Of a DNA stretch of 64,000 nt, positions 1-64,000 are shown one piece after another (the stretch's first letter is position 1; every line of letters starts with the position of its first letter). Source of the DNA: Meiothermus sp. (GTDB taxonomy: Bacteria > Deinococcota > Deinococci > Deinococcales > Thermaceae); contig NZ_BPIJ01000002.1 of assembly GCF_026004055.1 (NCBI RefSeq), positions 63,803 to 127,802 on the forward strand, in the 5' to 3' direction. The translations under genes and the position numbers were made by a program. The notes beneath the pieces are model-generated. The model searched no databases and was not told where the DNA came from. It saw only the letters and a program-made list of their open reading frames with translations.

Positions 1-37
1 GCTTTGACCATTCGCCCTCATTGTACACAAGCGGGGG

Positions 38-1288
38 TTACTTGACCTCGGGAATGTACTCAAACTCGTGCTGGCCGAAGCGCACGGTGTCGCCGGCCCG
101 CACGCCGTGCGCCTTGAGTGCCTGTTCAACCCGGTAGCGCTTGAACAGCTCCTGCAAGTAGCCCGAAGCCTCCATCAGGTCGCCCTTGAGCCGGTTCAGG
201 TGGCGCTCGACCTGGGGGGCCTCGAGGGCATATACCCCCTCTTCCACCTGCGAGACCTTGATATAGTCGGGAGCCGTTGGCTTGGGTTTGGGCTGCTCCA
301 TTTTGGGCTTGGGTGCGGCCTGCACCAGGGCAAACAGGGCCTCGACCAGCTCGGGCAGCCCCTCACGGGTCTGGGTAGAGGTGGGCAGCACCGGCAGGCC
401 CGTCCGGCTCAGCTCGCCCTGGAGGGTCTGGACTTCATCCGGGGGGAGCAAGTCGGTTTTATTGAGCGCGATCAGGGCCGGGCGGGTGAGCAGCTCGGGG
501 TCGTAGGCGCGCAGTTCGGCCTGCAGGGTTTGCAGGGTTTGCACCGGCTGGTCGGCGCCATCGAGCACATACAGCAGGACTCGAGTGCGGGCAATGTGGC
601 GCAGAAACTCCAGCCCCAGACCCTTGCCCTGGGCCGCCCCCTCGATGATGCCGGGGATGTCGGCCATGGTGATGCGCTCGAGGCCGCGTTCAATCACACC
701 CAGGTTGGGTGCCAGGGTGGTGAAGGGGTAGCTGGCAATCTTGGGCTGGGCATGGGTTAGGGCGGCCAGCAGGCTGCTCTTGCCGGCGTTGGGGTAGCCT
801 ACCAGGCCCACATCGGCCAGGAGCATCAGCTCGAGGCGCAGCTTGCGCTTCTCGCCCTCCTCGCCGGCTTCGGCGAAGCGCGGGGCCTGCCGGGTAGGGG
901 TCACGAACCGGGGGTTACCCCAGCCGCCCCGGCCCCCTTTAGCAGCCACAAAGGTCTGGCCTTCTTCGACCAGGTCGGCCAGAAGTTCGCCGGTCTCGGC
1001 GTCGTAGACCCGGGTGCCCCGCGGCACCTCGATAATTAGGTCTTTCCCCGACTTGCCAAACAACCCCTTGCCCATGCCGTGCTGGCCGTTTTCGGCCTTG
1101 TAGACGCGCTTGGAGAGGTTCGACAGCGAGTCTACCTGGCCCAGCGCCCGCAGAATGATGGAGCCGCCGTCGCCCCCGTCGCCGCCATCGGGGCCGCCTT
1201 TGGCGATGTATTTTTCCCGCCAAAAACTAATGCAGCCGTCGCCCCCACGCCCGGCGGCTACGGTAATCTCGAGGATATCCCTAAACAT
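38..1288 (-). CDS. obgE: GTPase Obg/CgtA
   Basis: Ribosome-associated GTPase of the Obg family (416 aa), involved in large-subunit maturation and stress control. The glycine-rich Obg fold occupies about residues 1-158, with many GG and GGDGG turns. The G domain shows G1 GYPNAGKS at 164-171, G3 DIPGIIEGA near 210 and G4 NKTD at 276-279. A C-terminal Obg-specific domain follows from about 345. The family length is normal for one that carries the OCT domain. It is the last gene of the rplU-rpmA-obg order, which is conserved across bacteria. No clear Shine-Dalgarno precedes the ATG; a hairpin fills the 62-bp gap to rpmA. Confidence 0.97.
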
Positions 1289-1302
1289 AAGCGAAAGCTA
1301 AA

Positions 1303-1339
1303 AGCCGAAGGCCGAAAGCGCAGGCTTCAGCCTTCGGCT
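1303..1339. other. Intercistronic hairpin between rpmA and obg
   Basis: AGCCGAAGG (1303-1311) pairs perfectly with CCTTCGGCT (1331-1339) around a 19-nt loop. Related CCTTCGG/CCGAAGG segments also occur in the rplU-rpmA gap (1627-1687). There is no U-tract, so an RNA-processing or attenuation hairpin is more likely than a full terminator. Function is inferred only. Confidence 0.5.
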
Positions 1340-1350
1340 AGGGGCGTAAG

Positions 1351-1626
1351 TTAGTCGCCAGCCCTGGCCATTTCCAGGGGCTTGACCCGCACAAAGCGGC
1401 CCATTCGGCCCTTATCGGCAAACTCTACCACCCCATCTACTAGGGCAAAGAGGGTATAGTCACGACCCTGCCCCACGCCCTCACCGGCGCGGAACTTGGT
1501 GCCACGCTGACGCACCAGCACGTTACCGGCCTTGACCACCTGACCTGCGAAACGCTTGACCCCCAGGCGCTTGGCTTGGCTATCGCGCCCGTTTTTGGTT
1601 GAACCCAGACCTTTTTTGTGTGCCAT
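1351..1626 (-). CDS. rpmA: 50S ribosomal protein L27
   Basis: Ribosomal protein bL27 (91 aa), whose N-terminal tail reaches the peptidyl-transferase centre. The sequence begins [20 protein letters not shown], the standard bacterial N-terminus without the cleavable extension of Firmicutes, and continues with [22 protein letters not shown] strong Shine-Dalgarno (GGAGGG) lies just upstream of the ATG. It lies between rplU and obg in the usual order. Confidence 0.98.
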
Positions 1627-1687
1627 ATACTCCCTCCGGGACGCTGAAGGCTAGGTTTTAGCTTTCGGCCCCTGGCCTTCGGCGGTA

Positions 1688-1993
1688 TTAAGCGCGAATC
1701 TCCTTCACCACGATCTCGGTGTAGGGCTGGCGGTGACCCCGCTTACGGCGGTACTGCACCTTGGCCTTGAACTTGGCCACCACCACCTTTTTGCCCTTGC
1801 CATGATCTACCACTTCGGCCACCACCTTGGCCCCGGGCACGGTGGGGTTGCCGAACACCGTCTTCTCGCCGCCCAGCATCAGCGCATCGAATTCCACGGT
1901 ATCGCCAGGGTTGGCCTCGAGCTTCTCCACGCGCAGCTTGCTGCCCGTTTCTGCGCGGTATTGTTTACCACCCGTCTTGATGATTGCGTACAT
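1688..1993 (-). CDS. rplU: 50S ribosomal protein L21
   Basis: Ribosomal protein bL21, beginning MYAIIKTGGKQYRAE, with the family signature near the C-terminus (KFKAKVQYRRKRGHRQ). The reading frame extends two codons upstream to a GTG. The ATG at 1991-1993 is preferred because a GGAGAG Shine-Dalgarno sits eight bases before it. First gene of the rplU-rpmA-obg operon, with its own promoter at 2076-2104. Confidence 0.97.
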   Translation of the reverse strand: MYAIIKTGGKQYRAETGSKLRVEKLEANPGDTVEFDALMLGGEKTVFGNPTVPGAKVVAEVVDHGKGKKVVVAKFKAKVQYRRKRGHRQPYTEIVVKEIRA

Positions 1994-2075
1994 GACCACA
2001 CTCTCCAGTTAGCCGTTTGGGATGCCGGTGCAATCCAAGCAAACGGCTCGGGTCTTTTGACCCAGCCAACTGACA

Positions 2076-2104
2076 ACTATAGCGGTTATGGTCAATTGTT
2101 TCAA
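2076..2104 (-). promoter_or_regulatory. Promoter of the rplU-rpmA-obg operon
   Basis: On the minus strand, TTGAAA (2099-2104) and TATAGT (2076-2081) are separated by exactly 17 bp, about 80 bp upstream of the rplU start. This is a good match to the primary sigma-factor consensus. Confidence 0.75.
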
Positions 2105-2130
2105 GAGCTTGCCGGGCGCTTTGGCCCCGG

Positions 2131-2256
2131 ACGATCCCCTTCGGGACGGAGCACGCTCCGTACACCGAGCGGACGATCCCCTTCGGGACGGAGCACGCTC
2201 CGTACACCGGGCGGGCGATCCCCTTCGGGACGGAGCTTACTCCGCGGAGCGACGAA
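2131..2256. repeat. 42-bp tandem repeat, three units, hairpin-rich
   Basis: Units start at 2131, 2173 and 2215 (42-bp period). The first two are almost identical; the third is diverged in its second half. Each unit contains ACGGAGC-AC-GCTCCGT, a near-perfect palindrome, and a smaller TCCC/GGGA stem. The array begins about five bases after the kinase stop codon and ends before the rplU promoter. It may act as a transcript 3' end or insulator between the two same-strand operons. Confidence 0.7.
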
Positions 2257-2260
2257 GGTC

Positions 2261-4294
2261 TTAGTCGAACGCTTGGGCCGAAAGATCCAGCGGCCCCTGG
2301 GATTTGGGCTTCTGGGTGTTGTGCCAGAAGGCGATGCCGCGGAGGGGGGCATAGACCTCGAGGCTCGGGAGCGTTTGGCCACCGAGCTTGATTCTGTGAA
2401 TCTTGGTGCTGCCCCGGCGAATGGCGTAGACGGTATCGTCCAGTACGACCATCTCCACCTGGCTGGTAGGGTCTTCGCCCTCGGCCACGGGTAGCGGCAG
2501 CGAGAGCAAGACCTCGCCCTCGAGAGAGAGCTTGCGGATCTTCTGGCTGTCTGCGTCGTAGATCAGGAGTTGATCGTCGGGGGTCAGGCCCAGGCCACCC
2601 AAGAGCCGCAGTTCTTGCGAGTCCCGGCTTTTGCGGAAGGCATAGCGCGAAACGTACCGACCGCTGTGCTCGAGGCGCTGTACTTGGCGATTGCCGTAAT
2701 CGAGCACAAAGATGTAGTCGTGGCTGGCCAGGATGGCCCGAGGTGCTTCGAAGGTGCCCCGGCCCCCGCCCGCACCGCCAAAGCGGGCGATGGGTTTACC
2801 CTCGAGGTCGAAGCGGGTGATGGTGCAGGCCTCGCCATCCAGCACCAATAGGCCATCGGGCAAGGCTGTGAGTGAGATGGGGTAGAGCAGTTCGCCCAGT
2901 TTCATTCCATAGGGGGCAATCGAGTGGGTGATCTCGCCCTCGGCATCGAAGCGGTGCACCAATCGCACTGCCCCACCACCATACTCGAACAGGCTAATCC
3001 AAAAGCCGCCGCTCGAGTCCGTGGAAATCGAGAGCGGCGGCGAAGGGAACATCCCCCGTCCGCTGCCTACCCCGCTCCACATCCGCACCAGAGTGCCATT
3101 CAGATCCATCAGACGCAGGGTGCCCTTTTTGGTTTCTACCGCCAGGGCCAGGTAGACGGGGGCGGTAAGGCCGGGGTCTTCTTGCCAGTTGGCGCGCAAG
3201 ACCTCCAACACTGCCTCCAGGCCAGGGCGTTTTTCCGGATCTTTCTCCAACATGCGGTAAACCAGATCGGAGAGCACCTGCGGGATATCGGGGTTGACTT
3301 GCTTGGGAGGGGGCGGCATCTGGGTAATTTGTTGGTGGATGACCGCCTCGTAGGCGCCCTGGAAAGGCGGCTGGCCGCACAGCGCTTCGTAGAAGACCAC
3401 CCCAAAACTATAGATGTCGGATTTGTGGTCTATGCGCTGACCCTTGGCCTGCTCTGGGCTCATGTAGACCGGGGTACCGATACGGGCCCCGGTGATGGTT
3501 AGGCGGGTCAAGACCTTGCCCGCAGCAATGCCGAAGTCCATCAGCCGCACCCCTCGAGGGTCTACACTGCCATCGTCTCTCACGGCATTTTTGAGCACCA
3601 TGATGTTACCAGGCTTGATATCGCGGTGGATGATGCCCTGGGCGTGAATGTGCTGGAGGGCCTCGGCAACCCGACTCATCACATCTACAATGCTCTTGAT
3701 ACCCAAACGCTTGTTCTCGATCAGGCGATCGAGACCCTCGCCATCGAGGAATTCCATGGCGATGTAGTGGGTATCGCCCTGGTTGCCGTGATCGTAGACC
3801 TTGACGATCCCGGGGTGATCGAGGTGGGCCAAAAGTTCGGCCTCGCGGTGAAAGCGCCGCACGAACCGCGGATCGCCCACATATTTTTCCTGGGGAATCT
3901 TGAGCGCCACCAAACGGCCGTCCTTTTTGTTGCGGGCTTTGTAGACCGTAGCCATCCCGCCAATACCGACTTTTTCCTGGATATCGTAGAGGGCCTCGAG
4001 ACCGGTAGGGCTATTTCCGAGCGACACTTTGGGGTTGGGTTTGGTCTTGGGGGAACGAGGTGCGGGTTTGGGACGGGGTTTGAAGGCCACACTACTGGCT
4101 TTGGGAGCCCACATCGAGCCCAGGCCCAGCAAAAAAGCAGTGGCCAGCACCAGAGGCTCTGCGCCCAGAACCACCAACCCCCCCAGCACCAGCAACATCA
4201 GCACCAACATGAGCCAAGTACGTCCCAGACGCAAAATGAGGGCAGTGGAGATACCCACCAGGCTCACCAATAATAGGGCAATCAGGTAGTTCAT
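2261..4294 (-). CDS. Membrane Ser/Thr protein kinase with beta-propeller sensor
   Basis: Hanks-type protein kinase, 677 aa from the ATG at 4292-4294. The frame stays open further upstream, but that part overlaps the phosphatase gene. Two hydrophobic segments lie at about 1-60 and a Pro/Lys-rich linker at 70-95. The kinase domain at about 103-370 has the glycine loop GIGGMATVY, Lys132 in VALKIP, HRDIKPGN at 223-230, DFG at 253-255 and an APE-like MSPEQA. Residues 376-677 hold repeated NHL/propeller-like blades (for example RFDLEGKPIARFGGAGGG), as in PknD-type kinases. Its ATG overlaps the stop of the PP2C gene (ATGA), so the two are translationally coupled. Ligand and targets are unknown. Confidence 0.92.
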   Translation of the reverse strand: MNYLIALLLVSLVGISTALILRLGRTWLMLVLMLLVLGGLVVLGAEPLVLATAFLLGLGSMWAPKASSVAFKPRPKPAPRSPKTKPNPKVSLGNSPTGLEALYDIQEKVGIGGMATVYKARNKKDGRLVALKIPQEKYVGDPRFVRRFHREAELLAHLDHPGIVKVYDHGNQGDTHYIAMEFLDGEGLDRLIENKRLGIKSIVDVMSRVAEALQHIHAQGIIHRDIKPGNIMVLKNAVRDDGSVDPRGVRLMDFGIAAGKVLTRLTITGARIGTPVYMSPEQAKGQRIDHKSDIYSFGVVFYEALCGQPPFQGAYEAVIHQQITQMPPPPKQVNPDIPQVLSDLVYRMLEKDPEKRPGLEAVLEVLRANWQEDPGLTAPVYLALAVETKKGTLRLMDLNGTLVRMWSGVGSGRGMFPSPPLSISTDSSGGFWISLFEYGGGAVRLVHRFDAEGEITHSIAPYGMKLGELLYPISLTALPDGLLVLDGEACTITRFDLEGKPIARFGGAGGGRGTFEAPRAILASHDYIFVLDYGNRQVQRLEHSGRYVSRYAFRKSRDSQELRLLGGLGLTPDDQLLIYDADSQKIRKLSLEGEVLLSLPLPVAEGEDPTSQVEMVVLDDTVYAIRRGSTKIHRIKLGGQTLPSLEVYAPLRGIAFWHNTQKPKSQGPLDLSAQAFD

Positions 4295-5049
4295 CTGAAC
4301 CTCGCCGCAACCACCGTGATGTTGTCCGTGCCACCACGCATCAAAGCCTTGCCTACCCAGCTCTCGAGGGCCGATTGCAGGTCGCCGGTAATGCTCCACT
4401 CCTCTGGGGGCACCAAGCCATACAGGCCGTCGGTGGCCAGCACCAATACCTCGCCGGGGGCAAAATTGACCGCCGTAATGTCGTGCCGGACATCGGATAG
4501 GCCCAGGGCTTGGGTCAGCATGTGTTTCCAGGGATGGTCTTCGGCCTGATCGGCAGTGAGCACCCCCTGGCGCACCTGCTGGGCCACCCAGGAGTGATCC
4601 TGGGTCAGGAGCGTCCAGCGGCCCGAAGAGTATCGGTAGGCGCGGGTATCGCCTACGTGCCCAATTACGGCTTGCCGATTCCATTCGGCCAGCAAGACGG
4701 CGGTGAGGGTAGTACCCATGCCCTTACGCGAGGGCACCCGCTCACCTTCTTGCAGGATGCGCCGCTGGGACAGTTTGAAAGCCTTGTCCATGACCAGGTT
4801 AAGCCCTACGCCAGGGCGACCGGTAGCCGCATGTTCGGCATAAGATTTGGCCGCCGAGCTGACCCCCTCGATGGCCAGCTTGCTGGCCAGCTCGCCTGCT
4901 TCGGCCCCGCCCATGCCATCGGCGACCGCCAGCAAAACCAAATTGCCTGCCGGGGTCGGATACACCGCCACACGGTGGAAGTCCTCGTTGTTTCGACGAC
5001 GACGACCGATGTTGGATTCTGTGGCAATTTCGAGCCGTGCCAGTCGCAT
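4291..5049 (-). CDS. PP2C-family protein phosphatase
   Basis: Metal-dependent Ser/Thr phosphatase (252 aa) of the Stp/PrpC type, expected to reverse phosphorylation by the downstream kinase. Visible motifs are RRRNNEDF near 17-24, AVADGMGG near 43-50, GMGTTLTAVLL, GHVGDTRAYRY, LTQDHSW, LVLATDGLYGLV and GGTDNITVVAA. Together these give the complete set of PP2C metal-binding aspartates. The gene ends in a 4-bp overlap with the kinase gene. Translation starts eight bases after a TATTAT element, so the message may be leaderless. Confidence 0.95.
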   Translation of the reverse strand: MRLARLEIATESNIGRRRRNNEDFHRVAVYPTPAGNLVLLAVADGMGGAEAGELASKLAIEGVSSAAKSYAEHAATGRPGVGLNLVMDKAFKLSQRRILQEGERVPSRKGMGTTLTAVLLAEWNRQAVIGHVGDTRAYRYSSGRWTLLTQDHSWVAQQVRQGVLTADQAEDHPWKHMLTQALGLSDVRHDITAVNFAPGEVLVLATDGLYGLVPPEEWSITGDLQSALESWVGKALMRGGTDNITVVAARFR

Positions 5050-5056
5050 GACACCT

Positions 5057-5063
5057 TATAATA
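5057..5063. promoter_or_regulatory. Overlapping divergent -10 elements
   Basis: The plus strand reads TATAAT (5057-5062), nine bases before the ATG at 5072. The minus strand reads TATTAT (complement of 5058-5063), eight bases before the phosphatase ATG at 5049. Neither side has a convincing -35. Such short distances fit leaderless transcripts, which are common in Deinococcus-Thermus. Confidence 0.6.
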
Positions 5064-5071
5064 CCGTTTGA

Positions 5072-6859
5072 ATGAAGGCAGGCTTGGTTGAATTACTCGA
5101 GCTATATGAATACAAGGTAGACGACCTTGTTGCGGGCCTCGAGCCCAAAGGGGGCCTGGCCGGTCTGACCCGCTTGCGCCAGACCCTCATTCAGTCCAAC
5201 CTGCCGGGTCCGCTGGCCAAGAAGTTTCGGGAGATCGATGGGCGCTTCAAAGCCCACCGGCCCGGCTACAAGACCACCGTAGATGAGGGCAGCGCCCCCG
5301 ATCTGGGCGCGATCTGGGTCGAGGAGGGGGGCGCCGAGGCCAGCCCCGAGCAAGAGGCCCTGGAGAAGCTGGCCGAGGCCGTGTACTGGAGCCGGCTCGA
5401 GCGCGACCTTCTGCGTACTGCCAAGTCGTTCAACCAAGGCAAGCGCGACGAACTGCGTATGGCCTATGCCATCTTGCAAAACCTCGAGGCCTACTCCAAA
5501 AGCCCCTTGTTCTCCCAAGACTACAACCTCTCGCGCTTTGCCCTGGCCCACCCCATTCCCAGCGTCTCAGACCCCAGGGTGCGCCTAGAAGACCCGGATA
5601 CCGCCAAGAACTTGCTGCTGGAGTTATTCCGCGAGGCCTTTGCGTTATCTGGCAAACTTAAGTTGCCCCCAGAAGAGACCGTGCCCTACCTCCGGCGCTT
5701 TGCCCGACGGGTGCTGGAGAGCGAGGGTTCGCTGCGCAGCAGCATCCGCGGGCCTAGCCTCGAGAGCCTGCGCCGGGCGCTCGAGGAAGCCCATCGCCAA
5801 AACCTGAGCATCGGGGAAATTCGGGCCCTGGAAGAGCGCCTGCAAGCTGCTGCCGCCGAAGAGCGCCGGATGTCGCTGGTGATGGAAGATGACCGGGCGC
5901 GTTTTTCGGCAGCCATTGAGCGCCTGGCCACCCTGCTTACCCGCTACCTACCCAGCCCCAGGGGGGAGGCCAGCTGGCCCCAGGTTCCGAGCAAAATTCT
6001 GGGTAGCCAGAGCAGCGAGTACGGGCTCCAGACCGTCCCCCACGACGCCAAAGCCCTCAACCTGCGACTAAGGCCACAGCGCTTCTACTTCTGGAACCAA
6101 GAAATTGGCATCTCACAGGCCGGAAAGCTTTTTGGTCTGAGTGTGGGTGGGCAGGAGCGGATGATCGAGGAAGGGGCGGCTTTCAGTCTGACCCTACCCG
6201 ACGCCGAGCTCTATGTGATCCGCTACCAAGACTACCTGCATTTGCGCATCGAGCCGCGCGAGGCAGCCACCCTTTCCAGTCTCCTGGCCGAGGGACGGGT
6301 ACTGGCGCTGTTGATGTGGCCGGAAAACCACTTTGCCTATTTGCGCTTGTTGCGGGCGCTTTCGGCCCGCTTCAAGGGTGAGGTCAACTACGCTTTGTTT
6401 AGCCCCGAATCGGCCGGTAAGTACAGCGAGGCCCCGATTGACAACCTGCAGGACTTTGCCCGCAAGGGCCTCGAGGTGGTCAAGGGCCGCATCGAAAAAA
6501 ACCCCAACTGGACGGCCTACTTGGCCGAAGTGGCGCGGGTGCTCGAACTCCAAAGCTATGCCCAGGTCTTGCAACTCGAGCTCTCCGAGTGGCTGGGCTT
6601 TAGCCCTCCCTCCCGCGATACCCTGGGCGAGGATGTCGGCTCTACCACCGTGGGCGACAGCCCCAGCACGATCAAAGCTGGCAGTGTGGTGCTCTCGCTG
6701 CGCTATCAGGACGATGCTGTATTTGTCTCTTCAACCGGGCTGGTACCCCGCAAACTGCAGGACTTGATGATCTGGATGGTGCCCGAGGGCGGGCTGGTGC
6801 TGGCGCGGGAAGGGGCGCGGGTAGCCCACAGCCTGGTCGCTATCCAGAACCTATCTTGA
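5072..6859 (+). CDS. Unknown protein, 595 aa
   Basis: Not recognised. No signal peptide or membrane segments are seen. The first half is helical and charged, with a probable coiled coil around residues 225-295 (LESLRRALEEAHRQ, ALEERLQAAAAEERR). The second half has a mixed alpha/beta look, with short hydrophobic strands such as ELYVIRYQDYLHLRI and VVLSLRYQDDAVFVS. Codon use, including many CTCGAG sites, matches the neighbours, so it looks native. It is transcribed divergently from the PP2C-kinase pair from an overlapping promoter, which hints at a functional link to that signalling pair. It ends one base from the convergent MFS gene. Confidence 0.85.
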   Translation: MKAGLVELLELYEYKVDDLVAGLEPKGGLAGLTRLRQTLIQSNLPGPLAKKFREIDGRFKAHRPGYKTTVDEGSAPDLGAIWVEEGGAEASPEQEALEKLAEAVYWSRLERDLLRTAKSFNQGKRDELRMAYAILQNLEAYSKSPLFSQDYNLSRFALAHPIPSVSDPRVRLEDPDTAKNLLLELFREAFALSGKLKLPPEETVPYLRRFARRVLESEGSLRSSIRGPSLESLRRALEEAHRQNLSIGEIRALEERLQAAAAEERRMSLVMEDDRARFSAAIERLATLLTRYLPSPRGEASWPQVPSKILGSQSSEYGLQTVPHDAKALNLRLRPQRFYFWNQEIGISQAGKLFGLSVGGQERMIEEGAAFSLTLPDAELYVIRYQDYLHLRIEPREAATLSSLLAEGRVLALLMWPENHFAYLRLLRALSARFKGEVNYALFSPESAGKYSEAPIDNLQDFARKGLEVVKGRIEKNPNWTAYLAEVARVLELQSYAQVLQLELSEWLGFSPPSRDTLGEDVGSTTVGDSPSTIKAGSVVLSLRYQDDAVFVSSTGLVPRKLQDLMIWMVPEGGLVLAREGARVAHSLVAIQNLS

Positions 6860-6860
6860 G

Positions 6861-8135
6861 CTAATTGGAGCTCCCGACCCCGTCTTTCAACGGTTCGGGC
6901 AAAGCTTGCAAGGTGCGAACGGGGGAGAAAAACAGCCAGGTAAAAGAAAGCATAGCGACAAGCCCGGCCACCAATGTGGCCCCGCGAATACCCAACCACT
7001 CTGCCAACACCCCTCCCACAATCCCCCCCAGCGACCCCAGCCCATAACCTACAAACTGGCTGGTTCCACCCACCCGGCCCAGGAGGTGCTTGGGCGTGCG
7101 GGCCTGACGGATACTCACCACATTGATGTTGCGCACAACGGTAGCAACCGACTTAATGAAAAGGAGCAGGCTCACCCAAAGAGCCGCCACCAGGGGTGGG
7201 GCCAGCACCAGAGCAAAAGCCAATCCCGTAAGCGAAGCAATGAGCTGCATTCGGATGATGGTACCGCCGCTTCCCAACCAAGCGGTAAATCGGCCAGCGG
7301 TGAGGGCGCCGATGAGCGCACCCAGCCCTATCGCACCCAGGATAACGCCAATCCAGGCCGGAGGGATTCCAAGAACCCGGTTCAAGAACAATATCTGGAG
7401 GCCGGCCAGCATACCCATATGAAGATTGTAGGTAGCACTGGATAATACCAGCGCCCGCAGATATGCATCGGAAAAAACCAGTTGTAGCCCCTCGGCAATC
7501 TCGCTGAAGATGAGCTTGGGGCTGCGCACTTTCTGGGTCTCGCGGCTGGGAATGCGGTGGATCAGGAAGGCCGATATCCAGTACAGGGGAACGTTGAGCA
7601 AAACGGTGAAAGGAGCACCAAAGGCCTGTACCAGCACACCCGCCAGCCCCGGCCCCGCCACGGTTGCAATCTGGCGGCTGCTCTCGAGCTGGCTATTGGC
7701 CGTCACCAGATGTTCGCGCTGGACAATGCCGGGCAGAAAAGCGGCGACCGAAAGGTCGAAGAACACCCGAAGGATTCCATAGGCGAAAGCCACCCCCCAC
7801 AACCACTCGATGCTGAGCCAGCCCAGCCAGCCGGCCAGTGGAATGCTCAAGAGCAACAAGCCTCGTCCAAAATTGGCCCAGGCCATGATGCGTTGAGGGG
7901 AGCTTTGGTCTATCCATACCCCGGCAAACAGGGTAATGACCAGCCAAGGCAGGGTTTGCAAGGTAGCCAGCAGGCCCATCTGCGCAGGGCTGGCATTGAG
8001 GGTGACGGCCGCCAACAGCGGCAGCGCCACCTCCAACAGCACCGCCCCAAAGGTAACGCTGCTCTGTCCCCACAAGAGGTTGCGAAATTTGACCGGAATG
8101 CCTCGAGGGGGTTCCATCCTGACCCCGGAAATCAT
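6861..8135 (-). CDS. MFS transporter
   Basis: Major facilitator superfamily permease (424 aa) with about twelve hydrophobic segments. The loop-2/3 region GVWIDQSSPQRIM resembles the MFS-3 (enterobactin-exporter-like, MefA) subgroup. The N-terminus reads FRNLLWGQSSVTFGAVLLEVALPL. An alternative in-frame ATG lies at 8117; neither start has a good Shine-Dalgarno. It is divergent from a second MFS gene of the same subgroup. The substrate cannot be told from sequence. Confidence 0.88.
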   Translation of the reverse strand: MISGVRMEPPRGIPVKFRNLLWGQSSVTFGAVLLEVALPLLAAVTLNASPAQMGLLATLQTLPWLVITLFAGVWIDQSSPQRIMAWANFGRGLLLLSIPLAGWLGWLSIEWLWGVAFAYGILRVFFDLSVAAFLPGIVQREHLVTANSQLESSRQIATVAGPGLAGVLVQAFGAPFTVLLNVPLYWISAFLIHRIPSRETQKVRSPKLIFSEIAEGLQLVFSDAYLRALVLSSATYNLHMGMLAGLQILFLNRVLGIPPAWIGVILGAIGLGALIGALTAGRFTAWLGSGGTIIRMQLIASLTGLAFALVLAPPLVAALWVSLLLFIKSVATVVRNINVVSIRQARTPKHLLGRVGGTSQFVGYGLGSLGGIVGGVLAEWLGIRGATLVAGLVAMLSFTWLFFSPVRTLQALPEPLKDGVGSSN

Positions 8136-8272
8136 ATGTCAAACCGGGGTTTAGTCCAAGCCTTACCTGGGGTGGGAGACAGCGCAAGACCGGAACCCCG
8201 ATTTCTCAGATATTCTTGTGGGTCGAAGTTTTCGATGCTCGCCACTTTCACGTAATGTACTGTAGTAAAACG

Positions 8273-9619
8273 ATGCAGGCATATCTAACCGGACTACGGG
8301 GCTTCACGCTGGTAGCCTTGGGGCAAATGGTCTCGCTGGTGGGCAGTGGCATGAGCCAGTTTGCCCTGACCATCTGGGCCTTTGAAAAAACCGGGCTGGC
8401 TACCTCGCTGGCCCTGATGGGTTTTTTCTACATGGTGCCCCTAATTCTCATCTCGCCTTTTGCCGGGGCCTGGGTAGATCGGGGCAACCGCAAACTGATG
8501 ATGATGGTCTCCGACCTGGGCGCAGCCCTGGGGACGCTGGCGGTATTTTTGCTCTACCTGAGCGGGAGCCTGGAAATCTGGCACCTATACGCGGCAGGGG
8601 TACTTAACGGCCTGACCAGCGCTTTCCAATGGCCCGCCTACTCGGCGGCTATCTCGACCATGGTGGACAAGACAAATTATGCCCGGGCTAACGGCCTGCT
8701 CTCGTTAGCCGAGTCGGCCTCGGGCGTTGGGGCCCCCATCCTGGCTGGCATCTTGCTGGGGCTGGTGGGGCTGGGGGGCATCCTGCTCCTAGATCTGGTC
8801 ACATTTGCCGCTGCTTTCCTGACCCTGATTCTGGTACGCGTTCCCCAGCCCAAACAGAGTGCCGCCGGCCTGGAAAGCCGGGGAAGCCTGCTGAGCGAGG
8901 CCTTGTATGGTTTTCGCTTCATCCTAGCCAGGCCCAGCTTGCTGGGTTTACAGACGGTGTTCTTACTGGGGAACCTAGTGGCCAACCTGGGTTCGGCCAT
9001 CATGGCTGCCATGATTCTGGCCCGCACCGCCTCGAGCGAAACCGTGCTGGCTACCGTACAGAGCGCCGCCGGCCTGGGTGGGGTGTTGGGCGGGGTGCTG
9101 CTCTCGACCTGGGGCGGCCCCAAACGCAAGGTACATGGGGTGCTTTTGGGCTGGGTGCTGGCCAGTTTCTTCGAGGGGGTCTTGATGGGTCTGGGGCGGC
9201 ATCCATGGGTCTGGGCTGCCTGCTCCTTTATGTTCGCGCTGGTTGTGCCCATCCTGAATGGCTCCAACCAGGCCATCTGGCAAGCCAAAGTGCCCCCGGA
9301 TGTGCAGGGCAAGGTGTTTGCCGCTCGGCGCATGATTGCCTGGGTAGCCGGGCCCCTCGCCATGCTGGTAGCAGGCCCTCTGGCCGACCGGGTGCTCACC
9401 CCCGCCATGATGCCGGGCGGCTCACTGGTGGGTCTGTTTGGTGGGCTGGTGGGCACCGGGCCGGGGGCCGGAATGGCGCTCTTGCTGGTGCTGAGCGGCC
9501 TGCTGGGGATGGCGGTGGGCCTGGGCGGCTACTTCTTCCGGGCGGTGCGTGAGGCCGAAGATCTGATCCCCGACCACGACCAGACCCCAGGAGCCCCGGC
9601 TAAGCCCGTACCCCAGTGA
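8273..9619 (+). CDS. MFS transporter
   Basis: MFS-3-type permease (448 aa from ATG 8273) with about twelve transmembrane segments. It begins MQAYLTGLRGFTLVALGQMVS, then LTIWAFEKTG and the loop GAWVDRGNRKLMMM, typical of MefA/macrolide-exporter-like proteins. The frame extends upstream to 8216, with a further ATG at 8255, but the conserved N-terminus starts at 8273. It is divergent from the MFS gene at 6861-8135; the 137-bp gap presumably carries both promoters. Probable drug or metabolite exporter; substrate unknown. Confidence 0.88.
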   Translation: MQAYLTGLRGFTLVALGQMVSLVGSGMSQFALTIWAFEKTGLATSLALMGFFYMVPLILISPFAGAWVDRGNRKLMMMVSDLGAALGTLAVFLLYLSGSLEIWHLYAAGVLNGLTSAFQWPAYSAAISTMVDKTNYARANGLLSLAESASGVGAPILAGILLGLVGLGGILLLDLVTFAAAFLTLILVRVPQPKQSAAGLESRGSLLSEALYGFRFILARPSLLGLQTVFLLGNLVANLGSAIMAAMILARTASSETVLATVQSAAGLGGVLGGVLLSTWGGPKRKVHGVLLGWVLASFFEGVLMGLGRHPWVWAACSFMFALVVPILNGSNQAIWQAKVPPDVQGKVFAARRMIAWVAGPLAMLVAGPLADRVLTPAMMPGGSLVGLFGGLVGTGPGAGMALLLVLSGLLGMAVGLGGYFFRAVREAEDLIPDHDQTPGAPAKPVPQ

Positions 9620-9696
9620 TAGCGGCTTCCGGTGTGCCGGCGGATCACCCGCTAGAATTTGGCCAAATCCGGTATCATACCGGCTTCACAAAGATA

Positions 9697-10212
9697 GAGC
9701 GCTCTTCACAAATATCGAGCCATCGGGGACTAAGTGGTCTGGTAACTAAATTTCCGAAGTTATGTACCGCACACCGAATACATCGTTGTAGAGATTCCAT
9801 CCCACTTCGGCCCCCGAGATGGCCTAAAAACGCCCTCCCTACCGCGTAGGGAGGGTGGGGGAGGGTATCAGGCAAGGCCCCCAATCCGCTGGGTGAAGGG
9901 CCAGGTCAGCCACCCCACCTGGCCTCCCCTACGCAGTAGGGGAGGGAAGGGGCGAAGCGGGGTGGGGTGCTTTTTGCATGACCGTACAGGCAAGGCACCG
10001 AAGGCCCAGGTTTACGAGACACGGCGCGTTCTGAAGGCTAAACCCCATACTGCGTATTTTGTTACCAGACCACTAAGAATCTTTTGCCCTGGACAGAACG
10101 TAACATGCGTCTGGGCCCAGACGCAACGCAGACAAGCGTGCCTCACCGAGGTGAGGCACGTCTGCTTGTCCCTTCTCGTTTTCGTGGGCGGCCGCGTCTG
10201 TGAAGAGCGCTG
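9697..10212 (+). mobile_element. Family C element (TA-flanked), split by a family A insertion
   Basis: The left end GAGCGCTCTTCAC (9697) and right end GTGAAGAGCGCTG (10212) are inverted and flanked by TA on both sides (9695-9696, 10213-10214). The right half contains the perfect palindrome TGCGTCTGGGCCCAGACGCA and a second GTGCCTCACC/GGTGAGGCAC hairpin. It is interrupted at 9734-10073 by a family A element. The rest of the 9620-10264 gap holds no gene I can support. Confidence 0.75.
9734..10073 (+). mobile_element. Family A element (A6), nested in family C
   Basis: Perfect 13-bp terminal inverted repeats GTGGTCTGGTAAC/GTTACCAGACCAC are flanked by a 3-bp direct repeat TAA (9731-9733 and 10074-10076). 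The 340-bp interior differs from other A copies. It carries CCCTCCCTAC-type GC-rich inverted segments and no coding sequence. Confidence 0.8.
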
Positions 10213-10264
10213 TAGTTTCGGCTTTTTGCAAATTCAAATATGCGCCTGCGAGCCCGCAGCATCG

Positions 10265-11689
10265 TTATTGAACCTTCAGGATGGTTTGCAGGTTGTTGTA
10301 GCCGGTGCTGGCTTCCCAGGTGTTCTGGTTGGCCAGCCGGATGGCATACTCGGGCCGGCTCGAGAGTCCGCTCACAGCGTCGGGCAGGTGCAGCAGCAAA
10401 TCGTAGTCCCCGGCAGGCAGGTTGGTGGGCAGGGCCGCATCCACTGTTACGGTGGTGGTCTGGCCTGCCGTCCAGCGGCGGGGATCGCTGTTCACTGCCA
10501 CCGCGTAGACGGTCTGGGTGCCCCGGGCCCGCAACACCAACTGCACCGGGCGGGGGTTGAAGGGGGTAGCAAAGCCCTCGTTGGCAATCTCGAGGCTCAT
10601 CTGCAAACGCCCACCACGGCTCACCTGCTCGGGTACCACAGCCCGCACCAGGCGGAAGCGGTAACCCAAGCGACGGGCAATTTCATCGAAGCAGCCCTCG
10701 GCCCGCCAGCGGTCTATGGCGGGGCGGTAGAAGGTTAGGTTGAGGTAACTCCAGTGGAAGCGACGCATCTCGGCCAGGGCCGTGGGGCAGTCGGTGCGGT
10801 GCTGCGATGGGTTGACCTGGCAGGTTTCCCCGCCCACCCCGGCAAACTCGGTCATGCGATCCAGATAACTTTGCATGGCGCTCTTCTGGCTGATGGGGTT
10901 GTAGGTGCCGGTGTCGTCGGGGCCGGACAGAAAGCAATCGTTGTGGTGGCCCACACGGGCCTGGTTGCTCCCGTTGTAGGCGGTACTGCTATCCACCGGT
11001 GTAGGGTACAGGGCCAGCAGATCGCCGGGGTAGCGCAACTGCACCATGCGGTCGGTGGGCATCGCGGCCAACAGTGCGTTGAGAATGGTTCGCTTGTTGG
11101 TCAGCGAGGTCAGGCCGTTGGTGGACGCATGCCACTCGCCCCAGGCCCCAATAAAGCCGGCCTGGAGTACCAGGATGACGTCCTTGTAGTCGCGCAATAC
11201 TGGCTGGAACTGCTCGATGTGGCGCAGCACCCAGTCCAGGGGCGCATCGGCCTCGAAGCCAAAGTTGTAGGCAAAGCGGAGCACCACCTTGAGCCCAGCC
11301 CGCCGGGCCGCCTCGAGACCCCGCGTCACTTGAGCAATATAGGTCTGGGGCACTAGTGAGGTGCGGTAGGCATCGAGCCGCACATACGAGTGCACCACCG
11401 TTACCTGGTGTTGGGGCTTGACCCAGCTCAGGTTGGTCTCCTCGGTGAGGGGAATGCTGACATAAAAGCCGCGCTCCGGATTGAGGAAGTTTTCATCGCT
11501 GGACTGATAGGTAATGGTTCTGCCTGCCGGCGGGCTTGGGGTGGGCGTGGGAGAAGGTGGGGGCGGGGTGGGTGTTGGGGTAGGGGTTGGGGCGGGCGGG
11601 GTGGGAACCTGGGTCTCGAGGCCGCTGCAAGCCCCCAAGAATGCGGCCAGGCCCAGGGCCAAGAAAAATCGGCTAAGGTTTTTGTTCAT
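10265..11689 (-). CDS. Secreted lipoprotein with DUF4874/DUF4832 domains
   Basis: Predicted lipoprotein (474 aa) with signal peptide and lipobox FLGAC (Cys21), then a Pro/Thr linker (about 28-58). A DUF4874-like TIM-barrel-type region begins FLNPERGFYVSIPL, followed by a DUF4832 region (FIGAWGEWH, YNGSNQARVGHHNDCFL, VGGETC). A beta-sandwich-like C-terminus ends in NLQTILKV. Proteins of this type are thought to be carbohydrate-active, but no activity is established to my knowledge. It stands alone on the minus strand. Confidence 0.85.
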   Translation of the reverse strand: MNKNLSRFFLALGLAAFLGACSGLETQVPTPPAPTPTPTPTPPPPSPTPTPSPPAGRTITYQSSDENFLNPERGFYVSIPLTEETNLSWVKPQHQVTVVHSYVRLDAYRTSLVPQTYIAQVTRGLEAARRAGLKVVLRFAYNFGFEADAPLDWVLRHIEQFQPVLRDYKDVILVLQAGFIGAWGEWHASTNGLTSLTNKRTILNALLAAMPTDRMVQLRYPGDLLALYPTPVDSSTAYNGSNQARVGHHNDCFLSGPDDTGTYNPISQKSAMQSYLDRMTEFAGVGGETCQVNPSQHRTDCPTALAEMRRFHWSYLNLTFYRPAIDRWRAEGCFDEIARRLGYRFRLVRAVVPEQVSRGGRLQMSLEIANEGFATPFNPRPVQLVLRARGTQTVYAVAVNSDPRRWTAGQTTTVTVDAALPTNLPAGDYDLLLHLPDAVSGLSSRPEYAIRLANQNTWEASTGYNNLQTILKVQ

Positions 11690-11869
11690 TGCTCCAATAC
11701 TCGTCCCGATAGTCTAAGAAATAGGCCCCCCCTGGGTGCATGAGGAGGCCTTAATCCGACCTTGAACTTTGTGTCAGATTTTGCTTATGAGGCCAGGAAA
11801 TATAGAAACTGCCGCTTTAATCCAAGGTTGGATGAATCTGCGATACTTCCTATCGCGCCCTTCACAGAG

Positions 11870-11900
11870 CCGAGTGGCTCAAAATTTGTGAAGAGCGCTC
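11870..11900 (-). repeat. Family C end fragment
   Basis: On the minus strand this is GAGCGCTCTTCACAAATTTT followed by GAGCCACTC, matching the left end of family C elements. No right end is visible nearby, so it is a solo remnant. The surrounding 11690-11913 gap shows no gene. Confidence 0.6.
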
Positions 11901-11913
11901 AAACTACCCGACC

Positions 11914-12234
11914 TCAAATGGGTCGCAAGTCTTCTAACAGTTGCCAGCCCACCTCTTTAGGGGTGGCCTCGAGGTAGGGCCCGAGTTCTCGGCTCACCCA
12001 CTCGGCCAGTGGTTTGAGATCGGCGGGTTCCTTCTCGGTACGTACTAGCAGGGTCACCTGGTAAAACTGCTGGGTATCGGTGGGGGTGCCGTCTTCGAAA
12101 AAGGCCATGGGTGCTCGCACTTTATCAATGAGCACATGCACCTCTGCAAGCTGGCGGGGAATGGCCGCACGGGGGTCGAAAGAAAGTTCCTTGGGGTGCC
12201 ACAGATACCCCTGGAATAGCTTGATGGCTTTCAT
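11914..12234 (-). CDS. Unknown protein, 106 aa
   Basis: Not recognised. It starts MKAIKLFQGYLWHPKELSFD from the ATG at 12234; the open frame upstream lacks family-like sequence. It is soluble, with no signal peptide, and carries alternating strand-like segments such as QFYQVTLLVRTEKEP and a C-terminal helix. It is the last gene of a minus-strand run (TetR, alkyltransferase-like, 87-aa protein, alr, this gene) with gaps under 75 bp, so it is probably cotranscribed with alr. Confidence 0.7.
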   Translation of the reverse strand: MKAIKLFQGYLWHPKELSFDPRAAIPRQLAEVHVLIDKVRAPMAFFEDGTPTDTQQFYQVTLLVRTEKEPADLKPLAEWVSRELGPYLEATPKEVGWQLLEDLRPI

Positions 12235-12304
12235 CGCAACCACATTCTCAATTCTGACCCTAGAAGCGCAAACCAAAAGTGGCTTTGGTCGGCCCCCGAT
12301 ACCC

Positions 12305-13417
12305 CTACTCCACCCGTGCTACCTCCACGCCCCCGCGCAGGTACACCCTGGGCAGCCGGGGGGAAAGCCGCACCGCAGGCTCGTAGCTCACCGTGCCGGT
12401 CAGCTCGGCCCAGCCCCACAGGCTGCTGGTGGGACTAAAGTCGGGGGTGACCACTTCAAAAACCTGCTCGAGCCCCACCGGCCCAGGAACCCTAACGGTG
12501 ATCTGATCCATCGAGACCCGCCCCACCACCGGGCAATCGCAGGGTTCCGGGTTCTGGGCTCCGGCTTCCGGGTAAAAGCGAACGGTGGCCCGGTTGAACA
12601 CCAGCCGGGGCATACCATCGGCGTATCCCACCGGCAGGGTGGCAATCCACTCGCGGCCTTGGGTAGTGTAGAGGCCGCTATAGCCGATTTTGCGCCCTGG
12701 CGGAAGTTCTTTGACTTGGGTGGGTTTGGCCAGCAGGCGGGCAATGGGTTGTAAGCCGAGGTTGGGTAGCAGGCCATACAGGCCGATGCCGGGTCGCACC
12801 GCGCTCAGGCTATACTCGCCGTAGTTGACGGTGCCGGCGGTGTTGCACAGGTGATAGAAGTAACCCGGCCCAAAAACCTGCTGCACCCGCTGAAACTGGG
12901 CAACCTGCTCCTTTGTCCAGGGTTCGTCCTCTTCGGCGTCGGCAAAATGGGAGTAGATACCCTGGATGAGCAGGTTTTCGTAGTGGGCAAAGTGTTCCTT
13001 GAGCAGCCCAGCCTCCTCGGGCTGGAAGCCCACCCGGCCCATGCCGGTATCGAACTCGAGGTGCACTGCCACCGCCTTGCCCAGCGCGTTGAGGGCTTCG
13101 GCGCTCTCGAGGGTCGAGATCGAAGGAATCAGGTCGAGCTCGACGACTTCCCTGGCCTGCTGTGGGTGTAGGCTCCCCATCAGCAGGATACGGGCCACAA
13201 TACCCGCTCGGCGCAATTCACGGGCTTCCTGGGTAGTGGCTACGGCCAATCCCCAGGCCCCCAGGCGCAACAACTCCTTGCCCACCTCCACCGCCCCGTG
13301 CCCGTAGGCGTTGGCTTTGACTACCCCAATCATCTGCACTTGGCCCGCCATCGCACGCAGAAGGTTGAAGTTGTGGGCCAGGGCATCGAAATTGACTTCC
13401 AACCAGGCAGGGCGCAT
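12305..13417 (-). CDS. alr: Alanine racemase
   Basis: PLP-dependent fold-III racemase (370 aa) making D-alanine for peptidoglycan. The PLP lysine is in VVKANAYGHGAV near residue 37. Downstream motifs are FDTGMGRVGF, RPGIGLYG, the catalytic tyrosine region IGYSGLYTT, ATLPVGYADG and VGRVSMDQITV. The start chosen is ATG 13415-13417 (MRPAWLEVNFDALAHN). The frame is open upstream, but that part does not match the family. Confidence 0.95.
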   Translation of the reverse strand: MRPAWLEVNFDALAHNFNLLRAMAGQVQMIGVVKANAYGHGAVEVGKELLRLGAWGLAVATTQEARELRRAGIVARILLMGSLHPQQAREVVELDLIPSISTLESAEALNALGKAVAVHLEFDTGMGRVGFQPEEAGLLKEHFAHYENLLIQGIYSHFADAEEDEPWTKEQVAQFQRVQQVFGPGYFYHLCNTAGTVNYGEYSLSAVRPGIGLYGLLPNLGLQPIARLLAKPTQVKELPPGRKIGYSGLYTTQGREWIATLPVGYADGMPRLVFNRATVRFYPEAGAQNPEPCDCPVVGRVSMDQITVRVPGPVGLEQVFEVVTPDFSPTSSLWGWAELTGTVSYEPAVRLSPRLPRVYLRGGVEVARVE

Positions 13418-13485
13418 GGGAGATAGTCTATCGTCGGTAGCGCATACGAGCTGGGCTATATCAAATCCCAGGGTGGAGAAGGTGG

Positions 13486-13749
13486 CTAGACTTTGCGAAT
13501 CTTCATGCTCTGAACCTGCCCGGTTTCGGCATTGATGCGAAAAATCTTGTACTCGCGGGTGCGGGCAGCGTCGCCCAAGCTCAAGTAGGCGGTGGGTTCG
13601 CGCACCACAAAAGAAAGGGTTACTTCCCAAAACTGATTGTCCGGGGTGAGCTCGACCTCCTCGAGCCGCAGCTCGGGAATCTGGCGTTCGCTAAAAAGCG
13701 TTTGGATGTATTCGGTGGCAATCCTGACGGCTTCTTTGACCTCGAGCAT
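13486..13749 (-). CDS. Small conserved-type protein, 87 aa, unknown function
   Basis: Soluble 87-aa protein, MLEVKEAVRIATEYIQTLF at the start and EYKIFRINAETGQVQSMKIR at the end. The C-terminal strand pattern (ETGxVxSMKIR) looks PepSY-like and recurs in small bacterial proteins of unknown role. It sits between alr and the alkyltransferase-like gene on the same strand, with 38- and 68-bp gaps. Confidence 0.7.
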   Translation of the reverse strand: MLEVKEAVRIATEYIQTLFSERQIPELRLEEVELTPDNQFWEVTLSFVVREPTAYLSLGDAARTREYKIFRINAETGQVQSMKIRKV

Positions 13750-13787
13750 ACCCGAAACGATTGTACCCCGCCCGGGGGTTGGCGCAC

Positions 13788-14243
13788 CTATAGGGCGCCC
13801 TCAAACCTAAGCAGCCATTCCTTCACGCCTTCCCGCCCCGCAAACCCTCCCAGCCTCCCATCGGCATGAATGACCCGCTGGGCCGGAACCACCAGGAAAA
13901 AAGGACAGGCCCGCATGGCAGCCCCTACCGCCCTGGGGGTCAGGCCGCAGCAGCGCCCCATCTGGGCGTAGCTCTGGGTCTGTCCGAGGGGGATGCGCCT
14001 GACTGCTTCGTAGAGGGCCACCCGGCGCGGGTCGAAGTCGGTATAGTCCAGGGGGATATCCAAAAAAGTTTCGGCCTTTGCGGCAAAATAGCTTTCTACT
14101 CGCCGGGCCAGGCTGCGTAAAAACCGGTTGGGACGTTCCAGAATGCCCTCCCCCAAAACCAGCAACTCCACCGAAAGCAAGGCCTCGCGGCTGGCCCTGG
14201 CCAACAGGGGGCCAATGGGCGTGGGAATTAGCAGGCTGTACAT
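13788..14243 (-). CDS. Alkyltransferase-like protein (ATL), Cys replaced by Ala
   Basis: Homologue of O6-alkylguanine-DNA alkyltransferase (151 aa). The C-terminal DNA-binding domain is intact (YEAVRRIPLGQTQSYAQMG, then RAVGAAMRA). The active-site PCHRV is PAQRV at 120-124: Ala121 replaces the alkyl-accepting Cys and Gln122 the His. It therefore cannot transfer alkyl groups to itself. ATL proteins bind O6-alkylguanine and hand lesions to nucleotide excision repair; T. thermophilus TTHA1564 has the same Cys-to-Ala change. It follows a TetR gene with one base between them. A catalytically complete paralogue lies at 56090-56626. Confidence 0.9.
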   Translation of the reverse strand: MYSLLIPTPIGPLLARASREALLSVELLVLGEGILERPNRFLRSLARRVESYFAAKAETFLDIPLDYTDFDPRRVALYEAVRRIPLGQTQSYAQMGRCCGLTPRAVGAAMRACPFFLVVPAQRVIHADGRLGGFAGREGVKEWLLRFEGAL

Positions 14244-14244
14244 T

Positions 14245-14874
14245 TTAGGGCTTGGCAGCTTTTTCGCGTTTGCTACTCTCTCGGCTTATGGCCCCTTCCA
14301 GCATGAGGTCGAGAAACTTGGTCATCTCTTCCTTGAGCCGCCGCCCTGGGGTATAAGCCGCCCAGCGCAAGGCCGAGAGTAGGTACACATCGGCAATGGA
14401 GCGGGAGATGCGCTCGAGCGACATGTCTTCGCGTAGCTTGCCTTTTTGCTTCAGGGGTCGCAGGATATCGGCAATCAGGTCGCCCAGGGGCAGGGCTTCG
14501 AAGGCCGCTTTGGCCCGCTCGGGGTCTGGGTTCAAAAGTTCGTAGGCCAGGGGCGAGAGCAGCACGCGTTCTTGCTCGCTTACCTCGGCCAGCCGGCTCC
14601 ACAACCGGCGCAACACCTCGAGGGGGGGTGTCCCCTGCTCTAGTTCTGCCAGGGCTTTTTCTCGCAACTCCCCCAGCAGTTGCGCCCCAAAGTCAAGCAG
14701 GACGGCCTCTTTGTAGGCGTAGTAGTTGAAGAAAGTTCCCCGCGAGACGTGCGAGGCTTTGGCAATGTCGGTGGCGGTGGTCTGGTGAAACCCCTTCTCC
14801 CGGAACAGGTTGATGGCGGTGCGAAAAATGCGATCACGACGACGTAGCTTTTGCCTTTCCCGAAGAGTGAGCAT
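14245..14874 (-). CDS. TetR-family regulator
   Basis: TetR/AcrR regulator (209 aa). The N-terminal helix-turn-helix spans about 10-60 (RIFRTAINLFREKGFHQTTA, SRGTFFNYYAYKEAVL); the ligand-binding half is helical and unspecific. It stops one base before the ATL gene, so the two are likely cotranscribed. It is divergent from the phospholipase-D gene across a 249-bp gap in which I see no clear operator. Confidence 0.9.
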   Translation of the reverse strand: MLTLRERQKLRRRDRIFRTAINLFREKGFHQTTATDIAKASHVSRGTFFNYYAYKEAVLLDFGAQLLGELREKALAELEQGTPPLEVLRRLWSRLAEVSEQERVLLSPLAYELLNPDPERAKAAFEALPLGDLIADILRPLKQKGKLREDMSLERISRSIADVYLLSALRWAAYTPGRRLKEEMTKFLDLMLEGAISRESSKREKAAKP

Positions 14875-15123
14875 AAAGAGATTGTACCCAAGTCCAATAA
14901 ATTGCGCTAGTCACCTTTGTGCCCAAAATCGCTCGCCCACACCCGTATGAGGTAGGGAGTAGGCGTTGGAAACCCGCCACCTACCTCCCACGGCCCACCC
15001 CCACCGCATGCGTTGATGAAAGTTGATTGCGCGCCTACTGCGCAACAACGGTGGGCAAGATGGCGCAGAAGGCACCCTGCGAACCAACCAATCCGGTTTT
15101 GCGTTGTACATTAGACATCTGCT

Positions 15124-16254
15124 ATGCGCCTTGGTTCCCTTTTCGGTCTACTGCCCAGTCTGTGGCGGTTGCTGCGTCCCCGTGGGAGGCGGGCTCGGCC
15201 CCGCCGCAGCGGCGACCGCCTCTGGCTGTTTCTGCTGTTGCTAGGGGTGGTGGGGTATGTTGTCTGGGATACCTACTTCCGTCCGGTTTCCCAGATCTAT
15301 AAAGCCACGGGGGGCCTCGAGCTCTACTTTGCTCCGGCGCAGGGCCGTGCGGCCAAAAACCGCCTGTTGGGCCTGATTAATGCTGCCCAAAACCGGATTG
15401 AGGTGGCCGCGCTCGAGCTCGAAGACCGCGAGATCGGGCAGGCCCTGACCCGGGCCGCTGCCAAAGGGGTGCGGGTGCGCATGTTCAACGACGCCGACTA
15501 CCGCCGCGAAACCCGCGAAAGCCTGGGGGTAAAAAGTAGCAGCCAGGCCCGCTGCGAGACCTTGCAACGGGTGCAGGTCTGCTACGACAGCCGCAACAAC
15601 GCCCTGATGCACCACAAGTTTGTGCTGATTGACGACCTGGGGGTCTGGACCGGCAGCACCAACCTGACCTGGAATGCCTTTGAGCGCAACAACGAGAACA
15701 GCCTATGGCTTCCGGTGCGGGGTTTGGTAGAGGTCTACCGGGCCGAGTTCGAGACCATTTTTGCCGGCCAGGAAAGCGGGCTAGGCCGCTCCGAGCGCTT
15801 CCAGATCGGCTCCACCGAGGGCACCGTCTACTTTAGTCCCGCAGGAGGCCGCGAGGGCCGGGGCGCAGTGCTCGACTTACTGAAACGGGCCAAGCGGGAG
15901 ATCTGGGTTGCCGCTTTTGTCCTGACCGACACCCGCATGGTCGAGGCGATGGTACAAGCCCATCGGCGCGGGGTTCGGGTACAGGTGGTGATAGAGGCCC
16001 GGAACCTGGAAAACTCACGAGGCGAAACCTTGAAGCAAGCTGGAATTGATGTACGCAAGGATGGCAACCCCTACACCATGCACCATAAGGTAATGGTGGT
16101 GGATGGCGAGTGGGTGGTTACCGGCAGCTACAACTTCACCAGCTCCGGCTTTGGCCGCAACAACGAAAACCTGCTCATCCTGCACGATAGCGCCCTGGCC
16201 CAGCGCTACCAGCAAGAGGTGGCAGCCATCTGGCGGGCCGGCACCCGTTTGTAG
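15124..16254 (+). CDS. Membrane-anchored phospholipase D-family protein
   Basis: PLD superfamily protein (376 aa) with two catalytic half-sites. The first is His164-Lys165-Asp170/171 in HHKFVLIDD followed by GSTNLTW; the second is His321-Lys322-Asp327 in HHKVMVVDG followed by GSYNFTSSG. Residues 32-48 form one membrane anchor (LWLFLLLLGVVGYVVW) after a basic N-terminus, so the catalytic domain is probably outside the cytoplasm. It could be a phospholipase, cardiolipin-synthase-like enzyme or nuclease; the short HKD-only form leaves this open. The maf gene follows within 42 bp. Confidence 0.88.
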   Translation: MRLGSLFGLLPSLWRLLRPRGRRARPRRSGDRLWLFLLLLGVVGYVVWDTYFRPVSQIYKATGGLELYFAPAQGRAAKNRLLGLINAAQNRIEVAALELEDREIGQALTRAAAKGVRVRMFNDADYRRETRESLGVKSSSQARCETLQRVQVCYDSRNNALMHHKFVLIDDLGVWTGSTNLTWNAFERNNENSLWLPVRGLVEVYRAEFETIFAGQESGLGRSERFQIGSTEGTVYFSPAGGREGRGAVLDLLKRAKREIWVAAFVLTDTRMVEAMVQAHRRGVRVQVVIEARNLENSRGETLKQAGIDVRKDGNPYTMHHKVMVVDGEWVVTGSYNFTSSGFGRNNENLLILHDSALAQRYQQEVAAIWRAGTRL

Positions 16255-16295
16255 GCATGTTCGACCCCCAACATCCAAGTATCCCCTCCCCTCCC

Positions 16296-16874
16296 ATGAA
16301 ATTGCTCCCCCCCCTAATTCTGGCTTCGCAGAGCCCCCGCCGGGCCGAGCTGCTAAAGCGACTGTCGCTACCCTTCGAGGTTCGCCCTGCCGATATAGAT
16401 GAAGCGGCTTTGGGGCACCTCGAGCCCGCCCAGATAGCCCAGGCCCTAGCCGCCCAAAAAGCCCAGACCGTCTGGCAGCCGGGGCAGTGGGTTCTGGCCG
16501 CCGATACCGTAGTAGCCCTAGGCGCAGAGGCCCTGGGCAAACCGCGAGACCGCCAGGAAAACAAAGACTTCCTGCGCCGCCTATCGGGCCGCAGCCATAC
16601 GGTTTATACCGGCTTTGCCATCCAAAACCCCCAGGGGTACCTACACAGCGAATTGGTGGAAGCAACGGTTAGTTTTCGGATATTGCGGGAGTGGGAGCTC
16701 GAGTGGTACACCCAAAGCGGCGAAGGGCTGGACAAGGCCGGAGGATACGGAGCCCAGGGTTTGGGAATGGTGCTGATAGAGCGCATCGAGGGCGACTTTT
16801 ACACCGTGATGGGACTGCCGGTAAGCCGGGTCTGGCAACGGCTACAAGAACTGGGCTACTTGGGCCAACTCTAG
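16296..16874 (+). CDS. maf: Maf-family nucleoside triphosphate pyrophosphatase
   Basis: House-cleaning nucleotide pyrophosphatase (192 aa from ATG 16296) of the Maf/YhdE group, hydrolysing dTTP/UTP or modified nucleotides. Key motifs are the N-terminal ILASQSPRRAELL, ADTVVAL near 70, SGRSHTVYTG, and the C-terminal DKAGGYGAQG-type segment. An upstream ATG at 16257 would add thirteen unrelated residues, so the later start is preferred. Confidence 0.93.
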   Translation: MKLLPPLILASQSPRRAELLKRLSLPFEVRPADIDEAALGHLEPAQIAQALAAQKAQTVWQPGQWVLAADTVVALGAEALGKPRDRQENKDFLRRLSGRSHTVYTGFAIQNPQGYLHSELVEATVSFRILREWELEWYTQSGEGLDKAGGYGAQGLGMVLIERIEGDFYTVMGLPVSRVWQRLQELGYLGQL

Positions 16875-16952
16875 AGCGGCCTTTCATACAGAATCTCTAT
16901 GGCGCTTTTTGTGGGGTGGACTAGCGTACCGGTTGCCGCGGGGGCTCTTTTG
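16875..16952. repeat. Degenerate family B-like remnant
   Basis: AGAGCGG near 16875 and GCCGCGGGGGCTCTTTTGG near 16934 recall the two sides of family B elements. The match is partial, and the segment abuts the A5 element. Confidence 0.35.
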
Positions 16953-17250
16953 GTGGTCTGGTAACAACGTATGTGACATCATTTTTTCGGGCATTGCGAG
17001 CATACACAGGATGCGACGCAATCCAGAATCTCTGTCCCTGAGAGGCTGATCACGTCTATCTGGATTGTTTCGTCGGCCTGAGAGCGGTTCCCACGAATAC
17101 CCCCAACAGCAGTGTGTGCGGGTGGGGGTAAAACACCGGCCGCCGCGAGGGCAGTGTTTGTGGGAAACGCGATTAGATCTCCTCGCAATGACAAGGTGCT
17201 GGTCAAGAAAACAGAATATCTGCATAAAGTGGCGAAAATCGGCTTGTCAA
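16953..17250 (+). mobile_element. Family A element (A5) with degenerate right end
   Basis: The left end GTGGTCTGGTAAC at 16953 is followed by the A-family core CATTGCGAGCAT...CGCAATCCAGA and, on the right, TCTGGATTG...CTCGCAATGACAAGG. The right terminus is decayed, running to the stop codon of the next gene (TAA at 17259-17261 on the minus strand). A family B copy is inserted at 17080-17172. No gene is seen in the 16875-17258 gap. Confidence 0.7.
17080..17172 (+). mobile_element. Family B element (B1) inside A5
   Basis: Starts GAGAGCGGTTCCCACGAATA and ends GTGGGAAACGCGA, inserted between the TCTGGATTG...TCGGC and CTCCTCGCAATGAC parts of the A core. Copy A1 (40787-40990) runs through this point without interruption. 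Confidence 0.65.
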
Positions 17251-17258
17251 AGTATTTA

Positions 17259-18413
17259 CTAAAACAACGACACCACCGGCTCGGTGGGTGGGTGGGCCCA
17301 GGTGCCATAGAGTTCGGCGGCGTTGAGGTGGAGGATGCGCTGGGCGGCCCAGTCGGTTTCTTCGGTGGTGAGGTCGCCGTTGTAAACGGTTTGCTCCAGC
17401 ACCTGGGCCAGAATGCGGCGTCCCCACCGGGTTGCAATCCAAAACATTTCGGGGCTGTGGCGGGCGCTGGTGGAAAGGAGCACCTTGCTGATGGGAGCCA
17501 GGTGGATGGCTTCGTGCAGGGCAGTACGCATAGCGTGGACACTTCCGGAGGGGATGGTAAGCCCCAAGTCCAGATACACGCCTGGATAGCGGCTGGCCAG
17601 CAATCCCGCCTCCCGCACGTAGGGATAAGAGTTCAGCAGCACAATTTTCAGCCCCTGTAGTTCGGGGGCCTCGAGAATAGTGCGCAGCCCCAACGGATTG
17701 GCCAGGCGTATGTCCAGAGAAGAAAGACCATAACCTGTGTGGAATTGCACCACCTTGCCCGTCTCGCTGGCTACCTCCAGGGCCACCCACAACATAGCGT
17801 CCAGCAGGGGCTTGCTGTGGATGCGCAGGCTTTGAGCGGGCATGGGGTTGCGGCGCCATTCGCTGTAGGCCCGCTCGAGCTCGACCAGGTTGTGCCGCAC
17901 GATATCTAAACCGCTACGGTAGGCCACTAAGCTCTTGAAGGCGGCCACCGTAGGGGCCAGCTCGCGAAGCCGTGCTTCAAAAGCGCTCAGAAGGCGGGTG
18001 GCACTATCGTGGTGATCGAGCATCCGATCCAGGGTGGCCTCGAGCTGCAAGACCCGCCGAGCCACCACCGGCAAGTGTGCATCGCACTGCTCCACCGTCC
18101 ATAGCTGGTTACCCTGGCCATCCTCGATGAGCAGGTGGGAGATATTGGCCTCGGCAAACAACCAACGGGCTAGCTCGAGGTAGCTGTGTTTTAGCCGGGC
18201 CTGCTCGAGGGCTTCCAGGCTGGGTTCACAGCCGAAAAACTCGGCCAGGTCGCGCAGACTGCGGCGAAAAAACAAGCTGTCCCGCACCCAGGGCAGCATT
18301 TCGGGGCTTTGGTTCAGGGCAAACAAGCGCTCGAGCGGTTCCTGACGCCAACGCTCCTCGGTGAACAGCGAATATGCGTGGTGATCGTAGATAGGAATGC
18401 TGGTTAGGTGCAT
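17259..18413 (-). CDS. Amidohydrolase-2 family protein
   Basis: Metal-dependent hydrolase-like protein (384 aa from ATG 18413) of the amidohydrolase_2/TIM-barrel group. It starts MHLTSIPIYDHHAYSLF, where DHH takes the place of the first metal motif. Later segments are VVQFHTGYGL, a strand-turn ILLNSYPYVREAGLLA-type stretch, VYLDLGLTIP, a serine-rich LLSTSARHSPEMFW and the C-terminal NAAELYG. The substrate is unknown. Its 3' end abuts the decayed end of the A5 element. Confidence 0.8.
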   Translation of the reverse strand: MHLTSIPIYDHHAYSLFTEERWRQEPLERLFALNQSPEMLPWVRDSLFFRRSLRDLAEFFGCEPSLEALEQARLKHSYLELARWLFAEANISHLLIEDGQGNQLWTVEQCDAHLPVVARRVLQLEATLDRMLDHHDSATRLLSAFEARLRELAPTVAAFKSLVAYRSGLDIVRHNLVELERAYSEWRRNPMPAQSLRIHSKPLLDAMLWVALEVASETGKVVQFHTGYGLSSLDIRLANPLGLRTILEAPELQGLKIVLLNSYPYVREAGLLASRYPGVYLDLGLTIPSGSVHAMRTALHEAIHLAPISKVLLSTSARHSPEMFWIATRWGRRILAQVLEQTVYNGDLTTEETDWAAQRILHLNAAELYGTWAHPPTEPVVSLF

Positions 18414-18498
18414 GGGCCCCCAATCGCAAACGCAAGACCGACTAGCCAAGACCCGCGTTTCTCGGATTGCCGACGCTTTGTCCCATTATACCTCTTGG

Positions 18499-19083
18499 CT
18501 ACACTCCTTTTTTGTAAAGCCGGGCCTCGAGCGCCTGCTTTACCTGGGGCCATTCATCGTCGATGATGGAGTAAACGGCGGTATTGCGGATGACCCCGTT
18601 GGGGTAAATCTGGTCTTTGCGCAAAATGCCCTCGAAGGTAGCCCCCAGCTTCTCGATGGCTTTGCAGCTACGGCTGTTGCGCGCATCGGCCCGGAACTGC
18701 ACCCGGATAGCTTTTAGCTGCTCAAAGGCGCGGCAGAGCAGCAGGTACTTGCTTTCGGTATTGGCATAGCCTCCTTGAAAGGGGGCAAAAATCCAGGTAG
18801 TGGTCTCCAACGAGCGGTACTCGGGGTTAACCCGAACATAGCCGGTGCGCCCGGCCATCTGGCCGCTGGCCTTGTCGAAGATAGCCCAGTTGACCCGGTC
18901 TCTGGCCGCAAGCAGCGAGCGGATGTAGTTCTGCATGGCTTCCAGGGTGGCTTCTCTGGGGGCATTGCTCAGGTACTGCACTATCTCGGCGTCGAAGTGC
19001 TCGAGCAGGGCAGGGGCGTGCTCCAAACCTAAGGGGGTAAGCCTAATAAAACGGCCCTCCAGTTTAACGCTTTCGTGCCACAT
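18499..19083 (-). CDS. GNAT acetyltransferase, RimJ/RimL type
   Basis: N-acetyltransferase (194 aa from ATG 19083, MWHESVKLEGRFIRLTPLG). The layout is that of the RimJ/RimL and YjaJ group: GRTGYVRVNPEYRSLETTTW, FQGGYANTESKYLLL, a central VQFRADARNSRSCKAIEKLG and GVIRNTAVYSI. The acceptor is unknown. It is divergent from the MoaB-like gene with only 22 bp between start codons. Confidence 0.87.
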   Translation of the reverse strand: MWHESVKLEGRFIRLTPLGLEHAPALLEHFDAEIVQYLSNAPREATLEAMQNYIRSLLAARDRVNWAIFDKASGQMAGRTGYVRVNPEYRSLETTTWIFAPFQGGYANTESKYLLLCRAFEQLKAIRVQFRADARNSRSCKAIEKLGATFEGILRKDQIYPNGVIRNTAVYSIIDDEWPQVKQALEARLYKKGV

Positions 19084-19105
19084 ATAAACCAAAACTATCA
19101 TCTTT

Positions 19106-19633
19106 ATGAGCTACACTGAACTGCAAATGATTCGAGTCGGCATCCTGACCATTTCCGACCGCGAGGCCCGGGGCGAGGTCGAAGACCGTACCTACGCGGT
19201 GCTGCGCGAAACCCTAGCTTTTGGCCCTTACGAAATTTCCAACTACGAAATCATCCCCGATGAGCCTGCCCAGATCAAGCGCGTGCTGCGTCTGTGGACA
19301 GATCGCGAGGGTCTGGATCTAATTCTGACCAACGGTAGCATCCGCCTAAGCAGCCACGACCACGCACCCGAAGCCACCCGCGAAATGCTGGAAAAAGAAG
19401 CTCCGGGCATCGCCGAGCTAATCCGCATGGAAGCGTACAAGAAAAACCCCTTGGCCGCCCTTTCCAGAGGGGTGGCCGGTGTACGGGGCAAAACCCTGAT
19501 CATCAATCTGCCGGGGGGCCCTCAGGGGTGCAAGGACTCCCTCGAGATTATCCTGCCCCTAATTCCCGAAGCGGTTCAGCGTATCACCGGTCGTCCAGTG
19601 GCCCAACTTTCCCAGTCTCTTTCATTCGACTAA
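19106..19633 (+). CDS. MoaB/Mog-like molybdopterin-binding protein, motif degenerate
   Basis: MoaB/MogA fold (175 aa; an alternative start at 19127 gives MIRVGILTISDR). Family landmarks are VGILTISDR at 11-19, EATREML and INLPGGPQGCKDSLEIILP at 133-151. The hallmark TTGGTG loop, which holds the pterin and nucleotide, reads TNGSIR at 75-80. The usual EDxSG is EDRTY. Molybdopterin adenylylation may therefore be impaired or changed. No other molybdenum cofactor gene lies nearby. Confidence 0.85.
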   Translation: MSYTELQMIRVGILTISDREARGEVEDRTYAVLRETLAFGPYEISNYEIIPDEPAQIKRVLRLWTDREGLDLILTNGSIRLSSHDHAPEATREMLEKEAPGIAELIRMEAYKKNPLAALSRGVAGVRGKTLIINLPGGPQGCKDSLEIILPLIPEAVQRITGRPVAQLSQSLSFD

Positions 19634-19767
19634 TGGGTGAGCTGCCCAGCGCAGGGCTCGTCCGACTTGCCGCCGAAGAAAACGCCCACGATTCAAAACC
19701 GCACAGCAGCGAGGCGGCATGACTGAGCCGGCCTGCACCGGATTGCTTTGTGGCCAATTGGCCTCCT

Positions 19768-19857
19768 GAGAGGGGTTCCCACGAATAGTCCCTCCAGCGG
19801 TTTTTGCTGTAGGGACTACCATACAAGCCGCCGCGTGGGCCCTTTTGGTGGAATCTC
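19768..19857 (-). mobile_element. Family B element (B2)
   Basis: Starts GAGAGGGGTTCCCACGAATA and ends TTTTGGTGGAATCTC. It contains a TAGTCCCT...AGGGACTA stem around a T-rich loop. It is nearly the reverse complement of B3 (20963-21059) and lies in the 246-bp gap before the rbsK stop codon. The stem could end transcription on either strand. Confidence 0.7.
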
Positions 19858-19879
19858 GATAACAAGGGCGCGGTGCTAT

Positions 19880-20821
19880 TCAGGACTCGAGCCTTGCACT
19901 CACATCCTCACGCCAGGGGAGCGAGGATTGGGCACCCACCTTGGTGACCGCCAGCGCCCCCGCTACGCAGCCAAGCTGCACAGCCTGGGGCAGGGCCTGC
20001 CCTTCGCAGATAGCCGTGGCCAGCGCACCGATAAAGGCATCGCCCGCACCGGTGGTATCCAGCGCTTCTACTTTGGGCACCGGCTGATAGCCACTGCCCT
20101 CGGGCGCCACCCAAACAGCACCTTGTTCACCCAAGGTAATTATGACGGTAGGAACTTTCGCACCAAGCACCTGGGCTACCTCGAGAGCCATTTCGGGCGA
20201 GTCGGGCAGAACCCCGGTCAATCCCAAGGCTTCGCTGGCATTTACAACCAAGATATCTACGTACTCGAGCACTTTGTCGGGTAGTTTCTGGGCCGGGGCG
20301 GCATTCAGGATAACCCTGGCCCCGGCCTGGCGGCCGAGCTCGGCGGCCCGGCGCACGGTCTCGAGGGGAATCTCGAGTTGTAGCACCACCACCTTAGCGC
20401 CCTCGAACTCCGCCGGAGAGAGGTTTTCGGGCCTGAGGCGGTGGTTGGCCCCGGGCGAGACGATGATGGTGTTCTGCCCCTCGTCGTTTACCGCTATAAA
20501 AGCCACACCGGTAGGGGCTGCAATGGGAATGGTAGCGTTCACATTGATGCCCTCCCGCTTGAGTGCATTGCGGAGCTGGCTGCCAAACTCATCTTGGCCC
20601 ACCCGGCCAATCATCCGCACCCCTATGCCCTGGGTTGGGGCAGCGCTAGCTTTAGAGGTGGTGCGTTTCAACATACGCGCGGCGGCGACGGCCTGGTTGG
20701 CGCCCTTACCTCCGTAGTGGGTCTCGTAATCGGAACCCAGCAGGGTCTCCCCCGGAAGCGGGTGCCGCTTGACCCTAACCACCAAGTCCATGTTGATGCT
20801 CCCAACCACAACAATGCTCAT
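19880..20821 (-). CDS. rbsK: Ribokinase
   Basis: PfkB-family sugar kinase (313 aa) phosphorylating ribose to ribose-5-phosphate. Begins MSIVVVGSINMDLVVRVKR; the PfkB-1 signature GGKGANQAVAAARM is near 37-50, and the C-terminal catalytic loop DTTGAGDAFIGAL carries the base Asp near 259. It lies downstream of a nucleoside hydrolase on the same strand, so it can use ribose freed from nucleosides. It is flanked by inverted copies of the family B element. Confidence 0.93.
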   Translation of the reverse strand: MSIVVVGSINMDLVVRVKRHPLPGETLLGSDYETHYGGKGANQAVAAARMLKRTTSKASAAPTQGIGVRMIGRVGQDEFGSQLRNALKREGINVNATIPIAAPTGVAFIAVNDEGQNTIIVSPGANHRLRPENLSPAEFEGAKVVVLQLEIPLETVRRAAELGRQAGARVILNAAPAQKLPDKVLEYVDILVVNASEALGLTGVLPDSPEMALEVAQVLGAKVPTVIITLGEQGAVWVAPEGSGYQPVPKVEALDTTGAGDAFIGALATAICEGQALPQAVQLGCVAGALAVTKVGAQSSLPWREDVSARLES

Positions 20822-20962
20822 GAGCTATAGCTTAACAGGGGCCCAAAGCTCCCGGCGAAAAACTGAAAGCGATGGGGCAGGCTACATACGGCGTATCCAT
20901 AAAACGACCGGGGGTCGAAGGCCGATGAGGGTCGACTATCCTTCGCTCGATGTCCCTCATCT

Positions 20963-21059
20963 GAGAGCGGTTCCCACCAAAAGGGCCCACGCGGTGGCTC
21001 GTATGGTAGTCCCTACAGCAAAAACCGTTGTAGGGACTATTCGTGGGAACCGCCCTTAG
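20963..21059 (+). mobile_element. Family B element (B3)
   Basis: The 11-bp ends GCGGTTCCCAC and GTGGGAACCGC are perfect inverted repeats. Inside, TAGTCCCTAC pairs with GTAGGGACTA. The element reaches into the stop codon of the nucleoside hydrolase (TAA at 21056-21058, minus strand), so it supplies that gene's 3' end. Confidence 0.75.
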
Positions 21060-21982
21060 TAGCGCCCGATGCGCTCTACCAGCAAGTCGTAGAAACCTTC
21101 GACATCGATCTCGAGCCCCACCTCGCAGTTGGGTTGTTTGCCGGTTACACGCCAGTAGTCGCAAACCGTGCGCCCGAAGGCCAGCCCTTCGTTGGCCTCG
21201 ATTTCCACATTGAACAGGGCGGTTTTATATAGCTCAGGCCGTAGCAAGAAAGCCACCGCACAGGCGTCGTGGATGGGGGCGCCATCCCACTTGTAGCGCT
21301 GGATGTGGTGCTCGCGGAAAAACTCGAGCAACTCCGCCGTGAAAGCCCCTACCCGGGTGCCCAGAGCCCGGAAGCGTGCTACCCGGGCGGGGTGGGCCAC
21401 GGTCTGGTGGGTTAGGTTGAGGCCCATCATCACCAGCGGAACCCCGGCCTCAAAGACAATCTTGGCTGCGTGGGGATCGCACAAAATGTTGAACTCAGCA
21501 CTCGGCGACCAGTTACCAATGTCAATAGAACCGCCCATTAGCACAATTTCTTTTATTTGAGGAATGATGCGGGGCTCCAGACGCATAGCCAGGGCAATGT
21601 TGGTAAGGGCTCCCACCGGCACCAGCGTGACCTCGCCGGGGTACTTGAGCACCTGCTCGATGATGAAATGCACAGCATGCACAGGCTCAGCCTGGCCGGT
21701 GGGGCTGGGCAGGTGAGGACCTTCCAGCCCCGAGACCCCGTGAACGGCCTCGGCGCTGATGCGGTTGCGCACCAAAGGGCGGTCGGTACCGGCATAAATG
21801 GGTACGTTGTGGCCCAATACCTCCCGCACTACCAGGGCGTTGCGGGTAGTGCGCTCCAGGCTTACGTTGCCGTAAACGGTGGTGATACCCAGAACCTCGA
21901 GCTCTTCGCTGGCCAGGGCCAGCATGATGGCGATAGCATCGTCGTGTCCGGGGTCGCAGTCGAGGATAATCTTGCGCGGCAC
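21056..21982 (-). CDS. Nucleoside hydrolase
   Basis: Inosine/uridine-preferring nucleoside hydrolase family (308 aa), cleaving ribonucleosides to base and ribose. The N-terminal Ca2+ site CDPGHDDAIAIMLA is complete (residues 9-22). Other motifs are TTVYGNVSLERTTRNA, GALTNIALA, VLMGGSIDIGNWSPSAEFN and HDACAVAFLL with the distal calcium Asp. Exact base preference cannot be read. It is upstream of rbsK on the same strand, forming a nucleoside-to-ribose-5-phosphate route. Confidence 0.93.
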   Translation of the reverse strand: MPRKIILDCDPGHDDAIAIMLALASEELEVLGITTVYGNVSLERTTRNALVVREVLGHNVPIYAGTDRPLVRNRISAEAVHGVSGLEGPHLPSPTGQAEPVHAVHFIIEQVLKYPGEVTLVPVGALTNIALAMRLEPRIIPQIKEIVLMGGSIDIGNWSPSAEFNILCDPHAAKIVFEAGVPLVMMGLNLTHQTVAHPARVARFRALGTRVGAFTAELLEFFREHHIQRYKWDGAPIHDACAVAFLLRPELYKTALFNVEIEANEGLAFGRTVCDYWRVTGKQPNCEVGLEIDVEGFYDLLVERIGRY

Positions 21983-22129
21983 GCCTCACAGCATAGCGCT
22001 AAAGGGTCTGCCGGGGTATTCCGCTACGTTATCGCGTCCGAAGAGCGCAATAGGAAGCCGCGTAACGCCGGGCGGTTTGAAATGGGCCTCGAGACCAGAA
22101 AAAAGGTGATAACCTTGGCCTGATTGTCT

Positions 22130-23227
22130 ATGCATTTTGAAGAGATGCTGGTTTTGTTGGTACATAAAGGCGCTTCGGACATCCACCTACACGCCGGAAT
22201 GCCGGTGCTGGCCCGCTTCGGGGACGAACTCAAAACCGTCAGTCAGAGTGCCATCACCCCGGAGTTTACGGCCAGTTTGGTAGAAAAGCTCTGCACCCCC
22301 CAGCAACAAGCCCGCCTGCGAACCTTCCGCCAGGTAGATGTGGCCTATAGCCTGCCGGGCCTGACCCGGCTGCGGGTGAATCTGTTCTACCAGCGGAGTT
22401 CCATCAGCGCGGTGCTGCACATCCTTAGCAGCGAGGATAAAGACCTCAGCAAGGTCAACCTAAGCCCGGCCTACCTCGAGTTCTTCCGCGAGCAGCGCCG
22501 GGGTTTGGTGCTGGTCACCGGGCCCATCGGCGCCGGCAAATCCACCACCCTGGCCCGTCTGGTAGATGAGATTAACACCCACCACACCCGCGTCATCGTC
22601 ACCGTCGAAGACCCCATCGAGTACCTGCACCGCCCCAAGCGCTCGGCGGTGATCCAGCGCGAAATCGGCTCCGACGCGGTTTCCTACGAAAAAGCCCTGT
22701 TGGCGGCCATGCGCCAGAACGCCGATGTAATCGTGATTGGCGAAATCCGCGACCCGGCTACCGCCTCGGCGGTGCTCAATGCGGTCTATACCGGCCACCT
22801 GGTGCTCTCGACCTTTGTCTCCAGCGACAGCACTAATGTGCTGAACCGGATGCTCGAGCTCTTCAGCCAGGGGGAGCGCAACATCAACCGGGTGCTGCTG
22901 GCCGAGAGCCTGCTGGGCATCATCCACCAGCGCTTAGTTCCCACCACCAATGGCGAGCGGGTGGCCGTAACCGAGGTCATCACCATGACCCCCCGCATCC
23001 GCGAGGCCCTCAAACAGCCCAGCCAGACCGACCGTCTGCGCGAGGTGCTGCGCGAACAGGGCCTGGAAGGTTACCAGAGCTTCGACGAAAACCTGCTCGC
23101 TTTGTACAACCAGGGCCAGGTAGACTACCAGACCGCCCGGCTCTACGCGCAAAACCCCACCCAGTTCGAGCTGGCCATCCTGCGCCAGTCCGATAATCAG
23201 GGTTTGGGGGACTGGATCGAAGAATGA
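22130..23227 (+). CDS. PilT-like type IV pilus retraction ATPase
   Basis: Secretion/retraction ATPase (365 aa from ATG 22130; a TTG lies two codons upstream). The N-terminal PAS-like region begins EEMLVLLVHKGASDIHLHAG. Walker A is GPIGAGKST at 131-139, the Asp box VTVEDPIEYLH at 157-167 and Walker B VIGEIRD at 202-208. The His-box region reads GHLVLSTFVSSDS, where canonical PilT has a TLHT-type sequence, so one conserved His is missing. It is not near pilus structural genes. Probably a PilT paralogue (PilT2/PilU type). Confidence 0.9.
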   Translation: MHFEEMLVLLVHKGASDIHLHAGMPVLARFGDELKTVSQSAITPEFTASLVEKLCTPQQQARLRTFRQVDVAYSLPGLTRLRVNLFYQRSSISAVLHILSSEDKDLSKVNLSPAYLEFFREQRRGLVLVTGPIGAGKSTTLARLVDEINTHHTRVIVTVEDPIEYLHRPKRSAVIQREIGSDAVSYEKALLAAMRQNADVIVIGEIRDPATASAVLNAVYTGHLVLSTFVSSDSTNVLNRMLELFSQGERNINRVLLAESLLGIIHQRLVPTTNGERVAVTEVITMTPRIREALKQPSQTDRLREVLREQGLEGYQSFDENLLALYNQGQVDYQTARLYAQNPTQFELAILRQSDNQGLGDWIEE

Positions 23228-23274
23228 CAGAACCAGCCATGTACTGAACCCCCTCAACACGATAAAGTACAGCC

Positions 23275-23973
23275 ATGACGCCACACCTCTCTGCTCCGTT
23301 CGGTGCCATTGCCGAAGCCATCCTGCTGCCGGGAGACCCCTTGCGGGCCAAGTACATCGCCGAGAACTTTCTGGAAAACCCAGTGCTCTACAACCAGGTG
23401 CGCAACATGTATGGCTATACCGGCACCTACAAGGGCAAGCGGGTAAGCGTGCAGGGCACCGGCATGGGCATCCCCTCGGCCAGCATCTATATCCACGAGC
23501 TCATTCAGTTTTACGGCTGCAAGACCCTAATCCGGGTGGGAACCGCAGGGGCCATTACCGAGCGGCTCGAGTTGCGCGATCTGGTTATTGCTCAGGGTGC
23601 TTGCACCGACTCCTCTATCAACAACCTGCGCTTTGCCGGGCAAAACTACGCCCCCCTGGCCGACTTCGAATTGATGCGCCGCGCCCATGACCTAGCCCAG
23701 GCTAAAAACATGCCCGTACACGTGGGCAACGTGCTTTCCACCGACACCTTCTACCACGACCAGCCCGACCCCTACAAAATCTGGGCCCAGTTTGGGGTAT
23801 TGGCGGTGGAGATGGAGGCCGCCGGACTCTATACCCTGGCGGCCAAGTTTGGGGTTCGGGCGCTGTGCATCCTGACCATCAGCGATCACCTGATTCGACG
23901 CCAGCAAACCACCCCCCAGGAGCGCCAGGAAACCTTCAATCAGATGGTTGAAGTGGCGTTGGAAACCATTTGA
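23275..23973 (+). CDS. deoD: Purine nucleoside phosphorylase, DeoD type
   Basis: Hexameric PNP (232 aa) splitting purine (deoxy)nucleosides with phosphate. Landmarks are [14 protein letters not shown] near 18-31 (phosphate site), [12 protein letters not shown] near 61-72, [20 protein letters not shown] (purine/ribose site) and the catalytic Asp in TISDHL. It complements the nucleoside hydrolase and ribokinase nearby. Confidence 0.96.
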
Positions 23974-24049
23974 TGCGGGCCTGGCCTATATACCTCGTAT
24001 AATCAAAACCTCTGGGTGCATTAGCACCGGGTGTTTTTGGAGGCAGCCT

Positions 24050-24991
24050 GTGGTGGAAGCAACCAAGCCCGTCTCGAGCCTTAAAGGCCGTGACTTTCTC
24101 TCCAACCTCGACCTCTCCCCTACCGAGTACCGCGCGGTGCTCGACACCGCCCATGCCATGAAGCGGGGTGAGTTCAAGGGCCTGCGCCCCCTCGAGGGCC
24201 AGACCCTGGCCATGATCTTCGAGAAGCCCTCCTTGCGCACCCGAACCACTTTCGAGGTGGCCATGAACCAGCTCGGTGGGCACGCGGTGAACCTGACCAA
24301 TGCCGAAATCGGCCTGGGTACCCGCGAGCCGGTGCGCGACATCGCCCTGAACTTGGAGCGCTGGGTAGAGGGCATCATGGCCCGGGTCTACCTGCATTCC
24401 ACCCTCGAGGAACTGGCCCATTACTCCTCCAAGCCCGTAATCAACGGCCTGTCCGACCTGCTGCATCCGGTGCAGTTGCTGGCCGACTACCAGACCATCG
24501 AGGAAACCTTCCCCAACACCAAAGGGCTCAGGGTGGCCTACATTGGCGACGGCAACAATATGGCCAACGCCCATATTCAGTGCGCGGTGCTCTCCGGGGC
24601 CAAGCTGACCATCGCTACCCCCCGCGGCTACGAACCCAACGCGGTTATCTACATGGAAGCCCTCAAGCTAGGGGCCGACATCACCCTCACCCACGACCCC
24701 CGCGCCGCCGCCGAAGGGGCCCAGGTGCTTTACACCGATGTCTGGGTCTCGATGGGCCAGGAAGCCGAGGCCAGCCAGAAGCGCAAAATCAAGGACTTCG
24801 CCGGTTTCCAGGTGAACCCGGCTATGCTCGAGCTGATTGACCCCGATGGTATCTTCTTGCACTGCTTGCCGGCCCACTACGGCGAGGAGGTAGTGGAGGA
24901 GGCCACCCTGCACAAAAAGTCCCGCGTCTTCGACCAGGCCGAAAACCGGCTGCACGCGCAGAAAGCCCTGCTTTATCATCTGCTAAGCTAA
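24050..24991 (+). CDS. argF: Ornithine carbamoyltransferase
   Basis: Converts ornithine plus carbamoyl phosphate to citrulline (313 aa from GTG 24050; GTG 24053 is equally possible). Carbamoyl-phosphate motif FEKPSLRTRTTFEVA, then LLHPVQLLADYQTI (HPxQ), GDGNNMANAH, VWVSMGQE and HCLPAHYGEE (ornithine-binding HCLP). The start was chosen for the GGAGG Shine-Dalgarno seven bases upstream; the longer frame would overlap deoD and lacks family similarity. A TATAAT at 23998-24003 may be its -10. argC follows after 237 bp. Confidence 0.96.
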   Translation: MVEATKPVSSLKGRDFLSNLDLSPTEYRAVLDTAHAMKRGEFKGLRPLEGQTLAMIFEKPSLRTRTTFEVAMNQLGGHAVNLTNAEIGLGTREPVRDIALNLERWVEGIMARVYLHSTLEELAHYSSKPVINGLSDLLHPVQLLADYQTIEETFPNTKGLRVAYIGDGNNMANAHIQCAVLSGAKLTIATPRGYEPNAVIYMEALKLGADITLTHDPRAAAEGAQVLYTDVWVSMGQEAEASQKRKIKDFAGFQVNPAMLELIDPDGIFLHCLPAHYGEEVVEEATLHKKSRVFDQAENRLHAQKALLYHLLS

Positions 24992-25138
24992 GATCGTGGG
25001 GCTACTTGAACCCGTTCGTAAGCAGGTGGGTCAGCTACGCAAAGAATCGCCCCTGGCAATGGTTTGTCGCCTGAGGGCCATGCTTTTGGAACTGGGGGTA
25101 AAACCCGATGAGCCCTCCCACCTTCGAAAGTTTGTGGG

Positions 25139-25158
25139 CCGCCCTTCGGCAAGGGCGG
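25139..25158 (+). other. GC-rich hairpin in the argF-argC gap
   Basis: CCGCCCTT-CGGC-AAGGGCGG is a perfect 8-bp stem with a 4-nt loop, about 70 bp before argC. It has no U-tract. It could be a processing or attenuation hairpin of the arginine transcript. Confidence 0.45.
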
Positions 25159-25228
25159 GGCTGACGGGTAACCTGAGGCACATTTCAAATCGAGCAACCA
25201 TATAACCAACTCTCTGGCGAGAAGAACC

Positions 25229-26194
25229 ATGAAAAGACCCACCGTGTTTATTGATGGCGAGGCCGGCACCACTGGCCTGCAAATCCGGGCGCGCTTACAG
25301 CACCGCAGCGACATCGAGCTGCTCTCCATTGACCCCGCCAAGCGCAAAGATGAAGCCGAGCGCAAGCGCCTGCTGAACGCGGTGGACGTGGCTATCCTCT
25401 GCCTTCAGGACGACCTGGCCCAAGCGGCGGTGGGGATGCTAGAAAACCCCGAGACCCGCATTCTGGACGCGAGTTCGGCCCACCGGGTGGCCGAGGGCTG
25501 GGTGTATGGCTTTCCCGAGCTTTGCCCCGAGCAACCCGAGCAGATTCGCCAAGCCCGCTTTGTTTCCAACCCCGGCTGCTATCCCACCGGCGTGATTGCC
25601 CTGCTGCGCCCTTTGGTAGATGCTGGGCTTTTGCCCAGGAGCTTTGCGGCCTCGGTCAATGCCATCTCGGGCTACTCCGGAGGTGGGCGGCAGCTCATCG
25701 ATGCGATGGAAGGTCGGGGTGAACACCGGCTGGCGGGGGACTACCGGGCCTATGGACTCGAGCTCACCCACAAACACGTGCCCGAGATGACGCTTTACTC
25801 AGGCCTCGAGCACCCCCCCATCTTCACCCCGGCAGTAGGGCGCTTCCGCCAGGGCATGCTGGATTTCATTCCCGTACACCTCTGGGCCCTGCCCCAAAAA
25901 GTAACCGCTGCCCAACTCCACGAAGCGCTTGCGGAACGCTATCGGGGCCAGCGTTTTGTGCAGGTGATGCCCCTGGAAACCTACGGGGCGCACCATCCGG
26001 TGCTCGACCCCCAAGCCCTGAACGGCACCAACCGGCTCGAGCTCTTCGTCTTCGAGAACCCCGCGCGCGAACAGGCCCTTCTGGTAGCCCGCTTCGACAA
26101 CCTGGGCAAGGGCGCTTCGGGGGCGGCGGTGCAGAACCTCGACCTGATGCTAGGTCTGGAAGGCCCGCACAGCTATGAGTACTTTGGGGACTGA
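25229..26194 (+). CDS. argC: N-acetyl-gamma-glutamyl-phosphate reductase, type 2
   Basis: NADPH-dependent reductase of arginine biosynthesis (321 aa). It begins [18 protein letters not shown], the short type-2 ArgC N-terminus. The catalytic cysteine is in [10 protein letters not shown], and the acid/base His region includes [10 protein letters not shown]. The C-terminus [19 protein letters not shown] is the family cofactor/dimer segment. It is followed after two bases by a DsbA-family gene. Confidence 0.95.
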
Positions 26195-26196
26195 AG

Positions 26197-26811
26197 GTGC
26201 AGACCATCACGGTGTACCTCGACTATTTGTGCCCCTTTGCCTGGCGGGGCCTCGAGCTAGCCCATGTGGTGGCCCCCCAGTTGGGCCTGGAACTGGAACT
26301 GCGGCATTTTAGCCTGGAGCAGGGCAACCACCCGGAAAACCAGGGCCTGCCGCGCCACGCCCCGGTTTGGAAGCTGGCCGAGCAGCCCCTGGAGAGCTCC
26401 AAGTCCCTCTGGGCCTTTCTGGCTTCCCACGCCGCCCGGCAGCAGGGAAAGGCCGCGCACCTGCGCTTTGCCCTTGAGCTGTTTCGCCTGCGCCACCAGC
26501 ACCGGCAAGCCCTGGACGAACAGACCTTTGTGGAAGCCGTGGGCCGGGCCGGTCTGGATCTCGAGCGCTTTATGGCCGACCTGGAAGACCAGGAAACCCG
26601 TCGGCTCGAGCTGGCCCGCGACCTGGAAGAGGCGGGCGAACGGGCGGTGTTTGGTACGCCCACCTTTGTGTTGCCGTCGGGCGACGCAGCCTATTTTCGC
26701 TTTACCGAGCTCACCACCGAGCCCGAGCTGGCGGTGCCGTTGTGGGAGCTTTTTACTTCCGTGCTGCACAACGGCGCCCACATCGAGACCATCAAGCGGC
26801 CCCGACCCTAG
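26197..26811 (+). CDS. DsbA/FrnE-family thioredoxin-fold protein
   Basis: Cytosolic DsbA-family protein (204 aa, GTG start two bases after argC). The N-terminus MQTITVYLDYLCPFAWRGLE puts a lone Cys12 in CPFA where disulfide-active relatives have CPxC. The cis-Pro region is FGTPTFVL near 153. The helical insert is typical of the FrnE/HCCA group. Without a second cysteine it is unlikely to be a classical oxidoreductase; it may be isomerase-like. Confidence 0.82.
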   Translation: MQTITVYLDYLCPFAWRGLELAHVVAPQLGLELELRHFSLEQGNHPENQGLPRHAPVWKLAEQPLESSKSLWAFLASHAARQQGKAAHLRFALELFRLRHQHRQALDEQTFVEAVGRAGLDLERFMADLEDQETRRLELARDLEEAGERAVFGTPTFVLPSGDAAYFRFTELTTEPELAVPLWELFTSVLHNGAHIETIKRPRP

Positions 26812-26825
26812 CCCGGGAGATACGT

Positions 26826-27311
26826 ATGAATCCAGACCTCGAGCTGAGAAACCAACTGGTAAACCTGCTCACCCTCCGGCAAGCCCACGCCGATTTTGCG
26901 GATGCGGTGGCGGATTTTCCCGAGGCGCACATCAACACCCGGCCCCCCGGCTGCCCCTACACCTTCTGGCATCTGCTCGAGCACCTGCGGCTGGCGCAAA
27001 AGGATGTCCTGGACTACATCGTTTCCGACCATTATCGCTGGCCCACCTTCCCCGATGACTACTGGCCCGAGGCCGGGGCCACCACAGACCTTTCGGGCTG
27101 GAATGCGAGCGTCCGGCAGTTCATGGCCGATCGGCAAGAACTGGTGGCCATCGTGCAGAATCCGGCCGTGGATTTGTTGGCCCCGCTGCCCAATAGCGGC
27201 AAGCACCGGCACAACCTCCTGCGTGAGATTCACATTGTGGCAGCCCACAATGCCTACCATACCGGCGAGCTGATCGTATTGCGGCGGGTGATGGGCATCT
27301 GGCATTCGTAG
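26826..27311 (+). CDS. DinB-like metalloprotein
   Basis: DinB/YfiT four-helix-bundle family (161 aa from ATG 26826 with GGGAG upstream). Histidines expected for the metal site appear in FWHLLEHLRLAQKD and in HNAYHTGELIVLRR near the C-terminus. Members include thiol-dependent S-transferases, but most, including this one, have no known substrate. Confidence 0.82.
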   Translation: MNPDLELRNQLVNLLTLRQAHADFADAVADFPEAHINTRPPGCPYTFWHLLEHLRLAQKDVLDYIVSDHYRWPTFPDDYWPEAGATTDLSGWNASVRQFMADRQELVAIVQNPAVDLLAPLPNSGKHRHNLLREIHIVAAHNAYHTGELIVLRRVMGIWHS

Positions 27312-27387
27312 AAACCCCCTATACCCCTCGCATCATTCGCGCTCGAGCTATCCCGCCTTCATCATTCGGGTCACCCACAGAATCGCT

Positions 27388-28749
27388 CTATTCCTCTTCC
27401 AACAAAAGCGGCAAAAACACCGTGAAGCGGGTCTCGCCGGGGCGGCTGGCCACTCGAATTTCGCCCCCGTGGGCCTCGGCAATTTGCTTGGCAATGGCCA
27501 GCCCCAGCCCGGTGCCGCCCTCGGGGCCGCGGGCAAAGCGCGTGAAAAGCCGGGGAAGCACCTCGGGGGCGATGCCCGGCCCCCGATCCACCACAGCAAA
27601 GGCCGCCCAGGGTTGCTTGGGGGGTTTCATCTCGGGGGTGGAGGTAGTGCGCAGTTCGTCGGCGGACTCGTAGGGGTCGGGGGGGTTGTCGGTGGGTTCC
27701 TTGACCATCCAGACCCGCACCTGCACTTTTTCGGGGGCGCCCGCTGCCCGCACCGCGTTGGCAATCAGGTTACGCGCAAGCTGCAAGAGGCGGTCGGGGT
27801 CGCCCAGCACCTCGGGAAACTCGGGAGGCATCTTGAGCACCACGCCGGGATACTCGCCCACCGCCTGGCGCAGCAGGTCGCCCAGGTTGACGATATGGGC
27901 ATTCACGCTGCGCTCGGCCTCGCCCCGGGCTAAGGCCAGCAGGTCTTGCACCATGCGGACGGTGTGGGCGGCGATTTTGCGCGCCCGCTCGAGCATCTCG
28001 GTATCGCCGGGGTTGCGACTGAGGCGCTCGAGGTAGCCGTTGAGCGAGGTCAGGGGGGTGCGTAGCTCGTGCGAGACCTCGGCCAGAAAGGCCCGTTCGC
28101 GGGCCTGGGCCTCGCGTAGCTCGCCTAGCAGATCGTTGACCTTCTCCACCATCACCCCCAGGTCGTCCTTGGGGCCGGTGTAGTGAATGGGCTCGAGGTT
28201 ACGCGGGCCGCGTTTGTCCACTTCTGAGGCGGCCCGGTGCAGCGGAATGAGCGAAACCCGCGCCGCCAGCACAATCAAAAGCGCCCCCAGGGGCAGCAGA
28301 AAAGCCATGCCCTGGATTAGAGTATTGCGCACCGTTGCCGAGATACTCTCGATATAGCGGGTGTCCTGACTGACCGCCACCACTGCCCCCGGAATTTCTT
28401 GGTAGGCTGCGATAAAGGTAGGTGCATAGTAAGGCTTGGCGGTGCTGCTGGCCGCGCGGATAAAGTTTTTGGGCACTTTCTGCTCGAAGTCGGGCGTGGG
28501 GGCAATCAGAAGCTGACCGCCTGGACTGTAAAAGCTCACGCTCACCGGGCCAGAGCGGGGCAGGCTGATCTCCCCAGCGCGGCCCGAGGCATAAAGCTGG
28601 GCCACCTCGTTCACGTAGCGCAGCAGGGTGCGCTCAACCTGCCCATATAGGCCAAAGTTGATGCTGTAGACAGCAATGGTCAGGGTCAGGGCCAGAATCA
28701 GCACCCACAGAATGGTATAAGCCAGAATCAGTCGGGTGCGGAAGGACAT
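27388..28749 (-). CDS. Sensor histidine kinase
   Basis: Class I histidine kinase (453 aa from ATG 28749). TM1 lies at about 10-30, then a roughly 110-residue extracytoplasmic domain and TM2 near 150-170. A HAMP region is followed by HisKA with AEVSHELRTPLTSLNGYLE (phospho-His) and HATPase with N box NLIANAVRAAG, VVDRGPGIA and GGTGLGLAIAKQIAEAHGG. A Pro/Asp-rich insert (TDNPPDPYESADE) interrupts the ATPase domain. Third gene of an operon with the response regulator and a secreted protein. Confidence 0.95.
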   Translation of the reverse strand: MSFRTRLILAYTILWVLILALTLTIAVYSINFGLYGQVERTLLRYVNEVAQLYASGRAGEISLPRSGPVSVSFYSPGGQLLIAPTPDFEQKVPKNFIRAASSTAKPYYAPTFIAAYQEIPGAVVAVSQDTRYIESISATVRNTLIQGMAFLLPLGALLIVLAARVSLIPLHRAASEVDKRGPRNLEPIHYTGPKDDLGVMVEKVNDLLGELREAQARERAFLAEVSHELRTPLTSLNGYLERLSRNPGDTEMLERARKIAAHTVRMVQDLLALARGEAERSVNAHIVNLGDLLRQAVGEYPGVVLKMPPEFPEVLGDPDRLLQLARNLIANAVRAAGAPEKVQVRVWMVKEPTDNPPDPYESADELRTTSTPEMKPPKQPWAAFAVVDRGPGIAPEVLPRLFTRFARGPEGGTGLGLAIAKQIAEAHGGEIRVASRPGETRFTVFLPLLLEEE

Positions 28750-28834
28750 AAGCTCAGGGGTCAAGCGTCGGGAGTCGAGGGCTTCGTGGTTTACGCCCGG
28801 CGCCGGAACATACCCTCAGCAGGCTACCGGGCGC

Positions 28835-29509
28835 TCACTCTGCTTCGCGCTGGCGCAGGGCGTAACCCACCCCGCGCACGGTGCGCAGATAGCCGTAGGC
28901 CCCGGCCTCGCGCAGCTTGGAGCGCAGGTTGGCAATGTGTACGTCTACCACATTGGAGTCGCGCTCGAGCTGCCTTCCCCACAGGTGTTCCTCGATCTCC
29001 TGCCGGCTAAAAACCTTGCCAGCGCGGCTTACCAAGAGCGAGAGCAGCTCGAACTCTTTGGGCGAGAGGCGCAGTTCTTGCCCTTCGAACAACACCTGAC
29101 GTTTGGCCAGATGCACCTCCAGGCCCCCCACACTGACCTGCTCGCCTCCTTCGCGGTGGCGCAACTGTACCTGGATGCGGGCCAACAGTTCGGCCGGATG
29201 AAAGGGCTTGACGATATAGTCGTCGGCCCCGTCGGAGAGCAGACTTACCTTGCGCTCGACGGCATCGGCAGCGGTTAGCACGATGATGGGCACCTCGTAA
29301 CCGGCCCGGATGCGGCGGGCTACCTCGCCGCCGTCTAGGTCGGGCAGGCCCAGGTCGAGGATGACCAGGTCGGGCACCGCTTCGCGCAGGCGCACCAGGC
29401 CGGACATGCCGCCCGAGGCCCAGTCCACGGTGTAGCCAGCCTCGCCCAGCTCGAGCTGCAAGAGGTGGGCAATTTCGGGGTCGTCTTCAATCAGCAAAAT
29501 GCGTTTCAT
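28835..29509 (-). CDS. OmpR-family response regulator
   Basis: Two-component regulator (224 aa). The receiver begins RILLIEDDPEIAHLLQLEL, with phosphoacceptor Asp in LVILDLGLPDLDG and signalling Thr/Lys in VLTAADAVERK and DDYIVKPFHPAELLAR. The C-terminal winged helix contains LSPKEFELLSLLVSRAG and VVDVHIANLRSKLRE. It is the partner of the downstream kinase. Its ATG overlaps the stop of the upstream gene (4 bp). Confidence 0.96.
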   Translation of the reverse strand: MKRILLIEDDPEIAHLLQLELGEAGYTVDWASGGMSGLVRLREAVPDLVILDLGLPDLDGGEVARRIRAGYEVPIIVLTAADAVERKVSLLSDGADDYIVKPFHPAELLARIQVQLRHREGGEQVSVGGLEVHLAKRQVLFEGQELRLSPKEFELLSLLVSRAGKVFSRQEIEEHLWGRQLERDSNVVDVHIANLRSKLREAGAYGYLRTVRGVGYALRQREAE

Positions 29510-29865
29510 CGAACCTCCGGCAAGACACGCCCATTGGGCAAGTTCAGACGGTATGTGCGGGTTAAAAGCTCGTTCAGGCTAACGCGCTCCCCCTGGATTA
29601 GCAGCGCAATATCTCCCCGGGGGGTGGTGATTCCATTGTACGGGGCACGGTAACCTCCATCTACCCGAAACAGCACCCGCACCTCCCGGTTGGCGGGTGC
29701 AGGCAGCTTGCTTTGTAAAACCAGGTTGCGCTCTTCTACCTGCCAGACCACATACACCGTGAGCAAATCGGGAGACACCACCCGAATCTCGCTCCCGGAA
29801 GGAATATAAGGCAGATTGGGCAGCGGCGCGAGCGCCAATACAAAGGCCAATAGAAGACTGCGCAT
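29506..29865 (-). CDS. Secreted protein of unknown function
   Basis: 119 aa from ATG 29865, MRSLLLAFVLALAPLPNLPY, with a signal peptide and then an all-beta-looking domain (LLTVYVVWQVEERNLVLQSK). Not recognised. It is first in the operon and overlaps the response regulator by 4 bp, so it could be a periplasmic input or target of that two-component system. Confidence 0.75.
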   Translation of the reverse strand: MRSLLLAFVLALAPLPNLPYIPSGSEIRVVSPDLLTVYVVWQVEERNLVLQSKLPAPANREVRVLFRVDGGYRAPYNGITTPRGDIALLIQGERVSLNELLTRTYRLNLPNGRVLPEVR

Positions 29866-30142
29866 CGTCCCACCACTATGCAAGGCTACCCAAACAGGCG
29901 CATGGGATTCCGGTAAAGGGCATTTTAACCTGCTGGGGCGGGGGCGATGCGGGTCTCGAGGTCAAGCGCTGCTCCATAGGCCTTTGGGCGTTCTGATGCT
30001 AGACGACTCCAGCCTCAATGCTAGTGCAAATACCAACCCCTAGAGTTTAGCATTTCTTTAGCTGCGATATGGAGCTTTCCGAGGCCTCAGTGCGGGTGCC
30101 AGCCTTCAGCGCGCCTTCAGAATATCGTTCTATCCTAACAAA

Positions 30143-31351
30143 GTGAACGTCGCGCTCCAACGATGGCTGTTTATAGGCTTGTTGTGTGGCCTTGCCAACG
30201 CCCAAAGACCTGTAGAAATTACCTTTTGGCACACGCTGGACTCCCCCGCCCGGGAGGCGCTGGAAAAAATCGTGGGCGAGTTCAATGGCCGCCAGCGGGA
30301 GTACCGCATCGCGGCGCAGTATGTGGGCGACCTGCGTGAAGGGGGCCTTAAGCTTACCTCGGCCATACGGGCAGGTAATCCGCCCCAGCTTTACTATGGC
30401 GAGGTCTCGTTTGTCAGCCGGGCCGTACAGGAGAACCTGGCCCTGCCGTTGGAGGAATACCTGGGCAATCTGCCCACCGATTTCTATCCGGGGTTGCTCG
30501 AGACCGGGCGCTTCCGGGGCCGAACCTATGCCTTGCCGGTGGAGTTGCACCTGCCGGTGCTGTTTTTCAATGCCGACCAGTTGGCCGCCCGCCGCCTGAA
30601 CCCCCCCCAGAGCTGGGAGGCCCTGGCCGGGGCCGCCCAGCAGCTTACCACCCGCTCGGCTCGAGGTTTTATTGTGGTGAGCGATGTGTACAGCTTCAAC
30701 GCAGTGGTAATGAGCCGGAGCGGGCAGCTTGTGCGCGAGGGCCGGCCCAACTTTACCGATGCCAAGGTAGTGGAGAGCCTCGAGTACCTGCAAAGCCTGG
30801 TGCGCTCGGGGAGCGCAGTAAGCCGCAACATCGCCGAGGCCCCGTTCGCCCTGGTAGACTTTGTACGCACCAAGGCTTTTATGGGCATCGCCCCCATTAC
30901 GGTCTGGCCTACCCTGGAAAAACGCACCCCCCTTCCATTTCGGCTGGGCGTAGCCCCTTTGCCCCGCACGCCCGATGGCAGGCTGCCGTTGGCCGGGGGA
31001 AACCTGATGGTGTTGCGCGGGGCCAGCGAGACCCAAGCTAGAGGGGCTGTGGCCCTGTGGCGCTACTGGATGGAGCCTGCGGTATTGGCCGACTGGGTGC
31101 GGGCCACCTACTGCCTGCCCCTGCGTCGTTCGGCCCAGCCCTTGTTGGAAGACTTCTACCGTGAAGACCCCCGCCGCCGGGTAGCCTTGAGCGGCCTCGA
31201 GCAGGCCCAAACCTGGGTGCAAGACCCCGAGGTCACCCTCTGGTATGGCTTTCTGGAAGAGGCCCTCGAGCGCGTTCTGAAGGGCAACGCCAACCCCCGA
31301 CAAGCGCTGGAAGAAGCCCAGCGCAGGGCCCTGACGGTAGAGCGCCGCTAG
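30143..31351 (+). CDS. Extracellular solute-binding protein (sugar ABC type)
   Basis: Family 1 solute-binding protein (402 aa, GTG start). The signal peptide ends in CGLANA before QRPVEITFWHTLDSPAREAL. The ITFWHT motif and overall order resemble UgpB/MalE proteins for sugars or glycerol-3-phosphate. No permease or ATPase gene is adjacent, so it would rely on components elsewhere. There is no lipobox Cys, so it should be periplasmic. Confidence 0.88.
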   Translation: MNVALQRWLFIGLLCGLANAQRPVEITFWHTLDSPAREALEKIVGEFNGRQREYRIAAQYVGDLREGGLKLTSAIRAGNPPQLYYGEVSFVSRAVQENLALPLEEYLGNLPTDFYPGLLETGRFRGRTYALPVELHLPVLFFNADQLAARRLNPPQSWEALAGAAQQLTTRSARGFIVVSDVYSFNAVVMSRSGQLVREGRPNFTDAKVVESLEYLQSLVRSGSAVSRNIAEAPFALVDFVRTKAFMGIAPITVWPTLEKRTPLPFRLGVAPLPRTPDGRLPLAGGNLMVLRGASETQARGAVALWRYWMEPAVLADWVRATYCLPLRRSAQPLLEDFYREDPRRRVALSGLEQAQTWVQDPEVTLWYGFLEEALERVLKGNANPRQALEEAQRRALTVERR

Positions 31352-31439
31352 AGGGCATTTGGGCGACGGGTATTATCGCGCCTACCACAAATACCCAGCG
31401 GAGCAAAAACCGCCGCACCGGGTATTCGAGGGGGGCGCT

Positions 31440-33932
31440 CTAGTTCGTGGCTTGGCGGGTGTAGGGCCAAGCCCGGTGGTTGCGCCAGAAGGCGCGGCTG
31501 GTCAGCTCGGCCAGGCCCCAGGCCAGCAAAGCCGTGCCCAGCAACACCCCCCAGAGCAGCGGGGGCAGCGGAACTAAGTCCAGCGCAAGGGTACTGGCGG
31601 GGAGCATCCCCACCAGGAACTGCACGCCCATTCCCAGCAGCACCGCACCGTGAAGCCAGGGGTTGGGCAACGGGAACAGATGGGTGTGGCGGGCAGGGTA
31701 GGCGAAGAAAAGCTGCCCAATGGCCATAAAGTGGAAAGCCACGCTGCGGGTGGCCTCGAGGCTATACCCCAGGCGCGGCAGCAAGCCCAAAAGTCCCAGC
31801 GCACAAAGCGCCTTGATGGTACCGCTCACCAGCACAAAGCGCAACGAAGCTCCATCCAGCAGGGGGGCTTTGGGGGGCCGGGGCGGGTGTTGCATCACGC
31901 TGGGGTTTTTGTCCAGGGTGAGCGAGAGGGCCGGTAGGCCGTCGGTAATCAGGTTGATCCACAGGATTTGCACCGCCGTGAGGGGCAGCAGCAAAGCCCC
32001 CGAGGCATCCCGCAGGTTCAGGAGGGCCGCGGCCATCGCCCCGATGGCCACCACCAACACTTCCGAGAGGTTGGTGGAGAACAAAAAGCGAATGAACTTC
32101 TGGATGTTCTCGTAGATGTTGCGCCCTTCCTCGATGGCGGCCACGATGGTGGCAAAATTGTCGTCCAGTAGAACCAGATCGGCCACCTCGCGGCTCACGT
32201 CCGAACCACGCTGTCCCATAGCTACGCCCACATCGGCGCGTTTGAGGGCCGGGGCATCGTTCACCCCGTCGCCGGTCATGGCCACGACTTCGCCGCTGGC
32301 CTGGAGTAGCTCCACCAGCCGGAGCTTGTGCTCAGGCGAAACCCGGGCGAACACGTTCACCTCGCGCACCGCCTGGGCCAGGGCCTGGGGGGTGTAGTCT
32401 TCCAGGTCGAGGCCGGTGATGACCCGCTCACCCGGTATGCCGATCTGGTGCGCGATGGCCAGGGCCGTGGCGGGGTGGTCGCCGGTGACCATCAAGACCC
32501 GAATCCCCGCTTCCTGGGCCTTACGGATGGCCTCAGGCACCTCGGGTCGGGGCGGATCCCAGAACAGCACCAGTCCCAAAAATTGCAGGTTTTCTTCGGT
32601 CTCGCCGCTACCCCAGGCCACCCCCAGCACCCGGTAGCCCTCGGCGGCGTAGGCCAGGGCTTTTTCCTGCCAGGACTGGTACTCGTGCGGGGGCAGGGTG
32701 GAGCGCCCCAACAGTACCTCGGGGGCCCCCTTGAGGTAGCTCACCGGGCCCTCTGGGGCCTCTACCGTGACCCGCTGGAACTTGTGGCTGCTCTCGAAGG
32801 CCCGTTCGGAGAGGCGGGGGTGGCGTTGCCGCAGGGCTTCCACATCTACCCCCTGCTGCCTCACATAGTGCAGCAAAGCCAGATCCATGGGGTCGCCGAT
32901 GCCGTGGTCGGCGTCGTTGACCAGGGCCAGGGCTACCTGCGCCAGGGCGGGGTCGGGGCTGTCTAAGGCCCGCACCTCCATGCGGTTTTCGGTGAGGGTA
33001 CCGGTCTTGTCGGTCGCAATGACCGTCACCGAGCCCAGCGCCTCCACCGCCGAAAGTTTGCGTACCACGGCCTTGCGGGCGGCCATGCGCTCCACCCCCA
33101 GCGAGAGGGTCAGGGTCAGTACCGCCGGAAGCCCCTCCGGCACGGCGGCCACCGCCAGGGCCACGGCAAACAGAAAGACCTGCGGGAGCCGACCCACCCC
33201 CTCGGTGAACAGGCCCAACAGCACCAGCGCCCCGGCCAGCACCAGCACCCACCGGGCCACCTGGTTGCCAAATTGGTGCAGGTCGCGCTCGAGCGGGGTG
33301 GGCTCGGCGCGAATCTCGCCCAGCAGGGCCGCCAGCTTGCCCAAAGCACTTTGTGGGCCGGTACGCAACACTTGAGCAAAGGCCTTGCCCCGCACCAGCA
33401 GGGTTCCACTAAAAAGCTCCTGGCCCACTTCTTTTTCCGCCGGCAGGCTTTCGCCGGTCAAGACCGACTCGTCCACCAGGGGGCTGCCCTCCAGCAGCTC
33501 CACGTCGGCGGGCACCCGGTCGCCGGCCTCGAGGCGTACCAGGTCGCCGGGCACCAGCTCCCGGCTAGGGCGTTGCACCCACACCCCATCGCGCTCGACC
33601 CAGACCAAAGGGCTGGACAGGCGCTTGAGCTTGTGCAGCGCAGCTTCCGATTTGCGCTCTTGCCAGGTGCCTAACCCGGCATTAAGCAACAAGATCAGTC
33701 CGATGACCAAAGACTCCAGCGGCCAGCCATGCCGCCCCTCGAGCCACCACCCCCCAAAATCCACCACCAAGGCAAAGAGCAAAATGTAGATGAGGGGGCT
33801 TTTGAACTGGTGCAAAAAGCGCCGCCACAAGGCCTCGGGACGCTTCTCGGGTAGGGCGTTGAGTCCAAAGGTGCGCAGACGCCTTTGGGCTTCGGCTGTG
33901 CTCAGTCCGGAAAGCGGTCGCGGAGCGCTCAT
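31440..33932 (-). CDS. P-type Ca2+-transporting ATPase (P2A type)
   Basis: Calcium or other divalent-cation pump (830 aa), SERCA/PMR1-like. An N-terminal cation ATPase domain ([20 protein letters not shown]) precedes actuator TGES at 159-162, M4 ion-site PEGLP at 265-269, phosphorylation site DKTGTLT at 308-314, KGAPEVLL and [18 protein letters not shown]6 [12 protein letters not shown] keeps the N/D pair of Ca2+ site II. Length and domain order are complete. It lies downstream of a small unknown gene and ppsA on the same strand. Confidence 0.94.
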
Positions 33933-33971
33933 ATTTAGGTGTACTCCCTCTGGTTGGGGCTTTTGTCCAGG

Positions 33972-34238
33972 CTAAGGTTTGAGCCCCTCGAACCCCCCCA
34001 CACTCATCCCTCCCAGTCCAAGCGCCACAATCTGGGCACGATTAATCAGGAGGTACTCGAGCTTTTCTTCCAGGGCCCCGTCGCTTACGATGGCATTACG
34101 CAGAATCAAGACCTGCTCGGGTCCACCCCACTGGGCCGCACAACGCCGGAAGGTTTCCATGTCGAAAAACTCATCCGGCCCAATCTCGTCGCCTTGGATG
34201 ATCCTTTCTCCCAAGAAAACGGTGCGCTGGTGCCTCAT
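33972..34238 (-). CDS. Small unknown protein, 88 aa
   Basis: Starts MRHQRTVFLGERIIQGDEIG at ATG 34238, chosen for the AAGGAGG Shine-Dalgarno directly upstream; the frame is open further but overlaps ppsA. Soluble, with a glycine-rich C-terminus VALGLGGMSVGGFEG. It starts 12 bp after the ppsA stop and is probably cotranscribed with it. No family recognised. Confidence 0.75.
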   Translation of the reverse strand: MRHQRTVFLGERIIQGDEIGPDEFFDMETFRRCAAQWGGPEQVLILRNAIVSDGALEEKLEYLLINRAQIVALGLGGMSVGGFEGLKP

Positions 34239-34249
34239 ACAAGCCTCCT

Positions 34250-36706
34250 TCAAATCTGGGCCTTGCGCTTTTGCTCGGTTTCCACAATGCGCCGTTTGGT
34301 GCGCACCACCGAGTCGGGGTTGAGACTGATAGAATCTATGCCCGCATCTACCAGAAAAGCCGCAAACTCCGGGTAGTCGGAGGGAGCTTGCCCGCAAATG
34401 CCCACCTTGCGTCCGTACTGATGAGCTTTGCGGATCAGCTCGGCGCAAGCCCACTTCACCGCCGGGTTGCGCTCGTCAAACAGGGCGGCTACCTGGGTGG
34501 AGTCGCGATCTACCCCCAGCACCAACTGGGTCAGGTCGTTGGAGCCAATCGAAAAGCCATCAAAAATCTGACTAAACTCCTCCGCCAGGATCACATTGGA
34601 AGGAATCTCGGCCATCACATAGACTTCCAGTCCATTCTGGCCACGCTCCAACCCGCCTTCTCGCATAACCTCGAGTACCTTTTGCCCCTCCTCCACCGTG
34701 CGGCAAAAGGGAATCATCACCACCAGGTTGGTAAGGCCCATCAGGTCGCGCACCCGCCGCACTGCCTCGACCTCGAGCAAGAAGCCTTCTTTGTAATCAG
34801 GATGGTAGTAGCGGCTGGCCCCCCGCCAGCCCAACATGGGGTTTTCTTCTTCGGGCTCAAAGGCCTCGCCACCCAGTAGTTTGGCATACTCGTTGGTCTT
34901 GAAGTCGCTCATCCGCAGGATCACCGGCTTGGGATAGAAGGCAGCGGCCAGCACCGCAATGCCCTGGCTCAGGCGATCCACGAAGTACTCGCGCCCGCTC
35001 GGGTAGCCGTTGGTTTTGGTCTCGATCTCCCGCCGAACCTTGGGCGAAAGTTTTTCGGGGTGCAATAGCGCCAGAGGATGAATGCCCACCCAGTCGGCAA
35101 AAATGAACTCCATTCGGGCCAGACCCACCCCGTCGTTGGGCAACAAAGCCAAACGGAAGGCCTGTTCGGGGTTGCCCACATTCATCATGATCTGGGTCTG
35201 GGTAGCGCCCAACTGATGGGGGTCGAACTCGTCCACGGTGTACTTCAGAGCGCCCTCGTAGACCCGTCCCACCTCACCCTGGGCACACGAAACCGTGACC
35301 AGGCCCCCCTTGGCCAGGGCTTTGGTAGCGCCGGCGGCCCCCACCACCGCCGGGATGCCCAGCTCGCGGGCCACAATCGCCGCGTGTGAGGTGCGCCCAC
35401 CCCGCTCGGTCACGATGGCGCTGGCAATCTTCATAATGGGCTCCCAGTCGGGGTTGGTGGTGACCGTTACCAGCACATCGCCGGGCTCGAGCTGGTTCAT
35501 GGCCTTGGGATCGCGGATCACTTTGGCGGTGCCGGTGGCAATTTTTTCCCCCACGGCCAGCCCCTCTACCAGCACCTTGCCTTCTTCCAGCAGGGTATAG
35601 GTTTTGATGCTGGGGCTTTTACGGCTGTGGACGGTTTCGGGGCGGGCCTGCACTATGAAGAGTTCGCCGCTAATGCCATCCTTGGCCCACTCGATGTCCA
35701 TAGGGGTGGGGGTGCCCCACTTCTGGCTGTAGTGCTGCTCGATTTGCAAAGCCCATCGGGCCAAGCTCAATACTTCTTCGTCGGAGAGTACCCAGCGGTT
35801 GCGTTCGCTAGGCGGTACGGGGTTGTTGCGCAGCTTGTGGCGCTCGGTATCGTAGACCAGGCGCAGTTCCTTAGCCCCAAGCCGTTTCCAGAGCAGGGGC
35901 TTATAGCCTTTTCGCAGGGTTTCTTTGTGCACGTAGAAGCGGTCGGGGGTGGCTTTACCCTGTACGATGTTTTCGCCCAGACCCCAGACCCCCTCCAGCA
36001 TCACCACCCCATCGAAACCGCTCTCGGTGTCGAGGGTAAACATGACCCCCGAGGAAGCTAAGTCCGAACGCACCAGCCGCTGCACCCCCACCGAGAGCAG
36101 CACCTTTTCGTGGGGGAAGCCCATATCCACCCGGTAGCGGGTCGCCCGCGCAGTATAAAGGCTGGCAAAGCATTTTTTCACCGCCTCCAGAAGCTCGGCC
36201 TCACCCTGGATACCCAAATAACTCTCGTGTTGTCCAGCAAAACTGGCCGTAGGCAGGTCTTCGGCGGTGGCGCTGGAGCGCACCGCCACCATCAGGTCTT
36301 CTACCCCGGCCTGGCGAGAGAGCTCACGGTAGGCCGAAAGAACCTCGCCCTCGAGATCCTCTGGCAGCGAAGCCCGCAAAATTAGGCTGCGAATCGTGCG
36401 GGTGCGCTTGGCGAGGTCGTCGGGGTCGTGGGGGTTCAGTTCCCGCAATTGTTCGCGGATGGGCGCGTTCAGGCCATTGGCTTTGAGGAAGTGCCTAAAA
36501 GCCTCTGCCGTAATGGCAAAGCCCTCCGGCACCCGCACCCCTAGCCTGCTCAGTTCGCGTACCATCTCCCCCAGCGAGGCATTCTTACCCCCCACCAGCG
36601 GCACTTCATCAAGGCCTGTTTCCTTGAACCAGCGCACAAAGCAAGGCGTCTGGTGGGAGCGGCCCTTGGAGCCGCTTCTGGGCTTGGTGGACTCAGCAGT
36701 CGCCAT
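34250..36706 (-). CDS. ppsA: Phosphoenolpyruvate synthase
   Basis: Pyruvate, water dikinase (818 aa): pyruvate + ATP + H2O to PEP + AMP + Pi, the entry to gluconeogenesis. The N-terminal ATP-grasp/pyruvate-binding part starts FKETGLDEVPLVGGKNASLGE and includes VAVRSSATAEDLPTASFAGQ. The swivelling phosphohistidine domain has GGRTSHAAIVARELG. The C-terminal PEP-binding barrel has IGSNDLTQLVLGVDRDS and catalytic Cys in VGICGQAPSD. Strong GGAGG Shine-Dalgarno. Confidence 0.97.
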   Translation of the reverse strand: MATAESTKPRSGSKGRSHQTPCFVRWFKETGLDEVPLVGGKNASLGEMVRELSRLGVRVPEGFAITAEAFRHFLKANGLNAPIREQLRELNPHDPDDLAKRTRTIRSLILRASLPEDLEGEVLSAYRELSRQAGVEDLMVAVRSSATAEDLPTASFAGQHESYLGIQGEAELLEAVKKCFASLYTARATRYRVDMGFPHEKVLLSVGVQRLVRSDLASSGVMFTLDTESGFDGVVMLEGVWGLGENIVQGKATPDRFYVHKETLRKGYKPLLWKRLGAKELRLVYDTERHKLRNNPVPPSERNRWVLSDEEVLSLARWALQIEQHYSQKWGTPTPMDIEWAKDGISGELFIVQARPETVHSRKSPSIKTYTLLEEGKVLVEGLAVGEKIATGTAKVIRDPKAMNQLEPGDVLVTVTTNPDWEPIMKIASAIVTERGGRTSHAAIVARELGIPAVVGAAGATKALAKGGLVTVSCAQGEVGRVYEGALKYTVDEFDPHQLGATQTQIMMNVGNPEQAFRLALLPNDGVGLARMEFIFADWVGIHPLALLHPEKLSPKVRREIETKTNGYPSGREYFVDRLSQGIAVLAAAFYPKPVILRMSDFKTNEYAKLLGGEAFEPEEENPMLGWRGASRYYHPDYKEGFLLEVEAVRRVRDLMGLTNLVVMIPFCRTVEEGQKVLEVMREGGLERGQNGLEVYVMAEIPSNVILAEEFSQIFDGFSIGSNDLTQLVLGVDRDSTQVAALFDERNPAVKWACAELIRKAHQYGRKVGICGQAPSDYPEFAAFLVDAGIDSISLNPDSVVRTKRRIVETEQKRKAQI

Positions 36707-36774
36707 AAAAGCCTCCTGCCCCCACCCTAAAAAGTTTTCGTTACCGATGCATTACCAGTCGATACACCGTCGTA

Positions 36775-37071
36775 GTGGTCTGGTAACAAAGTATATGACG
36801 CCGGCCTTCTCCCGTCATTGCGAGCATCCGCAGGATGCGAAGCAAGCCAGAGCGGACTCCCACGAATATCCGGTACAACGAACTTTGCCGTACCGGGTAC
36901 GTTACGCCTCACCGCCTGAGGCGTAATGGTGGGAGACGCGACGGAATCTCTAGCGCAGCTAGCCAGGTCAAACCTAATCTGGATTGCTTCGTCGGCGGGG
37001 GCCTCCTCGCAATGACAAGGTGCTCACGTTTGGATTTGTCAGGGCAAAGTGACGATCAGATTACCAGACCA
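36775..37071 (+). mobile_element. Family A element (A3) carrying a B-like insert
   Basis: Left end GTGGTCTGGTAACAAAGTAT at 36775, right end CAGATTACCAGACCA near 37071. The core CATTGCGAGCATCCGCAGGA and its distal partner CCTCCTCGCAATGACAAGG are present. A B-like insert sits at 36851-36943, ended by GGACTCCCACGAATA and GGTGGGAGACGCGACG. It is nearly identical to A4 (45890-46190) in opposite orientation. No gene is seen in the 36707-37141 gap. Confidence 0.75.
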
Positions 37072-37141
37072 GGAGAGATGTCTTTATACTGGCTACACAA
37101 AGACCATCATTGGGTCGCGGCCGGGAAAACAGTTCTCCGGT

Positions 37142-37972
37142 CTAGAGGTGACGCTCGAGCCACTCGGAGATGTCTTGCAACACCTGGTCTTTGCACAGAT
37201 CGTTGTGGGGCTCGTGGAAACCGCCGGGGTAGATGCGCAGTTCTTTGTCGGCAGAGGAGACTTCTCGGAAAAGCCAGCGGGCTCCCTCTACCCGGCTGAT
37301 GGTGTCGGCTTCGCCATGCAGGATCAGCAGGGGACGCTGGATACTTTTGACCTCCTCCTTGACCAACTCGATGGTGCGCAAAACCTCGGTACCCCACCGG
37401 GCGCTGGCGCGGTTGTGTACCAGAGGGTCTTTGCGATAGGCCCGGACAACCTCCGGGTCTCGAGAGAGGGCCTTGGGGCTGAGGTTCAACCAGAGGGGCG
37501 CATTGGGCCAGTGGCGCGAGAGGAAGCGCGCTGCCGCCACCAGAAGGGGGTGGGCCGGCTGGCCAGGCTCGAGCAACACCCCGCTCACAATGGCCCCCCG
37601 TACACCCGGGGCCTGGCCCGTTAGATACTCCAGCACAACCAGGCTCCCCATGCTGTGGCCGTATAGAAACCCCGGAACCGAGCCTTCCCATATCTCCATA
37701 TACCGGTACAGCGTCGCCAGGTCTGAGCGATAATCTAACCAGCGATCGATATGGCCGCGCTGTCCTTCAGAGCCCCCATGACCCCGAAGGTCGGGCGCAT
37801 ACACGGCATAGCCCTGGGCAGCCAGGTGCTGGGCCAGGTTTTCGTAACGACCGCTGTGCTCGCCGAACCCGTGGATGATCAGCAGCATTCCTTTGGTTTT
37901 TTTGGGCCGCCAACACCGGTAAAGCAGCCTACATGCACTTCCGCTAACACAATAGCCTTGATGGATTTGCAT
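37142..37972 (-). CDS. Alpha/beta hydrolase, monoacylglycerol-lipase type
   Basis: Serine hydrolase (276 aa) of the Hydrolase_4 group. Oxyanion segment LLIIHGFGEHSGRYENLAQH, DLRGHGGSEGQRGHI, nucleophile elbow GHSMGS, acid in HGEADTI and His in GFHEPHND complete the triad. No signal peptide. Last of a minus-strand run wecB-cyclophilin-lipase with 12-21-bp gaps. A TATAAT on the minus strand (37984-37989) eleven bases before its ATG could give an additional leaderless transcript. Confidence 0.9.
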   Translation of the reverse strand: MQIHQGYCVSGSACRLLYRCWRPKKTKGMLLIIHGFGEHSGRYENLAQHLAAQGYAVYAPDLRGHGGSEGQRGHIDRWLDYRSDLATLYRYMEIWEGSVPGFLYGHSMGSLVVLEYLTGQAPGVRGAIVSGVLLEPGQPAHPLLVAAARFLSRHWPNAPLWLNLSPKALSRDPEVVRAYRKDPLVHNRASARWGTEVLRTIELVKEEVKSIQRPLLILHGEADTISRVEGARWLFREVSSADKELRIYPGGFHEPHNDLCKDQVLQDISEWLERHL

Positions 37973-37984
37973 AATATATAACCA

Positions 37985-38527
37985 TTATATCAGCTCAATG
38001 GAAATAATTTTGACCGGCTCCACGATCCACTGACCCTCCAGAGGCATACCTCCTGCTGCAGGCTGTTGTTGGATCTGCTGTACAACTTCCATTCCCCGCA
38101 CCACCTGCCCGAAAGCGGCAAAGCCCTGCCCGTCCGGGTTGCGCCCGCCGCCAAAATCTAGTTCGGGCTGGTCGCCGATGCAGATAAAGAACTCCGATTG
38201 TGCCGAGCCCGGCTCGAGGCGGGCCATCGAAAGCGTGCCATCCAGATGGCGCAGGCCGGTCTGGGCGGTGGTTTCATGGGGAATGGGGGGCAGTTTGGCC
38301 GGATGCTCCCCCATGCCCAGCCCTCCTTGAATGACCTCGATCTTAACCGGGCTATGGGCCTGGTTATCGGGGCGCACGGTGCGGTAGAAGGTGGCACCTT
38401 GGTAGCGCTTCTCGTTTACGTAGCGCAGAAAGTTGCCTACCGTAATGGGTGCTTGGGAAAGGAAGAGCTCGAGCTCAATGGAGCCTAGTTCGGTCTGGAT
38501 CATAACGCTGGGGTTGGGTTCTTCCAT
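37985..38527 (-). CDS. Cyclophilin-type peptidyl-prolyl isomerase
   Basis: Cyclophilin (180 aa) catalysing proline cis-trans isomerisation. Family segments are IELELFLSQAPITVGNFLRYV, GATFYRTVRP, then GTLSMARLEPGSAQSEFFI (the catalytic and substrate-binding strand), LDFGGGRNPDGQGFAAFGQVV and GMEVVQQIQQQP. The usual FHR is FYR, losing the catalytic Arg at that position, so activity may be reduced. No signal peptide, therefore cytoplasmic. It lies between wecB and the lipase. Confidence 0.9.
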   Translation of the reverse strand: MEEPNPSVMIQTELGSIELELFLSQAPITVGNFLRYVNEKRYQGATFYRTVRPDNQAHSPVKIEVIQGGLGMGEHPAKLPPIPHETTAQTGLRHLDGTLSMARLEPGSAQSEFFICIGDQPELDFGGGRNPDGQGFAAFGQVVRGMEVVQQIQQQPAAGGMPLEGQWIVEPVKIISIELI

Positions 38528-38548
38528 CTATGGCCCTCCCTTGCACAT

Positions 38549-39685
38549 TTACCGGCGCACCAAGGGGCCCGCCCAGTCGGTTGGGCGCTCCGCCAGCCCC
38601 AAGCGCCAGGCCACCCCCTGAGCACAGCGCTCGGCGGCTTTGCCATCGCCGTAGGGGTTGGGCCGGTGGCGCATGGCTTGCAGAGCAGCCTCATCCGAGA
38701 GCAGGTGGTCAATGGTGGCAAAGACTTCTTCAGGGTCGGTTCCGGCCAGCTTCAGCGCCCCTACCTCGAGGCCCTCGGGTCGCTCGGTGACGTTGCGCAG
38801 TACCACCACCGGCACCCCCAGGGTGGCTCCGCTTTCCTGTACCCCTCCCGAGTCGGTTACCAGTAGGCTCGAGCGTTTCATCAACCCCGCCATCGCACCA
38901 AATTCCAGGGGTTCTATCAGCTCAAAGTTGGATAGCCCCGCCAGCTCGGGATAAACTGCCTCCCGCACAGCCGGGTTCAGGTGCACCGGGTACACAAAAT
39001 GGCAGTCGGGATGGGCCCTGGCGACCCGGGCCAGGGCTGCTGCCAGATCGCGCATAAAAGGCAGGTTCTCGCGGCGGTGCATGGTTACCCCCACAATCCG
39101 CTTGCCCGGGGGCAGGGGGGGAGGGGTGCCGCGTTCGCTGGCATAAAGCACCGCATCGACCTCGGTCTGGCCGGTTACGATGATGTTTTGTGCGGGTTTT
39201 CCCTCACGCAACAGGTTTTCTTTAGAGGTGTGGGTGGGGGGCAAGTCCAGGTCGGTGAGCACGTCGGTTAGGCGGCGGTTGGCCTCCTCGGGGAAGGGCT
39301 CTTGCAGGTTGAAGCTGCGCAAACCGGCCTCTACGTGCGCGACCGGCATCTGCTCGAAGAAAGCCGCCAGGGTCACGGCGAAGGTAGTCAGTGTATCGCC
39401 GTGCACCATCACATAATCGGCTTGCAATTCCTTGAGTTTGTCCGCCGCGGCAGGCACAATGCGCCCCATCAGAGCCGGGAGGGTTTGGCGGTCGGTCATC
39501 ACCTGTAAGTCGGTGTCGGGCTCGATGCCAAAAACCCGCAAGGCATCCTCGAGCTGGGTGCGGTGCTGTCCGGTCGAGAGCACAATGGTTTTTATGCCCG
39601 CCTGCTTGCGCAGGGCAAAAATGACCGGGGCCATCTTGATGGCCTCTGGACGGGTTCCAAAGGCCACCACTACCCGCTTGCCCAT
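38549..39685 (-). CDS. wecB: UDP-N-acetylglucosamine 2-epimerase
   Basis: Non-hydrolysing epimerase (378 aa) interconverting UDP-GlcNAc and UDP-ManNAc. Motifs are [17 protein letters not shown] near 9-25, [60 protein letters not shown] (catalytic region), TMHRRENL and [18 protein letters not shown]. It is expected to supply ManNAc donor. It lies downstream of a TetR gene and opposite an NfrB-like glycosyltransferase operon, suggesting a polymer containing ManNAc. Confidence 0.95.
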
Positions 39686-39776
39686 GGGGTCTCCTGGTTG
39701 TTACTTAAAGCCTTCATGCTGCATTCCAGTGTACACACTCTTCCGCCAAGAGATGGAAAAGTGCTCCGGGCGCGCT

Positions 39777-40397
39777 TTAGCTCCTATTTTTTTTGGGCTT
39801 GGCTCGCATCACCTTGCTCAGTTTGGCAAAGGTCTCGTCCACATAAGGCAAGAGGGCCTTGTCTTGTTGGCGGCTCCATTCGTGCAGGGCTACATCCAAG
39901 GTGATAATTGCAATCCAAGCTGTAAGCCTGGGTAAGCCTTCAATGCTATACAGCCCCAGCTTTTGGGCGCATTGTTCGGCCAGCAATTGGGCCCAGGAGT
40001 CCAAAAGTTTTAGATGCCGGGCACGCAACGCGGGTGTATCCAGAATAAGCCGAATGCGGTTTCGCGCCAAGGCATCCTCGGTATGCAGATCCAGCAGGGG
40101 CTTAAAAGCATGGCGTAGCGAGATCAACAAGGGTTCGTTGTTGGGGCGGGTAGCCAGAAGCTGCACCATATGTATCTCTACGCCATCGAGGTAGGCCAGA
40201 AGCACATCCTCTTTGCTGGGAAACATGTGAAAAAAGGTTCGTCGGGAGATGCCGGCTTCTTTGGCGATTTCGTCTACCGTTACGTAGTCGTAACCGCGTT
40301 CTAAAAAGAGCCTTAGTGCGGCCTGATATATCACCTCGCGCACAAGTTGTCTTTTACGCTCCTTGATCGAGAACTTGTGGCGTTTATCCATTTTCAT
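39777..40397 (-). CDS. TetR-family regulator
   Basis: TetR/AcrR protein (206 aa). Helix-turn-helix at about 20-65: VIYQAALRLFLERGYDYVTV, IAKEAGISRRTFFHMFPSKE. The C-terminal ligand domain is not informative; the tail is basic (RAKPKKNRS). It is 91 bp upstream of wecB on the same strand and divergent from the glycosyltransferase operon. A perfect palindrome overlapping the divergent promoter (40477-40493) is its most likely operator. Confidence 0.9.
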   Translation of the reverse strand: MKMDKRHKFSIKERKRQLVREVIYQAALRLFLERGYDYVTVDEIAKEAGISRRTFFHMFPSKEDVLLAYLDGVEIHMVQLLATRPNNEPLLISLRHAFKPLLDLHTEDALARNRIRLILDTPALRARHLKLLDSWAQLLAEQCAQKLGLYSIEGLPRLTAWIAIITLDVALHEWSRQQDKALLPYVDETFAKLSKVMRAKPKKNRS

Positions 40398-40459
40398 TCA
40401 CATTTTCTCAGAGCGTAGTTATTTCATCCATCCATTTTTTTCACGATACCCGCTCATAT

Positions 40460-40506
40460 TTGCACTTTGTGCAAAACAATACATTTAGTATTGCACTTTG
40501 CGCCAA
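40460..40506. promoter_or_regulatory. Operator-like repeats upstream of the polysaccharide operon
   Basis: CAATAC-ATTTA-GTATTG (40477-40493) is a perfect inverted repeat that overlaps the -35. Two similar direct copies of TTGCACTTTG(T/C)GC start at 40460 and 40491; the first is a near-perfect palindrome TTGCACTTTGTGCAA. This arrangement suits binding by the divergently encoded TetR protein. Confidence 0.6.
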
Positions 40507-40519
40507 GTGCCTTTATAAT
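40491..40519 (+). promoter_or_regulatory. Promoter facing the polysaccharide operon
   Basis: TTGCAC (40491-40496) and a consensus TATAAT (40514-40519) are spaced exactly 17 bp. It reads toward the small ORF at 40594 and the glycosyltransferase at 41280. It is the best promoter match I see in the window. Confidence 0.75.
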
Positions 40520-40593
40520 CTTAGGCTACACTCCTCAGATATTCCCAACAATGCAGTTAAGGGGTGTTTTGTTCAATCAAGCAGGGGGATTTT

Positions 40594-40731
40594 ATGATAA
40601 CCATCGTTAGGAGAGTTCTCGGCCTGGCAAAATACCGGCAACAGGATCCTGTTCAAAAGTTGCCGATTTTGCCACGATTTGCAGCCACGTTGCTTTTGGT
40701 ATCCCAGGCAAGCCAAGGGCCTGTGCGGTAA
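40594..40731 (+). CDS. Small ORF, 45 aa, possibly truncated exported protein
   Basis: ATG preceded by a GGGGGA Shine-Dalgarno, about 75 bp after the promoter. The product begins MITIVRRVLGLAKYRQQDP and ends in a hydrophobic RFAATLLLVSQAS stretch resembling an export signal cut short. A family A element begins 55 bp after its stop. It may be the 5' remnant of a longer exported gene, or a leader peptide; not recognised. Confidence 0.4.
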   Translation: MITIVRRVLGLAKYRQQDPVQKLPILPRFAATLLLVSQASQGPVR

Positions 40732-40786
40732 AACTGAGCCAACTTTGGTTGCGCTGAAGCCGAAAGTGAACCTCTATTGCTCCCAA

Positions 40787-40990
40787 GTGGTCTGGTAACA
40801 AAGTATGTGACGCTGGCCTTCTTCCGTCATTGCGAGCATCCGCAGGATGCGAAGCAATCCAGAATCTCTGCCCCGGCCAGCCTATACAAGGCTATCTGGA
40901 TTGCTTCGTCGGCAGGGGCCTCCTCGCAATGACAAGGTGCTCACATTTGGATTTGTAAAGGCAAAGTGACAAATCAGCTTAGCAGACCAG
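40787..40990 (+). mobile_element. Family A element (A1)
   Basis: Left end GTGGTCTGGTAACAAAGTAT-type, right end TTAGCAGACCAG. Flanked by CAA at 40784-40786 and 40991-40993. The core CATTGCGAGCATCCGCAGGA...GAAGCAATCCAGA and TCTGGATTGCTTCG...CTCGCAATGA is an inverted pair without the B insert seen in A3 and A4. It lies between the promoter and the glycosyltransferase. Confidence 0.75.
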
Positions 40991-40993
40991 CAA

Positions 40994-41182
40994 GTGCTCT
41001 GATAACAAAGTAATCGGGATACTGCCAACGAACCCAACTTCGGCCCCCCACTTCTTGTATCGTTCCGAGGCGTACGCAGTGCAACGAGGAATCTCGTACT
41101 GCATAGGGATGGGAACTAAGGCGCATCTGATTCATCAAGTCACTTGGCTCGGAATAACACAAAAACTTACTTACCAGACCAC
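40994..41182 (+). mobile_element. Family A element (A2), tandem to A1
   Basis: Left end GTGCTCTGATAACAAAGTA, right end TTACCAGACCAC. Flanked by CAA at 40991-40993 (shared with A1) and 41183-41185. The interior differs from A1: a GTTCCGAGGCGTACGC...AACGAGGAATCTCGT inverted core. The remaining parts of the 40398-41279 gap are the promoter region, the 45-aa ORF and 97 bp of leader before the glycosyltransferase. Confidence 0.7.
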
Positions 41183-41279
41183 CAAGCGGGCGGTGCTTCT
41201 CGTGTTCAGATTAGCAAGTCCATAACCTTTTTCGTTCCAAGAACTTCCAAGTACCTGCATACCCTGGGGAGGTATACAA

Positions 41280-42914
41280 ATGTCTGAGTGGATTGGTGTA
41301 ATGCTGGTGTTGGTCTGTTTTGGCTACCTAATTGCCATCTTTGACGATCTCATCTTCGACTTAATCTATCTTTTCCGACGGCATCGTTTTCAACAAGCCA
41401 GCCTCTCGAGGGAAGAACTCGAGCGCGATAACCCCAAGCGCATTGCGGTAATGGTGGCGGCCTGGCAGGAGGCCGGGGTAGTGGCCGAGATGGTGCGGGC
41501 AACGCTTCGCTTGATGCACTATCCAGAGGATCGAGTCGAGTTTTTTATTGGCGTGTATCCCAACGATGAAGCCACCTTGCAAGAAGTGCGGGCGCTGGCC
41601 AAGCAAAACCCCCATGTCCATTGTGTAATCAACAGCAAACAAGGGCCTACAAGCAAAAGCCAGAACCTCAACGAGGTTTTTGCCTTTATTCAAGACCTGG
41701 AAAATATCCGCAACCAGGATTTTGACATTATCGCTGTGCATGATGCCGAGGATGTAATTCATCCCTATACTTTTCGGCTCTACAGCACCCTTCTGAGCCA
41801 TAAAGACATGGTGCAACTGCCGGTATTTGCCCTGTTTCCCAAGCTGCCCTGGTGGCGCTGGCTAAACCGGACTATCGCCGGAACCTATGCCGATGAGTTC
41901 GCCGAGAGCCATCTGCATCATATGCCGGTGCGCGAATCGCTGGGTTTGTTTGTGCCTAGCGCTGGCACCGGTTTTGCTTTGCAGCGTAAGGTGGTGAGTT
42001 TTTTAGCGGCCGAGGGCCCTATTTTCCGCGAAAACAGTCTGACCGAAGACTACGAGCTGGCCTTGCGGTTGTGGCAAAAAGGTTTTCGGGTGCACTTCCA
42101 CCACCAGCGGCTCCGGCGTATAGACGATCACGGACGGGTTCACACCGAAATTGTGGCTGTAAAGGAATACTTTCCCTCTGATATGCGGGCGGCCATCAAA
42201 CAAAAATCCCGCTGGATTTATGGCATTGCCCTGCAAAGCCCCAAGCTTATCAACCGCAGACAGCTAACTTGGAAAGACCGCTGGGTGCTTTGGCGTGACC
42301 AGAAGGGCAAATATACAAATCTTATACACTTTGTGGGCTACCCGCTGGCCTTTTACTCATACATGAGCTTTGTCTTCGGCTGGCCACATGCCGCGCCACA
42401 ACTGGTATTGGTACTGAGTGGGGGTATCCTGATTATCACCCTCGAGCGCCTCTTGATGCGCTTTGCCGCAATCAATATCGTCTATGGAACCCGCGAAGCG
42501 ATAAATGCGACCCTGGTGCTACCGCTCTTTCCCCTGCGCTGGATGGTGGCCAACATCATCAACGCCCTGGCAGCATTGCGGGCTTGGCGAATGTATTTCT
42601 GGCCTGCTCGAGGAGTTTCCAGAGGCACTGCTCCAAAATGGGACAAAACCGAGCGCAAAAGTTATGTACCGGTAGAGGTGCTTGAATCTGTGCGCCGACG
42701 TTTGGGTGATGTGCTGCTTTTTTATGGCGATGTAAGCCCCCAAGTGTTGGCTCGAGCTTTGCGGGACAAGCCGCGGGACACCCCTCTGGGCGATATTTTG
42801 CTGCGCGACCAGATTCTCGATCCTCATCGCCTGAAACAACGAATTGCCGAAACCCAGGAGCGGTTATGGAATGAAAACAACGCACAAGCTGTAGCAATGG
42901 ATTATAGCGACTGA
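41280..42914 (+). CDS. NfrB-like glycosyltransferase 2 with C-terminal MshEN domain
   Basis: Membrane glycosyltransferase (544 aa). TM1 at 5-22 is followed by a GT2 domain with Asp motifs at NDEATL (95-100), HDAED (154-158), TEDYE (255-259) and the processive QKSRW (308-312). Two to four TM helices lie at 345-435. Residues 474-525 hold two copies of the MshEN c-di-GMP motif: RLGDVLLFYGDVSPQVLARA and PLGDILLRDQILDPHRLKQR. E. coli NfrB has the same order and makes a c-di-GMP-gated, WecB-dependent glycan. GGGGAGG Shine-Dalgarno. First enzyme gene of an operon with a deacetylase-like and a GH26 lipoprotein. Confidence 0.9.
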   Translation: MSEWIGVMLVLVCFGYLIAIFDDLIFDLIYLFRRHRFQQASLSREELERDNPKRIAVMVAAWQEAGVVAEMVRATLRLMHYPEDRVEFFIGVYPNDEATLQEVRALAKQNPHVHCVINSKQGPTSKSQNLNEVFAFIQDLENIRNQDFDIIAVHDAEDVIHPYTFRLYSTLLSHKDMVQLPVFALFPKLPWWRWLNRTIAGTYADEFAESHLHHMPVRESLGLFVPSAGTGFALQRKVVSFLAAEGPIFRENSLTEDYELALRLWQKGFRVHFHHQRLRRIDDHGRVHTEIVAVKEYFPSDMRAAIKQKSRWIYGIALQSPKLINRRQLTWKDRWVLWRDQKGKYTNLIHFVGYPLAFYSYMSFVFGWPHAAPQLVLVLSGGILIITLERLLMRFAAINIVYGTREAINATLVLPLFPLRWMVANIINALAALRAWRMYFWPARGVSRGTAPKWDKTERKSYVPVEVLESVRRRLGDVLLFYGDVSPQVLARALRDKPRDTPLGDILLRDQILDPHRLKQRIAETQERLWNENNAQAVAMDYSD

Positions 42915-42965
42915 TGACTCATCGTGTTTGCATTGTTTGTCGATTTGGCAAAGGAGTGTGTCGAT

Positions 42966-44780
42966 ATGTGGGGAATGATAGGACGGGCTTTGGGCAGTCA
43001 ATCCAGTAGAACCTTGTTCATGTTATTAGCAGGCTTACTGTTTTTGGTAGCCTGTAGCTCCTCCCCGAGTCCTCGAGTGGAGGGTAGAGAAGGAGGAGGG
43101 GTCAATGCACAAGCAGCAACCCCGGTGCTGATCCTCTACCCCGATGGCCCCGGTGTGTTTGGTGATTCCAACGGAGTTTCGTTACAGGCCAAACCCAAAA
43201 TCGGGTCGGTACAGCTCAAGCCGGGCCTGGCCTACGACAAATCCACGCGTTCCAAAAGCAAGGGTAAGGATAAACGTGATCAGATCGGGGCGCAGGCCCT
43301 GAGCGATGTTCAAATCCAGGCCTACTCCTATCCCGATGCAGCCCAGATTTACGCGATCATGCTGAGTAACTTGCTGGGCCGCTATGGCGATGTAGTGGTC
43401 ACCCGCAAGGCGGCTTCTGCCTACACAGCCGGAGAGGCCAACCAGTACTACCGCACTTTCTACATCGGTAGTACCTACGAAGACCCGGTACCCACTGCCC
43501 TGATTTCGGACATTATGAGTGGAGCCAAGGTCACCTGGCTCAACTACAATATCTGGCGCCTGGACAATGCCGCCATTGGGGCCAGCCTGAGCCAGTTGGG
43601 CTTGCGCTATGTGGCTTTGTACCCCGAGTACCAACCCGCCGAGTTTTCTACCGGGTTTAACAAGATTGACTACCGGGGCTATACCTTCAAAAAGTACCTC
43701 CCAGGGTTGTTGGAAGTTCCCATCGAGATGATGGAAGTGGCTGCCGATTCCCCCAGTGTGGTGGTACATGCCTGGGCCAAGAACAGTGCTGGGCGACAAA
43801 TTCCCTATGCACTGCAAAGCGGCAATTTTTGGTATATTGCCGACAATCCCTTCACCTATATTCACGAGCAGGATCGTTACCTAATCTTTGCCGACCTGCT
43901 TGCACCCATGATGGGTCGAGATGTTACCTGCACCCCCAGGGCCCTGGCCCGGATGGAAGACCTCAGCCCCAACGACCTGGGCGCCGATCTGAAGCGGATG
44001 TTGGATGTCCTCAATAAGCTCAGGATTCCATTTCTAGCTACCGTCATACCCTTGTTTGTAGATAACAATACCGTCCCGGTAACCCAGATTAGCTGGACTC
44101 AAAACAGCAGCGCACTGACCCAGCTCCGCCGTATTCCCGGTATCCGCGGTAGAATTTTCCAGCATGGCTATACCCACCAGTTCGAAAACCTCAAGAACCC
44201 CTCCGGTATCTCGGGCGACGACTGGGAATTCTGGCGAGTCGAGCTCGATGCAAGCGGCAATCGCATCACCAGTGCACCCATTCCGGGCATGACCGCCACC
44301 AGTGCGCTTCAGCGTATTCAGGCCGGACGTACCATTCTGACCAACCTCAGTACAAGAACGGCGAACCTTACTCCAGTGGGTTGGACGACACCTCACTACG
44401 AGGCAGACCCCAGCTACTACGCCACTTTCAACCAGGTCTACAACCGGGTGATGGAGCGGCGCATCTACCGGGTGGGTACGGTCATTGCGGGGCAGTTTTT
44501 CCCCTACCCGGTGCGGGATGTGAACGGCACCCTGATGCTTCCCGAGACCCTGGGTAGCGTGCAGCCCAACTACCTGCTGCCCATGGTGGAGGAAGCGGCC
44601 AGAGCCAACCGAGTGCTGCGCTGCCCCTGGGCAGGCCACTTCTTCCATGCCTACACCATTGACCCCGATTACGATGGCCCTAACGCTTACACCGCAGCCC
44701 AATTTGAAGGCTTTCTGCGCTATGTGCGGGATACCCTGGGCTATACCTATGTAGATCCCACCACAGTGACCACCCAGTAA
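42966..44780 (+). CDS. DUF2334 polysaccharide-deacetylase-like lipoprotein
   Basis: Predicted lipoprotein (604 aa from ATG 42966 with AAAGGAG upstream) with lipobox LVAC, Cys30. Residues 120-310 form an N-terminal domain; the C-terminal half has the DUF2334 (NodB-related) pattern: ARMEDLSP with acidic pair at 331-332, QHGYTHQ with His400/His404, GWTTPHYEADPSYY and CPWAGHFFHAY. Metal-dependent removal of acetyl groups from an extracytoplasmic glycan is the inferred role. It lies 51 bp after the glycosyltransferase and 25 bp before the GH26 gene. Confidence 0.88.
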   Translation: MWGMIGRALGSQSSRTLFMLLAGLLFLVACSSSPSPRVEGREGGGVNAQAATPVLILYPDGPGVFGDSNGVSLQAKPKIGSVQLKPGLAYDKSTRSKSKGKDKRDQIGAQALSDVQIQAYSYPDAAQIYAIMLSNLLGRYGDVVVTRKAASAYTAGEANQYYRTFYIGSTYEDPVPTALISDIMSGAKVTWLNYNIWRLDNAAIGASLSQLGLRYVALYPEYQPAEFSTGFNKIDYRGYTFKKYLPGLLEVPIEMMEVAADSPSVVVHAWAKNSAGRQIPYALQSGNFWYIADNPFTYIHEQDRYLIFADLLAPMMGRDVTCTPRALARMEDLSPNDLGADLKRMLDVLNKLRIPFLATVIPLFVDNNTVPVTQISWTQNSSALTQLRRIPGIRGRIFQHGYTHQFENLKNPSGISGDDWEFWRVELDASGNRITSAPIPGMTATSALQRIQAGRTILTNLSTRTANLTPVGWTTPHYEADPSYYATFNQVYNRVMERRIYRVGTVIAGQFFPYPVRDVNGTLMLPETLGSVQPNYLLPMVEEAARANRVLRCPWAGHFFHAYTIDPDYDGPNAYTAAQFEGFLRYVRDTLGYTYVDPTTVTTQ

Positions 44781-44805
44781 GAGATTCTTACGGGTCTCGA
44801 GTCCT

Positions 44806-45852
44806 ATGTGCAAAAGAAGCTTCTTGTCTGTACTGTTGGTACTGGGAGGTTGTAGCGTGGGTAGCCTCCCGGTGCCACCGGTAGATCCCCATCCACCTCC
44901 GGCAAAAAGGGTTGGGGTTCCCCCCCAGGGTTCGTACTACCACGGGGTTTATCCGGGGCAGAAGAATCTGGAAGAGTATCAGGTTACCCCGGCTGCGCTG
45001 GATGCTTATGAAGAGGCCGCCGGGCGCAAGGTAGCCTGGGTCTATTTTTCCAATGACTGGTTTGCCAGCCGGGCTTTTCCCAGTGCTACGGCCGAATGGA
45101 TACGAGCCAGAAATGCGGTTCCGTTCATTCGTTTGATGCTTCGCAGCAGCAGCGAGACCAACGTTGCCGAGCCCCTATATAACCTGGCTGCCATTCTGCG
45201 CGGCGACTTCGATACCGACCTCAAAGCCTGGGGCCAGGCTGCCAAGGCTTTCGGCACACCGGTTTTGGTGGAGTGGGGTACCGAGGCCAATGGACAGTGG
45301 TTTTCCTGGAATGGCCGGTGGAATGGTGGCCCGGCCCTAGGTCCCCAACGTTTCCGTAATGCCTACCGCCACATTGTTCAGACCATCGAATCGGTAGGAG
45401 CTGATAACCTGACCTGGGTCTGGCATGTGGATGCCTACGACGACCCCGAGGACGACTGGAATCGTCTGGAAAACTACTACCCTGGCCATGATGTGGTGGA
45501 TTGGATTGGAATTTCGGTCTATGGGGCCCAGGAACCCACCGAGAACAACACCCAGAGCTTTGCGGATGGCATGGATGCAGTTATGCCGCGCTTGACTCAG
45601 TTGGCACCCAACAAGCCGGTGGTCGTGGCGGAGTTCGGGGTGACCTCAGGGAATCCCAGGGTGGACGCTGTGCAGTGGGCCGAGGCTGCGCTAACCGGGC
45701 TGCTGGCCAATCGGTGGCCGCAGGTTCGGGGTTTTTCTTGGTGGAATGAAGCCTTCGATCAGACCGAAATGCGGATTCAGAAGATACCTGGTATGAAAGA
45801 GGTGTTTCAACGAAAACTTGCTGCGCCGCAGGTTTTAGACCACCCGTTATGA
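44806..45852 (+). CDS. GH26-like glycoside hydrolase lipoprotein
   Basis: Predicted lipoprotein (348 aa) with lipobox LGGC at Cys16 and a Pro-rich linker. The TIM-barrel shows the GH26 acid/base glutamate in VEWGTEANGQWFSW (Glu160) and the nucleophile in PVVVAEFGVTS (Glu276). GH26 is mainly beta-mannanase. In this operon it would trim or release a polymer made by the glycosyltransferase, as hydrolases do in other exopolysaccharide systems. It ends 37 bp before element A4. Confidence 0.86.
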   Translation: MCKRSFLSVLLVLGGCSVGSLPVPPVDPHPPPAKRVGVPPQGSYYHGVYPGQKNLEEYQVTPAALDAYEEAAGRKVAWVYFSNDWFASRAFPSATAEWIRARNAVPFIRLMLRSSSETNVAEPLYNLAAILRGDFDTDLKAWGQAAKAFGTPVLVEWGTEANGQWFSWNGRWNGGPALGPQRFRNAYRHIVQTIESVGADNLTWVWHVDAYDDPEDDWNRLENYYPGHDVVDWIGISVYGAQEPTENNTQSFADGMDAVMPRLTQLAPNKPVVVAEFGVTSGNPRVDAVQWAEAALTGLLANRWPQVRGFSWWNEAFDQTEMRIQKIPGMKEVFQRKLAAPQVLDHPL

Positions 45853-45889
45853 AGGTGGCTCGAGGGTTTGCCTCAAGTTCGGATAAATA

Positions 45890-46190
45890 GTGGTCTGGTA
45901 ATCTGATTTTCGTCACTTTGCCTTTACAAATGCAAATGTGAGCACCTTGTCATTGCGAGGAGGCCCCCGCCGACGAAGCAATCCAGATTAGGTTTGACCT
46001 GGCTAGCTGCGCTAGAGATTCCGTCGCGTCTCCCACCATTACGCCTCAGGCGGTGAGGCGTAACGTACCCGGTACAGCAAAGTTCGTTGTACCGGGTATT
46101 CGTGGGAGTCCGCTCTGGCTTGCTTCGCATCCTGCGGATGCTCGCAATGACGGGAGAAGGCCGGCGTCATATACTTTGTTACCAAAGCAC
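45890..46190 (-). mobile_element. Family A element (A4) carrying a B-like insert
   Basis: Reverse-oriented copy of A3: GTGGTCTGGTAATCTG at 45890 and GTTACCAAAGCAC at 46190. Reading the minus strand I find only about ten differences from A3 over 300 bases, including the same B-like insert in the same place. No target duplication is visible. No gene is seen in the 45853-46470 gap. Confidence 0.75.
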
Positions 46191-46192
46191 CA

Positions 46193-46359
46193 AAGCGCTC
46201 TCCACATATTTTGAGCCATTCAACTTTTGAGCTGCCTGGAAACCCGAAAACATGCGTCTGGATCCAGACGCAGCGCAGACAAGCGTGCCTCACCGAGGTG
46301 AGGCACGTCTGTTTGTCCCTTCTCGTTTTCGTGAGTGGCCACGTCTGTAAAGAGTGCGA
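46193..46359 (+). mobile_element. Family C element (C2)
   Basis: AAGCGCTCTCCAC at 46193 and GTAAAGAGTGCGA at 46359 are degraded C-family ends, with TA following on the right. The interior repeats the C1 palindromes (ATGCGTCTGGATCCAGACGC and the GTGCCTCACC/GGTGAGGCAC hairpin). It abuts A4 directly. Confidence 0.65.
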
Positions 46360-46470
46360 TAATCTACCCGGTAGGAGGCCGCTCTCAGGAGAGGAAAACG
46401 GAACTGTTTCGTCAGCAGAGGGCTTCCTAGCAGTTTGGCTATTCACTACCGGCTTTGTTGGAGCGTGGGC

Positions 46471-47430
46471 CTACTTCACATAGGTCAGCCAGGCCTCGTA
46501 CTTGGGGTTTTTGCCCTGTACCGCGTCCATGTAGGCGGCCCGGAGCTTCATGGTGTGTTCGCCGGCCTGGCCGGTGCCAATGGCCCGGTGGTCGAGGTAG
46601 GAGATGGGCGTGACCTCGGCTGCGGTGCCGACCATGAACATCTCGTCGGCCATGTAGAGCTGGTCGCGGGTGGCCCGTACCTCGCGCACCTCGTAGCCCA
46701 GGTCACGGGCAATGGTCATAACCGAGTCGCGGGTAATGCCCATCAGGTTGACCGAGTGTTCGATCACGTAGAGGGTATGGCCCCGCAGGAAGAAAATGTT
46801 CTCGCCAGAACCCTCGGCCACAAAGCCTTCCTTGTCGAGGAGCAGGGCTTCATCGGCCCCGGCCTGCTGGGCCTCTACCCGGGCCAGGGCGCTATTGACG
46901 TAGTTGCCCCCCACCTTGGCCTTGCCGGGCATCACGTTGGCGGGGAAACGGGCCCAGGACGAGGTAATGAGTCGGGCTCCCTTGCGCACGGCCTCGTCGC
47001 CCAGGTAGGTGCCCCACTCCCAGGCCGCAATCATCACCTCGGCAGGGTTGTTGGGCAGGGGGTTCACGCCCAGGCTGTTGGCGCCCATCCAGGCCAGGGG
47101 ACGGATATAACAGCTCTTGTAGCCGTTGGCCCGGATGACCTCCAGGATGGCCTGGTTAATCTGCTCGGGCGTAAACGACATCTCGAACATCATCACCTTG
47201 GCGCTGTGAAAAAAGCGCTCGGTGTGCTCTTGCAAGCGAAAGACGGCGGGGCCTTTGGGGGTCTCGTAGGCCCGGATGCCCTCGAAGATGCTGGTGCCGT
47301 AGTGCAGGGCGTGGGTGAGTACCGAGACCTTGGCCTCCTCCTGGGGCACCAACTGCCCGTTGAACCAGATTAGGCCCGCCTTCATTTTGCTGTTGCCGCC
47401 TGCGCTTTTGGGTTTGGTTTCGGTTGCCAT
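46471..47430 (-). CDS. ilvE: Branched-chain amino acid aminotransferase
   Basis: Fold-IV PLP enzyme (319 aa) for the last step of Ile/Leu/Val synthesis. Features are HALHYGTSIFEGIRAYET, the PLP lysine in GKAKVGGNYVNS, DEALLLDKEGFVAEGSGENIF, GITRDSVM and MVGTAAEVTPI. Good GGAGG Shine-Dalgarno. An inverted repeat (47440-47471) lies in the 56-bp gap to dciA. Confidence 0.97.
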   Translation of the reverse strand: MATETKPKSAGGNSKMKAGLIWFNGQLVPQEEAKVSVLTHALHYGTSIFEGIRAYETPKGPAVFRLQEHTERFFHSAKVMMFEMSFTPEQINQAILEVIRANGYKSCYIRPLAWMGANSLGVNPLPNNPAEVMIAAWEWGTYLGDEAVRKGARLITSSWARFPANVMPGKAKVGGNYVNSALARVEAQQAGADEALLLDKEGFVAEGSGENIFFLRGHTLYVIEHSVNLMGITRDSVMTIARDLGYEVREVRATRDQLYMADEMFMVGTAAEVTPISYLDHRAIGTGQAGEHTMKLRAAYMDAVQGKNPKYEAWLTYVK

Positions 47431-47439
47431 ATGTCCTCC

Positions 47440-47471
47440 GTTGATTCGCCCGTATTTGATGCCGAATCAAC
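47440..47471. other. Inverted repeat upstream of ilvE
   Basis: GTTGATTCG (47440-47448) pairs perfectly with CGAATCAAC (47463-47471) around a 14-nt loop. It lies between the ilvE start and the dciA stop. It could be an operator or a transcript hairpin. Role inferred only. Confidence 0.45.
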
Positions 47472-47486
47472 CAAATCTGGCCCCAA

Positions 47487-48287
47487 TCATACCTCTTTGA
47501 GCAAAGAAGCCAGCGTTTCGGGCAGCAGGTGCCGGTAGGCCCGAACGTCTTTTTCGCCGCTGCGAAGCTGCAGGTAGCGTCTGGCTGTGTCTTGCAGAAT
47601 GGGCATCAGTTCGGGCTGCTGGATAACCTGGGGGAGTAGGTCGCGTAGCTGGGCCTCGAGCTTTTGCTGGGCCAAATAGCGGGCAGCCTGCAGGGGGTTG
47701 CCCTCGAGGCGTGGTTTGAGCGGAAAGCGGGAGAGACGCCCTGCCTCGCGCCTTACGGCGGGTTCGCTCAGGAGCTGGTGGCAGGGCTTGCAAGGGTGCT
47801 GGGGGCTGGGGGCGCCGCAGATGGGACAGGGCGGGTGAGGGTTCTCTTTTTGCTTCTGCAAAACCGCCTTTCCGGCCCGCAAGATCGCCCCCCGGAGATC
47901 CTCGGGAGAGCGCTCGGCTAGCTTTCGTAGGTGCGCTTCTTCCTCGAGGCTGAGTGGTGGTGGAGGTGGTGGCTTGCTTTTGGGCCGGGTCTTTTTTTCT
48001 GCCCCCACCACGAAGCGTAGTTCCGCCACGAGTCCCGGTAGCTTTTCTTGGTAGCGCCGGAGGAACTCCTCGCGCAGGTAGGTGAGCTGGTGCGCCACTA
48101 CTGAGTCGGCTACCCGTACAAACAGCACCCCGTCTTCCAGGCGCTCGGCTTCGGTAAGCTCGCTCAGGGCAGGCCCGGCAATCTCGGGCCACAGGGCCAG
48201 TACCCGGCCCCGCCGAACCCCTGCACTGAGCCCCTTCTGGCGCAGAATCTGAGCAATGATCTCGGCGGAAGGTTTGACCCTAGACAT
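47487..48287 (-). CDS. dciA: DciA-type helicase loader (DUF721) with added zinc-ribbon
   Basis: DUF721/DciA protein (266 aa), the ancestral DnaB-helicase operator. The N-terminal DUF721 domain (1-95) contains ALWPEIAGPAL with the conserved Trp33 and LFVRVADSVVAHQLTYL. A Pro/Lys linker (about 100-112) leads to a C-terminal part with CPIC...CKPC (Cys154, 157, 166, 169), a probable zinc site not found in typical DciA, and a helical tail. recF lies 1.4 kb away, in keeping with the usual DUF721 neighbourhood. Confidence 0.85.
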   Translation of the reverse strand: MSRVKPSAEIIAQILRQKGLSAGVRRGRVLALWPEIAGPALSELTEAERLEDGVLFVRVADSVVAHQLTYLREEFLRRYQEKLPGLVAELRFVVGAEKKTRPKSKPPPPPPLSLEEEAHLRKLAERSPEDLRGAILRAGKAVLQKQKENPHPPCPICGAPSPQHPCKPCHQLLSEPAVRREAGRLSRFPLKPRLEGNPLQAARYLAQQKLEAQLRDLLPQVIQQPELMPILQDTARRYLQLRSGEKDVRAYRHLLPETLASLLKEV

Positions 48288-48362
48288 CCCTCTACAGAGT
48301 AGGCAAATCCAATGCCCTTGGCTACTGCCCTCCTCCGGGCCGGGTTGGGGTATGGTAGCCGG

Positions 48363-49103
48363 GTGGATCTGAATCCTCCCTCCTGGGCCCTGGCCCTCCT
48401 GGCTGCGTGGCTGGTGGGTGCTTCCAAGACCGGGCTATCGGGGGCCGTGACGATAGCGGTGGTCTTGTTTGCCAGCATCCTGCCAGCCCGCGAGGCTACG
48501 GGCGCTTTGTTGCCGGTGCTCATTTTTGCCGACTTCATTGCGGTGAGTATGCTGCGCAAAAATGTGCGCTGGCAGCAACTCCTACGCATTTTTCCCTGGA
48601 CTGCGGTGGGGGTGGGCCTGGGTACGGTGATGCTCTACTTCAGCAACGACGCGCAGGTGCAGCGGGTGATCGGGGCCATTATCGTGGGCATGACCACGTA
48701 TCAGCTCTACCGCAAGGCCCGGCGTCTCAATGACGTGACCCTCTCGGCACATCCGGCATTTGCCCCCACCATGGGGGTGGCCGCCGGTTTTACCACCATG
48801 GTGGCCAATGCAGCGGGGCCTTTTGTGCTGATCTACATGCTGGCCATGCGGATGGGGAAGCTCGAGGTGGTGGGCAGCATCGCCTGGTACTTCCTGGTGG
48901 TCAACCTATTCAAGGTGCCCTTTGCGGTGGGGCTGGGGCTCATTACCTGGAAGTCGCTCACCTTCAATCTGTGGCTCTTGCCTGCTGTGGGGCTGGGGGC
49001 CTGGGCAGGCCGGCGCCTCCTGGACTACCTCCATCAGGACACCTTTGAGTGGATGGCCCTCACGCTGGCCTGGCTGGGTGGGCTTCGTTTGCTACTGGCC
49101 TGA
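48363..49103 (+). CDS. TauE/SafE family permease
   Basis: Sulfite/anion exporter family membrane protein (246 aa from GTG 48363; ATG 48312 would add 17 non-hydrophobic residues). It has about eight TM segments and two family repeats, VGASKTGLSGAVTIAV and FTTMVANAAGPFVLIYML. Substrate unknown; relatives export sulfite or sulfoacetate. Confidence 0.88.
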   Translation: MDLNPPSWALALLAAWLVGASKTGLSGAVTIAVVLFASILPAREATGALLPVLIFADFIAVSMLRKNVRWQQLLRIFPWTAVGVGLGTVMLYFSNDAQVQRVIGAIIVGMTTYQLYRKARRLNDVTLSAHPAFAPTMGVAAGFTTMVANAAGPFVLIYMLAMRMGKLEVVGSIAWYFLVVNLFKVPFAVGLGLITWKSLTFNLWLLPAVGLGAWAGRRLLDYLHQDTFEWMALTLAWLGGLRLLLA

Positions 49104-49173
49104 GGGTACTTCGGGATTCGCAGCAGGAATCTTTGCCTGGCAAGTCCGCTTTCGGCCATTCAACGGTTAGCCT

Positions 49174-49557
49174 TCAACGTTTGCGCTTCTTTTTGGGCGG
49201 GTTTCTTTGCGCCGGCTTCGGATGGGGTTTGGCTTCGACCACCGAGGCCTTGGCCCAGGCCCGCCGCAGCCAGAGCAAGCTCCATGTCGAGGCCGCGAAG
49301 AGCCCCAACGAAACCGCAAACACAGCCATGCTCAGGCGAAACCAGGCCGGATGTAGGGTCTCGCCCGAGGGCAAGGTGAGGGGTTGGCTCGAGCCCGCCA
49401 ACACCCCGGCATAAGGCAGCAGCCGTAACAGCACAAACCCCATAAAGAGCGCCACAACCAAGGACAGGATGGCCAGCGAGAGCAGCAAGGCCCAAGCCAG
49501 TCCCCGCCGGGCCTCCTGGATAGCGATAGAATCGGGCTGTGTTGGTTTTTTGGACAT
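49174..49557 (-). CDS. Small membrane protein, two TM helices
   Basis: 127 aa with TM segments near 20-50 (GLAWALLLSLAILSLVVALF) and 75-95, and a very basic tail (AQRNPPKKKRKR). Not recognised. It lies downstream of recF on the same strand with a 119-bp gap. Confidence 0.7.
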   Translation of the reverse strand: MSKKPTQPDSIAIQEARRGLAWALLLSLAILSLVVALFMGFVLLRLLPYAGVLAGSSQPLTLPSGETLHPAWFRLSMAVFAVSLGLFAASTWSLLWLRRAWAKASVVEAKPHPKPAQRNPPKKKRKR

Positions 49558-49676
49558 CTCAAGTGCCCTCTGCTTGATTTTCTCTCATCTGGAGCCCCCG
49601 CGGGAAGCACCTATCCGCACCCGATGAGCAATTTGGTTGGGTGTTGGGCCAAGACCTAAAGCCTCCCGTGCGGTAC

Positions 49677-50747
49677 TTAGCGCCACACCCCCGCCTCAAT
49701 CTCGATGATCGCTCCTGCACCTGGGGTTTCCAGGCCCGCCAGAATGGCCTGGGGCAGGCTCTGGGCGTAAGCCAGCAGGGCCCCCCGGCGGCGGGCATCG
49801 AGCTCGGTGTTCCATTCGTCTACCAGCAACAGCGGGGCCTCCTCGTAGTGAGACCAGAGCAGGCGGTGCTCGGCCAGGCGCAGGGCCAGGGCAATGCTGC
49901 GGCACTCCCCCCGGCTCGCGAACCTGGCTGCCTCGCGGCCCGAGAGCAGAAGGGTCAGGTCGTCGCGGTGGGGCCCCACGCTGGTTGCACCGCGCTGGAG
50001 GTCGTCGGGCAGGTTGTCCTCCAGGGCTTGCAAAAAGCGCTCGGGGTCGGTGGTCTCCGATAGTTCAAGGCTCAGCTCGCCGGGGGCGAGCTCGCGGTAG
50101 GCTTCGCGGGCCAGGGGGGAAAGCTTAGAGAGCATCCGCCGGCGCAAGCTGAGAATCTCGCTGCCGTACTTGACCAACTCCTGGTTCCAGATGCCGATGG
50201 AAGCTTGTATGGAGCGGGGCTGGCGCTCTTCTTTGGACGGGCGAAAGCTGCTTTTCAAAAGGGCATTGCGCTGCTGCAAGGCCCGGCTGTACTGACCCAG
50301 CATGGTGCGGTAGCGGGCCGAGAAGCGCGAGAGCAGCACATCCAGAAAACGGCGGCGTTCTTCCGGCGGCCCCAGCACTAGCTCGAGGTCGTCGGGGCCC
50401 AGCAGCACCGCACCCGGCAGTTGGGCGAGCTCCCGTAGCGAGGCCGGGGCCTCGTTGAGCTTGTGCTCGCGGCCCTCGCGGCTGAGCCGCACCTCCAGGC
50501 GGCTATTGCCGAACTGGGTCTCGATCTCGGCGTGCACCCAGGCCTCGCTCTGGCCAAAGGCGATGCGCTCGGTCGTGCCGTTGCGTAGCTCACCCCCCAG
50601 GGCCAGTTCGATGGCCTCGAGCAGGTTGGTCTTGCCCTGGGCGTTACCCCCCACAATGGTGGTCAGGCCCGCCCCCGGCGCAAAGAGCGGGGTGGAGAGG
50701 TTCCTGAAGTTTTTTTGCCGCAACCGCAACAGACGCACTAACCACAA
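49677..50747 (-). CDS. recF: DNA replication/repair protein RecF
   Basis: SMC-like ATPase (356 aa) that helps load RecA at gaps. Walker A GGNAQGKTNLLEAIELAL near 33-50, signature ISLSG-equivalent ASRGECRSIALALRLAEHRLL, Walker B LLLVDEWNTELDARRRGALL. Normal length. No dnaN or dnaA adjoins it here. Confidence 0.96.
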   Translation of the reverse strand: MWLVRLLRLRQKNFRNLSTPLFAPGAGLTTIVGGNAQGKTNLLEAIELALGGELRNGTTERIAFGQSEAWVHAEIETQFGNSRLEVRLSREGREHKLNEAPASLRELAQLPGAVLLGPDDLELVLGPPEERRRFLDVLLSRFSARYRTMLGQYSRALQQRNALLKSSFRPSKEERQPRSIQASIGIWNQELVKYGSEILSLRRRMLSKLSPLAREAYRELAPGELSLELSETTDPERFLQALEDNLPDDLQRGATSVGPHRDDLTLLLSGREAARFASRGECRSIALALRLAEHRLLWSHYEEAPLLLVDEWNTELDARRRGALLAYAQSLPQAILAGLETPGAGAIIEIEAGVWR

Positions 50748-50786
50748 GGCTAAAGGCAGAAGGCCCAGGGCTCAAGGCCCGGAGGC

Positions 50787-51080
50787 TCATTCACGGGCCG
50801 GGCTCGAGGCTCGGCGGAACCATACCACCAGCAAATACACACCTGCAGCCAGCATCCCGCCCGGCAGGGTGAGCAGGGAAAGCCACCCCAGCACAACCAG
50901 GGTGTAGAGGGTTTCGCCATAATCCCGCCCCCCCACCACACAGGGGTGGACATTCCCTTCGTGTAGGGTACAACCATTGGCCTGGGCAAAGGCTCCGGCC
51001 AATAACGCCAGCAGGAGCGGGCTAGCACTCAGGAGGACGATTATGCCCAGCACCAACCCATGCCGCAGCCATGGCTTCAT
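50787..51080 (-). CDS. Small membrane protein, unknown
   Basis: 97 aa with TM helices near 8-32 and 60-88, and a short extracytoplasmic loop with two cysteines (GCTLHEGNVHPCVVGG) that could form a disulfide. Not recognised. Divergent from the EamA gene. Confidence 0.65.
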   Translation of the reverse strand: MKPWLRHGLVLGIIVLLSASPLLLALLAGAFAQANGCTLHEGNVHPCVVGGRDYGETLYTLVVLGWLSLLTLPGGMLAAGVYLLVVWFRRASSPARE

Positions 51081-51124
51081 TTCAGCAGTATAGCCATGGC
51101 CGGTACCCCAGGTAAGATAGCCCC

Positions 51125-51964
51125 ATGAGTGCTGAACTGGCCGCCGTTTCTTTTGCGTTGTTATCGGCCATCTCCTGGGGAGCAGGCGACTTTAGCGGGG
51201 GGGTGGCCTCCCGCAGGCTCAACCCCTACCTAATCGCCCTGCTAGTACATGCGACCGGGTTCCTGCTTTTTGTGGGGCTGGCTTTGCTACGAGCCGAGGC
51301 GTTTCAGCCGCAGGACATCCCCTGGAGCCTGGCCGCCGGGGCGGCGGGTTGTGTGGGGCTGGTGTTTTTGTACCGGGCCTTCGAGGCCGGGCAGATGGGG
51401 CTGGCGGCGCCCATGGCAGGGGTGGTGGGAGCGGCCCTGGCGGCTTTGGTGGGGTTTGGGCTCGAGGGCCTGCCGACCCCGTTGCAACTCCTGGGCTTTG
51501 CGGTGGGGCTTTTGGGGGTCTGGCTGGCGTCCCGCCCCGAAGGGAGCGTCGGCCCTGCGCGGGGCCTGGTCTATGCGTTTTTGGCCGGATTTGGCTTTGG
51601 CGGCTACTTCGCCTTTATTCACCAGGTGGAGGGCCTGTTCTGGCCCTCGGCTGTGGCTAAGCTGGTGGCGACCACCCTGATGCTCGGGCTGACCTTCTGG
51701 CTGGGCCTGCTGCGACGGGAGGCCAAGCTCTTCGCCAGCCTTGGCCTGGTGGGTCTGGCGGGGGTGCTGGATGCCGGGGGCAACGTGTTCTTCCTGGTGG
51801 CCGCCCAGACCGGTCGGCTGGACGTGGCTGCCGTCATTTCCTCGCTCTATCCGGCCTTCACCGCCCTGCTGGCCTGGGGCTTGCTGCGCGAGCACCTGAG
51901 CCGGGGCCAGACCGTGGGAGTGCTGCTCTCGCTGGCGGCCATTGCCCTGATTGCCTCCGGTTGA
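51125..51964 (+). CDS. EamA/DMT-family transporter
   Basis: Drug/metabolite transporter superfamily (279 aa), ten TM segments in two EamA repeats. Starts LSAISWGAGDFSGGVASRRL; the second repeat ends [20 protein letters not shown] and is followed by GVLLSLAAIALIASG. Probably an exporter of metabolites; substrate unknown. The 190-bp gap after it shows nothing clear. Confidence 0.9.
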   Translation: MSAELAAVSFALLSAISWGAGDFSGGVASRRLNPYLIALLVHATGFLLFVGLALLRAEAFQPQDIPWSLAAGAAGCVGLVFLYRAFEAGQMGLAAPMAGVVGAALAALVGFGLEGLPTPLQLLGFAVGLLGVWLASRPEGSVGPARGLVYAFLAGFGFGGYFAFIHQVEGLFWPSAVAKLVATTLMLGLTFWLGLLRREAKLFASLGLVGLAGVLDAGGNVFFLVAAQTGRLDVAAVISSLYPAFTALLAWGLLREHLSRGQTVGVLLSLAAIALIASG

Positions 51965-52154
51965 AGGCGAGGGTCTTTATGACAACTTTAGGTGTGTAGC
52001 CAACTCTCAGGGATGCACAAGCTGGGGATGGATGGGGGGAGGCAGGTTGTGCGTTTCCAACCCCTAACCCCGATACCTACTTCCCTTGGTAGGCAAAGTG
52101 CCAGAGTGAAGATGATAATAAAGGCCATCTCCCCGCATAGTCCCCGGCTCCCCA

Positions 52155-52751
52155 TTACAGCTTCAGGCCGTACTCGTAGCCCCAGGGAAAGGTTTGCAGG
52201 CACACAAACCCCATGCGCTCGTAGAAGGCTACTGCGCCTACGTTGCGGCGGCCTACCCCCAGGTGCACGCCCGGAACCCCCAGCTCGCGCAGACGGTTCA
52301 GGAACACCTCCATCAGCTTGCGGCCCTGGCCCTGGCCCTGGGCCCTGGGCAGAAGGTCGATGTGAAGGTGGGCGGGGTATTCGCGGGTGAGGCTCGAGGG
52401 CATATAGCCTTTGTGAATCAGTCGAATCATGGCAGCATCTTTTGAAGTATCCCCTTCAGGCGGCAGAGGATACCTTTGCCGCAGCGGCGGCAGCCATTCG
52501 GCCTCCATCCAGGCAGCAAACGCCTCCGAATCGCGGCAGCCCAGCACATAGCCGCACACCCCCGCTTGGTCGGTGAGAACAAAGGTCAGATCGGGTTCAT
52601 GCACCGCATAGGGCGCGGCGTAAAAGTGGCCCAGCAGGTCGGGGTCTTTATAGAGATGGCTGGCATCGGCCCCGCTGTCGCCGGTGAGCAGGCAGATCCG
52701 GTAGAGCTCGAGCAGGTCGGCGGGCGCATAGGGGCGGATGGTAAAAGCCAT
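52155..52751 (-). CDS. GNAT acetyltransferase
   Basis: Acetyltransferase (198 aa). It begins [18 protein letters not shown]; the acetyl-CoA loop is [18 protein letters not shown] (RxxGxG/A form) and the C-terminal strand [14 protein letters not shown]. The family fits OGA-like/histone-acetyltransferase-type GNATs; acceptor unknown. It starts 19 bp after priA ends, on the same strand. Confidence 0.88.
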
Positions 52752-52770
52752 GCGCCCATCCTACCCAGCA

Positions 52771-54942
52771 TCAGTCCTCCAACAACCCCACAAAGCTCTG
52801 GGGGTCGGGGTCTATACGCAGCCGCGCCCCGCGCACGGGGGGCAGGTTTTCCATCAGGGTCTGGATGCGGGCCTCGGAGCTTTTGAGCAGGAGGTGAAAC
52901 ACGTACTGGCCCCGCAGGCGGGCTACCGGAGCCGGGGCCGGGCCCAGCAGCTCGCCAGGTTCGGCTTGGGGTTTGAGGGCGGCGGCGAGCTGGAGGATGG
53001 CGTCGCGGGCTATAGGCTCCTTGGGGTGGGCGACCTCGAGCTTCACCATCCGGCTTGCGGGGGGATAACCCAGGGTGCGGCGCAGGGCCAGTTCCACCTC
53101 CATAAAGCCCCGGGGGTCGGCGGCCTGGAGCGCCTTGTGGGCCGGGTGGTGGGGTTCAAAGGTCTGCAGGGCCAGCAAGGGGCGGCGGTGGGGGTGCAGG
53201 TCGGCAAGCTGCCATAGGAGCCGGTGGTAGCGCTCGGCGGCCCGAAAGTCGGACTCGAGCACGAACCCATCAGCGTAGGGCAGGAGCACCAGGGCCAGCT
53301 CGGGCAGCACCGGGGCCCGCAAAATGGCGGTAGTGCCCACCAGCACGCCCGGCTCGCCCACAAGCAAGGGGCCTAGGTCGTCCTTGGCGTCGGCGGTGTA
53401 GCGGTAGCGGGGCAGGGCCGGGAGGTGCCGGGCCAGGGCCTCCAGCAGCCACTCCACCCCCGGCCCCTGGGGGTCGAAGACATCCGACTGACAGCTCGGG
53501 CAAAGCTCGGGGGCCTTTTGCTCGTGGCCGCACTGGTGGCACTGCAAAAAGCCCAGCCGACCGCTTTTGTGGTAGCGCAAGGGCAGGGCGCAGTTGGGGC
53601 ACATGGCTTTCCAGTCGCACTGCTTGCAGCGCAGCAGCGCGCTGTAGCCCCGCCGGGCCGAGAGCACGATGGCCTGGCGTTTTTTTTCCTGCACCTGCTG
53701 CAGGATGGCGATGGCCGCTCCCGAAAAGGGCCAGCCCCGCTCCTGCCGAAGATCCAGCAGATGGAGCCGAGGAGAGGGTGGAGGCAGCAGGTAGGCCGGT
53801 TCGTGCCAAACCTCGGCGCTGTTCACGCTCGAGCAGTAGTGGATGGACACTCCCAACCCCTGGGCCCGCAGCCGGGCCAGCCGGGGCACGAAGGCCCTCG
53901 AGCCCCCCGGCAGCTTATAGGCTTCCGCGGCCTCCTCCACCACCACCACCCGCCGCCACTCCAGCGGCAAAAGCAGGCCCTGGTAGGTCGCCAGCACCAC
54001 CCCCGTACTGTTGCCGGCCTGGGCCCACACCCGGCGGCGTTCTTCGGCCTTCATCTCGCCGTGTAAAACGATGGCCTGGGGGAAGAAGGGCTGGAATTTT
54101 TTGAGCAGCGAAACCTCGGGAAAGAGTACCAGCGCGGGTTCTGTCTGCAACAAAGTGGCCAGGGCACGGATTCGATCGAGGAGCCTGCCCCCTTCCAGCC
54201 TCACCGGCGTCGTAGGCAGCCCGAGGGGCTCGAGTTTTCGCGCCACCACGGCTGGGGGGGCCGGTTCTACCTCCACAAAACCGATGTAGCCCTTGTCCAA
54301 GAGGCCCTTCACCACCCCCACCCCTACCCCGGCCGCCCGGGCCAGCGCTGCCATGCTCTCGAGCTGCCGCAGGTCGCGTAGGGCATACCAGGCCGCTTTG
54401 GCCTTCTCGCTCAGTTTTTCCGAGGGCTCACGCAGCACCACCAACACCTGCTGTTGGCTGCGTTGTTCGGCTACCTCTTCCTGCAACACCCCCCCTTCCC
54501 GCAGATAGTCCAGCAGCTTGGGATCAAAGCCCCGGGCCTCCTGCCAGCCCTCGGCCAGGGCCTCCAGACCCCGAGGTAGCACCGCCGGGTCGGCTTCCGG
54601 CAACAGCCGCACACGGTGCAGCAGGGGGGGCTCGAGGAACGGTAGAAGGTCATTGAGCAGCGTGCCTACCGTGCAGAAGCTATCACGAGCAGCTCGGGTC
54701 AGAAACTCGAGGCCCGAGGGGTTTAGCCACGGCTTCTCATCCAGGTAGGCAATAGCTTCGCGCAGGGCAAAGCTTTTGTGAGGGCCTTCCTCGTGCCCCA
54801 CCACCACCCCCACCCGCAGCTCGCCCCGCCAGGGCACCACCACCCGATAGCCCAGCGCGCCGTCCTCCCGCGTATCGGCATGGGGGGGCAGGTACGACAT
54901 GGGCTCTATGGGCAGGGGCAGGGCAACCTTCAAGACCCGCAT
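52771..54942 (-). CDS. priA: PriA primosomal protein lacking Walker A (pseudohelicase)
   Basis: Replication-restart protein (723 aa). The N-terminal 3'-binding domain and winged helix are present. All eight zinc cysteines are kept (439, 442, 448, 451, 468, 471, 481, 484). The region where GxTGSGKTE should stand reads VRLEGGRLLDRIRALA (about 248-261), and the DEEH box is EEAAEAYK (336-343). ATP hydrolysis and unwinding are therefore unlikely. The D. radiodurans PriA is reported as a pseudohelicase with the same loss. DNA binding and primosome assembly may remain. Confidence 0.93.
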   Translation of the reverse strand: MRVLKVALPLPIEPMSYLPPHADTREDGALGYRVVVPWRGELRVGVVVGHEEGPHKSFALREAIAYLDEKPWLNPSGLEFLTRAARDSFCTVGTLLNDLLPFLEPPLLHRVRLLPEADPAVLPRGLEALAEGWQEARGFDPKLLDYLREGGVLQEEVAEQRSQQQVLVVLREPSEKLSEKAKAAWYALRDLRQLESMAALARAAGVGVGVVKGLLDKGYIGFVEVEPAPPAVVARKLEPLGLPTTPVRLEGGRLLDRIRALATLLQTEPALVLFPEVSLLKKFQPFFPQAIVLHGEMKAEERRRVWAQAGNSTGVVLATYQGLLLPLEWRRVVVVEEAAEAYKLPGGSRAFVPRLARLRAQGLGVSIHYCSSVNSAEVWHEPAYLLPPPSPRLHLLDLRQERGWPFSGAAIAILQQVQEKKRQAIVLSARRGYSALLRCKQCDWKAMCPNCALPLRYHKSGRLGFLQCHQCGHEQKAPELCPSCQSDVFDPQGPGVEWLLEALARHLPALPRYRYTADAKDDLGPLLVGEPGVLVGTTAILRAPVLPELALVLLPYADGFVLESDFRAAERYHRLLWQLADLHPHRRPLLALQTFEPHHPAHKALQAADPRGFMEVELALRRTLGYPPASRMVKLEVAHPKEPIARDAILQLAAALKPQAEPGELLGPAPAPVARLRGQYVFHLLLKSSEARIQTLMENLPPVRGARLRIDPDPQSFVGLLED

Positions 54943-55042
54943 CCTGCTCAGATTACCCGAAGGGGCCTATTGGGTTGAACGCCAAATTGCCGAGCAGGGG
55001 CCATGCCGACACCCATTAGCTATACGCTGACAATCGACTATA

Positions 55043-55072
55043 GAGCGCTCTTCACAAATATTGAGCCATCGG
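55043..55072 (+). repeat. Family C left-end fragment
   Basis: TA then GAGCGCTCTTCACAAATATT and GAGCCATC, matching C1. No right end follows before the next gene, whose stop is at 55079. Confidence 0.6.
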
Positions 55073-55078
55073 CCGTGC

Positions 55079-56023
55079 TTACGCTCTAGGCACCGCAGAC
55101 ATGCCCCGGGCGGGCTGCCGCGGACCGCGGTAGAGCAGATCCTGGGCCTGGTTCAGGGCCTCCTCCAGGGTTAGGCCATTACAAACGACCCAGACTACCT
55201 GGGCCTTCCCAAAGCGCTGGCTCAGGTGCTCGGTGAGCTGGTGTCCGCTAACCATTCCAATATGTAGGCCGCAGAACTGGTCGTGATCGAGCCGGTACAG
55301 CCCATCGCCCTGCCGCAAAGCCTCCTGCATAAGCTGGGCCATTTCTTGGCGAAGGTTTTGGGGGTCTTTGGAATCCTGCGTTCCCCATAGCCAGTAGGAG
55401 AATAAAAGCGGCTGATCGGTACGGCTGGCCAGGGCCTGGTAGCGCTCGTAGTCGGCCTCGAGGGCCAGGCGGGTACTCAGGCCGGTCTGGCGATCCCGCA
55501 GGGCTGCCTTGGATAGCTCTTGCTGGGTGACCTCGAGCCGATGAAGCGCCTTGAACATCGAGAGCCCAACCAGTCCGCCCAACGCCCAAACCGCCCATAC
55601 CGCCCAGTACGGCCCCGAATCGGGGTGGGGCAGTAGCATCACCAGGAGGATTAGCCCCCCCAGCATGAGCCACAACCCGCCAAACAGACCCAGCACCGTC
55701 AGGCCCAGGGTGGCCAGGGCCGCACTGGCATAAAGGCTTATCTCTGGGTGCCATCCCAGGGTGGCCCCACCCCCCGTTTGCCGAAAAACCCACACCAAGA
55801 GCCCCAAGGCCAGCCCTAAGTGAGCCGGTGTGATCCACTGGGGATAACGGCGAGCCAGCAGCCAGGCCACCAGGGTAGCCGCCAGGTAGACCCCCGCTGC
55901 CCCCCGGAGGGTCTCCGACCCCGTCCAAAGCTGCGGCAAAGCCAAAGCCGCGCCCCCCACCCAGGCCGCGCGCCAATACAAATGGTGAAGCCAAAGCCCC
56001 ACCGCTTCAGACCCGTGCAACAT
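55079..56023 (-). CDS. Membrane protein with degenerate GGDEF domain
   Basis: 314 aa. Six or seven hydrophobic segments fill 10-160, followed by a GGDEF-like region. The lead-in RDRQTGLSTRLALEADYERY (177-196) matches the RDxLTGLxNR motif. The active-site loop reads LDHDQF (245-250) instead of GGDEF after QGDGLYR. The domain is also short. Probably catalytically dead as a diguanylate cyclase; a sensor or protein-interaction role is possible. Confidence 0.75.
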   Translation of the reverse strand: MLHGSEAVGLWLHHLYWRAAWVGGAALALPQLWTGSETLRGAAGVYLAATLVAWLLARRYPQWITPAHLGLALGLLVWVFRQTGGGATLGWHPEISLYASAALATLGLTVLGLFGGLWLMLGGLILLVMLLPHPDSGPYWAVWAVWALGGLVGLSMFKALHRLEVTQQELSKAALRDRQTGLSTRLALEADYERYQALASRTDQPLLFSYWLWGTQDSKDPQNLRQEMAQLMQEALRQGDGLYRLDHDQFCGLHIGMVSGHQLTEHLSQRFGKAQVVWVVCNGLTLEEALNQAQDLLYRGPRQPARGMSAVPRA

Positions 56024-56089
56024 GGGCCCATTGTAGAACGGGGTTTCAAATCCCGGGATTTAAAGTGCACATAAACTTTAGCCCCGGCG

Positions 56090-56626
56090 TTACGTGAATC
56101 GGGGTGGTGCTTTTTCTTGTTCCAGCAGTTGCTGTTTACGCTTCAAGCCCCAGCGGTAGCCGGTTAGCTGGCCGTCCCGACCCACTACCCGGTGGCAGGG
56201 CACCACCAGCGCAGCAGGGTTGGCCCCGCAGGCAGCCGCAACCGCCCGCACGGCTTTGGGGTCGCCCACCAGCTCGGCCAGCTCGCCGTAGGTGCGGGTC
56301 TCTCCGGCGGGAATCTGACGCAGGGCCTCCCAGACCTTGAGCTGGAAAGCGGTGCCACGTAGATCGAGCGGGACGTTTGGCGGCGTCTGTTTGCCGAGGT
56401 AATCCAACACCGGCTGTACATACTCGGTCAGGACGCCCCGCTCCAACCGGGCCTGGGCAAACTCCTCGCGCAGGACGGCTTCCAATTCGGCCTCGCTATC
56501 CCCTAGCAGGAGCGAGCAGATGCCTTTTTCGGTGGCCCCAATCAGCAGCTTTCCTATGGGGCCATCGACAAAGGCATAGCGAATCCTCATGCCCTGCCCG
56601 CCCCGGCGGTAGACCCTATGTTTCAT
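56090..56626 (-). CDS. ogt: Methylated-DNA-protein cysteine methyltransferase
   Basis: O6-methylguanine-DNA methyltransferase (178 aa; ATG 56590, MRIRYAFVDGPIG, is an alternative start). The catalytic domain has FQLKVWEALRQIPAGETRTY and the suicide cysteine in VVPCHRVVGRDG (Cys144), then LTGYRWGLKRKQQLL. It is complete, in contrast to the Cys-less paralogue at 13788-14243. Confidence 0.95.
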   Translation of the reverse strand: MKHRVYRRGGQGMRIRYAFVDGPIGKLLIGATEKGICSLLLGDSEAELEAVLREEFAQARLERGVLTEYVQPVLDYLGKQTPPNVPLDLRGTAFQLKVWEALRQIPAGETRTYGELAELVGDPKAVRAVAAACGANPAALVVPCHRVVGRDGQLTGYRWGLKRKQQLLEQEKAPPRFT

Positions 56627-56698
56627 GTCTAAAGTCTAGTCGAGTGGGCCTACAAGTGCGATTCGAGATTTGCACAGGGTTCGAGATATGCTTCTTAC

Positions 56699-57757
56699 GT
56701 GGCCTGGGCCTTGATTCCATCGGGGGTTTTGATCTACGTGGCGCTGTACTCGGTGGTACCCATGCTACCCGGATTGGAGCGCCTCTTCGGCACCGCCCCC
56801 GGCAGCACCCACCTGGGCATCAGCCTGCCCTTTCTGGTGCTGGTACTGTTCTCGCCTCTCGTGCCGCGCATCCGCCTGCCGGTAGGAAGCGTGATTGGCG
56901 GGGGGCTACTCGGGGTGGGTTTGTTTGGCATTCTGGCCGGGCTGGCCCCCACACTTGAAATCTGGACGCTGTGCCGGACGCTGCAAGGGGCCTTTGCAGC
57001 GGCAGTGCCGGGGCTTTCGCTGGCCTTGTTACCCCGACTCTTCCCCGGAAAACACGCCCAGATGGCCGGGTTCTGGGTGGCCGGGAATGTGTTGGGCGGG
57101 GGCCTGGGGCGGGGGCTGGGGGGGCTTTTGGCCGAAGCGGTGGGCGAGCGCCTGGCCATCGTTTTGCTGGCGCTGCCGGTAGCGGTCATTGCCCTTTTCG
57201 TGCTGCGAGAGCGCGACCGCCTGGCCCTACCCGCCCCCCGTTACACCCTGTCGGCCTGGCCCCTGTATACGCTGGGCTTTACCCTGCTCTTTGTGAACTT
57301 TTTTGTGGCCAACCTGCTGCCCTACCGCCTCGAGGGCCTGGGTTTGTCACAAGGCCAGATTGGGGGGATTTTTTTCGCTTACCTGGCGGGCATTCCCGGC
57401 AGCGCCTTGGCCGGGGTTTGGGTAAAGCGGCTGGGCGCGGTGCGGGCTTTTCGGCTGGCCTTTGGGGTGGTGGCACTGGGCCTGCTACTACAGCTCCCCG
57501 ACCAACCCTTCTGGATTCTGGTGGGGTTTGTGCTCATGATGGCGGGCATTTTTACCGCCCAGGCCATTGCGGGCGGGGTTTCGGGGCGGGGGGGCAGTGG
57601 TGTGAGCGGTACCTATGTGGCCGCTTTTTACCTGGGGGGTACGGTGGCGGGGCTGGTGTACCCGCCCTTTATCGGGCAAAGCGCGCTGTGGAGCCAGGGG
57701 GTGGCCCTGGGGGTCTCGCTCTTAGCCGCGCTGCTGGCCGGGCGGGCGCTGCGCTAA
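56699..57757 (+). CDS. MFS transporter
   Basis: Permease of 352 aa (GTG start, VAWALIPSGVLIYVALYSVV) with about eleven TM segments; the first is short, so the true start may lie slightly upstream at a non-ATG codon. The loop between TM10 and TM11 has GGVSGRGGSGVSGTYVAAFY. Resembles YnfM/AraJ-like MFS. Substrate unknown. Confidence 0.82.
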   Translation: MAWALIPSGVLIYVALYSVVPMLPGLERLFGTAPGSTHLGISLPFLVLVLFSPLVPRIRLPVGSVIGGGLLGVGLFGILAGLAPTLEIWTLCRTLQGAFAAAVPGLSLALLPRLFPGKHAQMAGFWVAGNVLGGGLGRGLGGLLAEAVGERLAIVLLALPVAVIALFVLRERDRLALPAPRYTLSAWPLYTLGFTLLFVNFFVANLLPYRLEGLGLSQGQIGGIFFAYLAGIPGSALAGVWVKRLGAVRAFRLAFGVVALGLLLQLPDQPFWILVGFVLMMAGIFTAQAIAGGVSGRGGSGVSGTYVAAFYLGGTVAGLVYPPFIGQSALWSQGVALGVSLLAALLAGRALR

Positions 57758-57766
57758 ACTGGCCTC

Positions 57767-58107
57767 ATGGCGGGGCTCTCCGACACCGACCCCAAAGTGG
57801 CGCGGCTGCAAATTGAGTTGCTGCGGCAGAGCAGCCCGGCAAGGCGATTCTCGCTCATGGCCAGTTGGTCAACTCTGCTGCCACAAGCTTCGTTCCAAGA
57901 GGTCAAACAGCACTACCCCGACGAGCTAGGAGCCAAACTAGAGCGCTCTTCACATATTATGAGCCATCCGACTTCGAAAAAGCTTTGTCCTGGACAGAAC
58001 AGTGGCCGCCGGGATGGGCGGCCACGTCTGTGAAGAGCGCGATAGAGTGGGCTCGGCGACTGTACGGTTCGGAGATAGCCGAGCGATTACGGAATCACCT
58101 ATGCTAG
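57767..58107 (+). pseudogene. Small gene interrupted by a family C element
   Basis: 57767-57940 encodes MAGLSDTDPKVARLQIELLR and continues to ...DELGAKL. Then the element intervenes. 58045-58107 resumes with EWARRLYGSEIAERLRNHLC and a stop. Removing 57941-58044 (element plus one TA) joins CTA and GAG in frame to give a 78-aa protein. Its TDPKxxxLQIELLR opening is typical of small proteins encoded before nucleotidyltransferase-like genes. The stop overlaps the ATG of the following remnant. Confidence 0.8.
57941..58042 (+). mobile_element. Family C element (C3), 102 bp
   Basis: GAGCGCTCTTCAC at the left and GTGAAGAGCGCGA at the right, flanked by TA at 57939-57940 and 58043-58044. Shorter than C1 and C2: only the GGCCGCC...GGCGGCC stem remains inside. 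Insertion into TA is typical of IS630/Tc1-mariner-type transposition. Confidence 0.85.
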
Positions 58108-58277
58108 GCGATGTCCCCAAAGCCATTGGCAACATCGTCGCGGTTTTTCATCGGCTTGGTGTTGAGTACCGTATTGGTGGCTCGGTAGCAAGTTCAGGGG
58201 CTGCTCGAGCAAGCCATGGCCGAGACCGTGCTAGGCTGGCTATGGATAACTTTGGCTGGCCTCAACTGGTTTGTTGA
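58101..58277 (+). pseudogene. Remnant of a nucleotidyltransferase-like gene
   Basis: Starts MLGDVPKAIGNIVAVFHRLG and VEYRIGGSVASS, the N-terminus of a nucleotidyltransferase-fold family (xxRYxIGGSxASS). After SS the family sequence stops. In the next frame LLEQAMAETV resembles a C-terminal helix of such proteins. This suggests an internal deletion of most of the gene. Overlaps the stop of the interrupted 78-aa gene, so the pair was probably one operon. Confidence 0.55.
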
Positions 58278-58365
58278 GCGTTCAGGCCCAGTCCACCAAG
58301 CCCCCTGGAGATCGAGGAAATCTTGCAAGAGAATCTGTAATCCCAAAGCGCGAAACCCTGCTCTT

Positions 58366-58899
58366 ATGAAACTCCTCTTCCTCTACGGCCCGGCGGCGGT
58401 GGGCAAGCTCACGGTGGCCCAGGAACTCACCCGGCTCACCGGCTATCCCGTCTTCGACAACCACCTTTCCATCGACTATGCGGCCAAGCTCTTTGCGTGG
58501 GGCAGCCCGGAGTACGTACAGCTCCTCCGGGCAGTGCGGCTTTTTACTTTTCGGCAGATGGCCCAGATGGGGCAGAAAGGGCTCCTTTTCACTTTCGTCT
58601 ACACACCGCCCAGCAGCGATGAATTCGTCCGGCAGGTGCTGGAGGTGTGCGAGGCTTCCGGCATCGAGCCCCTCTTCGTCAAGCTGGAAGCCTCGCGCGA
58701 AGTGCTCCTGGAGCGCGTTACCAGCCCCGAGCGCAAACCCCTTAAGAAGCTCTCGAGCCCCGAACGCCTTTTGCGGATGCTGGAACAAGGAGCCCTGGCA
58801 GCCATTCCCTTTGTGGAAAGCCTACGCATAGACACCGGTGAAGTTTCAGCGGCAGAGGCTGCCCGGCGCATCGTGCAGCACTACGGGCTCGAGCCATAG
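58366..58899 (+). CDS. P-loop kinase-like protein
   Basis: 177 aa from ATG 58366, MKLLFLYGPAAVGKLTVAQE, with Walker A GPAAVGKLT. No clear lid or substrate motif is seen; ERVTSPERKPLKKLSS is a basic region like those of nucleotide and antibiotic kinases. The AAA_33/shikimate-kinase-like fold is the best guess. Longer upstream frames run through the pseudogene and are not supported. Confidence 0.75.
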   Translation: MKLLFLYGPAAVGKLTVAQELTRLTGYPVFDNHLSIDYAAKLFAWGSPEYVQLLRAVRLFTFRQMAQMGQKGLLFTFVYTPPSSDEFVRQVLEVCEASGIEPLFVKLEASREVLLERVTSPERKPLKKLSSPERLLRMLEQGALAAIPFVESLRIDTGEVSAAEAARRIVQHYGLEP

Positions 58900-58952
58900 G
58901 GGGTTGGCCCCTTTGGGGCAAAGGTGCGGGTGGCTTTTTTGTACGCCGGATC

Positions 58953-60542
<1,590 letters not shown>

Positions 60543-61829
60543 TCACGAAAGCTCTTGACGAGCCGGGTCTGTGGGTGGCTTTGCCTCGAGCCCCGCCAAC
60601 CCGGCAGCCCGCTTTTTGTCGCGCCGGATGCGCCACCACAGGTAGTACACCGCCACCACCCGCAACAGCATCGAGACCAGGATGGGCAGGTGGTAGGGGC
60701 TGGGAAAAAGCTTTAGCTGCGCTTGCAGGCTCCCCAACAACCCTCCCAACAGCGAGCCCAGAATGCCCCCTACCGCAAAAGCCATCCAGTACCAAACCAG
60801 GTAGAGGTTGCGCTTCTCGGGCGAGGCGCTTTGCAGCGCTACGTTGGTGAGGGCGGTGCCGATACCGCCCCAGGCAACTGCATCGAAGGCGGCGGCGGCC
60901 CAGATGGTCTCGAGCCTGCCCGGCCCCCCCGCCAGCCAGAGCGGAGGCAGTACCAGTGCGGCCACACTGCTGCTCAAGAGCAACACCTGCCAGTGCCCAA
61001 TCCGGTCGGCCAGGCGGCCCCACAAGGGGCTCAGCACCAGCCCGCAACTCGCAGCAATCACCGTCCAGAGGCCCACCTGGGTAAAGCTCATGCGGACATA
61101 CTCGAGAAAAAGCGGAAACACAAACGGCCCGCCCACGCTCACCGCCCCCAAAAACAGCACCACAAAGCCCAAAAATCCCCGAAAACGCCGGTCGGAGAGG
61201 GGCTGGACAAACTCGGCGAAGCGGGGGGGTGTGCTGGCCGAGGGGGGTTCAAACTGCCGCCGCAAAATGAAGGTGGCACTCACCCCCGCAACCACTGCGA
61301 TGCCCAGCACCAGCAAAAACCCCCAGGGCTTGCCCAGAGCGTCAATCAGGCTGCCCGCCGCCAGGTTGCCCAGGGTGCCCACCAGGCCCAGAATGCCGTT
61401 ACGAAGGCCAAAGTAGCGCCCCCGGCTTTGCTCGGGTACCAGATCGGCCATCCAGCTTGTCCACAGCACATTCACCGGCGCCACGATGAGCTGCGATAGC
61501 GCCGCGATGATCAGCAGGCCGGGGATGCGCCAGGGCTCGGGCAACAAGGGCAAGAGCAGGGTCAGCACAAAAATACCGCGCCCCAGCACCGACAAAGCGG
61601 CGCTCAGACGCTTGCGGCTCCCCCGAAAGAAGAGGGCCAGCGGCGCGGCCATCTGGCCTACCATGGGCAAGGCACCCAGGATGGCCAAAGCCACCGGCGG
61701 TGCGCCCAGCCAGAGCGCATAGCCGGTCATGACCACGCCGGTGCTCCAGTTGATGAACAGGATGGCCAGCATGCCCTCCCAGATAGCCAGGTTTTGCGAA
61801 CGGCGGGGCTCGCCTTGGGGCAGCGTCAC
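60543..61829 (-). CDS. MFS transporter
   Basis: 428 aa with about twelve TM segments. The loop VLWTSWMADLVPEQSRGRYFGLRNG is typical of MFS-1 permeases near the PucC/sugar-permease-like group. Starts MTLPQGEPRRSQNLAIWEGM. Its 5' end faces the response-regulator gene 105 bp away. Substrate unknown. Confidence 0.87.
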   Translation of the reverse strand: MTLPQGEPRRSQNLAIWEGMLAILFINWSTGVVMTGYALWLGAPPVALAILGALPMVGQMAAPLALFFRGSRKRLSAALSVLGRGIFVLTLLLPLLPEPWRIPGLLIIAALSQLIVAPVNVLWTSWMADLVPEQSRGRYFGLRNGILGLVGTLGNLAAGSLIDALGKPWGFLLVLGIAVVAGVSATFILRRQFEPPSASTPPRFAEFVQPLSDRRFRGFLGFVVLFLGAVSVGGPFVFPLFLEYVRMSFTQVGLWTVIAASCGLVLSPLWGRLADRIGHWQVLLLSSSVAALVLPPLWLAGGPGRLETIWAAAAFDAVAWGGIGTALTNVALQSASPEKRNLYLVWYWMAFAVGGILGSLLGGLLGSLQAQLKLFPSPYHLPILVSMLLRVVAVYYLWWRIRRDKKRAAGLAGLEAKPPTDPARQELS

Positions 61830-61934
61830 GAAGACCCATTATTGACCGGTGGGTCAGTTTTGCAAAGGGTGGGCTTCCTGAAATCTACACAAATCCCACG
61901 CCGGCCCTTCACAGCCTCCCCACAGACTGTTTGC

Positions 61935-62642
61935 ATGTCGGCGTCTACCGATACACTGGAAACGGTGGCACTGGTACTGGTGGTCGAAGACGAACCGGAG
62001 ATTGCCGAGATCCTCGAGGGCTACCTGCGCCGCGAGGGTTTCCGTATCGAACGGGCCTCGGATGGCAAACAGGCCCTGAACCTGATCCGGGCGGCCCGGC
62101 CTGATCTGGTACTCCTGGACATCATGCTGCCGGAGATGGACGGCCTCGAGGTGCTGCGGCGCGTTCGAAGCAACGGTTCGACTCCGGTGATTCTGCTCAC
62201 GGCCCGCACCGAAGACCTGGACAAGCTGCTGGGTCTGGAGCTGGGCGCCGACGACTACGTGACCAAACCCTTCAGCCCCCGCGAGGTAGTGGCCCGGGTC
62301 AAGGCGGTGTTGCGCCGGGCCGTGAGCAGCGAGGCCAGCAAGCCCATTCTGCGGGTGGGGCCGCTGGAGATTGATAGCGAAAAAGTGATGGCAAGGCTGG
62401 GTTCGGAGCGCCTCGAGCTCACCCCCACCGAGTTTCGGCTGCTGGAAACCCTGGCCCGCACCCCCGGCAAGGCTTTTACCCGCACCGAGCTACTGGAGGC
62501 GGCCCTGCCCGAATCCGACGCGCTGGAACGGGTGGTGGACGTGCACCTCAAAAACCTGCGCAAGAAGCTCGAGGCCGCCGGCGGAGCAAGGCTTTTGGAG
62601 ACCGTGCGGGGGGTGGGGTACCGGCTGTGGCCGGAGGGCTAG
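61935..62642 (+). CDS. OmpR-family response regulator
   Basis: 235 aa from ATG 61935; upstream frame not family-like. Receiver LVLVVEDEPEIAEILEGYLR with phospho-Asp in LVLLDIMLPEMDG, then ILLTARTEDLDK and DDYVTKPFSPREVVAR. Winged helix ELTPTEFRLLETLARTPG and VVDVHLKNLRKKLEA. Followed after nine bases by its histidine kinase (BaeSR-like pair). Confidence 0.96.
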   Translation: MSASTDTLETVALVLVVEDEPEIAEILEGYLRREGFRIERASDGKQALNLIRAARPDLVLLDIMLPEMDGLEVLRRVRSNGSTPVILLTARTEDLDKLLGLELGADDYVTKPFSPREVVARVKAVLRRAVSSEASKPILRVGPLEIDSEKVMARLGSERLELTPTEFRLLETLARTPGKAFTRTELLEAALPESDALERVVDVHLKNLRKKLEAAGGARLLETVRGVGYRLWPEG

Positions 62643-62651
62643 GGCCTTTGT

Positions 62652-63923
62652 ATGCGCTGGTTCAACCGCATCGAAGTTCGCCTGAGCCTGCTGATGGCTC
62701 TGGTGGCGGTGACCACCAGCCTGCTTACGGTGGCCCTCAACACCCTCCAGCGCGAGCGAACTTTTCGGGAGCTGCCCGCCGAGGTGCGGGACTTTCTGCG
62801 GCGTAACGAGGGCCGCCCCCCCAGTCTGAACCTGACCCCCGAGCTGCGGCAACTGCTGGCCGAGGGCCGCGAGCTTCGGGTACAGATGCGCCCTTCCACC
62901 ACCCCCGACAACCCCAACCCCATCTTCCTGGTGAGCCCTCTGGACGACCCCGATGCCCCACCGGTAGCGCTTCAGGCTCCCCCTCGCCCTCGCAGGCCCA
63001 GCCTGGAGGCCCGCTTGCAGCAGAACCTGCTGATTGCCGGCCTGGTGGCTGCGCTGCTGGGCGGGTTGGTGGCACTGGTGTTTGCCCGCCGGATGGCCCG
63101 GCCCATCGAGGCCATCTCGGCGGCGGCGAGTCGCCTGGCCCAGGGGAACCTCTCGGTGCGCATTCCGGTGCCCCGCGGCGAGGACGAAGTGGCCCGGCTG
63201 GCCCGTAGCTTCAACCACATGGCGGCCTCGCTCGAGCGCCTCGAGACCGAGCGCAAGGCCATGATTGCCGACATTGCCCATGAACTGCGCACCCCCCTCA
63301 CGGTCATGCAGGGCCGGCTGGAAGCCATCCAGGACGGGGTGATGCCACTGGAGATGGCCGAGATCGACCGTCTGCACCACCAGACCGCCCTGCTGGCCCG
63401 CCTGGTGGAAGACCTGCGTACCCTTTCGCTGGCCGATGCAGGGCGGCTCAACCTGATGCTGCGCAAGCTGGATCTGGTCGAGCAGGTGCAGCGGGCAGTG
63501 GGCGCGTTTCAGGCGGCTTTACAGGCCAAGGCGATTCGGCTCGAGCTAAACCTGCCCTCCACGCCCCTTTATATCCAGGCTGACCCCGACCGGCTTTCGC
63601 AGGTGATAGGGAACCTGCTCACCAACGCCCTGGCCCACACCCCTACGGGTGGAACGATTGCCCTCGAGATCACCTCCGACCCGGCCCAAGCCTACCTGCG
63701 GATTCAAGACAGCGGCCCCGGCATTCCTGAAGAAGCCCTCGGCAAGGTGTTCGACCGCTTCTACCGGGCCGAAGCCTCGCGCTCGAGGGCCAGCGGGGGC
63801 AGCGGGCTGGGGCTGGCCATTGTCAAGGCCCTGGTAGAACTGCACGGGGGCCGGGTAGCAGCCCGAAACCACCCCGCAGGCGGGGCCCTGTTCGAACTGG
63901 CGCTTCCCCTCAAGCCCGCTTGA
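62652..63923 (+). CDS. Sensor histidine kinase, BaeS-like
   Basis: 423 aa. TM1 near 8-28, a short extracytoplasmic loop rich in Pro and Arg, TM2 near 125-145, HAMP (RMARPIEAISAAASRLAQG), HisKA ADIAHELRTPLTVMQGRLEA, and HATPase NLLTNALAHTPTGG, QDSGPGIPEEALGKVFDRFY and GGSGLGLAIVKALVELHGG. It is in an operon with the regulator upstream. Its last 14 bases overlap the convergent kinase gene that leaves the window. Confidence 0.95.
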   Translation: MRWFNRIEVRLSLLMALVAVTTSLLTVALNTLQRERTFRELPAEVRDFLRRNEGRPPSLNLTPELRQLLAEGRELRVQMRPSTTPDNPNPIFLVSPLDDPDAPPVALQAPPRPRRPSLEARLQQNLLIAGLVAALLGGLVALVFARRMARPIEAISAAASRLAQGNLSVRIPVPRGEDEVARLARSFNHMAASLERLETERKAMIADIAHELRTPLTVMQGRLEAIQDGVMPLEMAEIDRLHHQTALLARLVEDLRTLSLADAGRLNLMLRKLDLVEQVQRAVGAFQAALQAKAIRLELNLPSTPLYIQADPDRLSQVIGNLLTNALAHTPTGGTIALEITSDPAQAYLRIQDSGPGIPEEALGKVFDRFYRAEASRSRASGGSGLGLAIVKALVELHGGRVAARNHPAGGALFELALPLKPA

Positions 63924-64000
63924 TCCACAGCTCGGCCAGCAGGCCTTGGGGCTGGTTGGGCCGCAGCACCAGCTTGCCTCCATGGGCCCGGGCTACCTGG
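63910..64000 (-). CDS. 3' end of another histidine kinase (partial)
   Basis: The minus strand encodes QVARAHGGKLVLRPNQPQGL and then LAELWIKRA before a TGA at 63910-63912. AHGGxLxL is the end of the G2 box of a HATPase_c domain, so this is the C-terminus of a sensor kinase whose body lies beyond the window. It overlaps the BaeS-like gene by 14 bp, tail to tail. Confidence 0.75.
   Translation of the reverse strand, partial: QVARAHGGKLVLRPNQPQGLLAELWIKRA

Follow-up and report, generated by a model that had tools for sequence, protein, structure and literature searches.

The question raised by positions 57767-58107 of the 64,000-nucleotide Meiothermus sp. stretch that we analysed (the window, part of a 3.18-Mb genome of Meiothermus type assembled into 3 contigs) is how a small reading frame came to be broken there, and by what. 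As the sequence stands, insert included, a chimeric ORF of 88 aa starts from the ATG at 57767. Removal of 57941-58044 (104 bp, one TA left behind) joins GAKL to EWARRLYG and leaves an intact 237-bp ORF whose product has 78 aa (MAGLSDTDPK...GAKLEWARRLYGSEIAERLRNHLC, then the stop codon). The first-pass annotation had claimed just this restoration of the frame, and both translation and the orthologues described below bear it out. The interrupted gene is made up of a 5' part of 58 codons (57767-57940, plus strand), delimited from the reading frame and the 79-aa orthologues in G015 and G009, and a 3' part of 20 codons and a stop (58045-58107, plus strand), delimited from the reading frame and the orthologue alignment.

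Relatives of the 78-aa product are present in 7 of 17 Meiothermus congeners, and the protein has no family match in Pfam or NCBIfam. In G015, G009, G003, and G014, the orthologue lacks the element, sits 3' of the same MFS-transporter gene, and aligns to the element-free version with no gap across the junction; because these close relatives keep the gene unbroken, the insertion is real. Differences from the G015 orthologue fall 14/13/40 at codon positions 1/2/3, which argues that the ORF was a genuine protein-coding gene under constraint. At the position of the TA, G015 carries TG and the other three carry TC, so these alleles confirm the two-base register of the junction rather than the TA itself.

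We are left with little doubt that the gene was split by the insertion of a MITE with duplication of a TA, a judgement that does not extend to the identity of the mobiliser. In the mechanism that we propose, a DDE transposase acting in trans would recognise the two GCGCTCTTCACA ends and insert the element at a CTAG site inside the small protein-coding gene; the central TA would be duplicated in the process, and the insertion would shift the frame and so split the 78-aa ORF. The locus provides a documented case of a gene broken by one MITE copy.

The arrangement at 57939-58044 is TA, GAGCGCTCTTCACA (57941-57954), the interior of the element, TGTGAAGAGCGCGA (58029-58042), and TA (58043-58044). 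The MITE itself, defined from the sequence and from its genome-wide copies, occupies 57941-58042 on the plus strand; it is 102 bp long (104 bp with the right-hand TA) and has no coding capacity. It is flanked by the left copy of the duplicated TA (57939-57940), where empty alleles keep one dinucleotide, and by the right copy (58043-58044), placed from the sequence and the orthologue alignment. Since it makes no difference which TA is taken as the remaining copy, the excised stretch could equally be given as 57939-58042. The terminal inverted repeats are 12 bp long and perfect, with GCGCTCTTCACA at 57943-57954, preceded by GA, and its counterpart on the minus strand at 58029-58040, which reads TGTGAAGAGCGC on the plus strand and is followed by GA; over 20 copies, 95% of the cells in the repeat are paired. 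Outside the repeat, the two ends disagree at positions 1-2, where GA stands against TC, or against CA in composites. We also considered GA as the duplicated dinucleotide, which would require a 100-bp excision. This is ruled out by the orthologues, which align without gaps only when 104 bp are removed, and also by the single TA at other empty sites.

To obtain those other sites, we joined the flanks of copies L010, L011, and L022 and searched for them in the congeners, with the alignments made from the original loci. Uninterrupted sites with a single TA were found for L010 in G003 and G016, for L011 in G016, G009, and G014, and for L022 in G009 and G016. These three loci demonstrate the TA target duplication directly and, together with the locus studied here, establish an element of 102 bp that duplicates TA on insertion. 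The borders and the TA duplication proposed in the first-pass annotation are thus upheld, whereas its expectation that copies would be flanked by TA holds for most but not all of them: among 82 complete distinct copies, TA is present on the left of 64, on the right of 75, on both sides of 59, and on at least one side of 80, the rest lacking it on both. In G003 (L274), the very TA that holds copy L011 in our genome is occupied by another short element with TA on its flanks, TAGAGCGGCCTCCCACGAAT...GTGGGAAACGCGATA.

The element belongs to a multi-copy family. When the 104-bp sequence was used as the query, 40 matching places were scored in this genome, from which the stretches around element copies were taken for closer study. 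Of 18 Meiothermus genomes, 11 gave matches, the number per genome varying by species from dozens to none. Outside Meiothermus, there were partial matches in three genomes of two neighbouring genera and no match in any other genome among the 111 searched in the order; the plasmid collection gave no match to the element. End-motif matches in named records of a public collection likewise cluster in Meiothermus, with scattered single matches elsewhere. The end motif GAGCGCTCTTCAC occurs 272 times in this genome at up to 2 mismatches, compared with 41 times for the reversed control, and AGCGCTCTTCACA, at up to 1 mismatch, 265 times in congener G010 compared with 0; in the window, the motif is found 8 times against 1.3 expected. 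The end pattern is not due to chance.

The commonest copy length is 104 bp, and copies up to 809 bp contain no transposase ORF. Although MITEs are well known, this family of them is new; our literature search returned no description of a Meiothermus MITE family, and the comparisons above provide exact borders for one that is abundant and apparently undescribed. It resembles bacterial MITEs in being short and non-coding, with inverted repeats, a target duplication, many dispersed copies, and insertion inside genes, but differs from the usual ones in that many Meiothermus copies are nested composites.

What moved the element is less clear-cut, because a TA duplication fits both IS630/Tc1-mariner transposases and the IS427 group of the IS5 family and does not by itself identify an IS630 mobiliser, a caution that applies to TA duplications generally. 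We fetched 91 transposase loci from the genus (DDE_3, DDE_Tnp_1, and DUF4096), a non-exhaustive sample in which none was flanked by a pair of GCGCTCTTCACA ends; where pairs of ends stood as far apart as those of an IS, the sampled loci held only MITEs and composites, and no autonomous element. This lack of an autonomous element among the loci and end pairs examined counts against the proposed mechanism, in which mobilisation in trans and the chemistry of the move are inferences.

An IS5-family transposase of the IS427 group is weakly favoured, with about an even chance of being the mobiliser. Captured Paracoccus elements of this group, 832-865 bp long, almost always gave 2-bp duplications (PMC3281130), and IS5-family elements of 832-877 bp in Meiothermus include TA-flanked ends that start with GAG; this, taken with the different ends of the host's own IS630-like elements, is what tips the balance. 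In G010, IS5-family elements have the end TAGAGCGTGTCTG and the TA-flanked ends TAGAGTGTGTCTGAATAG/TAGAGCGTGTCTGAATAG, and a G002 element has the TA-flanked GAG-type end TAGAGGGTGTT. The MITE end shares TAGAGCG with the right end of L300/L324 (IS5 family) before the sequences diverge. However, this agreement amounts to ~7 terminal bases including the TA, the interiors are unrelated, and no IS with GCGCTCTTCACA ends was found in the sampled loci.

The first-pass annotation had instead pointed to an IS630/Tc1-mariner transposase that inserts at TA and duplicates it, which we now regard as a possible but doubtful mobiliser. TA duplication at four loci agrees with it, as does the occurrence of DDE_3 transposases in 14 of 18 Meiothermus genomes, including three identical IS630-like copies of 1.1 kb in this one. 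The ends of those three copies (TACCAACTCTACGACGAGGTGACAC) are nevertheless unrelated to those of the MITE, and no IS630 element examined carries MITE ends; the delimited ends of members in the genus (TACCAACTCTACG, TAATACCAAACCAC, and TACACCGTCGT) share only the TA with GAGCGCTCTTCACA. Moreover, at up to 3 mismatches no fetched DDE_3 locus was flanked by a pair of MITE ends, and the copy-rich genomes G010 and G016 have no DDE_3 match, albeit in fragmented assemblies. The target context does not discriminate between the two families: YTAR, the context looked for as a mark of IS5/IS427, surrounds 32 of 59 copies, compared with a 13% background, mainly through the right-hand purine and with little preference on the left, and CTAG is a preferred target of IS630 as well. 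Another source, or one now extinct, is a further possibility that we consider as doubtful as an IS630 origin.

The element probably inserted after this genome and the congeners with empty alleles had diverged. It is improbable that these alleles are excision products, the element being older and lost in the congeners, since the four genomes with clean, gap-free sites would need repeated precise loss. The junction differs in G010, which also lacks the element and is 92% identical in DNA to this genome over the upstream 325 bp; its orthologue (L081, ~1660) has separately lost 14 bp (TAGGAGCCAAACTA) right up to the insertion point, a loss that could be read as the scar of an imprecise excision. 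It could also be a coincidence. The insertion had further been described as recent enough that no other frame-breaking changes had accumulated. Recency is weakly supported, because no full-length copy elsewhere in the genome is more than 90% identical to this one (whereas identities of 97-98% occur with composites of the family), 237 bp is a small target for frameshifts, and only a remnant is left of the adjacent gene. This remnant (58101-58277, plus strand, starting MLGDVPKAIG...) is truncated and resembles the start of a nucleotidyltransferase-like ORF of 212 aa that follows the small gene in G009 and has nucleotidyltransferase-family matches at sub-threshold level only; its shortness in this genome indicates that the gene pair was decaying.

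When folded, the element forms a long stem that contains an inner hairpin, GTGGCCGCC-GGGATG-GGCGGCCAC (58002-58025). In longer copies the loop of this hairpin is a site of nesting, and in other copies it is inverted. Although this fold is very stable (z -5.4) and two pairs of the inner hairpin have changes on both sides, with 96% of paired cells standard, it is most improbable that selection for an RNA or regulatory structure (a REP/BIME-like repeat or a hairpin that is transcribed) chiefly accounts for the repeat in place of transposition, given its precise TA duplication and empty sites, the terminal pairing expected of any inverted-repeat transposon, and a G-U excess over A-C on the element strand that is modest (78 vs 42) and derives from few shared variants; an RNA family as such is rejected, there being no Rfam match and no convincing strand-specific G-U signal.

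Among 42 classified copies of this genome, the inner loop is GGGATG-like in 4 and inverted, CATCCC-like, in 6; in 24 its place is taken by additional palindromes of 23-187 bp, and the remaining 8 copies lack recognisable arms. The occurrence of the 24-bp hairpin in both orientations (copies L009-L048; 4 forward, 6 inverted) suggests hairpin inversion. Composites of 400-809 bp (L091-L108) contain other TA-flanked MITE families, all inserted at a single internal TA, while the hairpin loop holds nested palindromes; one nested composite of the same family lies at about 9695-10212 of the window (plus strand, borders approximate). Two composites are 97.6% identical to each other, so composites seem to move as units. 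Tentatively, these copies may reflect stepwise, structure-guided growth, with palindromes added at the inner-hairpin loop, unrelated TA-flanked MITEs added at one internal TA, composites transposing as units, and the inner hairpin flipping. If true, this would let a MITE become longer with no transposase gene of its own, and the nested composites offer a tractable case for studying MITE size change. At the other extreme of size, a very short copy of ~50 bp at 11851-11900 of the window consists of little beyond the two inverted repeats, and L202 contains a similar one with its ends ~37 bp apart. A fragment from the left end of the element is also present at 55042-55080, at the 3' end of the minus-strand ORF 55079-56023.
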